Shown: one piece after another, positions 1 through 59,233 of the stretch | How the letters are laid out: every line of letters starts with the position of its first letter | Position numbering within the stretch: the stretch's first letter is position 1 | NCBI GenBank assembly: GCA_017651465.1 | Contig: JAGCCX010000066.1 | Coordinates: 1-59,233 of the forward strand | Reading direction: 5' to 3' | Length of the DNA stretch: 59,233 bases | Source of the DNA: Bacteroidales bacterium | Lineage (GTDB): Bacteria; Bacteroidota; Bacteroidia; Bacteroidales; UBA932 | The notes under the pieces: generated by a model | Databases searched by the model: none | Told to the model about the DNA's origin: nothing | The model's input: the letters and a program-made list of their open reading frames with translations, nothing else | Made by a program: the position numbers and the translations under genes

Positions 1-2
1 AC

Positions 3-128
3 CAGGTGGACGTGCTCAACAAGGCCGCGCAGATATATATCGCCGGCCGCAATATGGGCTTTGAGCCCGAAGGTATGACGGACGCTCAGCTCAAGGAACC
101 TACAGTCACTTTCGGACTCCCTAAATAG
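3..128 (+). CDS. C-terminal fragment of an unidentified protein (5' end outside window)
   Basis: An open frame runs from base 3 to the TAG at 126-128 and encodes about 41 residues ending in TFGLPK. It reads straight in from the window edge, so the start is missing. The fragment contains NKAAQIYIAGRNMGF and then a charged stretch. I do not recognise the family. It lies 9 bp upstream of the DUF4251 lipoprotein on the same strand and may be cotranscribed with it. The reading frame is inferred only from openness and composition. Confidence 0.55.
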   Translation, partial: QVDVLNKAAQIYIAGRNMGFEPEGMTDAQLKEPTVTFGLPK

Positions 129-137
129 TTACGGAAT

Positions 138-641
138 ATGAAGAAACTCCTTTTGATTGCTGCAGTTTTGTTAGTTGCAGGCTGCAGTTCCTTACGGCAG
201 AGCCCGGAGCAAAAGCGCGCCGAGCAGGAGCGCATCGCCGCCCTGGTCGCGGAGCGGCTCGACGCCCGCCGTTTCAGAATCCAGATCGACTATATGTTGC
301 CTCTGCGGGGAAGGGGAAGGGCGATAACCGATTCGTACTCTCTGACTGTGGACGGGAATAAGGTCAATTCGTACCTGCCATACTTCGGCACTGCTTACAG
401 CGTGCCCTACGGTGGCGGTAAGGGGCTGGTTTTCGAAGATGATATCGATTCATATGCCGAAGACCGCTCCAGGCCCGACCGGCGCATCATCCAGTTCTCC
501 ACCAACAATGGCGAGGACTTGCTGGTTTATACCCTGACGGTATTCGACACCGGCACCGCCGACATTCACGTCAACTGCCGGAACCGTGACGATATCAGTT
601 ATCGCGGGACTCTTAATCCCGATGCTTATCCCAAGGATTAG
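138..641 (+). CDS. DUF4251 domain lipoprotein
   Basis: 167 aa. The N-terminus is a type II signal peptide with lipobox VAGC (Cys16), so the protein should be lipidated and envelope-anchored. The remainder matches DUF4251, a family typical of Bacteroidota: DSYSLTVDGNKVNSYLPYFG is followed by AYSVPYGGGKGLVF, the usual signature. The function of DUF4251 is unknown. Its 3' end overlaps the 3' end of the convergent lysoplasmalogenase gene by 29 bp (613-641), which leaves no room for a separate terminator. Family call is from memory of the signature. Confidence 0.85.
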   Translation: MKKLLLIAAVLLVAGCSSLRQSPEQKRAEQERIAALVAERLDARRFRIQIDYMLPLRGRGRAITDSYSLTVDGNKVNSYLPYFGTAYSVPYGGGKGLVFEDDIDSYAEDRSRPDRRIIQFSTNNGEDLLVYTLTVFDTGTADIHVNCRNRDDISYRGTLNPDAYPKD

Positions 642-1386
642 CTGAAAGAAGCAGCCTCACTCCGCCCACTGCGAGCAGCGACTGCGCGGCCAGATAAGTT
701 GCCATAACCACCGGACCCCTCATCAAGGAGCTGAGGGAATGGAAGTTGTGTACGGCAATGAGGGCGTCCGAGAATGTAAATAGCACCGCACCTGCAAGCA
801 GCATCCACCAGGTGGCGCCGCCAAAGCGCAAAGCTCCTGCCAGGGTGCTGAAAATCAGCAGCGTGAGCACGAATCCGTAAACCGCCATCGGAACGAGCAT
901 TGCTCCCTTGACGCCTATCCCTCCTATCAGGCAGGCTACCAGCGCGCAGCAAACCGCCATTGCCACCGCCCAGTGCCAGGCTTTGAGGCCCTTCCAGCTC
1001 CTGCCCCCGAAAAGGGAGATATAAAAGATGTGGCCGACCAGAAAGAGGCCTATGCCGCCCGCAAAGAACGGGAACCCTCTGCCGAGCAGCAATGTGTCTC
1101 CGGCAAAGCCGAACATCTGCCCCAGCATCAGCAGTGCGGCGCCCCGGATTTCAGGGGACGTGCCGCCTTCAGCACCTGAAACGGCGGGAGTGGCCAGGCG
1201 ACTCTCCTGGGAGCGCCGGCTAGCCGCTTCGAGCAGATATGTAAATGTGGTCAGGGAAAGCAATGGCATCAGGGAGGGCTTGATTATCCTTTCGATCTCT
1301 TCACTCCAGGCGCATCCGGCAAGGTTAAGCACGCAACACAAAACATAAAACGCTGCCGGTAAAATCCAAAGATTCAGTTTTCTCAT
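613..1386 (-). CDS. Lysoplasmalogenase / YhhN (TMEM86) family membrane protein
   Basis: 257 aa, almost wholly hydrophobic with about eight predicted membrane segments. GQMFGFAGDTLLLG and VLFTFSDALIAVHNF fit the YhhN/TMEM86 family, whose characterised members hydrolyse the vinyl-ether bond of lysoplasmalogens in the membrane. An unusual hydrophilic stretch at about residues 55-81 (ASRRSQESRLATPAVSGAEG and following) separates the second and third helices and looks like extra material compared with the usual compact family. It is transcribed divergently from the small membrane protein at 1433; a -7 box lies at 1406-1413. Family is fairly secure; substrate is inferred. Confidence 0.8.
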   Translation of the reverse strand: MRKLNLWILPAAFYVLCCVLNLAGCAWSEEIERIIKPSLMPLLSLTTFTYLLEAASRRSQESRLATPAVSGAEGGTSPEIRGAALLMLGQMFGFAGDTLLLGRGFPFFAGGIGLFLVGHIFYISLFGGRSWKGLKAWHWAVAMAVCCALVACLIGGIGVKGAMLVPMAVYGFVLTLLIFSTLAGALRFGGATWWMLLAGAVLFTFSDALIAVHNFHSLSSLMRGPVVMATYLAAQSLLAVGGVRLLLSANPWDKHRD

Positions 1387-1405
1387 CGCTTTACGAATTA
1401 CTTTA

Positions 1406-1413
1406 CAAAAATA
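1406..1413 (-). promoter_or_regulatory. Bacteroidetes -7 box for lysoplasmalogenase gene
   Basis: TATTTTTG on the minus strand matches TAnnTTTG. It lies 19 bp upstream of the ATG at 1386. Only 4 bp separate it from the opposing -7 box at 1418-1425, so the two divergent promoters overlap. Confidence 0.6.
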
Positions 1414-1417
1414 TCAT

Positions 1418-1425
1418 TAATTTTG
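1418..1425 (+). promoter_or_regulatory. Bacteroidetes -7 box for the 1433 gene / mutL operon
   Basis: TAATTTTG matches TAnnTTTG and ends 7 bp before the ATG at 1433. The transcript start would fall at or next to the start codon, which suggests a leaderless or nearly leaderless mRNA, or use of the second ATG at 1439. Confidence 0.6.
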
Positions 1426-1432
1426 TAAACTT

Positions 1433-1735
1433 ATGGGAATGTTCAGTTTTTTCGGAGAAAGCGAGCACCGCGTATTTAACTACAAGCCTATCTATTACGA
1501 CCCCGAAGAGGAAAAGCGCAAGCAGATGTTCGGAGCCGTGGACGGTACGGCCGACAAAGAGAAAGCCAAGGGGACTTACGTGCCCGGCTCGTACATCAAA
1601 GGGTCGCTCCGTGACGGCAATTACAGCCGCCACCGCGGTCATATGGGCAAAGTACAGACCATCATAGGCATAATCACCCTGCTGCTGATAGCGGGAGTGC
1701 TGTTCTTCATCCTCAAATTCTATTCGATGCTTTAG
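1433..1735 (+). CDS. Conserved small membrane protein upstream of mutL
   Basis: 100 aa. Residues 1-72 are charged and soluble (YKPIYYDPEEEKRKQMFG near the start). One strong transmembrane helix lies near the C-terminus (IIGIITLLLIAGVLFFILKF). A short protein of this shape upstream of mutL is familiar from Bacteroidales, sometimes mislabelled as riboflavin synthase subunit; I assign no function. Its TAG is immediately followed by the mutL ATG, so the two are translationally coupled. A second in-frame ATG at 1439 is possible. Confidence 0.75.
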   Translation: MGMFSFFGESEHRVFNYKPIYYDPEEEKRKQMFGAVDGTADKEKAKGTYVPGSYIKGSLRDGNYSRHRGHMGKVQTIIGIITLLLIAGVLFFILKFYSML

Positions 1736-3529
1736 ATGGGACGCCTTAAAGTACTGTCTGCCCGTTTGTCAAATATGATCGCCGCCGGCGAGGTGGTGCA
1801 GCGCCCCGCGTCCGTTGTAAAGGAGCTCCTCGAGAACGCCGTGGATGCCGGTGCCACCCAGGTTGATGTAGTGATTACCGACTCCGGACGCACTCTCATT
1901 CAGGTTATCGACAACGGCAGCGGGATGAGCCCCTCCGATGCGGTGCTCTGCTTCGAGCGTCACGCAACTTCTAAAATTAGCACCCCGGCAGATCTCGAAA
2001 ACATCCTGACCTACGGCTTCCGCGGTGAGGCTCTTGCCAGTATCGCGGCAGTATCGGAGGTGACGCTCCGCACCCGCCGCCCCGAAGACGAAACCGCCAC
2101 CCAGGTGGTGATAGACGGCGGCTCGGGCGTCAAGACATCAAGCGTGTCGGCGCCTGTGGGCTCCAATTTCGCGGTACGTAATCTGTTTTACAATACTCCC
2201 GCCCGCCGAAAGTTCCTTAAGAGCGACAATGTGGAATTCAAGCACATCGTGGAGGAGTTTACCCGTGTTGCCATCCCGCGCTTCGAGGTCGCTTTTACCC
2301 TCACGCACAATGGCCGGGAGGTGCTCGGGCTGCGTAAGGCCAAGTCGTTGAAATTCCGCATACAAGATGTTATCGGCCGCGGTGTGGCAGGGGATGTGGT
2401 TGACATTTACGCCGACACTTCGGTGGTTAAGATAAAAGGCTTCGTCGGCCGTCCCGAGAGCGCCCGCAAGGCTCTGGGGAACCAGTATTTCTTTGTGGGA
2501 GGCCGCTATTTCCGCAGCCCATATCTGCACAAGGCGGTGATGAAGGCATACGATGAATTCATCGTCGAGGGTATGACTCCCAGCTACTTCGTCTTCCTCG
2601 ACGTGGATCCGCATTCGGTGGACGTAAACATCCATCCCACCAAGACGGAAATCAAATTCGAGGACGACAACCTCATCTTCCAGGTGCTCAGCGCCTGCGT
2701 GCGTGAGGCTCTTGGGCGCAACAGCCTTGGAGCGAGCCTTGACTTTGACCGGGAGGTGGCGGTGGAATTCCCGCAGACCGGTCAGGGGCTTGACGAGTAC
2801 AAGGGGCAGGGCCTCTCGCCGCTGCCTTCGATCGATCCGGCATACAATCCTTTCGTCCCCGACAGCCACGCTCCCGCCGAGCCAGCCAGACCCTCATCCT
2901 ATAGCCAGGGGGGCTTGAGCGCCCGCAAGGAAGATTACGGTAAACTGTTCCAGCCTTCTGCCTCCGAGCAGGACGCTTTGGTGGTGGATGGGCGTTATGT
3001 GGTTACCCGCAGCGCATCGGGGCTGATGATTGTGAATATCCGCCGCGCCTGGGAGAGGATATTGTATGAACGTGCCCTCAATGCCTTGACCGAAGGGGAG
3101 GTGGTGTCGCAGACGGCCCTGTTCCCCGTACAGGTCAATGTGGGCGTGCAGGAAAGGATGCTGCTTGAAGAGAACTCCGCCCTGCTTTCCAGCCTCGGCT
3201 TTGACATAGCCGCCGCAGGGACGGACAGCATAGTGGTTGGAGGTGTTCCGGAGGGGTACAACTGCGACTCCGCAGGAGTGGAGCGTATGATAGGAGACCT
3301 GCTGCTTATCTTGTCCGATTCGGGCACGGCCCTTCAGGAGGTGATGCAGCAAAAGACCGCTTCAAAGTTCGCGATGCTCGGCTCGGTCAACGCCCGCGTG
3401 CCGGACTCTCCCGTGGCCGTACACCATCTGCTGGACCTGCTGTTTGCGTGCAGCAACTCCGAATTTACATCAAACGGACGCCGTATCGTGTCGATTCTGG
3501 GGACCGAAGAGATTGAAAAAAGATTTTAG
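1736..3529 (+). CDS. mutL: DNA mismatch repair protein MutL
   Basis: 597 aa, close to family size. The GHKL ATPase domain is complete: IAAGEVVQRPASVVKELLEN with catalytic Glu33, DNGSGM, ATSKI and GFRGEALASI. A MutS2-type transducer domain follows with HPTKTEIKF. The C-terminal dimerisation domain is present, but the endonuclease metal motif, usually DQHRAH or DQHA-x2-E, reads NIRRAWE (residues 434-440), and the second metal-binding motif CPHGRP reads TSNGRR (578-583). ATP-dependent mismatch signalling looks intact while the nicking site may be lost. Starts directly after the preceding stop codon and is followed without gap by the rhomboid gene. Confidence 0.95.
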   Translation: MGRLKVLSARLSNMIAAGEVVQRPASVVKELLENAVDAGATQVDVVITDSGRTLIQVIDNGSGMSPSDAVLCFERHATSKISTPADLENILTYGFRGEALASIAAVSEVTLRTRRPEDETATQVVIDGGSGVKTSSVSAPVGSNFAVRNLFYNTPARRKFLKSDNVEFKHIVEEFTRVAIPRFEVAFTLTHNGREVLGLRKAKSLKFRIQDVIGRGVAGDVVDIYADTSVVKIKGFVGRPESARKALGNQYFFVGGRYFRSPYLHKAVMKAYDEFIVEGMTPSYFVFLDVDPHSVDVNIHPTKTEIKFEDDNLIFQVLSACVREALGRNSLGASLDFDREVAVEFPQTGQGLDEYKGQGLSPLPSIDPAYNPFVPDSHAPAEPARPSSYSQGGLSARKEDYGKLFQPSASEQDALVVDGRYVVTRSASGLMIVNIRRAWERILYERALNALTEGEVVSQTALFPVQVNVGVQERMLLEENSALLSSLGFDIAAAGTDSIVVGGVPEGYNCDSAGVERMIGDLLLILSDSGTALQEVMQQKTASKFAMLGSVNARVPDSPVAVHHLLDLLFACSNSEFTSNGRRIVSILGTEEIEKRF

Positions 3530-4222
3530 ATGTCGTATTACTATCAGGAAAGACGTGGCGGGTTCTTCTCGTCCATACCGCCGGTGACCAGGAATCTGAT
3601 TCTGGTCAACCTGGTCATATTCATAGCAACTCTTGTCAACGAGAACTTTATGATAGGGACTTTCGGGCTCTTCTATCCCACATCTCCCTATTTCCGCTGG
3701 TGGCAGATTATTACGCATATGTTTATGCACGGGGGCCTCTGGCACATATTCTTCAATATGTACACCCTGTTCATCTTCGGCGTAGTAGTGGAGCGTATCC
3801 TGGGGAGCAAGAAGTTCGTGTTGTTCTATTTTGTGTGCGGTCTGGGCGCTGCGGCTCTGCACATTGGCACGCAGTATCTGGAGATGCAGATGTTCCTCAA
3901 TTCCTCCTCGCAGACAGCCCTCGATTCGATAGTGGCGCTTAAGACAACCCCTACCGTGGGCGCTTCCGGAGCTATCTACGGCGTGCTGATGGGATACGCG
4001 GTGCTGTTCCCGCAGTCGAAGCTGACCCTCATCTTCCCGCCCGTTACTTTGAGCGCCAAATGGATGGTGATTATATTTGCCGTCATCGAGCTCTTTACCG
4101 GCGTGGTGGGGTTTGCCGACGGAGTGGCGCATTTCGCTCACCTGGGAGGTATGCTTATCGGCTGGCTGATGATTAAATGGTGGCGTCACAGGGGCGTTCT
4201 TTTTGAGCAGGACAAGATATGA
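3530..4222 (+). CDS. Rhomboid family intramembrane serine protease
   Basis: 230 aa with six or more membrane helices. Rhomboid signatures are all visible: HGGLWHIFFNMYTL with His72 and Asn76, the nucleophile motif GASG (Ser146), and AHFAHLGG, in which His204 would complete the Ser-His dyad. It cleaves transmembrane segments of substrate proteins in the inner membrane; the substrate is unknown. It begins immediately after mutL stop and overlaps tsaC by 4 nt (ATGA), so it is in the same operon. Confidence 0.92.
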   Translation: MSYYYQERRGGFFSSIPPVTRNLILVNLVIFIATLVNENFMIGTFGLFYPTSPYFRWWQIITHMFMHGGLWHIFFNMYTLFIFGVVVERILGSKKFVLFYFVCGLGAAALHIGTQYLEMQMFLNSSSQTALDSIVALKTTPTVGASGAIYGVLMGYAVLFPQSKLTLIFPPVTLSAKWMVIIFAVIELFTGVVGFADGVAHFAHLGGMLIGWLMIKWWRHRGVLFEQDKI

Positions 4223-4782
4223 AAGAGATAATCGACGAAGCCGTGCGGGTGCTGCGCGGCGGGGGAGTGATACTATATCCTACCGATACCGTGTGGGGCC
4301 TGGGATGCGATGCGACTAACTCCGAGGCGGTGCGTAAAGTGTTCGAAATCAAGCGCCGGAGCGAGGCCAAGTCGCTGGTGCTGCTTGCCGCTGACCTGGA
4401 TATGGTGGCTCGCTACATCAAGCAGATACCATCCATAGCTATAGACTTGGTGGAGGTGAACGATGCTCCTATGACCATAGTTTATCCCGGAGCACAGGGC
4501 CTTGCGCCCGAGGTGGTGGCCGAAGACGGCTCCGTGGGCATCAGGATTCCGAACCACGAGTTCTGCTCCGAGCTGCTGAGGCGCCTTCGCGTGCCCCTGG
4601 TGTCAACTTCCGCCAATATCTCGGGGGAGCCCGCTCCCGGAAGTTATAAAGACATTTCGCCGGAGATTCTTGCTGCCGTCCAGTGGTGTGCGCCCCGCAG
4701 GTTCGAGGCCGGAGCTACCGGGCGTGCCTCGCAGATTATCAAGCTGGGACTCCGCGGCGAGGTGGAAATAATCCGTCCTTAA
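4219..4782 (+). CDS. tsaC: L-threonylcarbamoyladenylate synthase (Sua5/YciO/YrdC family)
   Basis: 187 aa. Makes threonylcarbamoyl-AMP from threonine, bicarbonate and ATP for the tRNA t6A37 modification. YPTDTVWGLGCDATN near the N-terminus and KRRSEAKSLVLLAADL are the YrdC-domain signatures, with VPLVSTSANISGEP in the second half. The protein is the short TsaC/YrdC type without a Sua5 C-terminal domain. Its ATG overlaps the rhomboid stop. Confidence 0.92.
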   Translation: MKEIIDEAVRVLRGGGVILYPTDTVWGLGCDATNSEAVRKVFEIKRRSEAKSLVLLAADLDMVARYIKQIPSIAIDLVEVNDAPMTIVYPGAQGLAPEVVAEDGSVGIRIPNHEFCSELLRRLRVPLVSTSANISGEPAPGSYKDISPEILAAVQWCAPRRFEAGATGRASQIIKLGLRGEVEIIRP

Positions 4783-4784
4783 CT

Positions 4785-5297
4785 ATGTACATCGGCCTTA
4801 TTTCCGATACTCACGGGGTTTTCAGCGAGCCCTTCAAGGATTTTTTTGCTCCTGTCGATGTTATCTGGCACGCCGGCGACTGGGGCGGCGACGCCGCATT
4901 CGCCGAGAGCATCGCCTCCTTCAAGCCGGTGGTGGGCGTGCACGGCAACTGCGACGGGGCGTCGATACGCTATCTGTATCCTGCCTCGCAGCTGCTTAAG
5001 TTGCAGGGCCTCAAAGTTTTAATGACTCATATCGGGGGCTCGCCCGGGCATTATTATTCGGTGGCGGACGCTCTGATCAAGGAGCATAAGCCCGACATTT
5101 TTATATGCGGGCACTCCCATATCCTCAAGGTAATGAGGGATACAAAATACGACCTTCTTTATATAAATCCGGGCGCCGCAGGCCTCCAGGGATGGCAGCT
5201 GGTGCGCACCGCTTTGCGATTTAAAATCGAAAATGGTGCATTAAAAGATATGGAAGTGTTTGAACTTCCAAAAAATAATTCTAACTTTGCAGGCTAG
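4785..5297 (+). CDS. Metallophosphoesterase, YfcE/MJ0936 family
   Basis: 170 aa from the ATG at 4785, two bases after the tsaC stop; the frame is open further upstream but starting there would overlap tsaC heavily and precede the conserved MYIGLISDTHG. The calcineurin-like metal motifs are SDTH, GDWGGD, GNCD and GHSH. The usual GNHD has Cys in place of His, and the MTHIGG segment supplies a further His. Such enzymes act as phosphodiesterases with bis-p-nitrophenyl phosphate; the physiological substrate is unknown. Last gene of the mutL-rhomboid-tsaC run. Confidence 0.88.
   Translation: MYIGLISDTHGVFSEPFKDFFAPVDVIWHAGDWGGDAAFAESIASFKPVVGVHGNCDGASIRYLYPASQLLKLQGLKVLMTHIGGSPGHYYSVADALIKEHKPDIFICGHSHILKVMRDTKYDLLYINPGAAGLQGWQLVRTALRFKIENGALKDMEVFELPKNNSNFAG
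5282..5289 (+). promoter_or_regulatory. Bacteroidetes -7 box for the Cys-rich lipoprotein gene
   Basis: TAACTTTG lies inside the last codons of the phosphoesterase gene. A TTG at 5260-5262, 19 bp upstream, fits the -33 element. This gives the lipoprotein its own promoter with a leader of roughly 35-40 nt. Confidence 0.65.
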
Positions 5298-5331
5298 TTT
5301 TTAGAGTTAAACCATTTTAATAAAAAGCATC

Positions 5332-5562
5332 ATGAAGAAGGTTATCATTTCTCTTGCTATTGCTGCTCTTTGCTTCTGCTCTTGTGGCAACAATAACACC
5401 AAGAAGGCTGCCGAGGGTGAGGCTGAGGCTGTTGAGGCCGTATGCGACTCCACCAAGGCTTGCTGCGGAGAGTGCGCCGAGGGTCAGGAGTGCGAGTGCT
5501 GCAAAGAAGAGGGCGCTTGCGCAGACTGCGAGAAGGCCGACGAATGCCAGAAAGCTGAGTAA
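5332..5562 (+). CDS. Cysteine-rich small lipoprotein, metallothionein-like tail
   Basis: 76 aa. The signal peptide contains lipobox-like FCSC, then an Asn/Lys/Glu/Ala linker. From about residue 38 to the end there are ten cysteines in C, CC, C, C, CC, C, C and C clusters (CDSTKACCGECAEGQECECC and so on) interspersed with Glu and Lys. Such density suggests a surface-anchored metal-binding protein, but no known fold is recognised. Own promoter at 5282-5289, so it can be expressed apart from the upstream operon. A weak AAAGCT/AGCTTT inverted repeat spans the stop codon. The metal-binding role is inference. Confidence 0.7.
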   Translation: MKKVIISLAIAALCFCSCGNNNTKKAAEGEAEAVEAVCDSTKACCGECAEGQECECCKEEGACADCEKADECQKAE

Positions 5563-5616
5563 TTTTAGCTTTACGCTCCGGAAAGAGAAGACGCAGGATA
5601 TTCCCGCGCCTTTTTT

Positions 5617-6456
5617 TTATTCTCCCAGGCAGGTATAAACCTGTGTGACTGCTACCAGTGCGGCAGTTTCGGTGCGGAGGCGGCTCGCTCCCAGTGTTAC
5701 CGGTGTCCATCCGCGGCTAATGGCGAGTTCGGCTTCTGCAGGAGAAAAATCCCCTTCGGGACCAATCAGAATGTAAATATCCGGAAGATTGGCGTCCAGC
5801 CCTGGAACCCCTGAGGCCGGAAACTTCACTTCGCTCATCCCTCCCACGCCTGGAGGCGCGGGCCCCTCCCGTTCACGCAGCCACGGGCGGCTACGGTTTC
5901 CTGGCTCAGGAGCTCCAGGGCTGGACAGAAGTTCCGGGATACTGTGTTTTTCGCCTTCGAAGCAATAGCAAATCATCTTTATCGCACTATCCGGGGCCGA
6001 GAGGATAAAGTCCTTGACGCTCTGGGGCCCGTTAACTTGCGGAATAGCCCCTTTGAGCGATTGTTTGGCCGCCGACTTGACCAGCCTCTCCAGACGTTCG
6101 GTCTTCAGTACTTTACGCTCCGAGTGCTCGCCTATGACCGGAGCGATCACATCAACTCCAATCTCGGTGGCCTTCTCCACAAACCACTCATATCGGTCGA
6201 TATTCTTGGTAGGGCACACAGCCATCGTAAGATAGTATGGATGAGCCCCAAAGCCCTTCTCGCACCCCACAATGCCCGCCCTGGCACCACGCGGGTCGGC
6301 ATCTATAAGAGTGCAACGGTAGAGCGTCCCCTCGCCGTCGATCACCGTAATTTCATCTCCTGCACGGTGCCTCAGCACCCTTACGCAATGCCCCGACTCC
6401 TCGGCGTCGAGCAGCAGCGTATCACCTTCTATCTGATTGCTATAGAATAGTTCCAT
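5617..6456 (-). CDS. rsmE: 16S rRNA (uracil1498-N3)-methyltransferase RsmE, with internal insertion
   Basis: 279 aa. N-terminal PUA-like part (DAEESGHCVRVLRHRAGDEI) followed by the SPOUT methyltransferase domain with PTKNIDRYEWFVEKATEIG and the knotted AdoMet-binding loop LIGPEGDFSPAE ... LGASRLRTETAA. The methylated base is U1498 of 16S rRNA. Residues about 177-221 are a Gly/Pro/Arg-rich stretch placed just before the knot, where family members have only a short loop. The DNA of this stretch (5794-5926) is a large imperfect palindrome, reported as a separate feature. The frame is open through it, so the enzyme may still be functional. Confidence 0.92.
   Translation of the reverse strand: MELFYSNQIEGDTLLLDAEESGHCVRVLRHRAGDEITVIDGEGTLYRCTLIDADPRGARAGIVGCEKGFGAHPYYLTMAVCPTKNIDRYEWFVEKATEIGVDVIAPVIGEHSERKVLKTERLERLVKSAAKQSLKGAIPQVNGPQSVKDFILSAPDSAIKMICYCFEGEKHSIPELLSSPGAPEPGNRSRPWLREREGPAPPGVGGMSEVKFPASGVPGLDANLPDIYILIGPEGDFSPAEAELAISRGWTPVTLGASRLRTETAALVAVTQVYTCLGE
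5794..5926. repeat. In-frame palindromic insertion within rsmE
   Basis: 31-bp arms at 5794-5824 and 5896-5926 are inverted repeats with 27 of 31 positions matching; the outermost 13 bases (GTCCAGCCCTGGA) are perfect. A smaller CGCC-TGGA-GGCG hairpin sits at 5847-5858. The element corresponds to about 44 codons absent from ordinary RsmE. This resembles the protein-coding palindromic elements known from Rickettsia. No second copy was found in this window. Confidence 0.65.
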
Positions 6457-6464
6457 ACTGAATA

Positions 6465-6472
6465 CAAATATG
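6465..6472 (-). promoter_or_regulatory. Probable -7 box for rsmE
   Basis: CATATTTG on the minus strand differs from TAnnTTTG only at the first base. It ends 8 bp before the rsmE ATG at 6456 and faces the promoter at 6494-6501. Confidence 0.4.
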
Positions 6473-6493
6473 CTAATTTTCCTTTAAAATAGC

Positions 6494-6501
6494 TATATTT
6501 G
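6494..6501 (+). promoter_or_regulatory. Bacteroidetes -7 box, leaderless arrangement
   Basis: TATATTTG with exactly 5 bp between its last G and the ATG at 6507. An upstream in-frame GTG at 6501 lies within the box and so cannot be the start. The same TAnnTTTG-N5-ATG spacing recurs at 14730 and 26599. Confidence 0.65.
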
Positions 6502-6506
6502 TGCCT

Positions 6507-7730
6507 ATGCGACTTTATACCCTCACCTCTGATCTTCACGGCGAACTTGCCAAGAGTGCCCATAACGAGCAGTTTATTAAAGATATAGAAGCGGCTATAG
6601 GAGCTACCTTCGATTATCGGGAGTCGGACTTTTCCGATTTCGGGGCAATAGGAGACATTATTTACGTCCGCACTGGAGGCACGGAAGGTATCTTCCGCCA
6701 GCTCTTTGAAGGTCACGAGGGTGCACGGGTCCGCCTGCTTACCAGCGGGCAGAGCAACTCGCTTGCCGCATCGATGGAAATTATAAGCTGGCTCAACCAG
6801 CAGGGGCTCGGCGGAGAGATCATTCACGGCTCCGTCAAGGAGATTGCTTCCGACCTGCTTAAGTATTATCCTCCGGTGGGGCATATTTCTTCGAAGCTGA
6901 TACATCCGTTCGTCGATCCCGGAGTGCTTGAAGGCAAGCGTTACGGCGTGGTAGGTCAGCCATCCGACTGGCTGATCAGCAGCGCGGTCGATTACGAAAA
7001 AGCCCGTGAACTGCTGGGCGCCACGCTCGTTGACATCCCTATCGAAGAACTCGTCGCCCTGGCCTCTGCGGCCGACGGTGGGGGTAGCAGAGCCCTGGCC
7101 GCCCGCGGCGTCGTGAAAGGGAGTGATGAGCAGAACGGAGGACCCTACGGCCGCGAGCTCACCGACGAAGACTTCGACGGCTCGGAGCGTATCTATCAGG
7201 CACTTAAGCAGATAATTGCAAAATACAAACTTGACGGACTGACTCTCCGCTGCTTCGACCTTCTCTCGGCGCTGCACAACACCGGCTGCCTTTCCCTTGC
7301 CCGCCTGAATGCCGAGGGCTATGTGGCTACCTGTGAGGGAGACATTCCTGCAATGCTGTCTATGGCCGTTGTGCGCAAGCGCCGCGCCGTTTCGGGCTTC
7401 CAGGCCAACCTCTCCCGCATCGAGGGGAACAAGTTCCTGTTCGCCCATTGCACCGTGCCCCTGGATATGGTATCGGACTATTGCTACGACACTCATTTCG
7501 AGTCGGGCATAGGCGTTGCCATTCACGGAATCCTGCCAGCCGGCAAGGCACGCCTGTTCAAGATAAGTGCCGACCTGGAGCATTGCATCGACGTTCCCAT
7601 TGAAATTACAGATAATCCTTACGGCCCCAATCTGTGTCGTACCCAGGTGCAGATAAAAGGCTCTGCCGAGCTTAGGCGCTACTGCCTCGGAAGCCCCCTG
7701 GGCAACCACCATATCATCGTTCCCGAATAA
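6507..7730 (+). CDS. L-fucose isomerase-like family protein
   Basis: About 407 aa from the ATG at 6507, chosen because the upstream GTG lies inside the promoter. The protein belongs to the superfamily of L-fucose/L-arabinose isomerase-like proteins: an N-terminal alpha/beta region (RTGGTEGIFRQLFE, LLTSGQSNSLAASMEI), then DGLTLRCFDLL and CEGDIPAMLSMAVVRKR, the part that resembles the FucI C-terminal half. It may interconvert a sugar or sugar-derivative ketose and aldose, but the substrate is unknown. Residues about 188-226 are a low-complexity Gly/Ala-rich region. The downstream PEGA gene starts 54 bp later with no visible promoter, suggesting cotranscription. Confidence 0.7.
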   Translation: MRLYTLTSDLHGELAKSAHNEQFIKDIEAAIGATFDYRESDFSDFGAIGDIIYVRTGGTEGIFRQLFEGHEGARVRLLTSGQSNSLAASMEIISWLNQQGLGGEIIHGSVKEIASDLLKYYPPVGHISSKLIHPFVDPGVLEGKRYGVVGQPSDWLISSAVDYEKARELLGATLVDIPIEELVALASAADGGGSRALAARGVVKGSDEQNGGPYGRELTDEDFDGSERIYQALKQIIAKYKLDGLTLRCFDLLSALHNTGCLSLARLNAEGYVATCEGDIPAMLSMAVVRKRRAVSGFQANLSRIEGNKFLFAHCTVPLDMVSDYCYDTHFESGIGVAIHGILPAGKARLFKISADLEHCIDVPIEITDNPYGPNLCRTQVQIKGSAELRRYCLGSPLGNHHIIVPE

Positions 7731-7784
7731 GGGCCGCCCGCGGGAACACTCCTCGACTGAATTGAAACAAAAAACAAGCGAATA

Positions 7785-10097
7785 ATGAAAAGAATATTGG
7801 TACTATTGCTGCTGGCAATGCTTTCGTCCTTTGCCGCTTTTGCGCAGACCACCTTCGAAAAGCGCTACACCGAGGCTGTGGAATACTACACCCAGAAGCA
7901 GTACGATAAGGCGATCAAGCTGCTTGAGACCGCCAAGAAGGGCTCAGGCGTGACCAAAGACCAGGTGGCCCAGGCTACCAGGCTCATCAAGCAGTGTCAG
8001 GCTTCCAAGCAGAAAATGGCCGACCTTAACCTGTCCAAAGAGTCGGTGCTTTTCCCCGGCTCAGGCCAGAAGGACAGCGTGCTTGTATCTGCCGGCAAGG
8101 CTTGGGAAGTTACCTCCTTCCCGGAATGGTGCAAGACCTGGAACGACGATGAAGTCATCTACCTGAACGCCCTGCCCAACGAGACCGGCGAGAGCCGCAA
8201 GGGATTGATTGAAGTTACGATGGCCAAGGAACGTACCGCCTATATTCTTGTGACTCAGGATAAAATACAAAATATCAACTGCCCCGTTCGCATACAGACC
8301 GTGCCCGGCCGCGCCATCATCTATGTGGATAAGAACCCCGGTATGCTGACCGAGAACTTCGTGCTTGGAGAAGGGCGCCACAAGGTGGTGATCGAAAAAA
8401 GTGGCTTCGTGCGCAAAGATACCACTCTGGTAGTCACCCCTGAAAATGCCGAGGGTCTCTCCTGCCTTGTCAAGCTGACCCCCACTTTCTCCACCCTGAC
8501 GGTTGAAATAGAGCCTGCCGAGGGTTTCAGCTTCAAGACGCCGGCCACCCTTGAAATAAGCGGCAACGAGGTGGATCTGCATCCGGACGTAGTCAAAAGC
8601 TTCAACGTCGATCAGGAGCTGAGTTATTACAGCCTCTACGAGGGCAACATCATCCCCCTTCACCCGGGTCAATATATGGTGAAGGCGGGAGGTGCGGGCT
8701 TCAAGCCTTCGGCCAAGAGCATCACGGTTGAACGCGGGGGCAACGAGGCGGTCAAATTCATCCTTGAGCCCGTTTGCGGAACCTTGACGGTAAGCGACGA
8801 CGGAAATGCCGACGGTGCACAGGTCTTTGTGGACGGCAAGGAAGTGGGAACCGTTCCCGTGTCGGATATGGCCTTGATGGTTGGCAGCCACAAGGTTAAG
8901 GTAGTCAAAGAGGGCCTGGTATCAGCGCTGGAAGAATATAAGGTGGATATAGCGGAGAACGACAACACTAACTTGAAAGTGTCTATGCAGCAGTGCAGCG
9001 TGTACAACATCACGTCCGAGCCCTTGTACTGCAAGGTTTCGGTGGACGGCAAGGCTATGGGCACCACGCCCATCAAGTTGGTGATGCTGGACGGTAAGCA
9101 CGAAGTTCGCCTCGAAAAGACAGGCTATTTCCCCCTGACAATGGCTTTTACCACCGACTTTTCTTCTCTCTCGCACGATATGTCCGTCGAGCTTGAGAGG
9201 GCTTATCCTCTGTCTATTACCAGCGATAAAGACAGTCTGGGAATATCCATCACCCGCTCCGGAGGAAAGCTCGTCTATGTGACGCCCAACAAGTCCAAGA
9301 CCCCTTGCGAGGTGTACCTCCCTCTGAGCAACAAGCCATATCGTATAGAGCTTGTGAGGAGCGACCGTCGCCGGGCCTACAAGGGCAATCTCTATTTCAG
9401 CGATCCCAAGCACGACCATAAGCATATTCTCACCTGGGCCAACAATCCAATTATCCTGTCCGGACAGTGGTACGCCATTCCTCCGTCACCGGCCCTCGAA
9501 TTCAGCCAGATGAACAAGTCCTACTCCCGCCTGGCTGATGCCAACCTGGTCAAATTCAAGCTGTTCCCCGGTTTCTCCACGAGCCTTGCCAAGGCGGCGC
9601 TGTTCTGGGAGCAGGGCGGCAACATTGTCTATCCCTCCAACAGCAAAGGCACGATGGGACTCACTCCCGGCGACGACGGGTATAAGGATGTAAGGCTGAT
9701 TCCGGCCATCACGCTCCTGTTCCTTAACGATGAATTCCGTATGGGAGGAGCCATTACCCAGAATATCGACATCAATTTGCTCGCCTCTTATGCGTGGTAT
9801 CCCGACCTTTCCTCTCTGGTTACTTTTACTCATATGTCGGGCCACGACGTGTTTGCCGGACTGGAGCTCAACTCCCGTATTCCGGTATTCAATATCAGCG
9901 TACGCGCCGGTATTCAGGCATTCTACGGCCAAGCCAACATAGCTCGGCCGAATGCTGTAGAAGGCAGTATTCTGGAAAACAGGTACGTGATCGAAGACTA
10001 CAGGATTCCTTTCGAGAGGATGCAGTTCGTTCTGGGAATCGGCTTCTCGTTGGGCGGAACTGAGGCAAGGGGGCAGAATATAGTCCGCCTGTTCTGA
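7785..10097 (+). CDS. BACON and PEGA domain envelope protein with C-terminal barrel-like region
   Basis: 770 aa. A signal peptide ends at AFAQ (residue 21). Residues 22-75 resemble a TPR pair (YTEAVEYYTQKQYDKAIKLL). Residues about 81-160 look like a BACON domain (LNLSKESVLFPGSGQKDSVL). PEGA-type repeats follow at about 165-235, 325-400 and 400-470, for example KVSVDGKAMGTTPIKLVML. The last ~180 residues alternate hydrophobic and polar residues with aromatics and may form an outer-membrane barrel. PEGA domains are usually surface or periplasmic beta modules; the substrate is unknown. A hairpin terminator lies just downstream. Confidence 0.75.
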   Translation: MKRILVLLLLAMLSSFAAFAQTTFEKRYTEAVEYYTQKQYDKAIKLLETAKKGSGVTKDQVAQATRLIKQCQASKQKMADLNLSKESVLFPGSGQKDSVLVSAGKAWEVTSFPEWCKTWNDDEVIYLNALPNETGESRKGLIEVTMAKERTAYILVTQDKIQNINCPVRIQTVPGRAIIYVDKNPGMLTENFVLGEGRHKVVIEKSGFVRKDTTLVVTPENAEGLSCLVKLTPTFSTLTVEIEPAEGFSFKTPATLEISGNEVDLHPDVVKSFNVDQELSYYSLYEGNIIPLHPGQYMVKAGGAGFKPSAKSITVERGGNEAVKFILEPVCGTLTVSDDGNADGAQVFVDGKEVGTVPVSDMALMVGSHKVKVVKEGLVSALEEYKVDIAENDNTNLKVSMQQCSVYNITSEPLYCKVSVDGKAMGTTPIKLVMLDGKHEVRLEKTGYFPLTMAFTTDFSSLSHDMSVELERAYPLSITSDKDSLGISITRSGGKLVYVTPNKSKTPCEVYLPLSNKPYRIELVRSDRRRAYKGNLYFSDPKHDHKHILTWANNPIILSGQWYAIPPSPALEFSQMNKSYSRLADANLVKFKLFPGFSTSLAKAALFWEQGGNIVYPSNSKGTMGLTPGDDGYKDVRLIPAITLLFLNDEFRMGGAITQNIDINLLASYAWYPDLSSLVTFTHMSGHDVFAGLELNSRIPVFNISVRAGIQAFYGQANIARPNAVEGSILENRYVIEDYRIPFERMQFVLGIGFSLGGTEARGQNIVRLF

Positions 10098-10104
10098 TAA
10101 AACT

Positions 10105-10123
10105 ACCTGCCCCTCCGGCAGGT
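10105..10123. terminator. Bidirectional hairpin between convergent genes
   Basis: ACCTGCC-CCTCC-GGCAGGT, a 7-bp perfect stem with a 5-base loop, fills the 28-bp gap between the PEGA gene and dacB. There is no long T run on either strand, so terminator function is plausible rather than certain. Confidence 0.55.
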
Positions 10124-10125
10124 GA

Positions 10126-11643
10126 TCAGGGCTCCTGGGCGAGGCTGAGGATTATCTCGTCCAGGATTTGCGCAACTTTGTAGGTGGGCGCGGTGATGTT
10201 GTTGGTGATGATCGAGAAGAAGATGGTCTTGGAATCGTTGCCGTCGGCGGGCAGTATGTACCCGCTGAAACTGCGTACCCCGTTCATCGAGCCGCTCTTC
10301 ATCTTTATCCTTTCCTTAACATCGTCGGGAGCGTCGGGCAAACGGTTCAGAAGGGTGCTTTTGCTGCCGGGGTAGGGAAGCGAAGCGATGTAGGCGTCTT
10401 TCTCGGGGCTCCAGAACATTTTGCGCAGGAAGCGCACAAAGAAGTCGGGCGATATGTAGTCTTTGCGGGACAAGCCGCTGCCGTCAACCATCTGGCAGGC
10501 TCCGTCCGTCTTGAGGCCCATTGCGGCGAGCAGTTCATATACCGCTTTCTCGGAGAGTTCGCGGCCGCTCTGGCCGTACAGGCTCACCGGGAGTATGTTG
10601 AAAAGCGTTTCGGCGTAGAAATTATCGCTCTCGAAATTGGTGTCCCGCACAATCTGCCTCAGCGTAGGCGACCAGCCCTTGCCCAATGCCGTGAGAGTCT
10701 CGGGAGCGGCGGCTTTGCGGCCTATGTCGGAAAACAGCAGGTCGGTGCGGAGCAGGCCCTGGGGGGATACGTCGGCATAAGCGCCGTGCACCTTCATTCC
10801 GCCCGAGAGCAGGTAGCGGTAAAAATAGTATGCGCAGGTGTACGGGCCGTAGAAATTGGACGCCTCAAGCTTGTACGACTTGCGGTCGGAGGGGAAGCTG
10901 CCCTGGAATTCACCCACCGGAGCGAACTCGGAGTTGATATAGTAGATGGTGTTGGCGCTCTTGGCCTCTCCTGTGCGGGCCGAATTCACAAAACTCATCC
11001 AGGGAGTCTCGGGATAGACGGGCTCCACAAGCGGCGATTTGCCAAGCATCGACGGCTTCACCGTGAAGGTCTGGGCATTCTCGAAGAAGTTGAGCCCCGA
11101 GGGCCCTGCACCGTAGTTGTATCCCATATCTTCGGCCTGCCAGGTCATACTCTGCAGCGGGCGCTTGAAGTAGCGGCCGTCACCCACCACGTGGCCGGTT
11201 ATTTCTTTTATTCCCGCCTTGTCGAGCAGGTCTTTCCACGTCTGGAAAGTCTTTAGCAGCGAATCGGCGCACGATGAACGGGCACCGATGGTGGGGTCGC
11301 CTCCTCCAACGATGTACAGGTCCCCGTGGAGCACTCCGTCTTTGACTGTGCCGCTGTGGGCGAGGGTTGTGGAGAAGCGCCAGGATGAACCTAACTGCTT
11401 AAGTGCCAGGCCGGTGGTGATGAGTTTTACATTCGATGCAGGCACCATCTTGAGCCTGCGGTTGTATTGGGCCAGGGTGTCGGAACCCCGCACTGCGAGA
11501 ATCCCGAATATACCGGAACGCAGAGGCTCTTTCCGGGAATATTCCGAAACGAGCTTCTGCGTTTCTGTGTTGCGGGTGGCTCCCCCGGCCGGTACAAAGT
11601 ACAGCAGGGACAGCGCCGCGAGTATAAAGGCTATGCGCTTCAA
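10126..11643 (-). CDS. dacB: D-alanyl-D-alanine carboxypeptidase/endopeptidase (PBP4, peptidase S13)
   Basis: 505 aa with an N-terminal signal peptide. The penicillin-binding motifs are SNVK (Ser70 nucleophile, Lys73), SDN in FESDNFYAETLF, and KSG in MKSGSMNGVRSFSGY (the KTG-box variant). The region before the SDN is the large insert typical of S13 enzymes. It trims or cleaves peptidoglycan peptide cross-links in the periplasm. Its ATG overlaps the stop of the upstream 91-aa gene by 4 nt, so the two are cotranscribed. Confidence 0.92.
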   Translation of the reverse strand: MKRIAFILAALSLLYFVPAGGATRNTETQKLVSEYSRKEPLRSGIFGILAVRGSDTLAQYNRRLKMVPASNVKLITTGLALKQLGSSWRFSTTLAHSGTVKDGVLHGDLYIVGGGDPTIGARSSCADSLLKTFQTWKDLLDKAGIKEITGHVVGDGRYFKRPLQSMTWQAEDMGYNYGAGPSGLNFFENAQTFTVKPSMLGKSPLVEPVYPETPWMSFVNSARTGEAKSANTIYYINSEFAPVGEFQGSFPSDRKSYKLEASNFYGPYTCAYYFYRYLLSGGMKVHGAYADVSPQGLLRTDLLFSDIGRKAAAPETLTALGKGWSPTLRQIVRDTNFESDNFYAETLFNILPVSLYGQSGRELSEKAVYELLAAMGLKTDGACQMVDGSGLSRKDYISPDFFVRFLRKMFWSPEKDAYIASLPYPGSKSTLLNRLPDAPDDVKERIKMKSGSMNGVRSFSGYILPADGNDSKTIFFSIITNNITAPTYKVAQILDEIILSLAQEP

Positions 11644-11915
11644 GCCTCTTTCCTGACGGCCGCGCTCAGCTTCTCGTAGAGTGCGTCGGTGCGCTCGAGC
11701 ACCTCTTTGCGGAGGGCGTTGTAGTACACCTTGGCGGTGCCATCTACCTTGGCCACCTTGTCGCGGAGTTCGTTATACAGATCGATTGCTTCTTCCATAA
11801 GGGCGGAAGCCTCGTCTTCGGATACCTTGGAATTGACTGCAGCCACGAGTGAACAATCCTCGATGAATGCACTCAGCACATAGTCGATGTCTTTCTTGAT
11901 GTCTCTAAGATTCAT
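11640..11915 (-). CDS. Conserved hypothetical helical protein upstream of dacB
   Basis: 91 aa, highly charged and probably all-helical, with no signal peptide or membrane helix, hence cytoplasmic. Examples of the sequence are MNLRDIKKDIDYVLSAFIED and ALRKEVLERTDALYEKLSAA. I recognise the style of a small conserved Bacteroidales protein but no domain. It starts 22 bp after a -7 box and is coupled to dacB through an ATGA overlap. Its promoter and first six codons are duplicated at 13011-13058 (see repeats). Confidence 0.75.
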   Translation of the reverse strand: MNLRDIKKDIDYVLSAFIEDCSLVAAVNSKVSEDEASALMEEAIDLYNELRDKVAKVDGTAKVYYNALRKEVLERTDALYEKLSAAVRKEA

Positions 11916-11945
11916 ATCTTTCTGAATTAATTCAGCGCAAAGATA
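11898..11945. repeat. Direct repeat copy A: promoter plus 5' end of the 91-aa gene
   Basis: 48 bp that match 13011-13058 at 43 of 48 positions with no gaps. It covers the minus-strand -7 box TATCTTTG, the leader, and codons 1-6 (MNLRDI) of the 91-aa gene. Copy B has lost the start codon (ATG to ATT). Confidence 0.85.
11938..11945 (-). promoter_or_regulatory. Bacteroidetes -7 box for the 91-aa gene and dacB
   Basis: TATCTTTG on the minus strand, 22 bp upstream of the ATG at 11915. It lies at the end of direct repeat copy A. Confidence 0.6.
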
Positions 11946-11949
11946 GTGA

Positions 11950-13008
11950 TTATTTTTGAAATAACGGTTTCAGGGCGGCATCGATTCCTTCGCCACGCAT
12001 TCCGTCCTGAAGGACTTTTCCGTCAGGCCCGAAGAGGAAAAGATGGGGAATGCCGTTCACTCCATATTCCTCGGCAAGTGTGTCTCCCGGATCCAGCAAC
12101 TGCGGATAATGGATGCCCAGTTGTTTCATTGCCTCTTTTGTCGCATCCTGTTTATCCTGTACCGGAATTCCCAGGACGATAAGACCTTTGTCTTTATAGT
12201 CGTTGTAGGCTTTGATGACAAACGGCGTCTCATCCCGGCAGGGACCGCACCAGGAAGCCCAGAAATCCACCAGGACATAGGCCCCTTGCCCGATAAAGTC
12301 AGACAGATTCCCATTGGATTCGATGAAATCATCCCCGGAAGGATTCAATTGGATAACTGTTCTTTTGGTGGCCGTAAGAGACTCGTAGTGGCCGGCAACC
12401 TTAGCGTCGGCGTGGATGCACTCTCCACCCTGTTCGTATAAACTGATGAATTCTTCATCTGTTGCGTCAGATGCCAGTATGTGCATGGCCTGCACCCCGA
12501 TAGGATCCTGCAAATGGTTCAGGTAAACCTCCTTGCAGTGGTCGGCTATGGCTTTGTGCATTTCTTCAAAGAGGGCTTTGGAGCCTGCTTCGTCCCCGCT
12601 CTCCGCCAGCGCCGTTGCCTTGTCGTTATAGCTCATGAAATGATTCATTATCCATTGCTGGAGTTCCTGGAGCTCTTCCGAAAGCGGACTGCCGCTTACG
12701 GTAGCAATCCCATCCTCGATCTTCACGGTGATTTCCTTGCTGTCGGGAATCAGGGCGACGGGCTCGCCCTTCGGCACGGTGATGACGGAGATTCCGGACA
12801 GAGAGTTCCTCTCGCAAGTCAGGGTGAATGCGCCCTCATGAACAGCGGTGGCATCCATACGTTTTCCCGCTTTATCTACCAGATATACACTGTCCACCTG
12901 CGGGCTGACAGAACCTGTAATGGTGCATGTCCGGTTGGAGGAACATGCGACGACTCCTATCAGGAAGGATGCGGCCAGTAATGATTTGCGTAACATATTA
13001 ATTGTCAA
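11950..13008 (-). CDS. TlpA-like thioredoxin-fold lipoprotein (DUF4369-type N-terminus)
   Basis: 352 aa. Lipobox VVAC at Cys22. Residues 26-110 form the beta-rich N-terminal domain common in Bacteroidetes thiol-disulfide lipoproteins (DUF4369-like). A helical linker follows, and then the TlpA/AhpC-type thioredoxin domain with FWASWCGPCRDE, in which Cys254 and Cys257 are the redox pair, and GIPHLFLFGPDGKV containing the cis-Pro. It probably reduces or isomerises disulfides on the periplasmic face. An internal ATG at residue 5 is an equally good start. The gene sits between two copies of a 48-bp direct repeat and uses the promoter in copy B. Confidence 0.87.
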   Translation of the reverse strand: MTINMLRKSLLAASFLIGVVACSSNRTCTITGSVSPQVDSVYLVDKAGKRMDATAVHEGAFTLTCERNSLSGISVITVPKGEPVALIPDSKEITVKIEDGIATVSGSPLSEELQELQQWIMNHFMSYNDKATALAESGDEAGSKALFEEMHKAIADHCKEVYLNHLQDPIGVQAMHILASDATDEEFISLYEQGGECIHADAKVAGHYESLTATKRTVIQLNPSGDDFIESNGNLSDFIGQGAYVLVDFWASWCGPCRDETPFVIKAYNDYKDKGLIVLGIPVQDKQDATKEAMKQLGIHYPQLLDPGDTLAEEYGVNGIPHLFLFGPDGKVLQDGMRGEGIDAALKPLFQK

Positions 13009-13010
13009 AT

Positions 13011-13058
13011 GATGTCTTTAAGATTAATGTCTTTCTGAATTAATTCGGGGCAAAGATA
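13011..13058. repeat. Direct repeat copy B: promoter segment upstream of the tlpA-like gene
   Basis: Matches 11898-11945 at 43 of 48 positions without gaps. It carries the -7 box and leader plus a remnant of the first codons of the 91-aa gene in which ATG has become ATT. The tlpA-like gene lies exactly between copies A and B, as if it had been added together with a duplicated promoter. Confidence 0.85.
13051..13058 (-). promoter_or_regulatory. Bacteroidetes -7 box for the tlpA-like gene
   Basis: TATCTTTG on the minus strand, 42 bp upstream of the ATG at 13008, within direct repeat copy B and only 7 bp beyond the stop of the kelch/AraC gene. Confidence 0.6.
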
Positions 13059-13065
13059 CGAATTA

Positions 13066-14730
13066 TTATTCTTTTTCCCCTACATTCTGTGTCTGTGTCC
13101 ATTCCGACGGAGTCTTGCCGGTGAGTGCCTTGAAACTGCGATAGAAAGACTGTTCGTTGGCAAACCCGGATTCGTCGGCCACCTGATACATGGGCTTGTC
13201 CGGGTATTGCAGGATCAGCTCCTTTGCATGGCGGATGCGCAAGCTTGTCAGATATTCAGGGAAGGACATTCCCCATTGTCCGTTGATGCAGGCCGAAACA
13301 TAGGTGGAGTTCGTGGCCAGCTCCGTGGCGATATCCTGAACTTTGAGGCCTTTGCGCAGATAAAGCCGCCTGTCTTCCACCAGAGTCGCGATCCGCGAGG
13401 AGAGATCGGCGCCCGGGGAGGGTACGGCGTCGCGGTATCCGGGCTCCGGCGATGAAGTGGAAAGCCGTCGCCTCAGCGCCAGAGAGCATCCAAACACAGT
13501 GCCGGCTGCCAAAAGCAAAAGGAATGGCCATAACGGTACGGCCGCTGATCCGGCACGGGCGGGTTCAGTATGGATAATGAAGGCTTTTCCGACAGGATTG
13601 TAGTTGTCTCCGGTATTCCCGCCCACAAAGGCAATGCGGCCGCCGGGCAGCAGGACGTTGTAAAGATCCCAGCCATGAACGTAATTGTCGGCCGAGAACA
13701 ATGTTACCGGGGCTTTGCCTCCGCGCAGGACCTCGCCATAGCCGATCCGGCAGACATATATGCGCTCTTCCCCGGCTGCGAAACTGACCAGATAAGCCTG
13801 TCCGGAGGCTTTATCCGTGTGAACGACGCTCCAGGCGATGGACTCACCTTCCGGGCTTGTCATGGGAATGGGCGTCTCTGTCTCCAGCAAGGAGAAGTTT
13901 TCACCCGTCTGCTTGATGATGCCCGCCTGTCCGTCTTCGATCCGGGTGGCGGGAATGAGGGCGGCGTAGGCTCCCAGGGCATCATTGCCTATGGAATAAC
14001 AATCTTGAGAGTAACTGGCTTCGAAGGTGACCGGCCGCCATTCCAGGAACAGGGAATCACAGAACGGGTCTCCTTTGAAACGGTCGATGAGGATGGGACC
14101 ATCCGTCTCGCCATGGGAACCTGAAGGACTTAGGATCAAGGCATTGTCAGTGGCGCAAGGGAGGATGTATGGATTGCTCCGGGGTTGGGCGGCCGTCTTG
14201 ATGCGGCTTCCGCCCTTTTCGGTCGAATAGGAAGCGATATCATCTTCTCCGTACCAGTTGCCGCTGACCACGATGGTGCCGTCGGAAAGGACGGCGGCCG
14301 ACGCGCGGGTCCGGGCCCGGTCCAGGATGGGCATGGGGGAGAAGCTGTGGGTGACGGGATTGTACACCTCGGCCCCCAGACTCCGTCCTTTCCCGAAGGA
14401 TTCGCTCATCCCTCCCGCCACAAGGACCTCCCCGCCGGGAAGTTTGGCTACGGAGGCGTAATCGTGCGGATAGAGGCTTTCCACCAGATGCCATTTCCCG
14501 TCCTTGAGATACTCCGCAGTGGCCGTGGGAACGAAGCCCGTGGTGTGCCCGCCGATGACCGTTAGCTCCCCGCCGATTTCCAGTAGCGCGTGGCCGCTGC
14601 GGGGAATGTTCAGGGATGGGAGCTGTTCAACCTGCACGGTCCTGTCATGGCCGGCCCCGACGGGAGCGCTGAAGCAGCCGCAGGCAAGAACCGGAAGCAA
14701 GACTGACCAAATGGCGCCAACGTGTTTCAT
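13066..14730 (-). CDS. Membrane-spanning kelch-propeller / AraC-family one-component regulator
   Basis: 554 aa. The N-terminus is a signal or lipobox region (VLACGC). Residues about 35-390 contain kelch-like beta-propeller repeats: SGHALLEIGGELTVIGG, LPGGEVLVAGG, LSDGTIVVSGN and LPGGRIAFVGGN. One transmembrane helix follows (PLWPFLLLLAAGTVFGCSLA), then a cytoplasmic AraC-type double helix-turn-helix (LKVQDIATELATNSTYVSAC ... VADESGFANEQSFYRSFKAL). The layout suggests a sensor that binds a ligand outside the cytoplasm and regulates DNA directly, without a kinase. It follows the duplicated lipoprotein module and may control it. It has its own promoter 5 bp before the ATG. Confidence 0.85.
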   Translation of the reverse strand: MKHVGAIWSVLLPVLACGCFSAPVGAGHDRTVQVEQLPSLNIPRSGHALLEIGGELTVIGGHTTGFVPTATAEYLKDGKWHLVESLYPHDYASVAKLPGGEVLVAGGMSESFGKGRSLGAEVYNPVTHSFSPMPILDRARTRASAAVLSDGTIVVSGNWYGEDDIASYSTEKGGSRIKTAAQPRSNPYILPCATDNALILSPSGSHGETDGPILIDRFKGDPFCDSLFLEWRPVTFEASYSQDCYSIGNDALGAYAALIPATRIEDGQAGIIKQTGENFSLLETETPIPMTSPEGESIAWSVVHTDKASGQAYLVSFAAGEERIYVCRIGYGEVLRGGKAPVTLFSADNYVHGWDLYNVLLPGGRIAFVGGNTGDNYNPVGKAFIIHTEPARAGSAAVPLWPFLLLLAAGTVFGCSLALRRRLSTSSPEPGYRDAVPSPGADLSSRIATLVEDRRLYLRKGLKVQDIATELATNSTYVSACINGQWGMSFPEYLTSLRIRHAKELILQYPDKPMYQVADESGFANEQSFYRSFKALTGKTPSEWTQTQNVGEKE

Positions 14731-14735
14731 CTCTG

Positions 14736-14743
14736 CAAAGATA
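14736..14743 (-). promoter_or_regulatory. Bacteroidetes -7 box, leaderless arrangement, kelch/AraC gene
   Basis: TATCTTTG on the minus strand with exactly 5 bp to the ATG at 14730. The regulator can therefore be transcribed independently of the lipoprotein genes upstream. Confidence 0.65.
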
Positions 14744-14772
14744 AATTATTATCTTCATGAAATGACCAGCCG

Positions 14773-17481
14773 TCAGTAGTAATATGCAACCGGTCCGATT
14801 TTGAAATGGTTATACCTGATGTCCGTATCGTCGAATTCACCAAGGGCTCCGATAAGTTTCCCGGTCAGGCGATACAAAGTTCCCGGCTGGAAGTTGAAGG
14901 GAACTTCTCCCTTGAATGTCTGAGGTTCTTCCTTGCCCTCGACGAATCGGCCCACCACAATCCTCTCGGCGAGATTCCATGAATCCACCTCGTAGGAGAT
15001 CGGCTTGAGTGTCACAAAAGGCCACAGGTGCGGATACCCGGCTTCCACGAATTTATCGAAATAAAAAATGCGCCCTTTGTCAGGATAATCAGGGTAATAA
15101 TCATAGGTGCTTGTCCCGTCTGGATAACTCGTTTTTGCGGTGCGCCATCTGACGGCCCCGGCAGCCTCATAAACATAGATGGCGACATCAAAACCAGACA
15201 GGGTAGGATGCTCGAAAATAAAGTCATACGTTGCGTACATCCTTTTCGGTACGCTTCGGTCATAGTCCATTATTTCCGGAAGATGAACGTTCCAGTCGCT
15301 CCATTCATAAACCAAATCGATGAGCGTCCGTTTCCCGGAAGGCTGGAGCCATCTTTCCCAGATGGGATCGAAGGGGATAGACCCGGTAAATTCCTTGAAC
15401 GTGTACGTGAGATAACCTCCCAGGGAAGCCACTTTGGGCGTAAATTCTATGCTGGGCGTGAGAGCCAGTTTCACGCCGCCCCCATCAAAGGAGCTGCTGA
15501 TACCGAATTGCAGGCCAATACTTGTCTGTACCCCTGCCCCCATCAGGCCGTATAAAGAGACAGTGGGCGTCATAATCAGGCTGGCCGAAGCATAGAGAGT
15601 GCCCTCGGCACCGTCAATTTTGGGATTGAAACCGTCGTCCTTGGACGATTCGTTCAGATGGTGACGGAACGTGAATCCATCACCGTTGTTGTAAGAGAAA
15701 CCATACATACCAAAATCATGGGTATAACTCAGTGATGTCTTGAACTTGAGACTGCCTCCTATGGAAACGCCCCCTTCAAAATCGATGGTCGGTACCAGCA
15801 GGACGCCGGGGGCGATGGGAATGGGAGCGAAATGCATGGTATATATGTGCTTGGTCAGGGACTTGTCCACAGCGGCCTTGAGAGAGAATTCTCCCTTCAA
15901 TTCCAGGGCCGGCTGTGCCGTGAAGTGGAGGTATTGCAGAGTCCCGTCAATAATCTTGACCGCAGCTTTCACCTCCAGAGTCAACTTGGAGGAAAAGGTC
16001 GCCTCGCAGGTCAGCACCTGGCTGTCATCGTGGGATTTAAGATTAACATCCAGACTGGGAATCGTAAATTTATGCTTGAACATGGCCCTCGTGTCCAGTC
16101 CAAGCAGCCCTGCCGTTTCTTCTTCGCCGAAGTATAATCCGCCGTCCGGACCCGCACTGAAAGTGAGTTCCTTGCCATTTTCATCCGTAATGGATTGCAG
16201 GGAACCGGCCAGGTCTATTTCGAACCCGCCGTCTTCCAGGAAGTTCCCGTCAGCATCGAAAATTGGATCGCCTGCCGTCAACTCTTTGAAAGGGGCGAAA
16301 ATATTGGCCTCCGGTTTAACATAAATGCGGTAATAATTGTCATCCACTTTTTCGCAGGACGTTATCTTGTATACTCCGCCGGTCGGCAGGTCATCCGTGG
16401 GCATGTCGAAAAGGAGCCATCCCCCTGTCTCGGGCTGGAAGTCCTTGTGCACCAGCATATCATACTCGGGGAGCAGGATGGGACGGTCGTTGACATCGTA
16501 GCATATACCCCCCTTTTCATCCTTCAGGTAATTCTCCCGTGTGGAGAGGACTTGTGCCAGGTCCATCAGTTCGGGCGTCACGATGCGCGCCTTGCTGTCA
16601 AGCTGGGAATCCGCGCCCGGAGCCTGGACCGGCTGAGTCATTTCGCCGACAGGATAGATAACTCCCCGCTGCAGTTCCTTGCCCATCTTTGTCCCGACCG
16701 TCCTGACAATCGGGCTTCCGGACCTGCACACGAACTTCACTTCGAAGCCCTTGGAATAGTTCCTGGCCGGCACAATCAGGTAGAAGGGCTGCAGCGCCCC
16801 CGCTTCCACCTCCAGTCCGTCCCCAAAGTCCAGGGCTAGTACCTTCCCATCCCCTGCAAACGCGGGTTGGGTCGGGTCGGCAGGGTTGACGCGCATTTCT
16901 CCGCTGACGGGTTTCCCATCCAGGTCGCGGAACTCCACTCGGTCTATGGTGACGTCCTGCTCGAAAACCTGGCCGATTTTCAGGACGGCAAGCAGGCTGC
17001 GGAATTTGAGCCCTGCACTCCTGTTACCGGTCCCCACTAGAATATTGGCCTCCGGATCGGGAGCCGACACCCCTGCGGTGCCGCGGAAGTGCTGGGTGGC
17101 GGGGAAGCTCAGCACCAGCTCCCCTCCCTCCATTTCTGCACTTTCCTGGTAGGGGCTGTAGGAGATAAGGTCCGAAGAAGGGATTTCTTCCGGCGAAGTA
17201 AACAGGGCAGTCTTCCCATTGGCGGAAATGCTCCGGGCCGTAAGGGCGAGCTGCCCGTTTCGGGCATCGCCGCCGAAATAACCGATGACATCGCCGTCCT
17301 GCCAGCGGGATTCCAGTTTTATACCTGGATTGTCCACGAGGATGGACCTTGTCACGGCGTCTTCATTGTCGATCGTGCCGCGGATGGAGTGGGTCTCTTC
17401 CGCATCTTGACAGGGCATCTCTCGTTGGCAGGAAGGAAGAACAAGCATGACAGATGAGAACAGCAGAATTATCTTTTTCAT
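14773..17481 (-). CDS. Large fimbrillin-like lipoprotein, module copy 2
   Basis: 902 aa. Lipobox LPSC near residue 17. Residues about 35-290 look like a fimbrillin/Mfa-like N-terminal region: a TRS start after the linker, then WQDGDVIGYFGG and SYSPYQES, and YLIVPARNYSKGFEVKF. Residues about 520-720 form a long beta-rich region with a conserved YGFSYNNGDGFTFRHH segment and many alternating hydrophobic strands, possibly a barrel or surface beta structure. It is a paralogue of the 891-aa protein at 18331-21006, aligned over its length. It starts 12 bp after the BACON lipoprotein and is the last member of the probable four-gene operon. Function unknown; surface adhesin or filament component is an inference. 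Confidence 0.75.
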   Translation of the reverse strand: MKKIILLFSSVMLVLPSCQREMPCQDAEETHSIRGTIDNEDAVTRSILVDNPGIKLESRWQDGDVIGYFGGDARNGQLALTARSISANGKTALFTSPEEIPSSDLISYSPYQESAEMEGGELVLSFPATQHFRGTAGVSAPDPEANILVGTGNRSAGLKFRSLLAVLKIGQVFEQDVTIDRVEFRDLDGKPVSGEMRVNPADPTQPAFAGDGKVLALDFGDGLEVEAGALQPFYLIVPARNYSKGFEVKFVCRSGSPIVRTVGTKMGKELQRGVIYPVGEMTQPVQAPGADSQLDSKARIVTPELMDLAQVLSTRENYLKDEKGGICYDVNDRPILLPEYDMLVHKDFQPETGGWLLFDMPTDDLPTGGVYKITSCEKVDDNYYRIYVKPEANIFAPFKELTAGDPIFDADGNFLEDGGFEIDLAGSLQSITDENGKELTFSAGPDGGLYFGEEETAGLLGLDTRAMFKHKFTIPSLDVNLKSHDDSQVLTCEATFSSKLTLEVKAAVKIIDGTLQYLHFTAQPALELKGEFSLKAAVDKSLTKHIYTMHFAPIPIAPGVLLVPTIDFEGGVSIGGSLKFKTSLSYTHDFGMYGFSYNNGDGFTFRHHLNESSKDDGFNPKIDGAEGTLYASASLIMTPTVSLYGLMGAGVQTSIGLQFGISSSFDGGGVKLALTPSIEFTPKVASLGGYLTYTFKEFTGSIPFDPIWERWLQPSGKRTLIDLVYEWSDWNVHLPEIMDYDRSVPKRMYATYDFIFEHPTLSGFDVAIYVYEAAGAVRWRTAKTSYPDGTSTYDYYPDYPDKGRIFYFDKFVEAGYPHLWPFVTLKPISYEVDSWNLAERIVVGRFVEGKEEPQTFKGEVPFNFQPGTLYRLTGKLIGALGEFDDTDIRYNHFKIGPVAYYY

Positions 17482-17493
17482 ATCAAGTCAAAA

Positions 17494-18258
17494 TTAATCC
17501 CAATCAATGTGCTCTCCGTACTGATAATCCTCGCCGGATAAGGTGGCGTCTTCGTCCCTGACCTCAAAAGAACCCTTGGCATACTCGTCCGAGGAGGAAT
17601 GGACGGTGACGAGGGCGCTTCTGGGAGAACTCTCCGTTGCCGGCCGGGGGGACGTCGTGACCCTGAGGACGGAAGGACTCCGCTTCTCCAACTTGATCCA
17701 GTCTGCAGGCGATGTAGGCGTCCATTGATAGCTGTTCGAATAGACGGGGACATCTATGGTCGCTCCGGACGCCGGCAGGACGAGAGGCTGTCCTTCCCTT
17801 TCGAACGAGAAGACAACGTAGCTTTGCTGTACAACCTTTATTGTCTGATTGAATACGGCGCCCGCCTGTACGCTCACCGTACAAATGCGAGGGGGCAAGA
17901 CCTCCCGGGACTCTCCGTATTCCTGAAGCTGGAGAACGATACTGTTGTTTTCATTCGCTATTGCCGAACACCAGGTATCGGAAGAAGTGACAGACCAGTC
18001 CGTGACATTGGTTTTCACCGTCATCGCGGCCACCGATACGGCGTCCCGGTTATAAACCAACTCATAGTCTTGCGGAACAGGCGTACCCGAACTGGTCATA
18101 AGATTGAAATAGGGCTTCTCCGGCACCTCTGGTCCTTCGGGACCTTCAGGCCCCACGGGGTCCACAGGGTCCACCCTCGGACAGGCACAAAGCAAAAGCG
18201 CTCCCAGGGCAAGGGCAAAAGCGCTCAATATTTTCCTTCCGCTCATTATTGAGTTCAT
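17494..18258 (-). CDS. BACON-type lipoprotein, module copy 2
   Basis: 254 aa from the ATG at 18258, chosen because it directly precedes the signal peptide (MNSIMSGRKILSAFALALGA) with lipobox LCAC. A further in-frame ATG lies at 18246. A Pro/Gly/Glu linker (DPVGPEGPEGPEVPEKP) is followed by two beta domains of BACON character, each with a W and a C-terminal VVQQSY or RSALVTVHSS strand. The protein ends in YGEHIDWD. It is paralogous to 21030-21806. BACON domains usually act as spacers or bind carbohydrate or mucin on the cell surface. 12 bp upstream of the 902-aa lipoprotein. Confidence 0.78.
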   Translation of the reverse strand: MNSIMSGRKILSAFALALGALLLCACPRVDPVDPVGPEGPEGPEVPEKPYFNLMTSSGTPVPQDYELVYNRDAVSVAAMTVKTNVTDWSVTSSDTWCSAIANENNSIVLQLQEYGESREVLPPRICTVSVQAGAVFNQTIKVVQQSYVVFSFEREGQPLVLPASGATIDVPVYSNSYQWTPTSPADWIKLEKRSPSVLRVTTSPRPATESSPRSALVTVHSSSDEYAKGSFEVRDEDATLSGEDYQYGEHIDWD

Positions 18259-18330
18259 ACTGCTGTGCTTTAATATAATTGTTCTTGACTTTTCCGATGA
18301 ATGTATTACCAAATGCCGCGAAGACCCGAC

Positions 18331-21006
18331 TTATTGTCCGGAGGAGGCCTTGACGTAGGGATTGCCGTTCCAGTCCGTGGGCCAGCAGACGATGGCCGTA
18401 GAACCTATGTTGAAACTGTGGCACTGTCCTTCGGCATCGAAATACACCGGAATCAGCTGATAGGGAACTCCGTCCTCAAAGTGGAAAGTTGGTGTTTCGG
18501 AGATTTCCGCCTCTATTTCCCCTTCGGCGCCGTAGACCCCCAGCGTCTGGACGGACACTACAGGGTAAGTCGGGATGGCGTCGGTATATAAGAAAACGTC
18601 CTTGACGGTTGGGATAATATAAGGCGGAGCTCCCGCGGCAAGCCAGCTGAACGTCTTAGGGTCGTCGCTACGGATATTCAGGTCGGACCGACTGCCCCTT
18701 CTGACAACCACCCCGTACGGGATTTCTCTCAGCATCCGACCCTCCAGCTTCAGCTCGTAATGCAGTTGGTCGTCGCAAACAAATGCCCTTGAAGTAAGCT
18801 CCCCGGAGTCATTACTCGTCCAAGCATAAAAATCGTCGGTCCAATGCCCGTGCGCGCCAAGTGAGTAAGAGGTGACAGCCGGAACAAGGTATCTTTCCCA
18901 TAGAGGGTCGAAGGTCTTGGAGACGGACAGCTGTTTCAGTGTCTTCGTGTAGTACCCGCCCAGTGTGATGACGATGGGAACCAGTTCCACGGAAGGCGTC
19001 AACGCCAGTTTGGTCCCTTCTCCGCCACTCTTGGTCTCGATGCCGAACGACAGGGTGAAGTTGCTCTCGACGCCTAGACCAAACAGTTTGACGATGTGGA
19101 CATAGGGCCTGAGCGTCAGCGTGCCGTAGGCGTTCAGGCTGCCGGAGAATCCGCCGATTTCCGGCTGGAAGCCCTCTTCTTTTTCCGGGTCGGTCGGTTT
19201 GTGCCGCACCGTGAACCCGTCACCATGGTTGTATGACATGCCGTAAGTCCCCATGTCATAGGTATATTTGACGGAAGCCGTGAAACGGATTTCGCCCGCC
19301 ACGCCTACCGTCCCGTAAAAAGCCAGTTCCGGGAACAGCAGGATTCCCGGGGCCACCGGGATGGGGGCGAAGGGAAGGGTATAGAGGTGTTCCTTCTTTT
19401 CCCATTTGAAGAGTTCGGCCTTCAGGGAGAAGTCGGCCTGCAGGCTCAGGGCGGGATGTGCGGTGAAGTGGGCATATTGGAGTTCGCCGTGGACCATGCC
19501 GAGGGCGACCTTGAAATCCACGCTCATCTGTGCGCTCAGGGACGCCTCCGCATAATCCTGCTTCACATTGACCGAGAGCTGCGGGAGATTGATCCTGAAC
19601 GAGCGCGCCGCCCTCGTCCGGACACCGGCGATCCGTGCGGCCGCATCCCCCTCGAAAAGCAACTGGCCGTCTTCGCTTACGGAGAAAGGTACGGTGTTCC
19701 CTTCGTCGTCGACAATTTCCTTGAGGTAGCTCGCCACGTCCAAGTTCACGCCGGCTCCTTCGATCTCATTGCCTTCCGCATCGAACATCTCCTCCCCCAG
19801 CTTCAGTTCTTCGTAAGGTGCGGCGACATTCGGCTCGGTAACGGCGAATACCCTTGCGTATCCGCCCCCCATGGGATCGACGCTTTTGATCCTGAATACG
19901 CCGCCTTCGGGCAACAGGTCCCCGCCATATTCGAAGATGTACCATTGGCCGGGAGCCGGTGCCATGTCGTCGTGCACCAACAGGTCCAGGGACGTACGGA
20001 AAACAACGTTGCCGTTGTCCCGGATCGCCGTTCCGTCAATATCATCCAGGGGGGACGAACTGATGTTGAGGATCTTGATCAGGTCCGCCTTCTCCGGGGT
20101 GATGACCTGTGCGCCGGCATTCAGCTTGCACACGACGTTCGTGAGATATTCGTAGGCGGAGGTTTCTCCGATGGGATAAACGGCTCCGCTCATCAGCGTC
20201 TTGCCCATCCGCGTACCGACCGTTTTCACTGTTTTCTTCCCGTCCTGGCTGATGAAGGCGAGTTCGAATCCCTTCGGATAATCCCTGGCGGGAACGATCA
20301 GATAGAGGGGTATCACGGCACCGGCCTTGATCTGCAGGCCGTTACCCAGATGGAGTGTCAGGACTTTGCCGCTGCCTGTAATCTGCGCTGCGGGAGCCTC
20401 CGACCGTGAGATGGTCATCTCCCCGCAGACCGGCGTGCCCGAAAGGTCGCGGAATTCCACCCGGGACAGGGTGGTCTCCCCTTCGAACGACTGGCCGATT
20501 TTCAAGATTGAAACGACGCTCTTGAAAGACAGGCCGTTCTGCCGGGTGCCTGTAGCCGCAAGGATGTTGGCGGCCGGGTCGGGGACAGGATTGACGGTCC
20601 CGGGGGAAATGCCTTCCTGCACCTCGGGGAACGTCAGGACGATACGGTCGTCCGCCCCGGACGCTCCTTGCTGGAAGGGACTGTATGAGAATAAATTACC
20701 GGAAGGGGTCCCCGTGCCGGAGACGAAGCCGGCCGATCGTCCGTCCGGGGAAATCGTCCCGGCTTCAAGGACGAACTGCTGGTTGACGGAGCCGCCGCCG
20801 AAGACGCCGATGGCGTCCCCGGCCTGCCACTCGCTGACGATGGCAAGGCCCGGATTATCCCTGAGGACGGTCCTGGTGGCGGGAGAATGGTCCAGGATGA
20901 CGGCATGCAGGCTGTTGGATACGGGACCCTCCATGTCCGTCGGGGTCTCTTTGGCGCAGGAAATGGCCGCCAGCAGCGTTACCGTGAATATCGTGTACTT
21001 TTTCAT
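18331..21006 (-). CDS. Large fimbrillin-like lipoprotein, module copy 1
   Basis: 891 aa with lipobox ISC near residue 17. The same order of regions is seen as in the 902-aa paralogue: TRTVLRDNPGLAI, WQAGDAIGVFGG, FSYSPFQQGA, YLIVPARDYPKGFELAF, then a middle domain with DLLPEGGVFRIKSVDP, and a beta-rich C-terminal part with YGMSYNHGDGFTVRHK. It differs most in the last ~150 residues. It starts 23 bp after the BACON lipoprotein at 21030-21806. No catalytic motif was recognised. Confidence 0.75.
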   Translation of the reverse strand: MKKYTIFTVTLLAAISCAKETPTDMEGPVSNSLHAVILDHSPATRTVLRDNPGLAIVSEWQAGDAIGVFGGGSVNQQFVLEAGTISPDGRSAGFVSGTGTPSGNLFSYSPFQQGASGADDRIVLTFPEVQEGISPGTVNPVPDPAANILAATGTRQNGLSFKSVVSILKIGQSFEGETTLSRVEFRDLSGTPVCGEMTISRSEAPAAQITGSGKVLTLHLGNGLQIKAGAVIPLYLIVPARDYPKGFELAFISQDGKKTVKTVGTRMGKTLMSGAVYPIGETSAYEYLTNVVCKLNAGAQVITPEKADLIKILNISSSPLDDIDGTAIRDNGNVVFRTSLDLLVHDDMAPAPGQWYIFEYGGDLLPEGGVFRIKSVDPMGGGYARVFAVTEPNVAAPYEELKLGEEMFDAEGNEIEGAGVNLDVASYLKEIVDDEGNTVPFSVSEDGQLLFEGDAAARIAGVRTRAARSFRINLPQLSVNVKQDYAEASLSAQMSVDFKVALGMVHGELQYAHFTAHPALSLQADFSLKAELFKWEKKEHLYTLPFAPIPVAPGILLFPELAFYGTVGVAGEIRFTASVKYTYDMGTYGMSYNHGDGFTVRHKPTDPEKEEGFQPEIGGFSGSLNAYGTLTLRPYVHIVKLFGLGVESNFTLSFGIETKSGGEGTKLALTPSVELVPIVITLGGYYTKTLKQLSVSKTFDPLWERYLVPAVTSYSLGAHGHWTDDFYAWTSNDSGELTSRAFVCDDQLHYELKLEGRMLREIPYGVVVRRGSRSDLNIRSDDPKTFSWLAAGAPPYIIPTVKDVFLYTDAIPTYPVVSVQTLGVYGAEGEIEAEISETPTFHFEDGVPYQLIPVYFDAEGQCHSFNIGSTAIVCWPTDWNGNPYVKASSGQ

Positions 21007-21029
21007 GGCCTTTCAAACTTGGATGCGTC

Positions 21030-21806
21030 TTAATCCCAATCGGTGGAATCGCCGTATTCATAACTTCCGCCTTCGAGCACCGCGTCGGCATCCACCACCT
21101 CGAAAGAGTCGAAGATGAATTCGTCGGACTTGACGGTAACCGTGACGGTCGCGTGTCTGGACGTGGTTTCGGAAGCGGCTCTCGGTTCTACGGTAATGCG
21201 CAACGTGGCGTTGTCGATGCACTCGGGTTTGAGCCAGTCCGCATTGGAGGAGCATACCCATTGGTATGCATTGGTCAGGATGGTTATGTCCCGGGAGCCT
21301 CCGGTGGGAGGTATCTGGACGGGACGCGGATTCGTCACCGCTCCCGGCTCGGGATAGATGTTGATGAAAGTCCAGCTCTGCTGCACGACCACGATATCCT
21401 GCTTGAAAACGTCACCGGCTTCAACGCCGACCTTGCAGGTCCTTGGCGGGAGGGTCTCATGCGTCGCCACGTCGCCATAATCCTCCACCAGCACCACGAG
21501 GTTCCCCTGCTCGTCTTTATGGGCCGTACACCAGGAGGCTGAGGGGACGGCCTTCCAGTCCTCGATATTGGTCCTTACCAGGAAAGTGCTCCCTGTGGCA
21601 TCCCGGTTATATACTACCGTAAAATCCGGAGGAAGAGGGGACGAATTGGAGGTTGAGAGCAGGTTGAAAAACGGTCCTGACGGAGTTTCTGGACCGGGGT
21701 CATCGGGCCCGTCGGGAACGACCGGGTCAACTTTCGGGAGACAAGCGCAGAGCAGCAGTCCTCCCAGAGCGAGGACCGCCGTTCGAAAGAAACGTGTGTG
21801 ATTCAT
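21030..21806 (-). CDS. BACON-type lipoprotein, module copy 1
   Basis: 258 aa, first gene of the tandem module. Signal peptide with lipobox LCAC (Cys22), a Pro/Asp/Gly linker (DPVVPDGPDDPGPETP), then two BACON-like domains (WKAVPSASWC ... VVQQSW; WVCSSNADWLKPE ... ATVTVTVKSD). It ends YGDSTDWD, matching YGEHIDWD of the paralogue. An inverted repeat GCGAGAT/ATCTCGC at 21808-21834 lies directly upstream of the start codon, at the place a promoter or operator would be; a clear TAnnTTTG box was not seen. Confidence 0.78.
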   Translation of the reverse strand: MNHTRFFRTAVLALGGLLLCACLPKVDPVVPDGPDDPGPETPSGPFFNLLSTSNSSPLPPDFTVVYNRDATGSTFLVRTNIEDWKAVPSASWCTAHKDEQGNLVVLVEDYGDVATHETLPPRTCKVGVEAGDVFKQDIVVVQQSWTFINIYPEPGAVTNPRPVQIPPTGGSRDITILTNAYQWVCSSNADWLKPECIDNATLRITVEPRAASETTSRHATVTVTVKSDEFIFDSFEVVDADAVLEGGSYEYGDSTDWD

Positions 21807-21807
21807 A

Positions 21808-21834
21808 GCGAGATCGTCTTTTTACAAATCTCGC
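21808..21834. promoter_or_regulatory. Inverted repeat at the head of the duplicated module operon
   Basis: GCGAGAT at 21808-21814 and ATCTCGC at 21828-21834 form a perfect 7-bp inverted repeat with a 13-bp spacer. The near arm begins 2 bp before the ATG at 21806. It could be an operator or a leader hairpin covering the translation start. Confidence 0.4.
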
Positions 21835-21968
21835 CATTCTAGGCCGCCCTTCACTATTAATTCAAAGAAAAGAGACTAACGATTCCTTTAACGATAAACG
21901 ATTTGCGGCAATAGACAGAAAACCGGTATCCGGCACCCGACATATTCAGCCAGTTCGGGATAGTGCGT

Positions 21969-22349
21969 TCAAAGCGTCTGCCGGCAGTTGGCTTCGTTGA
22001 AGAAGGCGGCAAGCTCGGCATTCTGCCGGATCTGTTCCCGGAAGCGTTCTCCGAAATGCTCTGCAAAGGTCTCCGGTGTCTGCCCCTTATAGAAACCTTT
22101 GGGCAGGTCGGTACGGACAGTCCCGCCTCCGTAGTTGCCGGCAGACCATCCCGGGGTAAAGACGTCCTCCTGCAGGTAGGGCCCCTTATCCGAGAAGCAC
22201 AGGGTTAATCTAGTATACTCGTGGTGCTCCTCGTCTCTATGATCCGCTAGGAAAATCTCGCGGTACGTTATTTCTTGAAATGTTTGTACGGCAGGTCCCT
22301 TTGAAGGACCTTTCAGCCGGGTCTTCTGTTTTTGGTGCTGCTTTTTCAT
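21969..22349 (-). CDS. Hypothetical protein
   Basis: 126 aa from the ATG at 22349 (MKKQHQKQKTR). The frame stays open for 30 more codons upstream, but those are less protein-like and cross a near-consensus promoter (AACCTTTG, minus strand, just upstream). The protein is soluble and acidic-basic mixed, with EITYREIFLADHRDEEHHEY and RTDLPKGFYKGQTPETFAEH. No signal peptide, membrane helix or family was recognised. The 128 bp between it and the module operon contain nothing else that I can identify. Confidence 0.5.
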   Translation of the reverse strand: MKKQHQKQKTRLKGPSKGPAVQTFQEITYREIFLADHRDEEHHEYTRLTLCFSDKGPYLQEDVFTPGWSAGNYGGGTVRTDLPKGFYKGQTPETFAEHFGERFREQIRQNAELAAFFNEANCRQTL

Positions 22350-22511
22350 AGCGGCGGACAAAGGTTTATATCGTGTTGTATAATGACGGGATAAAGATAT
22401 GAAAAGATATTTATTTCGATATACCAAAACTCGCCGCATTACTTCCCGATAGCGCCAGACAGTAGATCAAGGCGCATACCGCCCCTCTACTTATGTTGGA
22501 TTAGTTGCGTC

Positions 22512-23399
22512 TTATTTCACCCACTGGCGGAAGAAGGATCGGATGCGGTCGTAAACGGCCTGGGCTTTGGGATCCACGTCGTGGCTGTGCCAGTACAGGG
22601 TTTGTTTGGCCCCGGAGCCATAGGTAAGTTTGACGGTATAGATCGTTCCGCCTTCCAGAAAGTCGTCCTTGGTGTAGTCGCCTAGTGAACTGGAACCCAG
22701 CGCGATAAGGTCGGCCTGCAGCTGCTTGACCTTTTGGATGTCTTCTTCCGATTCGAGGTTGAACTGCTCGTGAACCTCCTCTTTGAGGCTGCTTTCGACG
22801 TTGAGGTCGTAAATGACACGCGGACGGAATCCGTTCTGGGCGAGAAGGGTGAAATAGTCGGTCCCGCGACCCGCTACGCGCTTGGCCGAAAGCTCGAATT
22901 GTACCACCGGATCGTTCTCCTGGATTGCCTGAGTGCGCCACGGCCGGAAGAAAGATTCTATCATATGGTACGCCGACAGGGCTTCCTGTTTGATGTTGTG
23001 ACCGTACCAGCGGGCGTTGATCTTCTCGCCCGAGTCGTACTCCTGGTAGATGCGGTAGGAATGGCCTCCGCTTATATGCTCGTCAACGCTGTATCCGTTG
23101 AGTTTATACACTTTTGCGTCGGAGAGCATCTTGCTGAGCTTTTCCACTACATCTTCTCCTACCTGATACTCTGCGTGGGTCTCGGGTTTGCCGAACCTGT
23201 TGCCGAGGTCCAGCGCTACCACCACTTTGGGCGTCTGACCCGGTTCGGCAATCAGTTCACAATAGTCTTTGCCCAGTCCGGCGGCGCCGGTGCGGGAATA
23301 GCTGCAGTAGGTGAGTTTTCCTTTCGGGGCCTGCGCGAGGCAGGCGGTTCCGATCGCCCCGAAGGAGAGGGCGACCAGGATTTTTGACCAAAGTCTCAT
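22512..23399 (-). CDS. Secreted protein with two repeated halves, function unknown
   Basis: 295 aa from the ATG at 23399 (MRLWSKILVALSFGAIGTA, signal peptide cut near CLAQ). The in-frame ATG at 23465 lies upstream of the promoter at 23435-23442 and is rejected. The mature protein seems to contain two copies of one fold: YCELIAEPGQTPKVVVALDL ... YHMIESFFRPW and YFTLLAQNGFRPRVIYDLNV ... YDRIRSFFRQWVK. Each half ends in an FFR-W motif. No enzyme motif was seen; it is probably periplasmic. Confidence 0.68.
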   Translation of the reverse strand: MRLWSKILVALSFGAIGTACLAQAPKGKLTYCSYSRTGAAGLGKDYCELIAEPGQTPKVVVALDLGNRFGKPETHAEYQVGEDVVEKLSKMLSDAKVYKLNGYSVDEHISGGHSYRIYQEYDSGEKINARWYGHNIKQEALSAYHMIESFFRPWRTQAIQENDPVVQFELSAKRVAGRGTDYFTLLAQNGFRPRVIYDLNVESSLKEEVHEQFNLESEEDIQKVKQLQADLIALGSSSLGDYTKDDFLEGGTIYTVKLTYGSGAKQTLYWHSHDVDPKAQAVYDRIRSFFRQWVK

Positions 23400-23434
23400 A
23401 CGCGTATTATCGTCATCCGTGAAAAAGGGTTTTA

Positions 23435-23442
23435 CAAATGTA
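23435..23442 (-). promoter_or_regulatory. Bacteroidetes -7 box for the 22512-23399 gene
   Basis: TACATTTG on the minus strand, 35 bp upstream of the ATG at 23399. It decides the start codon because the more distal ATG at 23465 lies upstream of it. Confidence 0.55.
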
Positions 23443-23501
23443 GCTTTTTCCAAGCACGATTGCAAAAAAGCTGCCGGACTGGAATAATACCGATTTGAAG
23501 A

Positions 23502-24119
23502 CTATAGCATCGTCACCACTTCTTCGAGCGGCTTGCGGACCGAGTGGAGCTCGGTGGGCTTTCCTTCGCCGTCGGCGGGGTAGCCTATGGCAAGCAGGGC
23601 GTAAACCCCGTGCTCGCGCGTTTCGGGGAGTACCTCCCTGATCTTCTTGGGATTGAAGTCCCATATCCACATATTGGCAAGCCCGGCGTCGGTGGCGGTG
23701 AGCATCAGGTGGGTAAGCACTATGGCCGCGTCGGTTTTGGCGGCGTTTACACCGTCGCTTTCGCGTATCCAGGCCTCTTCGTTACGGCATCCGACTATCA
23801 GCACCACCGGAGCGTTGTAACAGGGATGCACGGTGCGCAGCTTGGCAAGGGCCTCCTCGCTCTTGACTACCCAGATGCGCGTGGGCTGGAGATTCTTGGC
23901 GGAAGGGGCGAGGATGCCGGCGTTCAGGATCATCTCCAGTTTGGTGTCCGACACCGGGGAGTCGCTGAAAGAATGGCACGAGTAGCGGCTCTCCAGGATA
24001 CGCATAAACGCATCGGAGCCGTACATATACTTGGTAATCTGCTCATCGACGTCTGAGAATGCGGCCCGGTTCTTTATTTTGCCGATGTTGCTCAGGCGGC
24101 TGAAGAAATTCTTGCTCAT
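23502..24119 (-). CDS. Nitroreductase family protein
   Basis: 205 aa. The FMN-binding nitroreductase fold is shown by MRILESRYSCHSFSD with RYSCHSF as the usual RRSxRxF, then ILAPSAKNLQPTRIWVV, and GLANMWIWDFNPKKIREVLP in the C-terminal half. It carries about 38 residues before the usual start, so an internal ATG at residue 39 (about 24005) is an alternative; the long form begins 14 bp after the transporter gene and fits cotranscription. It probably reduces a quinone, nitro or flavin substrate with NAD(P)H; the physiological substrate is unknown. Confidence 0.85.
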   Translation of the reverse strand: MSKNFFSRLSNIGKIKNRAAFSDVDEQITKYMYGSDAFMRILESRYSCHSFSDSPVSDTKLEMILNAGILAPSAKNLQPTRIWVVKSEEALAKLRTVHPCYNAPVVLIVGCRNEEAWIRESDGVNAAKTDAAIVLTHLMLTATDAGLANMWIWDFNPKKIREVLPETREHGVYALLAIGYPADGEGKPTELHSVRKPLEEVVTML

Positions 24120-24133
24120 TTTTGGTTATAGTT

Positions 24134-25681
24134 TTATACGCCCATAATAGCCTTCACAAGGAAGTATACCAGGGGGACGGTTATAGCAAATACACCTATG
24201 ATGTCGAGGACGACACCCGCCTTGATCATCTTGGTGATGGGTATGTAGCCGGAAGAATAGGTAATTGCATTCGGCGGCGTGGAAACCGGAAGCATAAAGG
24301 CCAGCGAGGTGCAAAGGGCCATCACTACGCAAACCGGCACGGGGCTGAAGCCCAGCGATACGGCAGTCGCGATGGCGATGGGTCCCATCAGGTTGGCGAC
24401 CGCGGTGTTGGAGGTGAGCTCCGACAGGAGGAGGGAAGTGACTGCGAACAGGGTGAGGAACAGATACTCCGACGGATGGCCGCCCAGGGCGCTGGTCAGC
24501 GACTCGCCGATCCACTTGGAAAGGCCGGTGGAGAATACCATTCCGCCTATTGCCAAACCGCCGCCGAACAGCAGCAGGGTGCCCCAGTCGACGCCCTTGA
24601 CTCCGTCTTTCCAGCTCAGGGTCATCTCGCCCTTCTTGATGTCGGTGGGCATCAGGAACAGTAGCAGACCGCCTATCATAGCGGCTATGGCCTCGGGGAA
24701 CAGCTTGTTGTAAGTCTTTAGTATGTCGGGATTTATAGCATCGGGAGCGATGCCCTGGATGGCGTTGAGTATGCCGGGGAATACCCACAGGACGACGGCG
24801 ACTATGAACGCTATGAGGGTGTTCTTCTGGGCGCGGGTCCATTTGCCCAATGCGTTCTTGTGCTCCTGGATGAACTCCTGGGCGCCGTCGATGTGCTTGA
24901 CGTCGGCGGGGAACATCTTCCAGAGCACGAAGTAAGTGACTATGAAGTAGAGGATCATTGCTATGAAGCCCCAGACCATCCAGTTGAAGAAGGTAATCTG
25001 AGGAGCTTCGGGAGCCAGCTCGCGGATGAACCCTATCATAATGATATTGGGAGGAGTACCGATGGGCGTGAGCACGCCGCCGATGGAGCAGGCGTACGCG
25101 GTCATCAGCATCAGGCCGGTGGCGTACTTATAGCTTCTCAGGTCGATTTCCTTGCCGTTGGCAGCCATCATCTCCCTTATGGCCTCGAGAAGACCGAGGG
25201 CGATAGGGAACATCATAGCGGCAGTGGCGGTGTTGCTGATCCACCCCGAGCAGAGCATACAGGCCAGTCCTATTGCCAGGAATATGCGGCGCGGCGAATC
25301 GCCCACCCATTTCATCGACATTATTCCATAGGCGATGCGCTTGTCGAGGCCGTTTACCATCATACCCTTGGCTATGAGGAAGCCGCCCATAAACAGGAAG
25401 ATCATAGGGTTGGCAAAAGCCTTGAACGCGTCGGCCGCCGGCACCACACCGAAAATTACGCACAGGGTGGGGCCGAGCAGGGAAGTGACGGGGATGGGAA
25501 CCGGCTCGCAAATCCACCAGAAGGCGACGAAGGTAACGATGGCCAGCAGCTTGTGAGCTTCCGGAGAAAGACCGGCAATGGGAGTTAAGTAAACCAAAAG
25601 GGCGCAGATGGGCCCCAGAATCGCTCCAACAATGTGTCTTTTGCGGTCAAAAGACGAATCTTGTTTTGCTTGAGGTTTCAT
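24134..25681 (-). CDS. DASS/SLC13-family sodium:dicarboxylate-type symporter
   Basis: 515 aa with about eleven to twelve membrane helices. The paired signature motifs of the divalent anion:Na+ symporter family are present: SNTATAAMMFP and TPIGTPPNIIM in the first half, TSNTAVANLMGP and PVSTPPNAITYSS in the second. These form the two Na+/substrate loops. The likely substrate is a C4-dicarboxylate, citrate or sulfate. It is followed at 14 bp by the nitroreductase gene. The 113 bp upstream up to the AraC gene contain a near -7 box (TTTATTTG) and the 30-bp repeat at 25769-25798. Confidence 0.9.
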   Translation of the reverse strand: MKPQAKQDSSFDRKRHIVGAILGPICALLVYLTPIAGLSPEAHKLLAIVTFVAFWWICEPVPIPVTSLLGPTLCVIFGVVPAADAFKAFANPMIFLFMGGFLIAKGMMVNGLDKRIAYGIMSMKWVGDSPRRIFLAIGLACMLCSGWISNTATAAMMFPIALGLLEAIREMMAANGKEIDLRSYKYATGLMLMTAYACSIGGVLTPIGTPPNIIMIGFIRELAPEAPQITFFNWMVWGFIAMILYFIVTYFVLWKMFPADVKHIDGAQEFIQEHKNALGKWTRAQKNTLIAFIVAVVLWVFPGILNAIQGIAPDAINPDILKTYNKLFPEAIAAMIGGLLLFLMPTDIKKGEMTLSWKDGVKGVDWGTLLLFGGGLAIGGMVFSTGLSKWIGESLTSALGGHPSEYLFLTLFAVTSLLLSELTSNTAVANLMGPIAIATAVSLGFSPVPVCVVMALCTSLAFMLPVSTPPNAITYSSGYIPITKMIKAGVVLDIIGVFAITVPLVYFLVKAIMGV

Positions 25682-25768
25682 ATGTCTTGTTCAACTTTGT
25701 ACAAAACGTTTATTTCGAACAAGAGACAAATAAAACAAAAGACGAGCGCGCAAGCAAGAGCGGACACG

Positions 25769-25798
25769 AATGCTAAATGATTCGGACACAATTGCTAA
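25769..25798. repeat. 30-bp direct repeat, copy A (overlaps AraC stop codon)
   Basis: Matches 26484-26513 at 24 of 30 positions, with blocks CTAAATG and CACAATTGCTAA identical and identical spacing. The two copies flank the membrane-anchored AraC gene. Within each, AATGCTAAA and AATTGCTAA look like half-sites, so these may be binding sites of the regulator. Confidence 0.65.
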
Positions 25799-26433
25799 CT
25801 ATTGCCTGAAAGCATTTTTTGGCGGTAGTCGGAAGGGGTTATTCCGTAGCGGGTCTTGAAGTCGGCGCAGAAGGTGCTGTTGTTTGAGAATCCCGATGAC
25901 TCGCCGACTGCCTTCACGCTGAGCTCTGGGAACGACGTGAGCAGCGAGCAGGCGTGCTCCAGGCGCAGGCTGCGGATAAATCCGGGCAGGGAGTGGAATT
26001 CGCTGCCTTTTGAAAATGCCGCCCCTATCCTGTGGGCCGATACCCCCAGGCGGCTGATCAGTCCCTGCCGATCCAGAAGGGGATTGAGGTAGAGCTGCTC
26101 CCGGCGTATAATGTCGCTAAGGTATTGGAACAATTCTTCGTCGTTCATAGCCGAAGGGCGCTTGGGAGGTGCCTGGAGGGTGCTCGGCGGCGTGGGCGGC
26201 TCCTGCGTCTGGGCGCTTGAGTTCTTGCGGAAACGGGGGGAGTGCGTGACCACTATGTAGATGAAAAAGGTCAGCGCCAGGATGCCCAGGAACCAGGTCA
26301 GCCCCACAATCCCCGATTGACCGGCGGTTGCGGGCGCTCCCTCGGCGGCCCCGAGTTCGCATACGGGAACGAATGCAAGTGCCAGCGCGCAGAGCGCAGG
26401 CAATCCCTCTGTATGTGAACGAAACACTCTCAT
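25795..26433 (-). CDS. Membrane-anchored AraC-family transcriptional regulator
   Basis: 212 aa from the ATG at 26433. The ATG at 26445 lies within the -7 box and is excluded. A signal-like N-terminal helix is followed by a short extracytoplasmic segment, a transmembrane helix (GIVGLTWFLGILALTFFIYI), a Pro-rich linker, and a C-terminal AraC helix-turn-helix domain (LISRLGVSAHRIGAAFSKGS ... AVGESSGFSNNSTFCADFKT). Probably the signal-input part is short, so a partner may supply the signal. It is flanked by the 30-bp repeats at 25769 and 26484, with similar motif copies upstream of its promoter. Confidence 0.82.
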   Translation of the reverse strand: MRVFRSHTEGLPALCALALAFVPVCELGAAEGAPATAGQSGIVGLTWFLGILALTFFIYIVVTHSPRFRKNSSAQTQEPPTPPSTLQAPPKRPSAMNDEELFQYLSDIIRREQLYLNPLLDRQGLISRLGVSAHRIGAAFSKGSEFHSLPGFIRSLRLEHACSLLTSFPELSVKAVGESSGFSNNSTFCADFKTRYGITPSDYRQKMLSGNS

Positions 26434-26442
26434 CCTTGAGCA

Positions 26443-26450
26443 CAAAAGTA
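26443..26450 (-). promoter_or_regulatory. Bacteroidetes -7 box for the AraC gene
   Basis: TACTTTTG on the minus strand, 9 bp before the ATG at 26433. Its position overlaps the upstream ATG at 26445 and so decides the start. Confidence 0.6.
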
Positions 26451-26470
26451 AAACAAATACTCATATAGTC

Positions 26471-26513
26471 AATTGCTTACACAAATCCTAAATGCTTATC
26501 CCACAATTGCTAA
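26471..26513. promoter_or_regulatory. Candidate operator cluster between AraC and NlpC/P60 genes
   Basis: Three similar motifs lie in a row: AATTGCTTAC (26471-26480), AATGCTTATC (26491-26500) and AATTGCTAAAC (26506-26516). They lie between the divergent promoters at 26443-26450 and 26586-26593. Two further copies of this motif type lie at 25769-25798, at the other end of the AraC gene. The core 26484-26513 is copy B of the 30-bp direct repeat. Confidence 0.5.
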
Positions 26514-26585
26514 ACGATTTGGATCCGCCTATTGTGGCTCCCGGGTGCGCTTAAAATGGCTATTTGCCGCTTAATGGTTTTTTAC

Positions 26586-26593
26586 TAAATTTG
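26586..26593 (+). promoter_or_regulatory. Bacteroidetes -7 box, leaderless arrangement, NlpC/P60 gene
   Basis: TAAATTTG with exactly 5 bp to the ATG at 26599, the same spacing as at 6494 and 14736. Confidence 0.65.
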
Positions 26594-26598
26594 CACCT

Positions 26599-27513
26599 AT
26601 GATACTGACTTCGATTCTGACGTGGGCGGTTGTGACTCTCTCGTCCGCTTTTATGAGGCAGAGCCCCGACTATGAGGCTCCTCTCGAGAACCAGATGCTA
26701 ATGGGAGCCCTGGTGCAGACCACCGGCGAGACTCACCGTTATTGGGTTAAGGTAACAGCCGAAGATTACACCGGCTGGGTCACCGAAATGAGCCTTCAAA
26801 CCCTCTCCGATGCCGAGAAGGATGCCTACCTTGAGGCTCCCAAATGGATATGTACCGCCGAATATGCTCGTGTACGCGAAAAGCCCTCGGAGCGCAGCGT
26901 GCCGCTGTGCGATTTTACGATGGGAAACATTGTGCGCAAGGCAGACGGCTGCAAGGACGGATGGGTCGAGCTTATACTGCCCGACGGCCGTATGGGCTGG
27001 GTGCTTTCGCATCAGGTGATGGATTTCCGCGCCTGGGCCACTAGCCGCAGCGGGCTGAACACCTCGGACGAAGTGGGCCGTTCCTTCTGCGCCCGTGAGG
27101 TCACTTCGCTCGCGTGCAGCTTTGTCGGCACTCCCTATATGTGGGGCGGCAACAGCATCAAGCACTTCGACTGCAGCGGGCTGGTCAAGTTCTGCTACTT
27201 TATGAACGGCATAATCCTTCCCCGCAACGGCAGGGAACAGATTTTTACCGGCGAGAGCGTCAAGGACGGCGAATGGAAGCCGGGCGACCTGCTGTTCTTC
27301 GGCACCAAGAAACCGTTGAAAGTCACCCACGTAGCATTGTACCTCGGAGATGGAAAGATAGTACATTCTTCGCAGAAGGTGCGCATCAATACCCTTACCG
27401 AATACGGCCGCGAGGTGGTGGGAGCTACCCGTGTCCTCGGCAACGTCGATTGCGGCAAGGGCATAAAATCAATAGTTAAGAGTCCGTATTACTTCCCTCA
27501 GTATGGCGACTAA
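26599..27513 (+). CDS. NlpC/P60 family peptidoglycan endopeptidase with SH3b-like domains
   Basis: 304 aa. Two SH3b-like modules lie at about residues 15-75 (YWVKVTAEDYTGWVTEMSL) and 90-155 (ARVREKPSERSVPLCDF ... GWVELILPDGRMGWVLSHQV). The catalytic NlpC/P60 domain follows with Cys192 in HFDCSGLVKFCY, His244 in VTHVALYLGDG, and His256 in KIVHSS. It cleaves peptide stems of peptidoglycan (gamma-D-Glu-diaminoacid bond in this family). The N-terminus is hydrophobic, probably an export signal. It overlaps radA by 11 bp. Confidence 0.88.
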   Translation: MILTSILTWAVVTLSSAFMRQSPDYEAPLENQMLMGALVQTTGETHRYWVKVTAEDYTGWVTEMSLQTLSDAEKDAYLEAPKWICTAEYARVREKPSERSVPLCDFTMGNIVRKADGCKDGWVELILPDGRMGWVLSHQVMDFRAWATSRSGLNTSDEVGRSFCAREVTSLACSFVGTPYMWGGNSIKHFDCSGLVKFCYFMNGIILPRNGREQIFTGESVKDGEWKPGDLLFFGTKKPLKVTHVALYLGDGKIVHSSQKVRINTLTEYGREVVGATRVLGNVDCGKGIKSIVKSPYYFPQYGD

Positions 27514-28879
27514 GGCAAAGACCCTCTGGTACTGCACCAGTTGCGGAAACGAGAGTCCCAAGTGGATGGGACGCTGCCCCGCCTGCGGGGAGTGGAACAC
27601 TATGGTGGAGGCTCCGGTCGAGGCCGCCAAGTCATCCGGGAGCAAGGGCTCGCAGAGGGCAGCGGCAAGTGACCGTAAACCCCGGAGGCTGGGCGAGATA
27701 GATCTCTCGTCCGAGCCCCGTCTGGTACTTGGTGTGGCCGAGCTCGACCGGCTGCTGGGAGGGGGAGTTGTCCCGGGGTCACTTATACTTATAGGAGGTG
27801 AGCCCGGCATAGGCAAATCGACTCTCAGCCTCCAGGTGCCTCTCGGCTGCCCGTCGCTCATTACCCTCTACGTTACCGGAGAGGAGAGCGAGAGGCAGGT
27901 GCGTATGCGCGCCGAGCGCCTTTCGCCGGGCGGCATTCCGGAAAGCTGCCTGATTTACTGCGAGACGCAGATCGAGGCGGTGCTCGCCCAGGCGCGTGAA
28001 ATCAAGCCCGACCTGATGATAGTCGATTCGGTGCAGACAATGTACACAGATACCCTTGATTCGACTCCGGGTTCGGTAAGCCAGATCAAAGAGGTGGCCG
28101 CCCTCCTGCTGCGATTTGCCAAAGACAGCGGCGTGCCCGTTATTCTCATAGGTCACATCACCAAGGACGGATACATCGCCGGCCCCAAGATCCTGGAGCA
28201 TATTGTGGACGTAGTGCTGCAGTTCGAGGGCGAGAACAGGGGCTCGTACCGTCTCCTAAGGAGTATCAAGAACCGCTTTGGAAGCACTTCCGAGCTGGCT
28301 GTGTTCGAAATGACCGGCAAGGGCCTGAGGGAGGTGCCCAATCCTTCCGAGATGCTCATACCTATGCACGAAGAGGGCCTGAGCGGAACGGCCATTTCGG
28401 CAATGCTTGACGGTACCAGGCCGCTTCTTTTTGAGGTGCAGGCCCTGGTGTCGTCGGCTGCTTATGGCACCGCGCAGCGCAGCGCCACCGGTTTTGACGT
28501 AAGGCGCCTGAATATGCTCCTGGCGGTGCTCGAAAAGAGGGCTGGCTTCCACCTGAGCGCCAAAGATGTGTTCCTGAATATGGCCGGGGGCCTCAAGGTC
28601 AGCGATCCCGCCTGCGACCTTGCGGTGATTGCGGCAGTGCTCTCGTCGAATTTCGACTACGCCCTGCCCCTCGACTGCTGTTTTGCCGGCGAGGTCGGCC
28701 TTAGCGGCGAGATACGCCCGGTAGGCCAGACCGACCGCCGCATAGCCGAGGCCGCTCGTCTTGGCTTCAAAAAGATATTCGTGAGTTCTTATTCCGCCCA
28801 GGACACTCCCGCGCCCTCCGGTATCAAGGTGATAAAAGTAGCCGACGTTCCCGAGCTGGTCAAAGCCCTGTTCCGCTAA
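27503..28879 (+). CDS. radA: DNA repair protein RadA
   Basis: 458 aa. The N-terminal zinc finger is WYCTSCGNESPKWMGRCPACG with four cysteines. The RecA-like core has Walker A GGEPGIGKST (98-107), the RadA-specific KNRFG (256-260), and a Lon-like C-terminal domain with FAGEVGLSGEIRPVGQ. It promotes branch migration in recombination repair. It starts inside the NlpC/P60 gene (11-bp overlap) and ends 4 bp before the palindromic repeat at 28884, which may act as its terminator. Confidence 0.95.
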   Translation: MATKAKTLWYCTSCGNESPKWMGRCPACGEWNTMVEAPVEAAKSSGSKGSQRAAASDRKPRRLGEIDLSSEPRLVLGVAELDRLLGGGVVPGSLILIGGEPGIGKSTLSLQVPLGCPSLITLYVTGEESERQVRMRAERLSPGGIPESCLIYCETQIEAVLAQAREIKPDLMIVDSVQTMYTDTLDSTPGSVSQIKEVAALLLRFAKDSGVPVILIGHITKDGYIAGPKILEHIVDVVLQFEGENRGSYRLLRSIKNRFGSTSELAVFEMTGKGLREVPNPSEMLIPMHEEGLSGTAISAMLDGTRPLLFEVQALVSSAAYGTAQRSATGFDVRRLNMLLAVLEKRAGFHLSAKDVFLNMAGGLKVSDPACDLAVIAAVLSSNFDYALPLDCCFAGEVGLSGEIRPVGQTDRRIAEAARLGFKKIFVSSYSAQDTPAPSGIKVIKVADVPELVKALFR

Positions 28880-28883
28880 GTTT

Positions 28884-29009
28884 TTTCAGTAAGTAATAAA
28901 GCAGTAATCACCCGTATAAGCCAGTTGGTGCTGTAATCCCCCGGACAAAACCATTGGATTACGGCACCAACTCGTTTCTAATGCCCTTTTGTGCAGTATA
29001 GCTTACTGA
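28884..29009. repeat. Palindromic repeat unit, left copy of HUH element
   Basis: The core at 28886-29009 is 124 bp and matches 29957-30080 at 122 positions; both differences lie in the hairpin loop. Outer inverted ends are TCAGTAAG and CTTACTGA. The inner stem is AGTTGGTGCTGTAATCC pairing with GGATTACGGCACCAACT, 17 bp with one G-T wobble. It lies directly after the radA stop. Confidence 0.95.
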
Positions 29010-29051
29010 GTGACTTGTCATTCAGCTAATGCGACATATCAAAAAAAGCCT

Positions 29052-29059
29052 TATATTTG
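29052..29059 (+). promoter_or_regulatory. Bacteroidetes -7 box for the HUH transposase gene
   Basis: TATATTTG, 12 bp upstream of the ATG at 29072. The in-frame TTG at 29057 lies inside this box and is rejected as start. Confidence 0.6.
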
Positions 29060-29071
29060 GAAAAAACAACT

Positions 29072-29944
29072 ATGAAAAACGACCAATCTTACTTTCACGT
29101 TTATTCTGACGGCAAAAAGGCCGATATCCCATTCGGTACAGATGAGCTTAAAGTCTTTGCGGTTAACTCGATAGCTATAGTGGCTTTCCAAGTGGGCGCC
29201 GTCGTTTTATGCTATGATATAAACGAAACCCACTTGCATGTAGTTATCCGCGCAAGTCCTGAGGCGGCACAAAAGTTTCGTGCCAAACTAACAATAAGAA
29301 TATGCTGTCATTATTCAAAGTTCGGTTTGAAAGAACACTTAGGAAAGGGATTCTTTCTTGCCTGTGATCCTATTAGCGACCGGGATGAGTTGCTTCAAAA
29401 AATAATCTATACTTTTAGGAACTGCCTGGATTTTTATCGGAAGACTCCCTGGAATTATAAATGGGGCGTGGGTAACTTATACTTTTGTGAGCGCTCTGAT
29501 TTGCCTTCAGGATTACGCATAGGAGACCTCTCGAGACGCTCGCAGATGGCATTGTTACATACTTATGAGGTTTTGCCTCAAGATTGGGAGTATAACCAGG
29601 ACGGGATGCTGTTGCCAAAGTGCTTTGTGGATTATGAAGAAGTTGAACGATTATTCATTACACCACGTGCTTTTCTGGCTTTTTTGTTCGTCAGGAAAGA
29701 AGACGAGCAGCAAATGAAAATGCAATTCAGCTCTAGATATATCCAAGAAAGAAACCTCGAAGAACTGCGCAGCAGAGGTAACAAACTATGTAACAGCTAT
29801 TTTGGTAAGTATCTCAAAGCGGCTTGCTTTGAAGAAAGAATAAAAGTGGCGGCGAAAATGCTGAAGGAGGGATCGGGAGTCAAGTCGGAGAGCCTTGCAA
29901 AAGCACTGTATCTCAAAAAAGAGGACTTGTTTAAACTACTTTGA
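29072..29944 (+). CDS. Y1 (HUH) transposase, REP-associated/IS200-like type
   Basis: 290 aa from the ATG at 29072. The HUH motif is THLHVVI with His54 and His56 (YDINETHLHVVIRAS); the usual nucleophile position is Tyr113 in IIYTFRNCLDF, equivalent to the YIxxNP region of RAYT proteins. The N-terminal YFHVYSDG strand also fits the family. About 150 further residues follow, helical and basic, ending in a possible helix-turn-helix (KSESLAKALYLKKEDLFKLL) that could bind the repeat. Such enzymes nick and rejoin single-stranded DNA at hairpins. Composition is markedly AT-richer than radA and smpB, which suggests acquisition from outside. The catalytic residues are assigned by motif only. Confidence 0.8.
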   Translation: MKNDQSYFHVYSDGKKADIPFGTDELKVFAVNSIAIVAFQVGAVVLCYDINETHLHVVIRASPEAAQKFRAKLTIRICCHYSKFGLKEHLGKGFFLACDPISDRDELLQKIIYTFRNCLDFYRKTPWNYKWGVGNLYFCERSDLPSGLRIGDLSRRSQMALLHTYEVLPQDWEYNQDGMLLPKCFVDYEEVERLFITPRAFLAFLFVRKEDEQQMKMQFSSRYIQERNLEELRSRGNKLCNSYFGKYLKAACFEERIKVAAKMLKEGSGVKSESLAKALYLKKEDLFKLL

Positions 29945-29954
29945 TTGGATGTTG

Positions 29955-30080
29955 TTTCAGTAAGTAATAAAGCAGTAATCACCCGTATAAGCCAGTTGGT
30001 GCTGTAATCCCCCGGTCAAAACTATTGGATTACGGCACCAACTCGTTTCTAATGCCCTTTTGTGCAGTATAGCTTACTGA
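29955..30080. repeat. Palindromic repeat unit, right copy of HUH element
   Basis: Core 29957-30080, 124 bp. Same orientation as the left copy. Differences from it are A to T and C to T, both in the loop between the 17-bp stem arms. It ends 10 bp before the smpB stop, so it may also terminate smpB transcription. Confidence 0.95.
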
Positions 30081-30090
30081 ACAACCATAC

Positions 30091-30552
30091 CTAACCGCGC
30101 TCCATCTCGCGCCGGATGTCTTTTTCGCGTATGGTGGCGCGTTTGTCGTATTCTTTTTTACCGCGGGCAAGTGCTATATGCAGCTTGGCGAAGCCGTTTT
30201 CGGCTATGTAGGCGCGTACCGCCACTATGGTGAGGCCTTTGGTCTTGGTAGCCTGCTCAAGGTGCCTGAGTTCACGCTTGGTGAGCAGCAGCTTGCGGTC
30301 CCTGGCCGGCTCGTGGCTGCCCCATTTGGACGCCCAGAAGTAGGTGGAGATATTCATCCCTTTGACGTAGAGCTCGCCGCCGTAAAAATAGCACCAGGCG
30401 TCGGCCAGAGAGGCTTTTCCGGCTCTCAGCGACTTGATTTCCGTGCCCACCAGCACAATGCCGGCGTCGTACTGCTCCAAAAACTCGTAGTCGTACGATG
30501 CCCGCTTGTTGCTGATCTGCACGCGGTGCTGTTTTTCTTTGCGGGAACTCAT
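30091..30552 (-). CDS. smpB: SsrA-binding protein SmpB
   Basis: 153 aa. Binds tmRNA and delivers it to stalled ribosomes in trans-translation. The family features are KRASYDYEFLEQYDAGIVLV, GTEIKSLRAGKASLADAWCY and KLHIALARGKKEYDKRATIR near the C-terminal tail. Its ATG overlaps the metK stop by 4 nt, so smpB is cotranscribed with metK. No ssrA gene is seen in the window. Confidence 0.95.
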   Translation of the reverse strand: MSSRKEKQHRVQISNKRASYDYEFLEQYDAGIVLVGTEIKSLRAGKASLADAWCYFYGGELYVKGMNISTYFWASKWGSHEPARDRKLLLTKRELRHLEQATKTKGLTIVAVRAYIAENGFAKLHIALARGKKEYDKRATIREKDIRREMERG

Positions 30553-31793
30553 AGGCCGAATGCTCGTTTGAGCTCGTCCACGCGGTCAAGCAGCTCCCAG
30601 CCGAAGAACTGGACTTCTTTCTCCTCTCCCTGGATCTTGACCTTTGCGCGGTAAGGCTTGCGTCCCACGTGCCCGTAGGCGGCGGTGGGGGAGAATATGG
30701 GGTTCTTGAGGCCGAACCGGCGTACGATGGCGGCTGGGTGGAGGTCGAAAAGCTCGCGTACCTTGGACGCTATAAATCCGTCTCCGCCCTCTACGTGCGA
30801 ACTGCCGTAAGTCTCGACGAATACGCTCACGGGTTCGGCCACGCCAATGGCGTAGGCTATCTGAACGAGGCATTCGTCGCACACTCCGGCGGCTACGAGG
30901 TTCTTGGCGATGTGGCGCGCAGCATAGGCTCCGCTGCGGTCAACCTTAGAGGAGTCCTTGCCGGAAAATGCGCCGCCGCCGTGGGCTCCCCGGCCTCCGT
31001 AAGTATCCACCACGATCTTGCGTCCGGTAAGGCCGGTGTCTCCGGCGGGGCCGCCTATGACGAACTTGCCGGTGGGGTTGACGTGCAGTATCCAGTCGCC
31101 CTTGAACAGCGCTGCGGTGCGCTCCGGCAGCGAGGCGACGAGCCTGGGTATCACTATGTTGCGAATGTCGGATTCAATTCGCTGATGCATCTGCTCGTCG
31201 GTGCCGAACTCGTCGTGCTGCGTACTCACTACAATAGTATGTACACGCACGGGATGATGATGCGAAGAGAACTCCACGGTGAACTGCGCCTTGGCGTCCG
31301 GCCTCAGGTAGGGCATTACCCCCGGCTCGTTGTGGCGGATGTCCGACAGCACCTGCAGCAGGCGGTGCGAGAGCGAGAGGGCTAGGGGCATATAGTCTTC
31401 GGTGTCGCGGCTGGCATAGCCGAACATCATACCCTGGTCGCCGGCGCCCTGTTCTTCCTCGCTGGCACGTACCACGCCGCGGTTGATGTCGGCGCTCTGC
31501 TCGTGAATGGTGCTGATGACTCCGCAACTGGCTGCGTCAAAGCCATATTCGGCCTTGGTGTAACCTATGCGGGCGATGGTGCGGCGCACCGTCTCCTGGA
31601 TATCCACGTAGGCATTGTCGGAGCGTACTTCACCGCCCACGATTACCAGACCGGCTGTGCAGAAAGTCTCGCAGGCTACTTTTGAATCGGGGTCCTGCGA
31701 CAGGAATTCGTCCAGGATGGCGTCGGAAATTTGGTCGGCCACTTTGTCGGGGTGGCCCTCGGAGACAGACTCCGATGTGAACAAATAATTCAT
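30549..31793 (-). CDS. metK: S-adenosylmethionine synthase
   Basis: 414 aa from the ATG at 31793 (MNYLFTSESVSEGHPDKVAD). The frame continues 12 codons upstream through the riboswitch-like leader, but SESVSEGHPDK is the normal N-terminus. Other family motifs: GAGDQGMMFGYA and GGRGAHGGGAFSGKDSSKVD. It makes S-adenosylmethionine from methionine and ATP. The leader 31794-31843 looks like a SAM-II riboswitch, so feedback on translation is likely. smpB follows with an ATGA overlap. Confidence 0.95.
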   Translation of the reverse strand: MNYLFTSESVSEGHPDKVADQISDAILDEFLSQDPDSKVACETFCTAGLVIVGGEVRSDNAYVDIQETVRRTIARIGYTKAEYGFDAASCGVISTIHEQSADINRGVVRASEEEQGAGDQGMMFGYASRDTEDYMPLALSLSHRLLQVLSDIRHNEPGVMPYLRPDAKAQFTVEFSSHHHPVRVHTIVVSTQHDEFGTDEQMHQRIESDIRNIVIPRLVASLPERTAALFKGDWILHVNPTGKFVIGGPAGDTGLTGRKIVVDTYGGRGAHGGGAFSGKDSSKVDRSGAYAARHIAKNLVAAGVCDECLVQIAYAIGVAEPVSVFVETYGSSHVEGGDGFIASKVRELFDLHPAAIVRRFGLKNPIFSPTAAYGHVGRKPYRAKVKIQGEEKEVQFFGWELLDRVDELKRAFGL

Positions 31794-31843
31794 TTTAGCA
31801 TTTTTTAGAGCGAGGTTGCAAGCAGGCAAATCTTTCCTCGCAG
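31794..31843 (-). ncRNA. Candidate SAM-II riboswitch in the metK leader
   Basis: On the minus strand the leader has GCGAGG (31841-31836), a 20-nt loop containing GATTT then CTTGCAA, then CCTCGC (31815-31810), and after it an A-rich segment and ATGCTAAA directly before the metK ATG. The order stem, loop with GAUUU and UUGCAA, stem partner, A-rich linker and GCUAAA is the layout of SAM-II (metA) riboswitches, an H-type pseudoknot. The fit to a SAM-synthesis gene supports this. I could not check the pseudoknot by computation. Confidence 0.6.
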
Positions 31844-31854
31844 GTTATTGGGCG

Positions 31855-31862
31855 CAAAGATA
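31855..31862 (-). promoter_or_regulatory. Bacteroidetes -7 box for metK-smpB
   Basis: TATCTTTG on the minus strand. Transcription would begin near 31850, so the ~57-nt leader contains just the candidate SAM-II riboswitch. Confidence 0.6.
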
Positions 31863-31919
31863 GATAAAAAATGTTAACAATTTGTCAAAATCTTAGTTGT
31901 AAGAGATTTTTTCTTGAAC

Positions 31920-31927
31920 TACCTTTG
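31920..31927 (+). promoter_or_regulatory. Bacteroidetes -7 box for the nucleic-acid locus
   Basis: TACCTTTG with a TTG at 31896-31898 about 21 bp upstream as -33 element. The leader before the ATG at 31966 would be about 33 nt. Confidence 0.6.
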
Positions 31928-31965
31928 CACCATAAAAATAAAAACAAAACGTTACTTTTTATTTT

Positions 31966-34900
31966 ATGAAACAAACATTTAAAGCACTGTTGCTGTCTCT
32001 GGCGGCAATGTTCTTTGTCGTGTCTGCCTACGCGCAGGTCACGACCGCTTCTCTCGGTGGCCGAGTCACCGATGCCGAGGGGGGGGCTATCCCCGGCGCC
32101 ACCATCGTGGCGGTCCATACCCCATCCGGTTCCCAGTACTATGCGATGACCAACAATGAAGGCCGTTACAGCATTACCGGTATGCGTACCGGCGGCCCTT
32201 ACACCGTTGAGGTGTCCTGCCTGGGTTATCACAAGGTAAACTTCACCGACGTCACTCTTCAGCTTGCCGAGGTATTCGCCCTGGACGCCGCCCTCAAGGA
32301 CGACGCGGAGCTTCTCAGCGAGGCTATAGTGATCTCTACGGCATCGTCCAAATTCCCCACCGAAAAGACGGGAGCCGCTACCAACATCAGCAACCGTGAA
32401 ATGATGAGTATGCCCACGGTCAACCGCACCATTACCGATATCACCCGCCTCTCTCCTTACGGCGGCAACGGAATGAGCTTCGCCGGTACCGACGGACGTA
32501 CTGCAAACTTCACAGTTGACGGTGCTAACTTCAACAACAACTTCGGTCTTTCTTCCGGTCTTCCCGGCGGCGGCAATCCTATCTCCATCGACGCTCTCGA
32601 GGAACTCCAGGTTGTTATTTCCCCTTACGATGTACGCCAGACCAACTTCAAGGGAGGCGGCGTGAACGCCATCACCAAGAGTGGTACCAACACCTTCAAG
32701 GGCACCGCTTACGTATATCACCGCAACGAGAATATGCGCGGCAGCACGGTCAACGGAGTCGACATCTCCGGCGCCCGCGACACCGACCGCAACACCACTT
32801 ACGGTATGACCCTCGGCGGCCCCATCATCAAGAACAAGCTGTTCTTCTTCGTCAACTTCGAGTACTCCCAGACCCCTTCGGTGGCTATACGCTGGAGAGG
32901 TTCCGTTGACGGCAAGGGTATCGAGTCCCAGAATATTTCTTACTGTACTCTCGAGGACCTTGCAAGGGTTCAGGAGCATATGAAGACCAAGTACAACTAC
33001 GACACTGGTTCGTACACCGATTTCCCCGCCGACCAGAACAATATGAAGGCTCTCGCCCGTATTGACTGGAACATCAACGACAAGCATCACCTTGCTCTCC
33101 GTTACAACTACACCAACAATCTGATATGGAACGGCCCCAACGCCTCTTCGATGGACGGCGGCACCCGTTCTCCGTATTCCCGTACTTCGCTCTACTCGAT
33201 GGCCTTCGCCAACACGATGTACTCGATGAACAACCGCGTCCACACCGGTTCCATCGACCTTAACAGCCGTCTGGGCGACAACCTGAGCAACCAGTTCCTC
33301 GCCACCTTCTCCAAGCTCGACGACGTGCGCGGCTCCAATTCGGCCGACTTCCCGTTCATCGACATCCAGGACGGCACCGGCAACAATATCCAGTATATGT
33401 CGCTCGGCTATGAGCTCTTTACCTGGAACAACGCCGTGAACAACACCGTGGCCAATGTCAAGGACGATATCATCTGGTATGCAGGCAACCATAAGGTTAC
33501 CGCTGGCGTAAGCTACGAGTATCAGATGGCCGACAACCAGTATATGCGTAACGGTACCGGTTATTACCGCTACGGCAGCGTCGACGACTTCATCAGCGGC
33601 GCCACCCCCGAGGTCGTGGCCCTTACCTACGGCTACATCAAGGACGGCACCAACGTTCCCGAGTTCGCCCCCGCGGCCAGGGTACAGTTCCACAAGCCCG
33701 GCGTGTACATTCAGGACGAATGGGCAGCTACCGAGCGCCTCAAGATTACCGCCGGCGTGCGTCTGGACGGTCTGTTCTTCGACAACGGAGACCTTATGAC
33801 CAACGCCGCCATCAAGAATCTTGACTACTATCCTCTGACCTACGGCTATGAGCTTCAGCACATCGACACCGGTGTGTGGCCTACCGCCAACCTTACCATT
33901 TCGCCCCGTATCGGCTTCAGCTGGGATGTCCTTGGCGACAAGAGCCTGAAGGTGCGCGGCGGTACCGGTCTTTTCTCCGGCCGTATTCCTCTGGTGTTCT
34001 TCACCAATATGCCTACCAACGGCGGTCTGGTCCAGTACAGGGCCGCCCTCAACGCCAAGAGCAAGATCGGCGACAATCTGGTTGATATGACCCAGTTCAA
34101 GGGCGGCGTGCTCACCAGGGAAGAGCTCTACAACAAGCTCATCGGTATGGGTCTGCCCGCTACTGCAAGTCCCGAGTCAGGCACCGTGCCTTCTTCCATT
34201 GCTGCCGTGGATCCTAAGTTCAGGATGCCTCAGGAGTGGAAGACTTCGCTCGCCCTTGACTATAGCTTCCCCACATCCTTCCCGTTCAGCGTGTCGGTAG
34301 AGGGTATGTTCAACAAGACAGTCAACGACGTTACGATGACCGACTGGAGTATGAAGCCGGTCGAGAGCTTCGTGACCTTCAACGGCGCTGACAACCGTCC
34401 TGTCTATCCTGGCGACTTCCGCAGCACCACCAAGGCATTCGTGCTGAGCAATACGGCCCTGGGTTACGGCTGGAGCGGCAACGTGTCCGTGAAGATGCAG
34501 CCCATCCCCGAGGTCGACCTGTACGCAGCATACACCCACGTAGCCCGTTACGAGGTTACCGGTATGCCCGGTTCCGATGCCGAGTCGGCCTTCACCTATG
34601 TGCCTACCGTCAAGGGTCCCAACTACATCAAGCTCCACAGCTCGCAGTACGTGACTCCCGACCGTGTGATTGCATCCGCAACCCACAACGATCATAGCGG
34701 CAATCACTTCAGCCTCATCTACGAGGCCTGGAGGGGCGGCTACAACTATTCTTATATGCTTGCCAACGATATGAACGGCGACGGATATCAGTACGACGCC
34801 CTCTATATCCCTACCGACCAGCAGATTGCCAACCGTGAGTTCCGTTTCGTGTCGGACGGCGACCGCGACCGCTTCATCGACTTCGTCAACAACGACTCAT

Positions 34901-35268
34901 ACCTGAGCTCCCACAAGGGCCAGTACGCTGAGCCTTACGCTGTGTTCTCACCTTGGGTGCACCGTCTGGACTTCGCTTACAAGCACGACTTCAAAGTGAA
35001 CATCGGCAACTCCACCAACATCCTTCAGCTCAGCGCCGACATCAAGAACATCCTCAACCTGTTCAACAACAGCTGGGGCGTGTCCAAGAGTATGAACTCC
35101 AACCTCAACGAAGGCCGTATCCTCAAGTTCGAGGGTGCCGATGCCGAAGGCTATGCTACATTCTCCACTCCTTCCGCCGTATCCGGCAAAACCGTAACCT
35201 GGGCTCCTGTCTATTCGATCGGCCAGTGCTGGTATGCTTCCGTCGGAATTAAATATATGTTCAACTAA
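31966..35268 (+). CDS. TonB-dependent receptor, Oar-like with CarboxypepD_reg domain
   Basis: 1100 aa. A signal peptide ends near AYAQ (residue 24). Residues about 25-115 are a carboxypeptidase regulatory-like domain (LGGRVTDAEGGAIPGATIVA). The plug follows with TDGRTANFTVDGANFNNNFG and GGGVNAITKSGTNTFKGTAY, typical of Oar-like receptors. The rest is the outer-membrane barrel, ending in a terminal aromatic strand (YASVGIKYMFN). It imports a ligand across the outer membrane using TonB energy. No SusD partner follows; the next gene is an OB-fold lipoprotein 18 bp downstream, so the ligand may be nucleic acid or a nucleotide-containing polymer. Ligand is inferred from neighbours. Confidence 0.9.
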   Translation: MKQTFKALLLSLAAMFFVVSAYAQVTTASLGGRVTDAEGGAIPGATIVAVHTPSGSQYYAMTNNEGRYSITGMRTGGPYTVEVSCLGYHKVNFTDVTLQLAEVFALDAALKDDAELLSEAIVISTASSKFPTEKTGAATNISNREMMSMPTVNRTITDITRLSPYGGNGMSFAGTDGRTANFTVDGANFNNNFGLSSGLPGGGNPISIDALEELQVVISPYDVRQTNFKGGGVNAITKSGTNTFKGTAYVYHRNENMRGSTVNGVDISGARDTDRNTTYGMTLGGPIIKNKLFFFVNFEYSQTPSVAIRWRGSVDGKGIESQNISYCTLEDLARVQEHMKTKYNYDTGSYTDFPADQNNMKALARIDWNINDKHHLALRYNYTNNLIWNGPNASSMDGGTRSPYSRTSLYSMAFANTMYSMNNRVHTGSIDLNSRLGDNLSNQFLATFSKLDDVRGSNSADFPFIDIQDGTGNNIQYMSLGYELFTWNNAVNNTVANVKDDIIWYAGNHKVTAGVSYEYQMADNQYMRNGTGYYRYGSVDDFISGATPEVVALTYGYIKDGTNVPEFAPAARVQFHKPGVYIQDEWAATERLKITAGVRLDGLFFDNGDLMTNAAIKNLDYYPLTYGYELQHIDTGVWPTANLTISPRIGFSWDVLGDKSLKVRGGTGLFSGRIPLVFFTNMPTNGGLVQYRAALNAKSKIGDNLVDMTQFKGGVLTREELYNKLIGMGLPATASPESGTVPSSIAAVDPKFRMPQEWKTSLALDYSFPTSFPFSVSVEGMFNKTVNDVTMTDWSMKPVESFVTFNGADNRPVYPGDFRSTTKAFVLSNTALGYGWSGNVSVKMQPIPEVDLYAAYTHVARYEVTGMPGSDAESAFTYVPTVKGPNYIKLHSSQYVTPDRVIASATHNDHSGNHFSLIYEAWRGGYNYSYMLANDMNGDGYQYDALYIPTDQQIANREFRFVSDGDRDRFIDFVNNDSYLSSHKGQYAEPYAVFSPWVHRLDFAYKHDFKVNIGNSTNILQLSADIKNILNLFNNSWGVSKSMNSNLNEGRILKFEGADAEGYATFSTPSAVSGKTVTWAPVYSIGQCWYASVGIKYMFN

Positions 35269-35286
35269 TCAAGAAGTACAGGCAAT

Positions 35287-37446
35287 ATGAAACTCAAGAA
35301 TTTATTCATCGCCCTTGCATCTTTCGTGTTTGTGTTCGCAGCTTGCGAGAAGGAAGATGCCACTTCTCTTGAAAGCATCCAGCTGGACAAAACATATCTG
35401 TCCATTCCCGCCTCCGGCGGCGATGCAGTCCTCAATATCAAAGCCTCGCAGCCTTGGTCTCTGGCTAAGGATATCCTTATTGACAAGGATAACAAAGTTT
35501 ACGGTGAGCTTCCCGCCTGGCTTACCGCATCCGCAGTTTCCGGCGGCGCGGGTGAAAGCAAAGTCACCTTCCACGCCGATGCAATCGACGGCGGCCGCGA
35601 GCAGGAACTCCACATCCTCGTGGGTTCCGGCGAGAGCCAGGTAACTCAGTATATCATCGTACGCCAGGGCGAGCTCAAGCCGGTCGAAGCTACTTGCGCT
35701 GAGATCAAGACTATGCCCGACGGTAAGAATGTCCGTGTCACCGCCACTATTACCGGCTGGGCTTCCAACGCCGAAAGATACGGTAATATGTGGATTAACG
35801 ACGGAACTACCGAAGGTGACATCCAGATTTACGGTATGGCCGACAAAGACGGTAAACTTCAGAACAATCCTATCGCATCCTGGGGTCTTGACATCGGTGA
35901 CATTATCACAGTCGAGGGTCCTAAATCTACCTACAACACTACCATAGAGCTTGTCGACGTTACCGTGCTTGAGGTTGTCAAGGCTCTTCTCAAGCTTGAC
36001 ACCGAATCGCTGGATGTTGACAAAGATGGCAAGGAATTCGTCGTCAAAGCTGCTTACAAGGGCAATGGTACGTTTGTAAATCCTAATGTGGACTGGATTT
36101 CCCTGGTTTCGATGGAATACGTTCAGGGCGTTCCTTCCAAACTGGAGCCCAACCCTGCCGACACTGCAGTCGTAAAGCTTCGCGTAGCGGCCAATGAAAC
36201 CGTTAAGCCTCGTACCGGCACCGTGACCTTCAGCTCCGAGAGTGCCGACGGTTCTACCGCTATGGACGTTACTGTCAAGCAGGGCGCCAACGCTCCTGAC
36301 CTCAGCACCATCGCCGAGGGCGTCAAGGCCGGTTACGGCCACGTCAAGGGCCGCATAATGGCCATCTGCAAGCGCGGCTACATTCTAGCCGACGAGACCG
36401 GCGCATTCCTCGCGTACTACGGCTCCAAGTTCAAGCCCGAGAATTACAAGCTCGGCGACGAGATCGAGATTATAGACGAATTCGGCCACTACAACTTCGG
36501 TCTGCAGATGAGCTGCGACGGAAAGGACGGATTCATCCTCGAAGAGAAGGTCTCCGAGGGCAGCGGCTCCGTAACTTATCCTACTCCCAAGGTGCTCGAC
36601 AAGAACGCACTTGCCGCTCTTGTAGAGTCCATCAAGGGCAAGAGCTCCAGCGTCGAGAATTGCATCCCCGTCGAGTATGTGCAGCTGACCGGAACTCCCA
36701 AGAAGAACGGCAGCTATATCAACGTCTATCTTGACGGATACACCGACGCCGACATTTCTGGCTATCAGCTTCCCGCCCAGTTCGACCTGAACACCGTGCT
36801 GGACAAGAAGGTCACTATCCGCGGTTACACCCAGTCCATCTCCGGCGGCAGCCATCTCAATATCGTCTTTACCGAAATGGTTGAGGGCGAGGCTGAGGTG
36901 CCTACCATCGAGTACACCGACCTGAGCACCATCATCGCCCTTGCCGACAAGGCCGAGTTCACTCTTACCGGAGTTACGGCTGCCAAGGGCAACAAGGGTG
37001 TGGTGGTAACCGACGGCAAGACCGGTTTCTATGTGTACAGCCCCGCCACTACTCCTGCCGTGGGCGACATAGTGACTGTATCCGGCACCAAGACCACTTT
37101 CTACAATCTGGTCGAGTCCAACCAGGGCGCTACCGTTACCGTGGTTGAAAGCGGTGCGGCCGTCCCCGAGCTTGTGGCGACCGATGTCACCTCCACTTTC
37201 GATGCTTATCCCGACAGCGTGCACGCATCCGAGTACATCTCCTTCACCGGCACTTACCAGACCAACGGCAGCAATGTCAATGTTACCGTAGATGGAGCCT
37301 CCAAGCGTACCGGAAGCCTCCAGGGCTCGGTTCTCGACCCTAAGTACGATGGCAAGAAGGTCAAGGTGTCCGGTTACTATATCGGTACATCCGGCACGGG
37401 CGGCATCTACTTCGTCCTGATCGCAACCAAGATCGAGCAGCTTTAG
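35287..37446 (+). CDS. Multi-domain lipoprotein with BACON and OB-fold-like domains
   Basis: 719 aa. Lipobox AAC near residue 20. Residues 30-130 are a BACON domain (LSIPASGGDAVLNIKASQPW). Then come OB-fold-like units: about 135-235 (VRVTATITGWASNAERYGNM), a second BACON-like domain about 240-340, then OB-like units about 350-430, 440-540, 545-625 and 630-719 with repeated GYILADETGAFLAYYG and KVKVSGYYIGTSGTGG type strands. OB folds commonly bind nucleic acids, and this would be a surface-exposed binder replacing SusD. A strong rho-independent hairpin follows at 37464-37498. Domain assignment is by pattern, so individual borders are approximate. Confidence 0.72.
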   Translation: MKLKNLFIALASFVFVFAACEKEDATSLESIQLDKTYLSIPASGGDAVLNIKASQPWSLAKDILIDKDNKVYGELPAWLTASAVSGGAGESKVTFHADAIDGGREQELHILVGSGESQVTQYIIVRQGELKPVEATCAEIKTMPDGKNVRVTATITGWASNAERYGNMWINDGTTEGDIQIYGMADKDGKLQNNPIASWGLDIGDIITVEGPKSTYNTTIELVDVTVLEVVKALLKLDTESLDVDKDGKEFVVKAAYKGNGTFVNPNVDWISLVSMEYVQGVPSKLEPNPADTAVVKLRVAANETVKPRTGTVTFSSESADGSTAMDVTVKQGANAPDLSTIAEGVKAGYGHVKGRIMAICKRGYILADETGAFLAYYGSKFKPENYKLGDEIEIIDEFGHYNFGLQMSCDGKDGFILEEKVSEGSGSVTYPTPKVLDKNALAALVESIKGKSSSVENCIPVEYVQLTGTPKKNGSYINVYLDGYTDADISGYQLPAQFDLNTVLDKKVTIRGYTQSISGGSHLNIVFTEMVEGEAEVPTIEYTDLSTIIALADKAEFTLTGVTAAKGNKGVVVTDGKTGFYVYSPATTPAVGDIVTVSGTKTTFYNLVESNQGATVTVVESGAAVPELVATDVTSTFDAYPDSVHASEYISFTGTYQTNGSNVNVTVDGASKRTGSLQGSVLDPKYDGKKVKVSGYYIGTSGTGGIYFVLIATKIEQL

Positions 37447-37463
37447 TCTGTCAGCACTTATTG

Positions 37464-37505
37464 AACGGCCGGCCGGATCTCAGATTCAGCCGGCCGTTTC
37501 GTTTT
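37464..37505 (+). terminator. Rho-independent terminator after the OB-fold lipoprotein
   Basis: AACGGCCGGC at 37464-37473 and GCCGGCCGTT at 37489-37498 form a perfect 10-bp stem, followed by TCGTTTT. It separates the first two genes of the locus from the next transcription unit. Confidence 0.75.
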
Positions 37506-37506
37506 C

Positions 37507-37549
37507 GCCGCCCTGCCCCGTGCGCTAGCGAAGGCGGGGTTTGGGCGGC
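37507..37549. terminator. Second hairpin downstream of the terminator
   Basis: GCCGCCC (37507-37513) pairs with GGGCGGC (37543-37549) and CCCCG (37516-37520) with CGGGG (37535-37539). No T run follows. It may back up the preceding terminator or protect the transcript end. Confidence 0.4.
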
Positions 37550-37604
37550 TGGGGCGGAATTGCGAAACTAGTGGGGACAAATTGCAATTGTTCTGAAAAA
37601 ATTC

Positions 37605-37612
37605 TATATTTG
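37605..37612 (+). promoter_or_regulatory. Bacteroidetes -7 box for the second unit of the locus
   Basis: TATATTTG with a TTG at about 37583, 20 bp upstream, as -33 element. It starts the tightly packed run from 37653 to 48437. Confidence 0.65.
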
Positions 37613-37652
37613 AAAATCTAAAAAGGACAATTGTATAAAATAACACGTTATT

Positions 37653-40016
37653 ATGAAATTCAAAGGATTGTTTATCGCTTTGGCTGCTGCTGTGGCTTCA
37701 TTGCTTGTGGCATGCCAGAAGGAAAAACCCGTTTTTGGTATCTCTGTTGACAAGGATGTCATAGAATTCACCCAGAGCGGAGGACAGGCTCAGGTGCAAG
37801 TTACCACCGCACAGGCTTGGAATGTGAGCATTCCTGCCGATGCGAAGGAGTGGCTTTCCGTCGAGCCCACAAGCGGCACCGGCAATGCCCTCGTCACTTT
37901 TACCGCCAAAGCCAATGACGGCAAGGACCGCAAGACCGGACTTAAGATCAATGCGGGCATGGCCGGCTATGTGGCCATAACTGTCTCCCAACCCGGCTCT
38001 CTCAAGCCCGGTGACGGTCTTACTCCCGAAACCGCCTGGAGCGCCAGCGAGGCTAATGCCTGGATCAAGGCCAATCTCGCCGACAAAGAAGTCACTTCAA
38101 CCAAGTATTATGTCAAGGGCATAATCCACAAGGTGCAGACTACCTTCGAGGCCAGCGGTAATTATGGTAATGCCGTATTCTTTATTTCCGATGACGGAAA
38201 GGCAGCTTCCGATGATTTTGAGGCCTACCAGGTTTATTATCTTGGCGGCCGCCAGTGGAAGAAGGGAGATACTGAAGTACAGGTCGGCGACGAAGTGATT
38301 CTCTACGGCCCCGTCACCCTCTTTGGCTCAACCGCCGAGACTTCCGGCAAAGGCGCGGCTTACATTTACAGCCTCAACGGCGTTACCGATGGTGGTAACG
38401 TCGAGCCTGAAGATCCTACCAAGGTGCAGCAGATTACCTGCGCCGAGTTTATCTCCAAGGCCGATCCCAATACTACCTACCGCCTGGTTGGCAAGGTCAC
38501 TTCGGACGTCAACACCAAGTACTGTTCCTTCGACTTGAACGACGGCACTGCCACCGTGGTGGTATGGACCGTCAACAATGCCGCCGACTGGTCAAGCAAG
38601 GTCAAGAAGGGCGGTACCGTAACCGTGCGCGGCAAGTACCTCCGCTACGAGAGCAACGGTAGCGTTAAGCACGAGATGGTGGATGCCTACATCGAGGCGT
38701 TCACGGAAGGTTCCGACCAGCCCGCCGAGACGGTTACCGGCACGGTGGCCCAGATCATAGAAGTACCCGACGGTACATCCGTGATTATCCCCGAATCGAC
38801 GGTGATGGCCATTTCCAAGCAAGGCATCGTGGTCAGCGACGGCACCGCCAACGTGTATCTGTATTTCGATGCCAAGAACAACGAGACCGTACCTTCCGTG
38901 GCAATCGGCGACAAAGTAAAGGTGGAGGCCCAGAAGGATTTCTATGGGGGCGTGCCCGAGCTCAAGGCACCCAAGGTCACCAAGCTTTCTTCCGGAAGCG
39001 CCGTTACTTATCCCGAGCCCAAGGACCTGAACTCCTTGGCCGCCAGCTACAATTCCGCCGTGACCGAGTTCGTGAAGATGACCGGCAAGCTCATCATCTC
39101 CGGCAACTATGTGAACATTGAGATTGACGGCGTGGATCCGAACACCAAGATGGGTTCCGTCTCCGCTCCGCTCGATGCTCTCGGAGCCGCTTCGTTCGAC
39201 GGCAAGAAAGTCACCGTCAAGGGTTACTTCAGCGGCATCACCGGCAGCGGCAAGTATATCAACGTGGTGGCCACCGAGATCGCTCCCGCCGACCCCAACG
39301 CCAAGTACTGCAGCGTATCTCCCGATACCATAAGTGCCAAGGCCGACCAGACCTCCGCAACTTTCAGCATTTCCTCCAACGCTGCCTGGGAAGCCACTTC
39401 CGACAATGCCGACTTCACCCTTTCTCCTGCATCGGGAACCGGTGATGCGACGGTTACCGTAAGCTTTGCAGCCAACGGCACCGATGCCGCCAAGGTGGCC
39501 CATATCACTGTTGCCTGCGCCGAAGCCGGCGTGAACGCAACCGTTACCGTCACCCAGGCCAAACCTTCGAGCGGCGAGGCTCTCACTATCAGTGTCGACT
39601 TCACCAAGGAAGACACCAACCTGCCACAGGCAAGCGCCAACGGCAAGCAGGACGGCACCTATACCGTTGATGGATATACATTCACCCTGCACGCCGCTGA
39701 CAAGTACTATCAGGCCAAATCGAACGATTCCTACTACCTGCTTATCGGCAAGAAAGATTCTTATATCCAGTTCCCGGCCATCGAGGGCAAGGCACTTACC
39801 AAAGTCCAGTTCCTCACCGGCGCAGCTGCTTCCGAGAATGTTATCGGCGACATAGCCAAGGCAGACGGTACCCGCCTGAATGTTAACGACGAGAAGTTGA
39901 AGAAGGGGACGGACTATTCTTGGGATGTTGCCGGCGAGCCCGGGGCTGCATACCGCTTTGTGGTGACCAACGCCTACAACGCCCAGTTCCAGAAACTCAC
40001 CCTTATTTACGAGTAA
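37653..40016 (+). CDS. BACON/OB-fold lipoprotein with C-terminal lectin-like domain
   Basis: 787 aa. Lipobox VAC near residue 21. BACON domain at about 25-115 (ISVDKDVIEFTQSGGQAQVQ). OB-like units follow at about 125-235 (YVKGIIHKVQ), 246-345 (YRLVGKVTSDVNTKYCSFDL) and 355-540. A second BACON domain at about 550-640 (ISAKADQTSATFSISSNAAW). The last ~145 residues contain a beta-sandwich-like segment (YQAKSNDSYYLLIGKKDSYI). Its domain style is shared with 35287-37446. A surface binder of nucleic acid or another polymer is inferred. First gene of the operon; the endonuclease starts 3 bp later. Confidence 0.72.
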   Translation: MKFKGLFIALAAAVASLLVACQKEKPVFGISVDKDVIEFTQSGGQAQVQVTTAQAWNVSIPADAKEWLSVEPTSGTGNALVTFTAKANDGKDRKTGLKINAGMAGYVAITVSQPGSLKPGDGLTPETAWSASEANAWIKANLADKEVTSTKYYVKGIIHKVQTTFEASGNYGNAVFFISDDGKAASDDFEAYQVYYLGGRQWKKGDTEVQVGDEVILYGPVTLFGSTAETSGKGAAYIYSLNGVTDGGNVEPEDPTKVQQITCAEFISKADPNTTYRLVGKVTSDVNTKYCSFDLNDGTATVVVWTVNNAADWSSKVKKGGTVTVRGKYLRYESNGSVKHEMVDAYIEAFTEGSDQPAETVTGTVAQIIEVPDGTSVIIPESTVMAISKQGIVVSDGTANVYLYFDAKNNETVPSVAIGDKVKVEAQKDFYGGVPELKAPKVTKLSSGSAVTYPEPKDLNSLAASYNSAVTEFVKMTGKLIISGNYVNIEIDGVDPNTKMGSVSAPLDALGAASFDGKKVTVKGYFSGITGSGKYINVVATEIAPADPNAKYCSVSPDTISAKADQTSATFSISSNAAWEATSDNADFTLSPASGTGDATVTVSFAANGTDAAKVAHITVACAEAGVNATVTVTQAKPSSGEALTISVDFTKEDTNLPQASANGKQDGTYTVDGYTFTLHAADKYYQAKSNDSYYLLIGKKDSYIQFPAIEGKALTKVQFLTGAAASENVIGDIAKADGTRLNVNDEKLKKGTDYSWDVAGEPGAAYRFVVTNAYNAQFQKLTLIYE

Positions 40017-40019
40017 TAC

Positions 40020-41162
40020 ATGCTGAAACGCTTCGCCTATATAGGTGCGGTCTTGTTATCCGCTTTCTTCCTCCTTGCCTCTTGTGGCAAGGAGGAAGAG
40101 CGGATTCCTGTGCTGACTTTGCCCTCCACTATGGTCTCTTCTTCCGGTGGCGAACAGACGCTTTCCGTCGCCGCCGAAAGCTCCTGGAAGCTTAGTGTCG
40201 ATTATTTGGAGGGCGGCTCGGGATGGATTACCACCAGCGCCGCTTCGGGTAACGGATTTGAAAGCGTTACCGTTACGGTTGCCGCCAACGAGACCGACTC
40301 TCCCCGCAAGGCAAAGCTGAGGCTGGATACCCGTGCCCACTCGGTCAATCTGGAAATTACCCAATCTGCCAACGTATCGCATAGTTTCCCGAGCTGGATG
40401 ATGGAACTTCCGTCTCCCCAGGACAACGACGACCTGATGTTTTTTATCCACGACATGAAGGGCGGTACTTACGTGGACATGGCCACAAGCGGTACCCGCA
40501 ACTGGTCGTTCTACTGGGACAGCAAGAATTATGTATCCATCTGGGTGGCATATCCTCTTAACGCCGGTTTGCTCGAAGGCAATTATGGCCGTTACGACAT
40601 CTTCATCGACGATCCCATCCTGACGGATTTGAAGTTGAAGCAACCTTATCTGACAGGCGGCTCGTATGGAGGAGGCTGGACCAGGGGACATCAGATTCCG
40701 TCGGCGGACAGGCAGAAGGCTGCCTCTAACAAGTCTACTTTCTATGCTACCAATATGACACCCCAGCAATATGATTTCAACGGGGAGATTTGGGCTAATC
40801 TGGAAAGTAAGGTGCGCACCTATGCCAAGAACTGCGACACTCTGTATGTCTGTACAGGCTGCGATATCCGTTCGCCCCTTGGCTATACAGGCGACAAGAG
40901 CGGCGTTTCCGTAGCTATCCCGTCGGCATATTTTAAGGCTCTCCTTAGGCGCAAGGGCAACGATTGGTCGGCAGTCGGTTACTACCTGCCGCACACCAAG
41001 GACATTTCAAACAACAGTTTCCAAAACTACTCCATGTCCATCGAGGCGCTGGAGAAGAAGACCGGCCTTGATTTCTTTGCCAATCTGCCGGCATTTCTCG
41101 GGAAAGACAAAGCAGCGGCCATAGAAGGGGCCGATCCTAACTCTACACTTATCAACTGGTAA
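40020..41162 (+). CDS. BACON-anchored DNA/RNA non-specific endonuclease lipoprotein
   Basis: 380 aa. Lipobox ASC (Cys22). BACON domain at about 30-116. The beta-beta-alpha-metal (Serratia-type) nuclease domain follows: TRGHQIPSADRQ at 221-232 with catalytic His224, FYATNMTPQ (241-249), and FNGEIWANLESKVR with the metal ligand Asn254 and Glu262, then LYVCTG. The usual DRGH motif has Thr instead of Asp at 221. It probably cleaves DNA or RNA at the cell surface. It sits between two other lipoprotein genes with 3- and 9-bp gaps. Confidence 0.85.
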   Translation: MLKRFAYIGAVLLSAFFLLASCGKEEERIPVLTLPSTMVSSSGGEQTLSVAAESSWKLSVDYLEGGSGWITTSAASGNGFESVTVTVAANETDSPRKAKLRLDTRAHSVNLEITQSANVSHSFPSWMMELPSPQDNDDLMFFIHDMKGGTYVDMATSGTRNWSFYWDSKNYVSIWVAYPLNAGLLEGNYGRYDIFIDDPILTDLKLKQPYLTGGSYGGGWTRGHQIPSADRQKAASNKSTFYATNMTPQQYDFNGEIWANLESKVRTYAKNCDTLYVCTGCDIRSPLGYTGDKSGVSVAIPSAYFKALLRRKGNDWSAVGYYLPHTKDISNNSFQNYSMSIEALEKKTGLDFFANLPAFLGKDKAAAIEGADPNSTLINW

Positions 41163-41171
41163 CCCACGAAT

Positions 41172-42263
41172 ATGAGAAAGATCATTGTCTCACTCTCCGT
41201 ATTGATGTTGGTGCTATCTTGCGGCACCCCTGCCCGGATGACCCAGGGCAACAATAGCGGAACTTCTTATGTAATAGGTTTCTACAACTTGGAAAACCTT
41301 TTCGATATTTACCACGACGACGGTAAGAACGATTACGAATATCTTCCGGACGGCGCCAATAACTGGACAGAAGCCAAATATGCCAAGAAATTGCAGAATA
41401 TGGCCAGGGTTATCGCCGAAATGAAGAAAGACAACGGGGTATGGCATGCCGTGCTCGGCGTTTCTGAAGTTGAGAACCGCCACGTTCTGGAAGACCTTGT
41501 TTCAGAGCCCGCCATTGCCGATGCCAATTATCAGATAGTACATTACGACAGCCCGGACCGCCGAGGCGTGGATTGCGCTTTGTTCTATCGTCCTGAAATC
41601 TTCAAATTCATTGCCAGCGAGGCCATTCCGTTCACCTTCGACCCGTCACGCATAGACTGGAGTCAGTGGACCCAGGAGGAGAAGGATAATTTCAAGACCC
41701 GCGATGTGCTGATGGTCCGGGGAACCATCGACGGCGAGATGTTTGCCTTCTTCGTGTGCCACCTTCCGTCCCGTCTGGGCGGAAAGGGCGCCGACCTCCG
41801 TCCGCGCGGCGCCGAGATCGCTTACCAGCGGGCAATGGAGCTGCAGAAGGAATTTCCGGGCATCAAGATAGTGGTTATGGGCGATATGAACGACAATCCC
41901 CAGGATGTGTCCATGACCGAATTCCTGCGAGGAAGGGAGTTTCGCGAGGATCTCACGGACGAAGACTTCTTCGACCCGTTCCTGAGCATGATCAAGGCCG
42001 GATATGCGTCGCTTTATTATCAGGGCGGCAATAATATCTTCGATATAGTTATGGTCAACAACGCCCTGGCCAATGCCGCTCCCGGAACTTTCCAGATCCA
42101 GCCTATCGTGAAGCAGAAGTATTACGGCCGTATCTTTACCAAGCCGTTCATGACCAACCAGAGCGGCCAGTATAAAGGCACCCCGCTCCGCACTTTCTCG
42201 GGCGGTTCCTTCGTAGGAGGCTTCTCCGACCACTATCCTACTTACATTGTCATTAAGAAATAA
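41172..42263 (+). CDS. Endonuclease/exonuclease/phosphatase family lipoprotein
   Basis: 363 aa. Lipobox LSC (Cys17). All EEP (DNase I-like) active-site motifs are present: YNLENLF (Asn39), VSEVEN (Glu101), DRRGVDCALFYR, CHLPSR (His197), GDMND (Asp238, Asn240) and SDHYP (Asp353, His354). It hydrolyses phosphodiester bonds; nuclease activity on the cell surface or in the periplasm fits the neighbouring DNA/RNA endonuclease. Next gene (TonB receptor) starts 5 bp after its stop. Confidence 0.88.
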   Translation: MRKIIVSLSVLMLVLSCGTPARMTQGNNSGTSYVIGFYNLENLFDIYHDDGKNDYEYLPDGANNWTEAKYAKKLQNMARVIAEMKKDNGVWHAVLGVSEVENRHVLEDLVSEPAIADANYQIVHYDSPDRRGVDCALFYRPEIFKFIASEAIPFTFDPSRIDWSQWTQEEKDNFKTRDVLMVRGTIDGEMFAFFVCHLPSRLGGKGADLRPRGAEIAYQRAMELQKEFPGIKIVVMGDMNDNPQDVSMTEFLRGREFREDLTDEDFFDPFLSMIKAGYASLYYQGGNNIFDIVMVNNALANAAPGTFQIQPIVKQKYYGRIFTKPFMTNQSGQYKGTPLRTFSGGSFVGGFSDHYPTYIVIKK

Positions 42264-42268
42264 CACAT

Positions 42269-45229
42269 ATGACTAAACGAATAATTTTGGCATTTGCTGC
42301 GGCTCTTGCGTCTCTGACCATCTTTGCGCAGGGCCCCACCGGCGGCGTGAAGGGTACGGTCATCAACCGTAATGGCCGTCAGCCGGTGGAAAACGCCCGT
42401 CTGATCCTGAAACAGGGTGCCGCAGAGATTGCTACAGTCTCATCCGCCCAGGACGGCAGCTTCCTCATCCCGGACCTGGAAGACGGTATGTACACCCTGG
42501 TAATCGAAGCTCCTGAATACCTTGAGAGCCAGGTGCAGGTAAGCGTTAATGACGGCTATGTAAAGAACATGTTCAATATCTCGCTCACCGGAATCCAGAG
42601 AGTGACGGAAGTTGACGATGATTCCTTTGCTGCCTTCGATATGGACGACTCCGGGTTCAACGACAACCCTACCATCCTGTTCGGCAGCAATGACGTGTTC
42701 AACAATATTGCCGGATACAATTTCTCATCGGTGCGTTTCCGCGCCCGTGGATACAATTCCGAGAGTCAGGAGGTCTATCTGGCCGGCGTCAAGATGAACG
42801 ACGCCATTACCGGATACGGTCCTTTCTCCCTTTGGAGCGGTCTGAATGAGGCAATGCGCTCCAAGGAGACGGTGAACGGAGCCGAGGTCTCCGACGTGGC
42901 CCTGGGCGGCTATAACGGAGTAACCAACGTATTCGGCACGGCGGGGCAGATGCGCAAGGGCCTTCGCGGCAGCGTGTTGACCAACAGCTCGCTGTACCGT
43001 CTGCGCCTTATGGCGTCATATGCCACCGGCCCCATGGACAACGGCTGGGCTTTTGCCACCAACGTTAGTGCCCGCCTGGGCGGCAATGACTGGATAGATG
43101 GAGTGTACTACCGTTCGTTTGCCTATTATCTGGCGGCCGACAAGGTGTTCGACGATGTCCATACCCTGCATTTTGCCATCTTCGGCACTCCTGGAGAGCG
43201 CGGCGCCCAGATGGCATCCACCCAGGAAGTGTATGACCTCATGTACGACAATATGTACAATGCCAACTGGGGCTACCAGGACGGCCGTGTGCGTAATGCA
43301 CGCGTTCGCAAGACCCATGAGCCTGTGGCATATGTACAGTGGGATTTCAAGCCCTCCGATATATTCCAGGGAAGCGCTACGGTGCTTTATCGTTTCGGTA
43401 AGAACGGATATACCGCACTTGACTGGTACAATGCGCAGGATCCTCGTCCTGACTACTACCGCAATCTGCCGTCGTATTTTTACAACGACAACCCTGATTA
43501 CAAGAGGAATAACCAGGCTAAGGCCATAGAGGCTTTTAAGTCCTGGTACAACGAGGTACCTGACGTGGTCCATATGAACTGGGACCGCATCTACCAGGTG
43601 AATAATTTGAGCTATGCTCCTAACGAGAACGGCGAGACCAAGCGCTCCAAATACGTTCAGGAGGAACGCCGTACCGACCAGAACGACCTGAACTTCTCTA
43701 CAAGTTTCAAGTATCGTCCCAAATCCTGGCTCACGGTTACGGGCGGTCTGAACGCCAAATGGAACAAGACACATTATTACAAGATCCTGGCCGACCTTCT
43801 GGGTGGACAGTATTTCGTTGATGTGGACAATTTTGCCGACCGTGACTTTGCATCCACGCCTTTTATGGCAGCCAACGACCTCGAGTATTATCTGGCTCAC
43901 GGCGGCAAGTCGCGGATTCTTCACGCAGGAGATAAATACGGATATGACTACAATGCCCATGTGCACAATTACGGCGGATGGGCCAACGGCGAGTTCTCAT
44001 TCGGCAACCTTGGCATCAATGTGGGCGCCAAGCTGGGCTATCAGCGTTTCTGGCGCGAGGGCTTGATCCGCAAGGGCCTTTTCCCCGGAAAAGAGTTCAC
44101 CGACCCTGTGAGCGGCATCACCGTGCAGCCTGCCAGGGACTCAAAGGGTGAGGTGATAACCTCGTTCGGCAATTCCAAAAAGGCGCATTTCCTGACCTAT
44201 GCTGCCAAGCTGGGCGTCAATTATGTGATTGGCGGCAATATGAGGGTATATGGTAATGTAGGTTATTTCAACGACGCTCCTACCTTCAACCAGGTATTCC
44301 TGAGTCCGCGTACCAGGAACAGCATGGTGGACAAGCTCACCACCGTCAAGACTTTCGCCTCCGACCTTAACTGGCAGTACAGCGGCAACGGTATCAATGT
44401 GCGCGCCACCGCTTACTACACCACCATCAAGGACCAGAGCAAGATCATGAGCGCATACGACGACGTGCAGAACGCCTTCTCCAACTTCGCCCTGAGCGGT
44501 ATCGACCAGAGGCACGTAGGTATGGAGCTTGGATTCAAGATTCCGACCTACTTCATCCCCAACCTGAGCGTGCAGGGCGTCGTAGCCTATGGCGAGGCCG
44601 TCTATACTTCCAATCCCACCATGGTGCAGACTCTTGACAACAGCGCCTCCCTTGTCAGTTACAACGGCAGCGAGATCATGAATGTCTCCTTCTGGAAGAA
44701 TCATCCCGTTTATCCGCGTGACGTGTATAACAACATTCCCGAAGGCACCGGCCTCAACGATTACACAAGTCTGAAAAAGCACTATGTGCCTTCCACACCC
44801 CAGACAGCCGTGAGCCTTGGCCTTGCTTGGAACTACAACTATTGGTTCGTGGATGCCGACGTGGAATACTTTGACCGCGCATATCTGGATATGAACCCTC
44901 TGTACCGTACCGACTATGCGGTAATGGGACCTGACTACAAGGCGACTCCCGAAGAAATCGAGTACATGGCCACCCAGGAGAAGTTCGCGCCTGCTTTCCT
45001 GCTGAACTTCTCGGTGGGTAAGTCATTCTATATCCAGCGTAAATACCAGCTCGGCTTCTCGCTCAACGCCAAGAACATCCTCAACAACCGCGATGTCAAG
45101 ACCGGCGGTTACGAGCAGACCCGAATAGTGGACAATACTGAAGGCAAGAACAGGTTCTACCGTTTCGACTCCAAGTATTTCTATATGCCCGGATTCAACT
45201 ATATGCTTAACGTTTATTTCAGATTCTAA
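42269..45229 (+). CDS. TonB-dependent receptor with CarboxypepD_reg domain
   Basis: 986 aa. A signal peptide ends near IFAQ. Residues about 22-105 are a carboxypeptidase regulatory-like domain (GVKGTVINRNGRQPVENARL). The plug has FSSVRFRARGYNSESQEVYL and GGYNGVTNVFGTAGQMRKGL, and the barrel ends with a C-terminal aromatic strand (YFYMPGFNYMLNVYFRF). It is a different subtype from the 1100-aa receptor. Coupled to the EEP nuclease (5-bp gap) and to the DUF5689 lipoprotein (5-bp gap), so the trio nuclease, receptor and lipoprotein are one unit. Ligand unknown; products of nucleic-acid cleavage inferred. Confidence 0.9.
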   Translation: MTKRIILAFAAALASLTIFAQGPTGGVKGTVINRNGRQPVENARLILKQGAAEIATVSSAQDGSFLIPDLEDGMYTLVIEAPEYLESQVQVSVNDGYVKNMFNISLTGIQRVTEVDDDSFAAFDMDDSGFNDNPTILFGSNDVFNNIAGYNFSSVRFRARGYNSESQEVYLAGVKMNDAITGYGPFSLWSGLNEAMRSKETVNGAEVSDVALGGYNGVTNVFGTAGQMRKGLRGSVLTNSSLYRLRLMASYATGPMDNGWAFATNVSARLGGNDWIDGVYYRSFAYYLAADKVFDDVHTLHFAIFGTPGERGAQMASTQEVYDLMYDNMYNANWGYQDGRVRNARVRKTHEPVAYVQWDFKPSDIFQGSATVLYRFGKNGYTALDWYNAQDPRPDYYRNLPSYFYNDNPDYKRNNQAKAIEAFKSWYNEVPDVVHMNWDRIYQVNNLSYAPNENGETKRSKYVQEERRTDQNDLNFSTSFKYRPKSWLTVTGGLNAKWNKTHYYKILADLLGGQYFVDVDNFADRDFASTPFMAANDLEYYLAHGGKSRILHAGDKYGYDYNAHVHNYGGWANGEFSFGNLGINVGAKLGYQRFWREGLIRKGLFPGKEFTDPVSGITVQPARDSKGEVITSFGNSKKAHFLTYAAKLGVNYVIGGNMRVYGNVGYFNDAPTFNQVFLSPRTRNSMVDKLTTVKTFASDLNWQYSGNGINVRATAYYTTIKDQSKIMSAYDDVQNAFSNFALSGIDQRHVGMELGFKIPTYFIPNLSVQGVVAYGEAVYTSNPTMVQTLDNSASLVSYNGSEIMNVSFWKNHPVYPRDVYNNIPEGTGLNDYTSLKKHYVPSTPQTAVSLGLAWNYNYWFVDADVEYFDRAYLDMNPLYRTDYAVMGPDYKATPEEIEYMATQEKFAPAFLLNFSVGKSFYIQRKYQLGFSLNAKNILNNRDVKTGGYEQTRIVDNTEGKNRFYRFDSKYFYMPGFNYMLNVYFRF

Positions 45230-45234
45230 GCGCC

Positions 45235-46443
45235 ATGAAAAAGTTTTTATTCTCAATAGCCGCCCTTGCGGCACTCGTTTCCTGCCAGAGTCTGATTGAA
45301 GAATGGCAGCCTGTGAATCCCAGGTCCTACAAAGAGGGTAAACCTTTTACTCCCGTCAACATGGACTCCGAGGTAAACGCCACTATCGCTCAAATCAAAG
45401 CGCTTTATACAAATCACGGCACTCCGGTTGAAATTGTCGATAACCTTATTATCAAGGGCGAGATAACCACTTCGGACGAAGATGGTAACGTCTATCGCGA
45501 AATCTATATCCAGGATGCTACGGGCGCCATCTGCCTCAAGCTTGGCCGCAGCTCTTCCTATGATGACTACAAGGTGGGCCAGATACTGTATGTTAAGTGC
45601 CGCGGCCTCGTGGTGGGCGAATATGGATACAAGAGCGGCAATTACGGCGGCGCGGGTCTCCTCCAGCTCGGACTTCTCGGCGATGGCTGGCAAGATTATC
45701 TCGACGGCCTGACGGATACCGAGCCGGAATATGAAACCTCGTACATCGATTTGCTGCCCATTATCAACGAGCACATTTTCCGCGGAGCCATCCTTCCTCA
45801 GGAGCAGCGGGTTAAGCCTTCCTATTTCACGGGAGCTGAGCTCACGGCCATGAAAGACGCCACCCAAAGCCCCATAGTGAGTATGTACACCAGGCTTGAC
45901 GGCCTTACTTACGGCAACTCCGACAATGGCAAGGAGATTTTCTGCCTGTTCTATCCCGATCCCAACCTGAATCATACCAAGTATGAGTCCTGGAACCGCG
46001 TGTTCCTTTCTTCGCCCAACAGCAGGGCCAAGGGCGCGGACTACACCTTCGGCATCACTACCTGGTCGCTTACCAAAAATCGCTTCCTGACCCTTGCGCA
46101 GTCAGGTGTGTGGGATAATGTTGAGATAGGCGACGGCAGCGGCGTCATAGGCCAGGCCTATACATCCTTCGACAACTTCGGCTACGAAGAGCTGTACAAA
46201 GACGTGATCATCTCCCATCCCAATGCGCAGAGCGTGAGCCATTACTTTATGTACGACGGCGTGGAAGTGCAGGTGCGAACAAGCGGCTATGCCCGCTTTG
46301 CCGACGTGGCCATTCCCGAAGACGTGCGCAATGGCAGCAGAAAGGTGGATATCGTGGGCATTCTGTCGCGTTATCAAGGCAGCGCCCAGTTCACTCTGCT
46401 GGATGTGTTTTATTCCGGGACAACTAACAGTCTTATTAAATGA
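45235..46443 (+). CDS. DUF5689 OB-fold lipoprotein
   Basis: 402 aa. Lipobox VSC (Cys17). Residues about 40-205 match DUF5689, with an OB-like core (IIKGEITTSDEDGNVYREIY ... VGQILYVKCRGLVVGEYG). The C-terminal half (about 230-402) is a further beta-rich domain of unknown type. DUF5689 proteins accompany TonB receptors and EEP nucleases in other Bacteroidota as far as I recall. It is probably the surface partner of the receptor at 42269. It overlaps the M3 peptidase gene by 4 nt. Confidence 0.85.
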   Translation: MKKFLFSIAALAALVSCQSLIEEWQPVNPRSYKEGKPFTPVNMDSEVNATIAQIKALYTNHGTPVEIVDNLIIKGEITTSDEDGNVYREIYIQDATGAICLKLGRSSSYDDYKVGQILYVKCRGLVVGEYGYKSGNYGGAGLLQLGLLGDGWQDYLDGLTDTEPEYETSYIDLLPIINEHIFRGAILPQEQRVKPSYFTGAELTAMKDATQSPIVSMYTRLDGLTYGNSDNGKEIFCLFYPDPNLNHTKYESWNRVFLSSPNSRAKGADYTFGITTWSLTKNRFLTLAQSGVWDNVEIGDGSGVIGQAYTSFDNFGYEELYKDVIISHPNAQSVSHYFMYDGVEVQVRTSGYARFADVAIPEDVRNGSRKVDIVGILSRYQGSAQFTLLDVFYSGTTNSLIK

Positions 46444-48437
46444 AAAAGCTTTTGACCGTGATGGGAGCAGCCCTTATGCTTGCATCGTGTAATTCTTCCA
46501 ATGTATTCCTTCAGGAGTGGGATACCCCCTACGGCATTCCTCCCTTCGACAAGATCAAGATAGCCGACTATATGCCCGCCATCAAGGCCGGCATCGAGCA
46601 GCAGAACGCCGAAATCCAGGCCATCATAGATAACCAGGAGGCCCCTTCGTTCGAGAATACCATAGCCGCTATGGACCGCAGCGGCGCCATACTCGAAAAG
46701 GTTTCCAACGTACTGTTCAACGTGAGCGAATCGGACTACAGCCCCGAACTCAACGCCATTGTTGAGGAAGCTACGCCCCTCATTTCGGCACACGGCGACA
46801 ATATAATGATGAACCCCAAGCTGTTCGAGCGCGTAAAGGCCATTTACGAGGCCCCTCAGGACAATCTGACCCGCGAGCAGCAAATGCTCCTCAAGGATCT
46901 CTATGAGGGCTTTATACGCAACGGAATCGGCCTTGACGAGGCCGGACAGGCACGCCTTCGCGAGATCAACAGCGAGCTGTCGATGCTTGCCCTGACCTTC
47001 GGCAACAATCTGCTTGCCCAGTCCAACGCCTTCAAGGATTCACTGGGCTTCTCGGTGGCGTCGTACTACGACAAGATGGGCGCCGAACCCGACAGGGCTC
47101 AGCGCGAAAAGATATTCCGCCTGTATTCCAACCGTGGCAACAACGGCGACGAATTCGACAACAAGGCCACCGTGCTCCGCATAATGGAGCTCCGCATCGA
47201 GAAGGCTAAACTGATGGGCTACGACAGCCCCGCCGCATTCATCCTCGAAGACAAGATGGCCCACGATCCCGCCACTGTTGACGCCTTCCTCGGCGACATT
47301 ATGGACGCCGCTATGCGCCGTGCCAAAGAAGAAGTGGCCGATATGCAGAAGCTGATGGACGAAGAGGTCGCCGCAGGCAAGCTCCCCGCCGGCTCCCGCA
47401 TCGAGCCCTGGGACTACCTGTACTATGCCGAGAAGGTGCGCAAGGCCCGCTACGACCTTGACGAGAGCGAGGTGAGCCAGTACTTCAAGATGGAAAATGT
47501 GCGTGCCGGAGTGTTCGGCAATGCCTCCAGGCTCTACGGGATACAGTTCGAACCCATAAGCGGCGTGCCCCTGTACAATCCCGAGTGCGAGGCCTTCAAG
47601 GTCACCGACTCCGACGGCTCTCTCATAGGCATCATCATTACCGACTACTATCCCCGCGACTCCAAGCGGGGCGGTGCCTGGATGACGAACTTCGTCAACC
47701 AGTGCGAGGGTGTGCGCCCTGTAATCGTCAACGTGGGCAATTTCAACAAGCCCACGGCAGGGACCCCCTCACTGCTTACCATCGACCAGGTGGAGACTAT
47801 GTTCCACGAGTTCGGACACGCGCTCCACGGACTGCTGAGCCAGTGCAAATACAAGGGTACCGGCGGCACTTCCGTCAAGCGCGACTTTGTGGAATTCCCC
47901 TCCCAGGTCAACGAGAACTGGGCTTTCGAGCCCGAGGTACTTGCCACCTACGCCTTCCACTACCAGACCGGCGAGGTTATTCCGGCGGAACTGGTGGCCA
48001 AGGTTCAGGCTGCGGCCAATTTCAACCAGGGATTCACCACCTGCGAACTCTGCGCGGCCAGCATCCTGGATATGAAGTGGCACGAGCTCTCTTCGATAGA
48101 GGGCATTGACGTGGAGGGCTTCGAGGCCAAGGTATGCGAGGATATGGGCCTGATCAAGGAAATCATCCCGCGCTACCGCAGCACCTATTTCAACCATATT
48201 TTCGGTTCAAGCGGCTACAGCGCCGGCTATTACAGCTACCTGTGGGCCGAAGTGCTTGACAAGGACGCCTTCGAGCTGTTCAAGCAAAAGGGCATCTTCG
48301 ATTCCGAAACCGCAATGAGCCTTCGCCGCAACGTGCTTGAAAAGGGCGGCAGCGAGGAGCCTATGACCCTGTATCGCGCCTTCCGCGGCGCCGATCCCGA
48401 TTCGGGTGCTTTGCTTCGCGCCCGCGGATTGCAGTAA
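46440..48437 (+). CDS. dcp: M3-family peptidyl-dipeptidase (Dcp-type), lipoprotein
   Basis: 665 aa. Lipobox ASC (Cys17). The zinc site is MFHEFGHALHG with His456, Glu457 and His460; the third ligand Glu lies in the FVEFPSQVNENW segment about 25 residues later. The N-terminal helical region (IKIADYMPAIKAGIEQQNAE) fits the Dcp/oligopeptidase A family. It removes C-terminal dipeptides from peptides, presumably in the periplasm. Its start overlaps the DUF5689 stop (ATGA), so protein degradation is tied to the locus. Confidence 0.93.
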   Translation: MKKLLTVMGAALMLASCNSSNVFLQEWDTPYGIPPFDKIKIADYMPAIKAGIEQQNAEIQAIIDNQEAPSFENTIAAMDRSGAILEKVSNVLFNVSESDYSPELNAIVEEATPLISAHGDNIMMNPKLFERVKAIYEAPQDNLTREQQMLLKDLYEGFIRNGIGLDEAGQARLREINSELSMLALTFGNNLLAQSNAFKDSLGFSVASYYDKMGAEPDRAQREKIFRLYSNRGNNGDEFDNKATVLRIMELRIEKAKLMGYDSPAAFILEDKMAHDPATVDAFLGDIMDAAMRRAKEEVADMQKLMDEEVAAGKLPAGSRIEPWDYLYYAEKVRKARYDLDESEVSQYFKMENVRAGVFGNASRLYGIQFEPISGVPLYNPECEAFKVTDSDGSLIGIIITDYYPRDSKRGGAWMTNFVNQCEGVRPVIVNVGNFNKPTAGTPSLLTIDQVETMFHEFGHALHGLLSQCKYKGTGGTSVKRDFVEFPSQVNENWAFEPEVLATYAFHYQTGEVIPAELVAKVQAAANFNQGFTTCELCAASILDMKWHELSSIEGIDVEGFEAKVCEDMGLIKEIIPRYRSTYFNHIFGSSGYSAGYYSYLWAEVLDKDAFELFKQKGIFDSETAMSLRRNVLEKGGSEEPMTLYRAFRGADPDSGALLRARGLQ

Positions 48438-48461
48438 CGGCTATTGGCCGAGGCTTTAGGT

Positions 48462-48495
48462 GTACAAGGTCAGATCTCAGAAATCGACCTTGTAC
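48462..48495. terminator. Inverted repeat between dcp and the convergent regulator gene
   Basis: GTACAAGGTC (48462-48471) and GACCTTGTAC (48486-48495) form a perfect 10-bp stem with a 14-base loop. It lies in the 104-bp gap between convergent genes. No T run, so a bidirectional terminator is only probable. Confidence 0.55.
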
Positions 48496-48541
48496 GCCAG
48501 TGTTGTTTCGCACCTGCTGCGACCGTACCGGGGGACCTTGA

Positions 48542-50158
48542 TTAACTTGCTCTCGAGTATAGATCTTTGAGCCAAGTGTTCAGGTTAAGGGTGCCCAGGT
48601 CCTCTCCTATCTTGCTGCGTATGCTACCGTTGAGGTGGTATATGTCCACTCGGTAAAGTATATCGGTCATTTCCTTGGAGGAATAGCCGCAGGCATATAA
48701 CGAGCAAAGGCCAATCTCTTCCGGGCTAAGCCCTTTGCCGGCCAGGACGGAGGTGAACCCAGGGTTGGTCATGGCGTAAAGCATCCCGATGGAGGATAGC
48801 ATCTCGCGGCGGTCTTTATTCATGGATTCGAGCACTTTCCGGCCCTTGGGTGCCGGGAACTTGACATTTGTGATAAATGGGCGGAGTGCGTTTATGCGCT
48901 TGTCAAGGACGTTCCTTATCGACTCGGGGGTATCAGACCCCGTCTGCTTGAACACTTTGGTAATCAGTTCGTACTCTTTCCTTATTTCTTCAAGTTGGAG
49001 TTTGTTTTTCCTGTTCTTGTGGAACAGCGCAGCAGCTGCGCCGCTACCTGCAGCCAGCACTGCCAGCAGAACTGCGAGCAACACGAGCTTGTCCTTGCGC
49101 GATCTGGCTTGTTCTTCAATGTTTGCGCTCCTTTCTTCCAGAAAGCGGATGTCGTCGTTTAATGCATTCAGGCTCAATGATTCTACTGCTCTCTGGTATT
49201 CCTGCTGAGCAATCCGGTACTCATCCCATCTGCCAGTGGCTTCGCATAGAGCAGATAAGGTTGAATAGTACTTAATTATTTCAAAATAATCGTCTTTATC
49301 TGGTACCGGGATTGTCTTTATAATATCCTCAGCTCCTTCTAAGTCACCTGTTTTTAAATGGAAGTCGGCAACTTGGTATGTATTTGGTTCTATGTGATTA
49401 CTATTACAGGATTCTATATACTTTGAGTATACCATTTTAAGAGAATCTATACTTATGTCGCTTACCAGACTCTGTTGAAGGCATGCTCTATAGTAGTTGT
49501 GATTTGGTTCTATATGTTTGTCTTTCATCCATTTCCTTATCTCGTTAATTGTATTATTCGATTCTGTATATAGTTCATTAATGAAATAAAGATTTGATTC
49601 GTTAAGAGCGTAGGCCATGAAAAAATCAGGATTATCCAATTGCTTAGCTAAGTCTTTTGCTTTTGTACTTTCCATTAATGCTTTATCATTAGCAAAATGG
49701 TGACGGTATACTGCGGATTTGTTGTAGTGAAGCCTTGCGCGATAATCAATCGGAATGGTTTTATCCACATAACTCTCTGCTTTAAGATACGCTTCAAGCG
49801 ATTCTTTGTATGAACCAGCATTAGAACAAATACGCCCAAGATAATAATATGAATAGAACCGGTGTAACTTGTCTCCGTGAGTGGAATAGTATTCAACAGC
49901 ATTGTTGATCAATGAATCAGAAGATACATCTATATAGTTCTTGTCCAGGGCCATTGACATAAGAAGGCTGTACAAAGCATAATCCTCCTTGTCTGTATCG
50001 GCTTTAAAGTCCATCCCGGACAGTTCGCTATAGGCCCTTTCTGGATTCTCTTGAATGTAACCCTCAATATCTCTTAATTTAGTCAAAACTTCGTTGTTCG
50101 TATTACAACAAATAATAACAGACACGGATAAAAGACTTAGGATTCTGTGAATAGTCAT
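48542..50158 (-). CDS. TPR-containing membrane protein with LuxR-type DNA-binding tail
   Basis: 538 aa from the ATG at 50158; the longer frame starts upstream of the promoter and is rejected. An N-terminal signal-like helix (ILSLLSVSVIICCN) is followed by tetratricopeptide-like helices at about 25-350 (YSYYYLGRICSNAGSYKESL), a transmembrane helix (LVLLAVLLAVLAAGSGAAAA), a coiled-coil stretch, and a C-terminal LuxR-type helix-turn-helix (LSPEEIGLCSLYACGYSSKE). The TPR part would face the periplasm. Most of the gene is AT-rich. It is transcribed divergently from the DUF3244 gene and probably regulates it. Confidence 0.82.
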   Translation of the reverse strand: MTIHRILSLLSVSVIICCNTNNEVLTKLRDIEGYIQENPERAYSELSGMDFKADTDKEDYALYSLLMSMALDKNYIDVSSDSLINNAVEYYSTHGDKLHRFYSYYYLGRICSNAGSYKESLEAYLKAESYVDKTIPIDYRARLHYNKSAVYRHHFANDKALMESTKAKDLAKQLDNPDFFMAYALNESNLYFINELYTESNNTINEIRKWMKDKHIEPNHNYYRACLQQSLVSDISIDSLKMVYSKYIESCNSNHIEPNTYQVADFHLKTGDLEGAEDIIKTIPVPDKDDYFEIIKYYSTLSALCEATGRWDEYRIAQQEYQRAVESLSLNALNDDIRFLEERSANIEEQARSRKDKLVLLAVLLAVLAAGSGAAAALFHKNRKNKLQLEEIRKEYELITKVFKQTGSDTPESIRNVLDKRINALRPFITNVKFPAPKGRKVLESMNKDRREMLSSIGMLYAMTNPGFTSVLAGKGLSPEEIGLCSLYACGYSSKEMTDILYRVDIYHLNGSIRSKIGEDLGTLNLNTWLKDLYSRAS

Positions 50159-50179
50159 ATACTCTTCGTTTTTGTGAAA

Positions 50180-50187
50180 CAAAGTTA
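50180..50187 (-). promoter_or_regulatory. Bacteroidetes -7 box for the TPR-LuxR gene
   Basis: TAACTTTG on the minus strand, 21 bp upstream of the ATG at 50158. It supports this start over the one at 50224. Confidence 0.6.
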
Positions 50188-50316
50188 ATGTGATTTTACA
50201 TATATCTTGGCCCATGATTGGCATGTGTCAAACTTGGATTTTGCAAATACCTAGTAATCAGATTCTTACGCCGAAAAATTCAGATATTTTTCCATTGAAG
50301 TTAGACGGATATGAGC

Positions 50317-50324
50317 TAACTTTG
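50317..50324 (+). promoter_or_regulatory. Bacteroidetes -7 box for the DUF3244 gene
   Basis: TAACTTTG with a TTG at 50294-50296, 20 bp upstream, as -33 element. The 5' leader is about 22-25 nt. It has the same 8 bases as the divergent promoter at 50180-50187. Confidence 0.65.
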
Positions 50325-50352
50325 TAATCATAACCAGTAACAATTTAACAAA

Positions 50353-50730
50353 ATGAAAAAGTTCTTATTAACAATTCTCTCAATCGTTTTCTTTAATATC
50401 TGCCTTTTTTCAGCAGGAACACTACAATCAGACGGGCCAATTACAATTAATGTAAAAGTTGGAGATGGTGGATATGAAGGTCCCCGAATGCCAGCTCTTA
50501 TTCCAATTCAAGGCTTGGTTCACAGCGACACAATTTATCTTTCTTTTTCTTTTGACCTCGGTGATGTAGATGTGATTCTTGAGGAAGCAACGAGCGGGAC
50601 GGTATTGCATACTGTAGTTGATGCTTCGTCTCTGTACGCAACTATTCCTTTCAGTGGAGATGCTGGTGATTATACCATTACTTTCACATTGGAAAATGGT
50701 GCTGAATATGTCGGATCTTTTTTACTATAA
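50353..50730 (+). CDS. DUF3244 family secreted protein
   Basis: 125 aa. A signal peptide ends near LFSAG. The mature part is a single beta-sandwich-like domain: ALIPIQGLVHSDTIYLSFSF, DVDVILEEATSGTVLHT and YTITFTLENGAEYVGSFLL, matching DUF3244. These proteins are often found beside TPR-LuxR membrane regulators in Bacteroides relatives. Function unknown. It is followed at 12 bp by the zincin-like lipoprotein and is AT-rich like the whole cassette. Confidence 0.82.
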   Translation: MKKFLLTILSIVFFNICLFSAGTLQSDGPITINVKVGDGGYEGPRMPALIPIQGLVHSDTIYLSFSFDLGDVDVILEEATSGTVLHTVVDASSLYATIPFSGDAGDYTITFTLENGAEYVGSFLL

Positions 50731-50742
50731 AACATTGTTAAC

Positions 50743-52401
50743 ATGAAAAAGCTTTTATCATTTATTCTTTTTCTTGCCGCAATAATCAGTTGCAGTAAAG
50801 CTATTGATCCTGATTACAGTTCGGAAGAAAGGGCCCTATTCACGAAGTCGTCTGTAGATAACGTAGAAAAGAAAGCGCCAGTTTTTTGCCCGCAAGCCAA
50901 TGCTTGGATCAGACCAAGTTCAGACCCTTATAAACTTTCGTCATTTAGGAGTATTTTATCTCAGATTTCAAAGGAGACGGCAGATACTTTGTCCGCAACT
51001 CATTACGCGATGAGGATTTATCCCAAATCGTTGGAAGAGCAGGCTAATCTTGAGAGGGATACCAGGCTGAAGGTCGTCTATACTCCGTTTGATTATATTT
51101 CATGCAGCGCGGAACAAGCGACTCTGCTTGACCGGAGCATAGGGAGAGCTAATGCTCGCATCCTTGATTTAAGGAAATACTCAATAACCGACACAATAGA
51201 AAATGAGGACGGGACAATTCGAAAAGAAATAACACAACTCCCGGTATTGTATGTCGTTTGGCCCGTTGGATTTACTATTCCTGAAGAGCTTGACTATGTT
51301 ATCGATTATGAAGTTTTCATTCCCAATGATGAACAGCGAAAAAATGATAGCATCAGGCAAGCAGAGATTGACTCTCAAAATGAATGGGGATATGGCGTAC
51401 CTTCTACTAAGGCAATGCGATCATCTGGTGTCAGGATATTCAGCGGCTATATTAAGAACTATGAAGACATGCTAGATTCGACTCTGGCTATGGCTAACCT
51501 GAAGATACGTTTTCAGCAGGGGTCGAACATAGTGGAGGTTTTCACAAATTCAAGCGGCTATTTTAGCACTACTGCGCCATATGGCTCAGTATGTAAAATT
51601 GTGTATTTACATAATCGGTGGAAGATAACTGAATCTAATTCCTCTACACCGATTGAGGTACAGCTGGTTTCAATAACTGATTCTTGGATAAATGGAACAA
51701 ATATATATGTAAACTATGACGAATGCCCTGTTCATAGGGCCCTTAGCCACTACTTTCTGTCAAATCATCCTATAGATGTCCCTGTCAGTCAGTATATGCT
51801 TTTGGCAAAAATGACAAGAAATAGCCCCGGTTGGCTAGGTGCATTTACAGCTCCACTTTTTAGTGCTCCATATATTGAGATATCAGATAGTCCTTTTCTC
51901 GATAATACAGCTCGCTATTTCGCTGTAGTCAGCCATGAATTAGGACATTATTCCCATTATATGTATGTAGATAATCGAATAAAATACAATGGTACTCATA
52001 TTCTCTTGAGGGAATCCTTCGCAGAATATGTAAGTTGGGTCCTTTCCAATAATTACTATGTAAGTCAAACAGGCGCAAGTGCACCTCATTCAGAATGGAA
52101 TTCTTTCTTAAATAATAGCAATCAGTTGTGGACACCTGACCTTGGTGGCACTCATTCGCCATTATTCATAGATTTGCGGGACAACTTCAATCAATATATT
52201 GAGTATGGTAGTGCAAGCGCGAATATAACAGACTACAACTATGACTCAATACATGATATGCCGTATTCAATAATTAAATCGTTAATTGTACAAAACAAAA
52301 CATGGGCGCAGGTTAAGACCCAGCTACAAAGTTATATTGGGACATACTTCACTCAGAATGATTACGACCAATACATTCCACCCTACAACTCGTATTTTTA
52401 A
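50743..52401 (+). CDS. Zincin-like metallopeptidase lipoprotein
   Basis: 552 aa. Lipobox ISC (Cys17). Central and C-terminal parts hold a zinc-peptidase motif HELGHYSHYMYVDN at 398 onward (His398, Glu399, His402), and RESFAEYVSWVL with Glu424 or Glu428 as the possible third ligand, 22-26 residues later, as in gluzincins. The N-terminal half contains a carboxypeptidase-regulatory-like stretch (GSNIVEVFTNSSGYFSTT). I know no exact family. Low GC, paired with the DUF3244 gene (12-bp gap). It probably acts at the cell surface; the peptidase call rests on the motif. Confidence 0.7.
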   Translation: MKKLLSFILFLAAIISCSKAIDPDYSSEERALFTKSSVDNVEKKAPVFCPQANAWIRPSSDPYKLSSFRSILSQISKETADTLSATHYAMRIYPKSLEEQANLERDTRLKVVYTPFDYISCSAEQATLLDRSIGRANARILDLRKYSITDTIENEDGTIRKEITQLPVLYVVWPVGFTIPEELDYVIDYEVFIPNDEQRKNDSIRQAEIDSQNEWGYGVPSTKAMRSSGVRIFSGYIKNYEDMLDSTLAMANLKIRFQQGSNIVEVFTNSSGYFSTTAPYGSVCKIVYLHNRWKITESNSSTPIEVQLVSITDSWINGTNIYVNYDECPVHRALSHYFLSNHPIDVPVSQYMLLAKMTRNSPGWLGAFTAPLFSAPYIEISDSPFLDNTARYFAVVSHELGHYSHYMYVDNRIKYNGTHILLRESFAEYVSWVLSNNYYVSQTGASAPHSEWNSFLNNSNQLWTPDLGGTHSPLFIDLRDNFNQYIEYGSASANITDYNYDSIHDMPYSIIKSLIVQNKTWAQVKTQLQSYIGTYFTQNDYDQYIPPYNSYF

Positions 52402-52478
52402 CAATATGCAACGTTTCTATTATAAAAGGCATCTATAAGAAAGTCAAAACATTTAAGAAAGTAAAATCATAATTGGCT

Positions 52479-53063
52479 ATGAAGAGAATTATTACGCTTA
52501 TATTAGCACTTTCAGCTGCTGTCAGTCTTTTCGGGCAGAATGCCGGACACAAATTCGAGATTGGTGTGGGTTATGCCCCTTTCTTCTTGGCAATTGTTGA
52601 AGATGGCGTTCGCATGCCATATGAAGGTGATGCTTATATTGAGTGGCGCTACGACTTCGGGAATCATTTTGACGTGGGTGCAAAACTCGATTACAAGTAT
52701 TGCCCGGTAGATTTGTTTTACGGAAATGCAGTCAGGTATTACGGCGATCAGCATTACGGAGCCCTGCTGGCACTGGCGGATTTTAAATTCCTCCCCGGCA
52801 AGAAGGTGAACCCTTTCATCGGAGTAGGTGCCGGCGCAGGTTTTATCCTCGACGTATGGAAGTCGCAGAAAGTAGAGCGACCTGAGTATCATGATGCCGC
52901 CAAGGACATGCCCCTTGGAGCCAAGGACCCTACTATCCTTTTTGTGGCCGCACCCAGGATTGGTGTCGAGCTGTTCAGCCACTTGAGGCTGTCCGCATCG
53001 GTTGACATGTCTCCAGCCGACACCCGCTGGCCCGTTTGCTTCAACATCGGCTGGACCTTCTAA
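52479..53063 (+). CDS. Outer-membrane beta-barrel (porin-like) protein
   Basis: 194 aa from the ATG at 52479; the in-frame TTG at 52473 is less likely. A signal peptide ends near LFGQNA. The remainder shows alternating strands with Gly/aromatic pattern: HKFEIGVGYAPFFLAIVE, YIEWRYDFGNHFDVGAKLDY, VNPFIGVGAGAGFILDV, and a terminal strand ending in ICFNIGWTF-like residues (VCFNIGWTF). Small OmpW/OprF-like barrels have this size. The ligand is unknown. A terminator hairpin follows at 53092-53124. Confidence 0.72.
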   Translation: MKRIITLILALSAAVSLFGQNAGHKFEIGVGYAPFFLAIVEDGVRMPYEGDAYIEWRYDFGNHFDVGAKLDYKYCPVDLFYGNAVRYYGDQHYGALLALADFKFLPGKKVNPFIGVGAGAGFILDVWKSQKVERPEYHDAAKDMPLGAKDPTILFVAAPRIGVELFSHLRLSASVDMSPADTRWPVCFNIGWTF

Positions 53064-53091
53064 ATTACGCACCATAACATACACAATATCC

Positions 53092-53124
53092 CCCGGGACA
53101 GAATCTGCATTTTTTTGTCCCGGG
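53092..53124 (+). terminator. Terminator downstream of the barrel gene
   Basis: CCCGGGACA (53092-53100) and TGTCCCGGG (53116-53124) form a perfect 9-bp stem. The loop carries a T run rather than the region after the stem. It isolates gpmI from the gene upstream. Confidence 0.6.
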
Positions 53125-53183
53125 TGACTTGTTTGTTGGCTCCATTGCATCGCAGTTTATTTTTACTTATTGTAAATTCTCCT

Positions 53184-53191
53184 TAAATTTG
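53184..53191 (+). promoter_or_regulatory. Bacteroidetes -7 box for the gpmI operon
   Basis: TAAATTTG, 19 bp upstream of the gpmI ATG at 53211. The gpmI-manA-rnr-M28-dapF run appears to depend on this promoter. Confidence 0.6.
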
Positions 53192-53210
53192 TAGGATTTA
53201 ATGTGAGAAT

Positions 53211-54731
53211 ATGAAAAACAAAGTTCTTTTAATGATTCTTGACGGTTGGGGCGAGGGACGCCACGACCACAGCAATGCTATTTATACCCAGGGAGCGCCA
53301 TTTATCGACAGTCTCAGGGCAAAATATCCCTTCTCCCACCTTCACGCCTGCGGCGAATATGTGGGTCTTCCCGACGGCCAGATGGGCAACAGCGAGGTGG
53401 GGCATATGAACCTTGGTGCCGGCCGCATAGTATATCAGGACCTGGTAAAGGTAAATATGGCCTGCCGCGAGCACAAGCTCCTGCAGAATAAAGAGATACG
53501 TGCCGCCTACGACCACGTTAAGGAGAGCGGCGGCAAGCTCCACTTCTTCGGACTTTGCTCCCACGGCGGAGTGCATTCTTCCCTTAACCATCTGTACGAA
53601 TTCCTCGCCGAGGCCAAGAACGAGGGCATCTCCGAGGTTTACGTGCACTGCTTTATGGACGGCCGCGACACCGACCCCCGCAGCGGCTACGGATTCGTAA
53701 AGGAGCTGGAAGAGAAGATGGCGCAGACTACCGGCAAGATAGCTACCGTCTGCGGACGTTTCTACGCTATGGACCGCGACAAGCGCTGGGCCCGCATCAA
53801 AGAGGCGTACGATATGCTCGTCGAGGGCAAGGGAGCCGAGTTCGAAAGCGCGCTGGAGGGCATCCAGGCATCTTATGACGCCGAGGTTACCGACGAATTC
53901 ATCAAGCCTATAGTGATTACCAAAGACGGCAAGCCCGTTGCCAAGCTCGAAGAGGGCGACACGGTCATATTCTACAATTTCCGTAACGACCGCGCCCGCG
54001 AGCTCACCAACGTCCTCACCCAGAACGATATGCCCGAAGAGGGTATGCATACCATCCCCCTGTATTACTGCACCCTCACGCCCTACGATGCTTCTTTCAA
54101 GGGCCTTCACATCCTCTTCGACAAGGAGGAAGTTACCGACACCCTGGGAGAGACCATATCCAAGGCCGGCCTGAGGCAGCTCCGCATTGCCGAAACCGAA
54201 AAATACGCTCACGTAACCTTCTTCTTCAACGGCGGCCGTGAGACTCCTTTCGAGAACGAAGACCGCATACTGGTCAATTCTCCCAAGGTGGCGACCTACG
54301 ACCTTCAGCCCGAAATGAGCGCCGTGGAGGTCACCGACCGCCTGTGCGAGGCCATCCGCAGCGAAAAAGAAGACCTCATCATCCTCAATTACGCCAATGG
54401 CGATATGGTGGGCCATACCGGTGTTTACAAGGCCATCTGCAACGCCGTGGGATGCATTGACGGATGTGTGGAGGCCACCATCACCTGCGCTCTCAACCAC
54501 GGTTACGTGGTGCTCCTTACCGCCGATCACGGCAATGCCGACTACGCGGTCAACGAGGACGGTTCTCCCAACACCGCCCACTCTCTGAACCTGGTGCAGT
54601 TCATCGTCATAGGAGCCGGTCCCGAAGTCAAGACAGTCAAGGACGGCGCCCTTTGCAATGTGGCTCCCACCATTCTTAAATTGATGGGCCTCCCCCAGCC
54701 TGAGGCAATGACCGCAGAGCCCCTTATCTGA
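53211..54731 (+). CDS. gpmI: 2,3-bisphosphoglycerate-independent phosphoglycerate mutase
   Basis: 506 aa. Interconverts 3- and 2-phosphoglycerate in glycolysis. [11 protein letters not shown] binds the metal; the phosphoserine nucleophile is Ser61 in [41 protein letters not shown] and TADHGNADY complete the alkaline-phosphatase-superfamily site. Full family length. Stop and manA start overlap by one base (TGATG), so the genes are coupled. Confidence 0.96.
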
Positions 54732-55645
54732 TGATTTACAGTTTCGAACCCATACTTCGCCCTATGGTCTGGGGCTCCGAGCTCTGGGTGCTTTCGGGCT
54801 ACCCGGAGCGCCTGTCGGTGGTTGCCGACGGCGAGCACAAAGGCCTTACCATCAACGAGCTGGTCGCCCTCGAAAAGGAGCGCCTGTTGGGAGCGGAAGG
54901 CTATCGCCGTTTCGGCGACGAATTTCCCCTCCTGATAAAGTTTCTCGACGTACACGCGCCCCTGAGCATTCAGGTACACCCTTCCGAAGAGTTCGCCCAG
55001 GCACGCCAGGGCCTTCACGGCAAGACCGAGATGTGGTATGTGGTAAAGGCGGAGCGTGATGCCGAACTGCTCGCAGGCTTCGCCCGGCAGATAACACCCG
55101 AAGAATACGTGCGCCGCGTCACCGACGGCAGCATTACCGACGTGATTGCCCGCCATAAGATAGAAGCGGGCGACGTGTTCTTCATCCCTACCGGCAGGGT
55201 GCACGCCCTGCTGCCCGGAGCTTACATCGCTGAAATTCAGCAGACTTCCGACTCCACCTACCGCATCTGGGACTATAACCGTCCAGGGCTTGACGGCCGT
55301 CTCCGCCCCCTTCATACGGAGCTTGCCAAAGAGGCTCTCGACTATAAGGTCTATCCCGAATACCGCACCCCCTACAGCAAGCAGAAGGATGCCGAAGTGG
55401 GTCTGGTGTCCTGCGAATATTTCAACACCTCGCTCCTCGAGCTGTCCGCCCCGTTCCGTAAGGACCTTTCAGCCCTCGACAGCTTCCTGATAGTGATGTG
55501 CCTCGAGGGTTCGGGAACCCTGCGCTGTGGCTCTCAGGAGCGCCCTCTTGCCCCTGACGGATGCCTGCTGGTTCCCGCCAGCGAGGAGAGCGCCGAGTTT
55601 GTACCGTCCGGGGACGGGCTCAAAATGTTGTTGTGTCATTTATGA
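54731..55645 (+). CDS. manA: Mannose-6-phosphate isomerase, class I
   Basis: 304 aa, the short form usual for Bacteroidota. Interconverts fructose-6-phosphate and mannose-6-phosphate. Zinc-site segments: LSIQVHPSEEFAQ, GKTEMWYVV and FIPTGRVHALLPGAYIAEIQ. The C-terminal cupin strand includes LRCGSQERPLAPDG. Start overlaps gpmI by one base, and its end overlaps rnr by four (ATGA). Confidence 0.93.
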   Translation: MIYSFEPILRPMVWGSELWVLSGYPERLSVVADGEHKGLTINELVALEKERLLGAEGYRRFGDEFPLLIKFLDVHAPLSIQVHPSEEFAQARQGLHGKTEMWYVVKAERDAELLAGFARQITPEEYVRRVTDGSITDVIARHKIEAGDVFFIPTGRVHALLPGAYIAEIQQTSDSTYRIWDYNRPGLDGRLRPLHTELAKEALDYKVYPEYRTPYSKQKDAEVGLVSCEYFNTSLLELSAPFRKDLSALDSFLIVMCLEGSGTLRCGSQERPLAPDGCLLVPASEESAEFVPSGDGLKMLLCHL

Positions 55646-57741
55646 AAAGATATAAGCAAAGCAAAAAGCGGCAGAATCCCAAAGACAATCCCCGTCACGC
55701 CGGCCGCAGGCAGGCACGCGAACTAACCGGTAAAGTGCAGATGACCCGCGAGGGTTTCATCTACGTCATTGTGGAGGGGCGCGAAGACGATATCTACGTC
55801 AAGGCCCCCAAGACCCGCCACGCTCTTAACGGCGACCTGGTCCGCGTGGCCATTACCCATCCCGGCGGCTACGGCAAGAGGGCCGAGGGAGAAGTGGTGG
55901 AGATACTTGAGCGCAGCAAGGCCCCGTTCGTGGGCTTTATGCACTATATCGGCGCCCAGGCCTGGGTGCTTATGCAGAGCAAGTTTATGCCCTACGACAT
56001 AATGGTCGATGCCGAGCAGGCACGCGCCCTCGGGGCCGAGGCCGGAATGAAGGTGGCCGCGGTGGTGGACCATTGGCAGAGGGGCGAGATGAGCCCCTGG
56101 GGGCACATTGTGGATGTGCTGGGTATGCCGGGCGAGAACGACACCGAGATGCACGCCATCCTGGCCGAATTCAATCTGCCGTACCGTTTTGAAAAGAACG
56201 TGGAGAACGCCGCGGACTCTATCTCCGAAATCATTTCCGATGAGGATCTAAAGGGCCGCAAGGATTTCAGGGACACCCTCACGTTTACCATCGACCCCGC
56301 CGACGCCAAGGACTTCGACGACGCCCTGTCGTTCCGCAAGCTCCAGGACGGAGGTTATGAGGTAGGCGTGCACATTGCCGATGTGTCCTACTACGTCAAG
56401 CCGGGCGGCGCCGTTGACAAGGAGGCCAGGGAGAGGGGAACCTCAGTGTATCTGGTTGACCGCACGGTGCCTATGCTCCCCGAGAAGCTCTGCAACAAGC
56501 TCTGTTCGCTGCGCCAGGACGAAGACAAGCTCACGTTCTCGGCAGTGTTCGAACTGGGTCCCAAAGGAGCGGTGAGGTCACGTTGGATAGGACGTACCGT
56601 CATTTGCTCCAACGCCCGTATGGATTACGAGCAGGCTCAGGCCATCATCGACAATCCTCCCGAAAAGGAAGAGCGTACGCCCCTCCAGGAAGCCATCCTT
56701 ACCCTGAACCATCTTGCCCAGACCATGCGCGAGGCCCGTTTCAAGGCCGGCGCCATCAATTTCGACCGTCCGGAAATGAAGGTCGAGGTTGACGACAAGG
56801 GTAAGCCGGTAAGGGTGTTCCAGAAGATTGCGCGCGAGTCCAACAACCTCATCGAGGAGTTTATGCTGCTGGCCAACCGCACCGTAGCGGAATTCGTGGC
56901 GACCGGCGGCAAAATGAACGGCATGGCGATGAAGAACGCCAAGACCTTCGTGTACCGTGTGCACGGCGAGCCCAACTTCGAGAAACTGGAGGGCCTGCGC
57001 GGCTTTGCATCCAATTTCGGATACAAGATGGAAGAGGCATCGAGCGGCAAGGGCGCTGCCGATGCGCTCCGCGGCGTTCTGACAGAATCACTTGGCAAGC
57101 CTGAGCACGCCGCCTTCGAGAACCTGGCCCTGCGCTCTATGGCCAAGGCCGTGTACAGCACCGACAATATCGGCCACTACGGCCTCGCATTCCGCTTCTA
57201 CACCCATTTCACATCGCCCATCAGGCGCTACCCCGACCTTATGGTCCACCGCTTGCTGACCATCTACCTGCGCGGCGGCGATTCTGCCGACAAGGGCCGC
57301 TTCGAGAAGGAATGCGTGCACGCTTCCGAGCGTGAACTGGTGGCCGCCGACGCCGAGCGCACCAGCGTAAAATACAAGCTCGTGGAGTTCATGCAGGACA
57401 AGGTTGGGCAGGAATTCGAGGGGGCCGTGTCGGGCCTCACCGACTGGGGAATGTATGTCGAGATTGACGAGACCCATATCGAAGGAATGGTCCCGCTGCG
57501 TGAAATCCGTTCCGACTTTTATGAGTTCGACGAGGCTCGTTACCGTCTTGTGGGCCGCCGCACCCGCCGTGTCTTCAGGCTCGGCGACCGTGTCCGCATC
57601 AAGGTTAAGAGCGCCAACCTCGAACAACGCCTGCTTGATTATGAGTTAATTGAATATGAAGAAGATAGTACTGTTCCTGCTCCCGCTCCTGCTGTGGACC
57701 GGAAGCGCCCTCGCCCAGACAAGAAGCGAAAGACTCGCTGA
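55642..57741 (+). CDS. rnr: Ribonuclease R
   Basis: 699 aa from the ATG at 55642 (MKRYKQSKKRQNPKDN), which overlaps the manA stop by 4 nt; the frame is open further upstream inside manA but that part is not protein-like. Cold-shock domains are followed by the RNB catalytic domain with TIDPADAKDFDDALSF (the metal-binding Asp cluster), SPIRRYPDLMVHR, and the S1 domain near the end (GAVSGLTDWGMYVEID). The tail is basic ([14 protein letters not shown]). It degrades structured RNA 3' to 5'. The last 86 nt overlap the start of the M28 peptidase gene. Confidence 0.94.
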   Translation: MKRYKQSKKRQNPKDNPRHAGRRQARELTGKVQMTREGFIYVIVEGREDDIYVKAPKTRHALNGDLVRVAITHPGGYGKRAEGEVVEILERSKAPFVGFMHYIGAQAWVLMQSKFMPYDIMVDAEQARALGAEAGMKVAAVVDHWQRGEMSPWGHIVDVLGMPGENDTEMHAILAEFNLPYRFEKNVENAADSISEIISDEDLKGRKDFRDTLTFTIDPADAKDFDDALSFRKLQDGGYEVGVHIADVSYYVKPGGAVDKEARERGTSVYLVDRTVPMLPEKLCNKLCSLRQDEDKLTFSAVFELGPKGAVRSRWIGRTVICSNARMDYEQAQAIIDNPPEKEERTPLQEAILTLNHLAQTMREARFKAGAINFDRPEMKVEVDDKGKPVRVFQKIARESNNLIEEFMLLANRTVAEFVATGGKMNGMAMKNAKTFVYRVHGEPNFEKLEGLRGFASNFGYKMEEASSGKGAADALRGVLTESLGKPEHAAFENLALRSMAKAVYSTDNIGHYGLAFRFYTHFTSPIRRYPDLMVHRLLTIYLRGGDSADKGRFEKECVHASERELVAADAERTSVKYKLVEFMQDKVGQEFEGAVSGLTDWGMYVEIDETHIEGMVPLREIRSDFYEFDEARYRLVGRRTRRVFRLGDRVRIKVKSANLEQRLLDYELIEYEEDSTVPAPAPAVDRKRPRPDKKRKTR

Positions 57742-59095
57742 TTACGTTTACTATTTTGCCTCCGATTCGCTGCACGGCCGTGCGGCTGGCAGCGCCGATG
57801 CGGCCAAGGCTCGTGACTACATTGTAGAGCGCTACAAGGAGTGCGGGCTCCAACCTTTGACCGGAGGAGACTTTTTGGTGTCTTTCAAGCGCGGCGAAAA
57901 TCAATACACCAATGTGGTGGCCCTCATCGAAGGAGGTGAACTCAAAGACGAGTACATAGTGCTCGGAGCCCACTATGACCATCTGGGTATGAAGAAAGGG
58001 CAGATGTATCCCGGAGCGGACGACAACGCCTCCGGCAGCGCCGCCCTTATCGAGATTGCAAGGGAACTCTCTTCTCACCGCGAGGAGCTGAAGCGCAGCA
58101 TAATAATTGCTGCATTCGATGCCGAAGAAATAGGCCTTTACGGCTCTACTTACCTGGCCGAATTCCTCGATGCCCTGGTGGGGCTCGACAAGGTTAAGCT
58201 TATGATGAGCGTGGATATGGTTGGCCGCTATGCCGATACCCACAAGCTCGTTATGGAGGGCGTAGCCACTATCAAGAACGGTAAAGTCCTGGCCAAGGGT
58301 GTGGGCGAGCGCCATTCCATCAACGTAAAGGCCAAGAATTTTGAGACCTCGGCCCTTACCGCCACCGACACCGAAGCTTTTGCGCGTAAGCAGATTCCTA
58401 CACTTGCAGTATCTACCGGCCTTCATCCGCAGTATCACAAGCCCACCGACACTCCCGACCTTATCGACTACGAGGGGCTTGACAGGATATCCGGCTGCCT
58501 TTCCGACCTTGCTATGGACGCCGCCACCGACGAGTCCTTTGCCGCCAGCGGGCGAGTTGCCCGCAAGCATATGGACAAGGCTCCCGTGTTCCAGGCGGGC
58601 GTTACCGCTTCGTTAGGCGCTGCCAATTTGTATTTCCCTTCCGCCGGTTTTACTACCGATTCGCGAATGGACTACACTGCCGGTCTTACTACCCGCTTTA
58701 ATTTCAGCTATTTCGGGTTCCAGGCCGATGTGCTGTGGGAGCAGTCTTCGGCTCGTTTCCCCTCGGTTGAGAAAGTTTTCGGCGCGCCCCAGAACTACAC
58801 TCAGAGCTCCGTCACCGTGCCGGCATATTTCCTGCTTCGCTCCGGCTATTCCGAAAACTGCCTTTTTGTTGGTGTTGGTGGATACTACAGCTATGTGTAT
58901 TCGCATTCCTTCAGCAAGGCCCATCCTGGTTGGGGCGTGAATCCTCATCTAGGTGGTTTGGCCGTGAACTTTGGGATGCAGGTCGCCAATCTGGTGTTCG
59001 AGTGGTCTTTCCGCTCTCAGCTTAACGACTTGTTCCTCGAGCAGAATTCTCATTTGAACACCGCAACATATATCAAATTCGCCTGGGTATTTTAG
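57656..59095 (+). CDS. M28 zinc peptidase fused to an outer-membrane barrel-like domain
   Basis: 479 aa from the ATG at 57656 ([20 protein letters not shown], a good signal peptide); the TTG two codons earlier is less likely. Peptidase M28 motifs: GAHYDHLG (His106), [23 protein letters not shown] and SVDMVGR, then [12 protein letters not shown], the zinc ligands. Residues about 305-479 contain alternating strands with aromatic ends ([26 protein letters not shown]), which suggests a C-terminal barrel. The gene overlaps rnr by 86 nt in another frame. An aminopeptidase tethered to the outer membrane is inferred. Confidence 0.82.
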
Positions 59096-59096
59096 G

Positions 59097-59233
59097 ATGA
59101 ACTTGGATTTTACCAAGATGGAAGGTCTGGGGAATGACTACATCTATGTAGATGAAGCGCGTTTCCCAATTTCCGATCCCGGCGCCTTGTCGGTACGCTT
59201 GAGCGACCGCCATTTTGGCATCGGCGCCGACGG
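59097..59233 (+). CDS. dapF: Diaminopimelate epimerase, N-terminal fragment
   Basis: The ATG at 59097 is one base after the M28 stop; the frame is open to the window end, 45 full codons. [16 protein letters not shown] is the normal N-terminal signature and RHFGIGAD follows. It converts LL- to meso-diaminopimelate for lysine and peptidoglycan. The active-site cysteines lie beyond the window. Confidence 0.92.

Follow-up and report, generated by a model that had tools for sequence, protein, structure and literature searches.

A single-copy Y1-type transposase gene between two long nested hairpins at the radA–smpB junction of a Bacteroidales bacterium

The radA–smpB locus

The window (the whole stretch of 59 233 nt analysed here, contig JAGCCX010000066.1 of the Bacteroidales assembly GCA_017651465.1) carries the convergent genes radA (27503–28879, plus strand; TIGR00416, 548 bits) and smpB (30091–30552, minus strand; PF01668). 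Between them lies a plus-strand gene (29072–29944) for a protein of 290 residues, which starts with an ATG at 29072 (alternatively a TTG at 29057) and has its stop codon at 29942–29944. The gene is flanked by two copies of a self-complementary unit of 124 bp in the same orientation, at 28886–29009 and 29957–30080. An earlier note, made from the letters alone, had described two near-identical compound palindromes around a gene between convergent radA and smpB; the arrangement is real, with the coordinates slightly corrected, and both neighbours are verified by their domain matches. The two units are identical at 122 of 124 positions and both changes (28945 A/T and 28952 C/T) are in the apical loop, exactly as the note had it. 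With six extra base pairs on the left, the direct repeat becomes 130 bp (28880–29009 and 29951–30080, both plus strand, three differences) and each copy holds one palindrome; the left copy begins immediately past the radA stop codon.

Folded as DNA, each unit has a 9 bp foot, a weakly paired middle and an inner stem of 17 pairs with a single G–T, which agrees with the nested palindrome and wobble pair noted earlier. The outer feet are TCAGTAAG/CTTACTGA. In the left unit the 5′ foot (28886–28894) pairs with the 3′ foot (29001–29009) and the inner stem is formed by 28923–28939 with 28956–28972; in the right unit the inner stem is formed by 29994–30010 with 30027–30043. The fold check proposed in the note gave z values of −3.6 to −4.9 over both strands of both units, with 0, 1, 0 and 0 of 200 shuffles folding equally well for the four unit strands. 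Among the four copies from the window and from the sister species G023, eight of the 124 columns vary, which is too few for a selection test; none is in the 17 bp stem, and the one in the foot changes a G–T pair to G–C with pairing retained.

Hairpins in this position could be terminators, and the earlier note had suggested that the units terminate both radA and smpB. As a full explanation, bidirectional terminators would have been duplicated around an inserted gene and would act as RNA hairpins for radA, smpB and the transposase, not as enzyme substrates. The units do lie between convergent genes, and convergence is the commonest arrangement in the family (23 of the 59 loci at which the gene has an ORF to either side, in a noisy ORF-based count). 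However, a terminator scan of the window gave nothing terminator-like at the two units, the other 36 of the 59 loci in the same count are not convergent and similar repeats attend the gene family at many unrelated sites. We regard this explanation as very improbable. Rfam gave just three matches, all under their gathering scores.

The note also took the AT-rich composition as a sign of acquisition. The cassette is indeed AT-rich (41.5% G+C, compared with 54.2% for the window), but 30 of 581 overlapping 1.2 kb segments are equally low. Acquisition is supported by the cassette-free radA–smpB junction of two relatives and by the sharp drop in dS across the cassette, both described below.

The enzyme

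The window protein has no Pfam or NCBIfam match reaching the cut-off and falls into no PHROG or PADLOC family. Its best profile match in the PDB, and the single match at E ≤ 1, is entry 2ec2, which is named as a hypothetical transposase of 136 residues; the match is weak (E = 0.26) and aligns at the HUH motif. The earlier note had named a Y1 transposase with His54, His56 and Tyr113. These residues are correct: all three are invariant in an alignment of 12 family sequences and Asn117 is nearly so. The tyrosine motif reads Y113-TFR-N117-C118, in which the Asn is retained and the Pro replaced. PF01797 (Y1_Tnp) matches none of the 12 family members scanned, and the link to Y1 enzymes comes from profile–profile comparison. 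The profile of the 12 sequences aligns with five paralogues from the same genome over almost the full length (hhalign E = 1.8e-44) and with three further paralogues of Y1_Tnp type at E = 4e-5, in an alignment that matches up the HUH and Tyr positions. Three of the eight paralogues clear the PF01797 cut-off; another four match below it, at E ≤ 0.1. The assignment of the window protein as a predicted Y1 (HUH, single-tyrosine) enzyme is well supported by these comparisons.

The gene is under purifying selection, with dN/dS values of 0.07–0.19 in the pairs with an estimable dS, although selection is looser than on radA (dN/dS of 0.012) and smpB. This selection would suit a domesticated HUH enzyme that no longer transposes and has a host task, such as acting on structured single-stranded DNA at forks or giving structure to gene borders, with the turnover and spread of the units left to homologous recombination and gene flow. 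It also suits domestication that the genome has no near-identical paralogue of the enzyme and that a search of plasmids, phages and viral contigs found no relative of it; a defence or phage origin was rejected on this last result together with the lack of a PADLOC or PHROG family.

Unit copies and paralogues in the same genome

The genome (2.5 Mb in 85 contigs, 95% complete) has two copies of the 124 bp unit, both flanking the enzyme gene. Among 300 genomes of the genus the unit occurs in two, this one and that of G023, again with two copies that flank the gene. The earlier note had named many solitary copies as the sign of a REP-like family mobilized in trans. This fails for the present unit: the search beyond the locus found other copies in one further genome of the 300, but no solitary ones.

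The genome contains eight further Y1-type genes, which are 25–28% identical to the window protein where it detects them. Self-comparison of their flanks identified related repeats on both sides in seven of the eight (on contigs C15, C31, C51, C26 and C79, and as arrays on C36 and C17); the paralogue on C3 has a palindrome at one side only. The C36 gene (L010) lies between tandem arrays of a palindrome of ∼52 bp (515–1340 and 2315–2540), and the C17 gene (L013) between different, GC-rich arrays of a palindrome of ∼50 bp (820–1200 and 2170–2390). A 158 bp piece of the C36 array matches 16 places on contigs C36, C17, C65 and C53. We had considered this as dispersal of the C36 repeat, but the claim was dropped because the matches off C36 sit at contig ends (C17 2–190, C53 5–352 and C65 8403–8698 of 8728), apart from one internal match of 58 bases (C17 7085–7142), and those at the ends may be pieces of one array broken by the assembly.

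The family across the genus

At E ≤ 1e-30 there are at least 66 homologous genes, including that of the window, in at least 48 of the 300 genus genomes. With the family profile, one of 395 genomes in a sample of the phylum passes 1e-15, and this is the genome studied here; two of 344 genomes in a sample of the order pass 1e-25, both in the genus. By these samples, at these strict cut-offs, the family is apparently restricted to the genus.

When the two flanks of each gene (1.2 kb each) were searched against each other at E ≤ 1e-3, a direct repeat common to them was found in 41 of the 66 elements, compared with 74 of 4216 control pairs in which upstream flanks were set against the downstream flanks of other genomes; the best-scoring of these 74 are mostly between closely related cassettes. 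The repeat sequence differs from locus to locus, except between related cassettes. Of the 41 repeats, the 38 of at least 60 nt were folded (three shorter ones were dropped), with same-length controls from within the genes and 60 shuffles each: 22 of the 38 have a z value below −2 and 13 below −3, versus three and none of the 38 controls, a comparison that is imperfect because the controls are coding. The other 16 scored units have no fold at z < −2, and in 25 of the 66 elements the two-sided repeat was undetected. Some clades have tandem arrays of shorter palindromes instead (the L094 type, with a period of ∼62 bp).

The nearest clade to the window (weakly supported, 86/59) has nine members, of which seven lack a detectable two-sided repeat, leaving only the window and G023; four of the seven (L016, L018, L019 and L020) carry a long palindrome, but on the downstream side alone. 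These six loci have in common a foot, T[TC]C[AG]GTA, with a near-complement at the other end, while the stems between the feet cannot be aligned. A run of C lies at the apex in five of the six (not L019), with a run of G opposite it only in L016, L018 and L020. Where a RAYT repeat would have the 5′ guide GT[AG]G, the foot holds GTAA in the window, in L019 and in a remnant in G104 (see below), GTAG in L016 and GTAT in L018 and L020.

Dispersal, gain and homogenization of the units

Searches with other units of the family gave one solitary copy. The L096 unit has two copies in G095 and the L085-type unit has two in G142, four in G115 and two in G261, all adjoining the gene. The L028 unit has two copies by the gene in G231 and a third, solitary and well folded, on a different contig; from this one instance, mobilization of units in trans has probably occurred. 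Units are also gained or lost at orthologous loci of sister genomes. The cleanest case is an indel of 208 bp at the 3′ end of the gene in G188 relative to G042, which contains the downstream one of two repeat copies that are only weakly alike (64%).

The two copies within a genome are in some pairs more alike than copies across genomes: 92.7 and 98.6% versus 86–87% for L093/L099, and 92.8 and 94.1% versus 87–91% for L104/L105. For L085 (97.7% versus 84–90%) and L080 (94.5% versus 76–79%) this holds in one partner only, and L032/L033, L041/L091 and L094/L095 show the reverse, with copies across genomes more alike. The units of the window and G023 are 97.7 and 96.2% identical within the genomes and 94.6–97.7% across them, and two columns are common to both copies of each genome while differing between the genomes. 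Homogenization within genomes is thus not general.

Recent exchange with a sister species

Compared with G023, the window has dS values of 0.647 for nlp, 0.752 for radA, 0.089 for the enzyme gene, 0.185 for smpB and 0.628 for metK. In ten other comparisons among relatives smpB has a dS of 0.8–1.4, in most cases similar to that of its neighbours or a little lower. The identity of the two sequences jumps between the mismatches at 28861 and 28911, which is the border of radA and the cassette, and drops again near the start of smpB; together, the sliding identity, mismatch positions and dS by gene delimit a tract of low divergence at approximately 28862–30540 that comprises the cassette and smpB. 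The low dS of the enzyme gene and smpB and the jump at the cassette therefore show that the cassette and smpB have recently been exchanged between the sister species. A 6.9 kb locus of the metagenome-assembled uncultured Bacteroidia bacterium RUG13810 includes the G023 locus and is letter-identical to it. Against the sister species (L014), identity falls to ∼55% at 31851–32900 of the window, at a receptor-like ORF to the right of metK, a stretch that is not conserved between the two.

The left border at the cassette edge is suggestive of an insertion with co-conversion of one flank. A single case does not distinguish this from ordinary recombination, and no consistent pattern emerges from 12 other pairs. 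We had also considered whether the enzyme gene, as a rule, has diverged less than the genes around it, and dropped the idea: in the 12 further pairs it holds for four, where the enzyme dS is below that of all aligned neighbouring ORFs (L085/L087, L085/L090, L107/L110 and, narrowly, L039/L081), and fails for eight. That the reduced dS is not general, and that the exchanged tract takes in smpB as homologous recombination would, both favour a domesticated enzyme. A more active reading of the same border is a homing-like HUH cassette, which would copy hairpin, gene and hairpin into the matching empty junction of a relative and convert the smpB flank, with the twin hairpins kept alike by repeated strand exchange. 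If this were true, the mobile entity would be the cassette as a whole, not dispersed REPs, and every lineage would drive fast turnover of its own hairpin with the foot fixed. We consider it unlikely.

The site in relatives

The earlier note had proposed a comparison of radA–smpB junctions in relatives, and this shows the cassette to be missing in G194 and G295, which rank directly behind G023 as radA matches (over the last 108 residues). In these two, the 3′ ends of radA and smpB face each other at a distance of nine and 80 bp, respectively, by the ends of the matches. In G194 the stop codons of the two genes overlap and there are no obvious remains of a cassette; this genome has a 52% identical relative at another place, beside what we take to be an isocitrate dehydrogenase-like gene. 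The G295 junction is occupied by an imperfect hairpin of 80 bp (L051 1824–1904), perhaps a terminator or what is left of a solitary unit.

In further relatives the gene lies close to smpB or radA, but in varying arrangements. The order is radA–[8–11 kb]–gene–smpB in G110 and G159 and smpB–gene–metK in G155 and G070, and in G004 the enzyme gene is inverted and adjoins radA. G104 has a broken member ∼1 kb behind radA (L130 4462–4777, minus strand), consisting of a 126 bp palindrome with a foot of the family type followed by no more than the initial 35 or so residues of the enzyme. Next comes an ORF of 761 residues that by eye is similar to a kinase-like ORF adjoining the family member of G047 (L016); overall, the genes past the remnant include by-eye relatives of both genes that adjoin this member. 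In the tree, the members on the smpB side and on the radA side do not form one clade. A single old arrival followed by rearrangement, decay and loss is possible, and is favoured by the G104 remnant; repeated arrival of the cassette at the site is possible as well.

These data bear on two of the explanations. For a domesticated enzyme, the difficulties are its patchy presence (at least 48 of the 300 genus genomes), the radA–smpB junctions without a cassette, close relatives at different sites and the solitary unit in G231, which together indicate past mobility. We hold domestication to be a credible competitor, if one that falls somewhat short of an even chance. The empty site of G194, with no obvious remains, fits an ordinary peel-and-paste insertion sequence of the IS200/IS605 family, with the hairpins as its left and right ends. 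The HUH and Tyr motifs and the two similarly oriented palindromes that border the gene are also as in such elements. However, the protein has 290 residues and not about 150, its tyrosine motif is Y---N and not the Y---Q described by Quentin et al. (2018; PMC6006769), there is one copy, with the nearest paralogues in the genome only 25–28% identical, and the ends are long (124–130 bp) and nearly identical to each other. Membership of IS200/IS605 was rejected on the tyrosine motif, size and copy number, and we give an ordinary insertion sequence very little weight.

Comparison with known systems and proposed function

The reading that we prefer, and consider likely, is that the locus is a single-copy hairpin–gene–hairpin cassette that works like a RAYT/REP pair and belongs to a Y1 subfamily apparently undescribed so far and restricted to the genus. 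No description of the enzyme family was recognized in the open-licence literature. The earlier note had likened the locus to a RAYT/REP unit with a longer, nested repeat. This is the right comparison as regards anatomy, but the PF01797 match, the Y---NP motif and the dispersed repeats are all lacking, which is why we do not file the family under RAYT/TnpA-REP; on the evidence here it is RAYT-like by anatomy and a variant of that kind.

As described in PMC6006769, RAYT/TnpA-REP systems (REPtrons, class 2) share with the cassette a low-copy Y1 HUH enzyme flanked by its own palindromes, a repeat private to each enzyme type and an Asn four residues past the catalytic Tyr. They differ in that the window protein is unseen by PF01797, has 290 residues and carries Y---NC instead of Y---NP; its units are 124–130 bp long and hardly dispersed, whereas REPs are short and scattered. 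The feet of the nearest clade read GTA[AGT], to be set beside the canonical GT[AG]G of RAYTs. The Y1 classes in that survey were defined from a PF01797 search of complete genomes at E < 0.01, and any family that PF01797 fails to detect would be missing from it. Subclass 2.6, reported there for Bacteroidetes with ‘atypical secondary structures’, is probably from the same phylum and also has palindromes without a canonical GTAG and a low copy number; its members are detected by PF01797, have a median of 179 residues and the motif YIH[QN]NP, and have copies of the structure elsewhere in the genome. TIRYT elements (TIRtrons), according to Di Nocera et al. (2013; PMC3733652), combine a Y1 enzyme with long private flanking repeats, some self-complementary and some outside any repeat family; that paper also names a motif, GGGGWSAS. 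Their flanks are described as terminal inverted repeats, while those of the window are nested palindromes in direct orientation: the two units align at 98% as direct and at 64% as inverted copies. According to Corneloup et al. (2021; PMC8266576), single-stranded REPs are processed by the cognate TnpA-REP enzymes, and the two have co-evolved.

On the preferred reading, a cassette akin to the RAYT/REP pair, each 124 bp unit would fold into its nested hairpin when the locus becomes single-stranded, and the enzyme would recognize its own hairpin through the stem and foot. The two histidines would hold the metal, and Tyr113 would cut near the foot and rejoin the strands. Cuts at both units would move hairpin, gene and hairpin as one block; a cut at one unit could lead to copying, loss or homogenization of units by the gene and, occasionally, to placement elsewhere. 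We infer the single-stranded substrate, the cut site and the role of the enzyme, rather than ordinary recombination, in driving turnover. For this reading count the anatomy, the catalytic motif with its paralogue matches, the two-sided repeats and their folds, the gain or loss of units, the solitary unit in G231, the low dN/dS, the empty junctions and the low dS of the enzyme gene; against it count the lack of further unit copies in the genome, the 25 elements with the two-sided repeat undetected, the 16 units that have no fold at z < −2, the limited extent of homogenization and the failure of the protein to reach any family in the databases searched. On this reading the subfamily seldom disperses its hairpins.

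It is an open question how RAYT-type enzymes select, spread and maintain their hairpins. The best known cases are of one enzyme with many scattered repeats; what is new here is breadth, with dozens of cassettes in one genus, the majority with their own hairpin repeat. Enzyme lineages number in the dozens within this genus, and many are adjoined by a long hairpin private to them, in varying copy number and at a site that relatives have empty, which makes for a good natural system. Since enzyme and substrate come as paired natural variants at many distances, the co-evolution of HUH nucleases and their targets becomes directly testable. The results also suggest that surveys based on the Y1_Tnp model of Pfam miss a branch of the family.

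Other features of family loci

Two members look damaged: L107 (G042) has an internal stop codon, and L127 (G070) has its matches in two frames. In L023, L024 and L025 a long palindrome at the 3′ end of the gene occurs again, inverted, ∼1.3 kb upstream of the start, with the copies 92–99% identical. In L023 this pair encloses the transposase gene and a gene that is presumably elongation factor P-like. An ORF of 139 residues (L023 1068–1487), by eye resembling a DNA-binding protein with two repeats, overlaps the start of the transposase gene.
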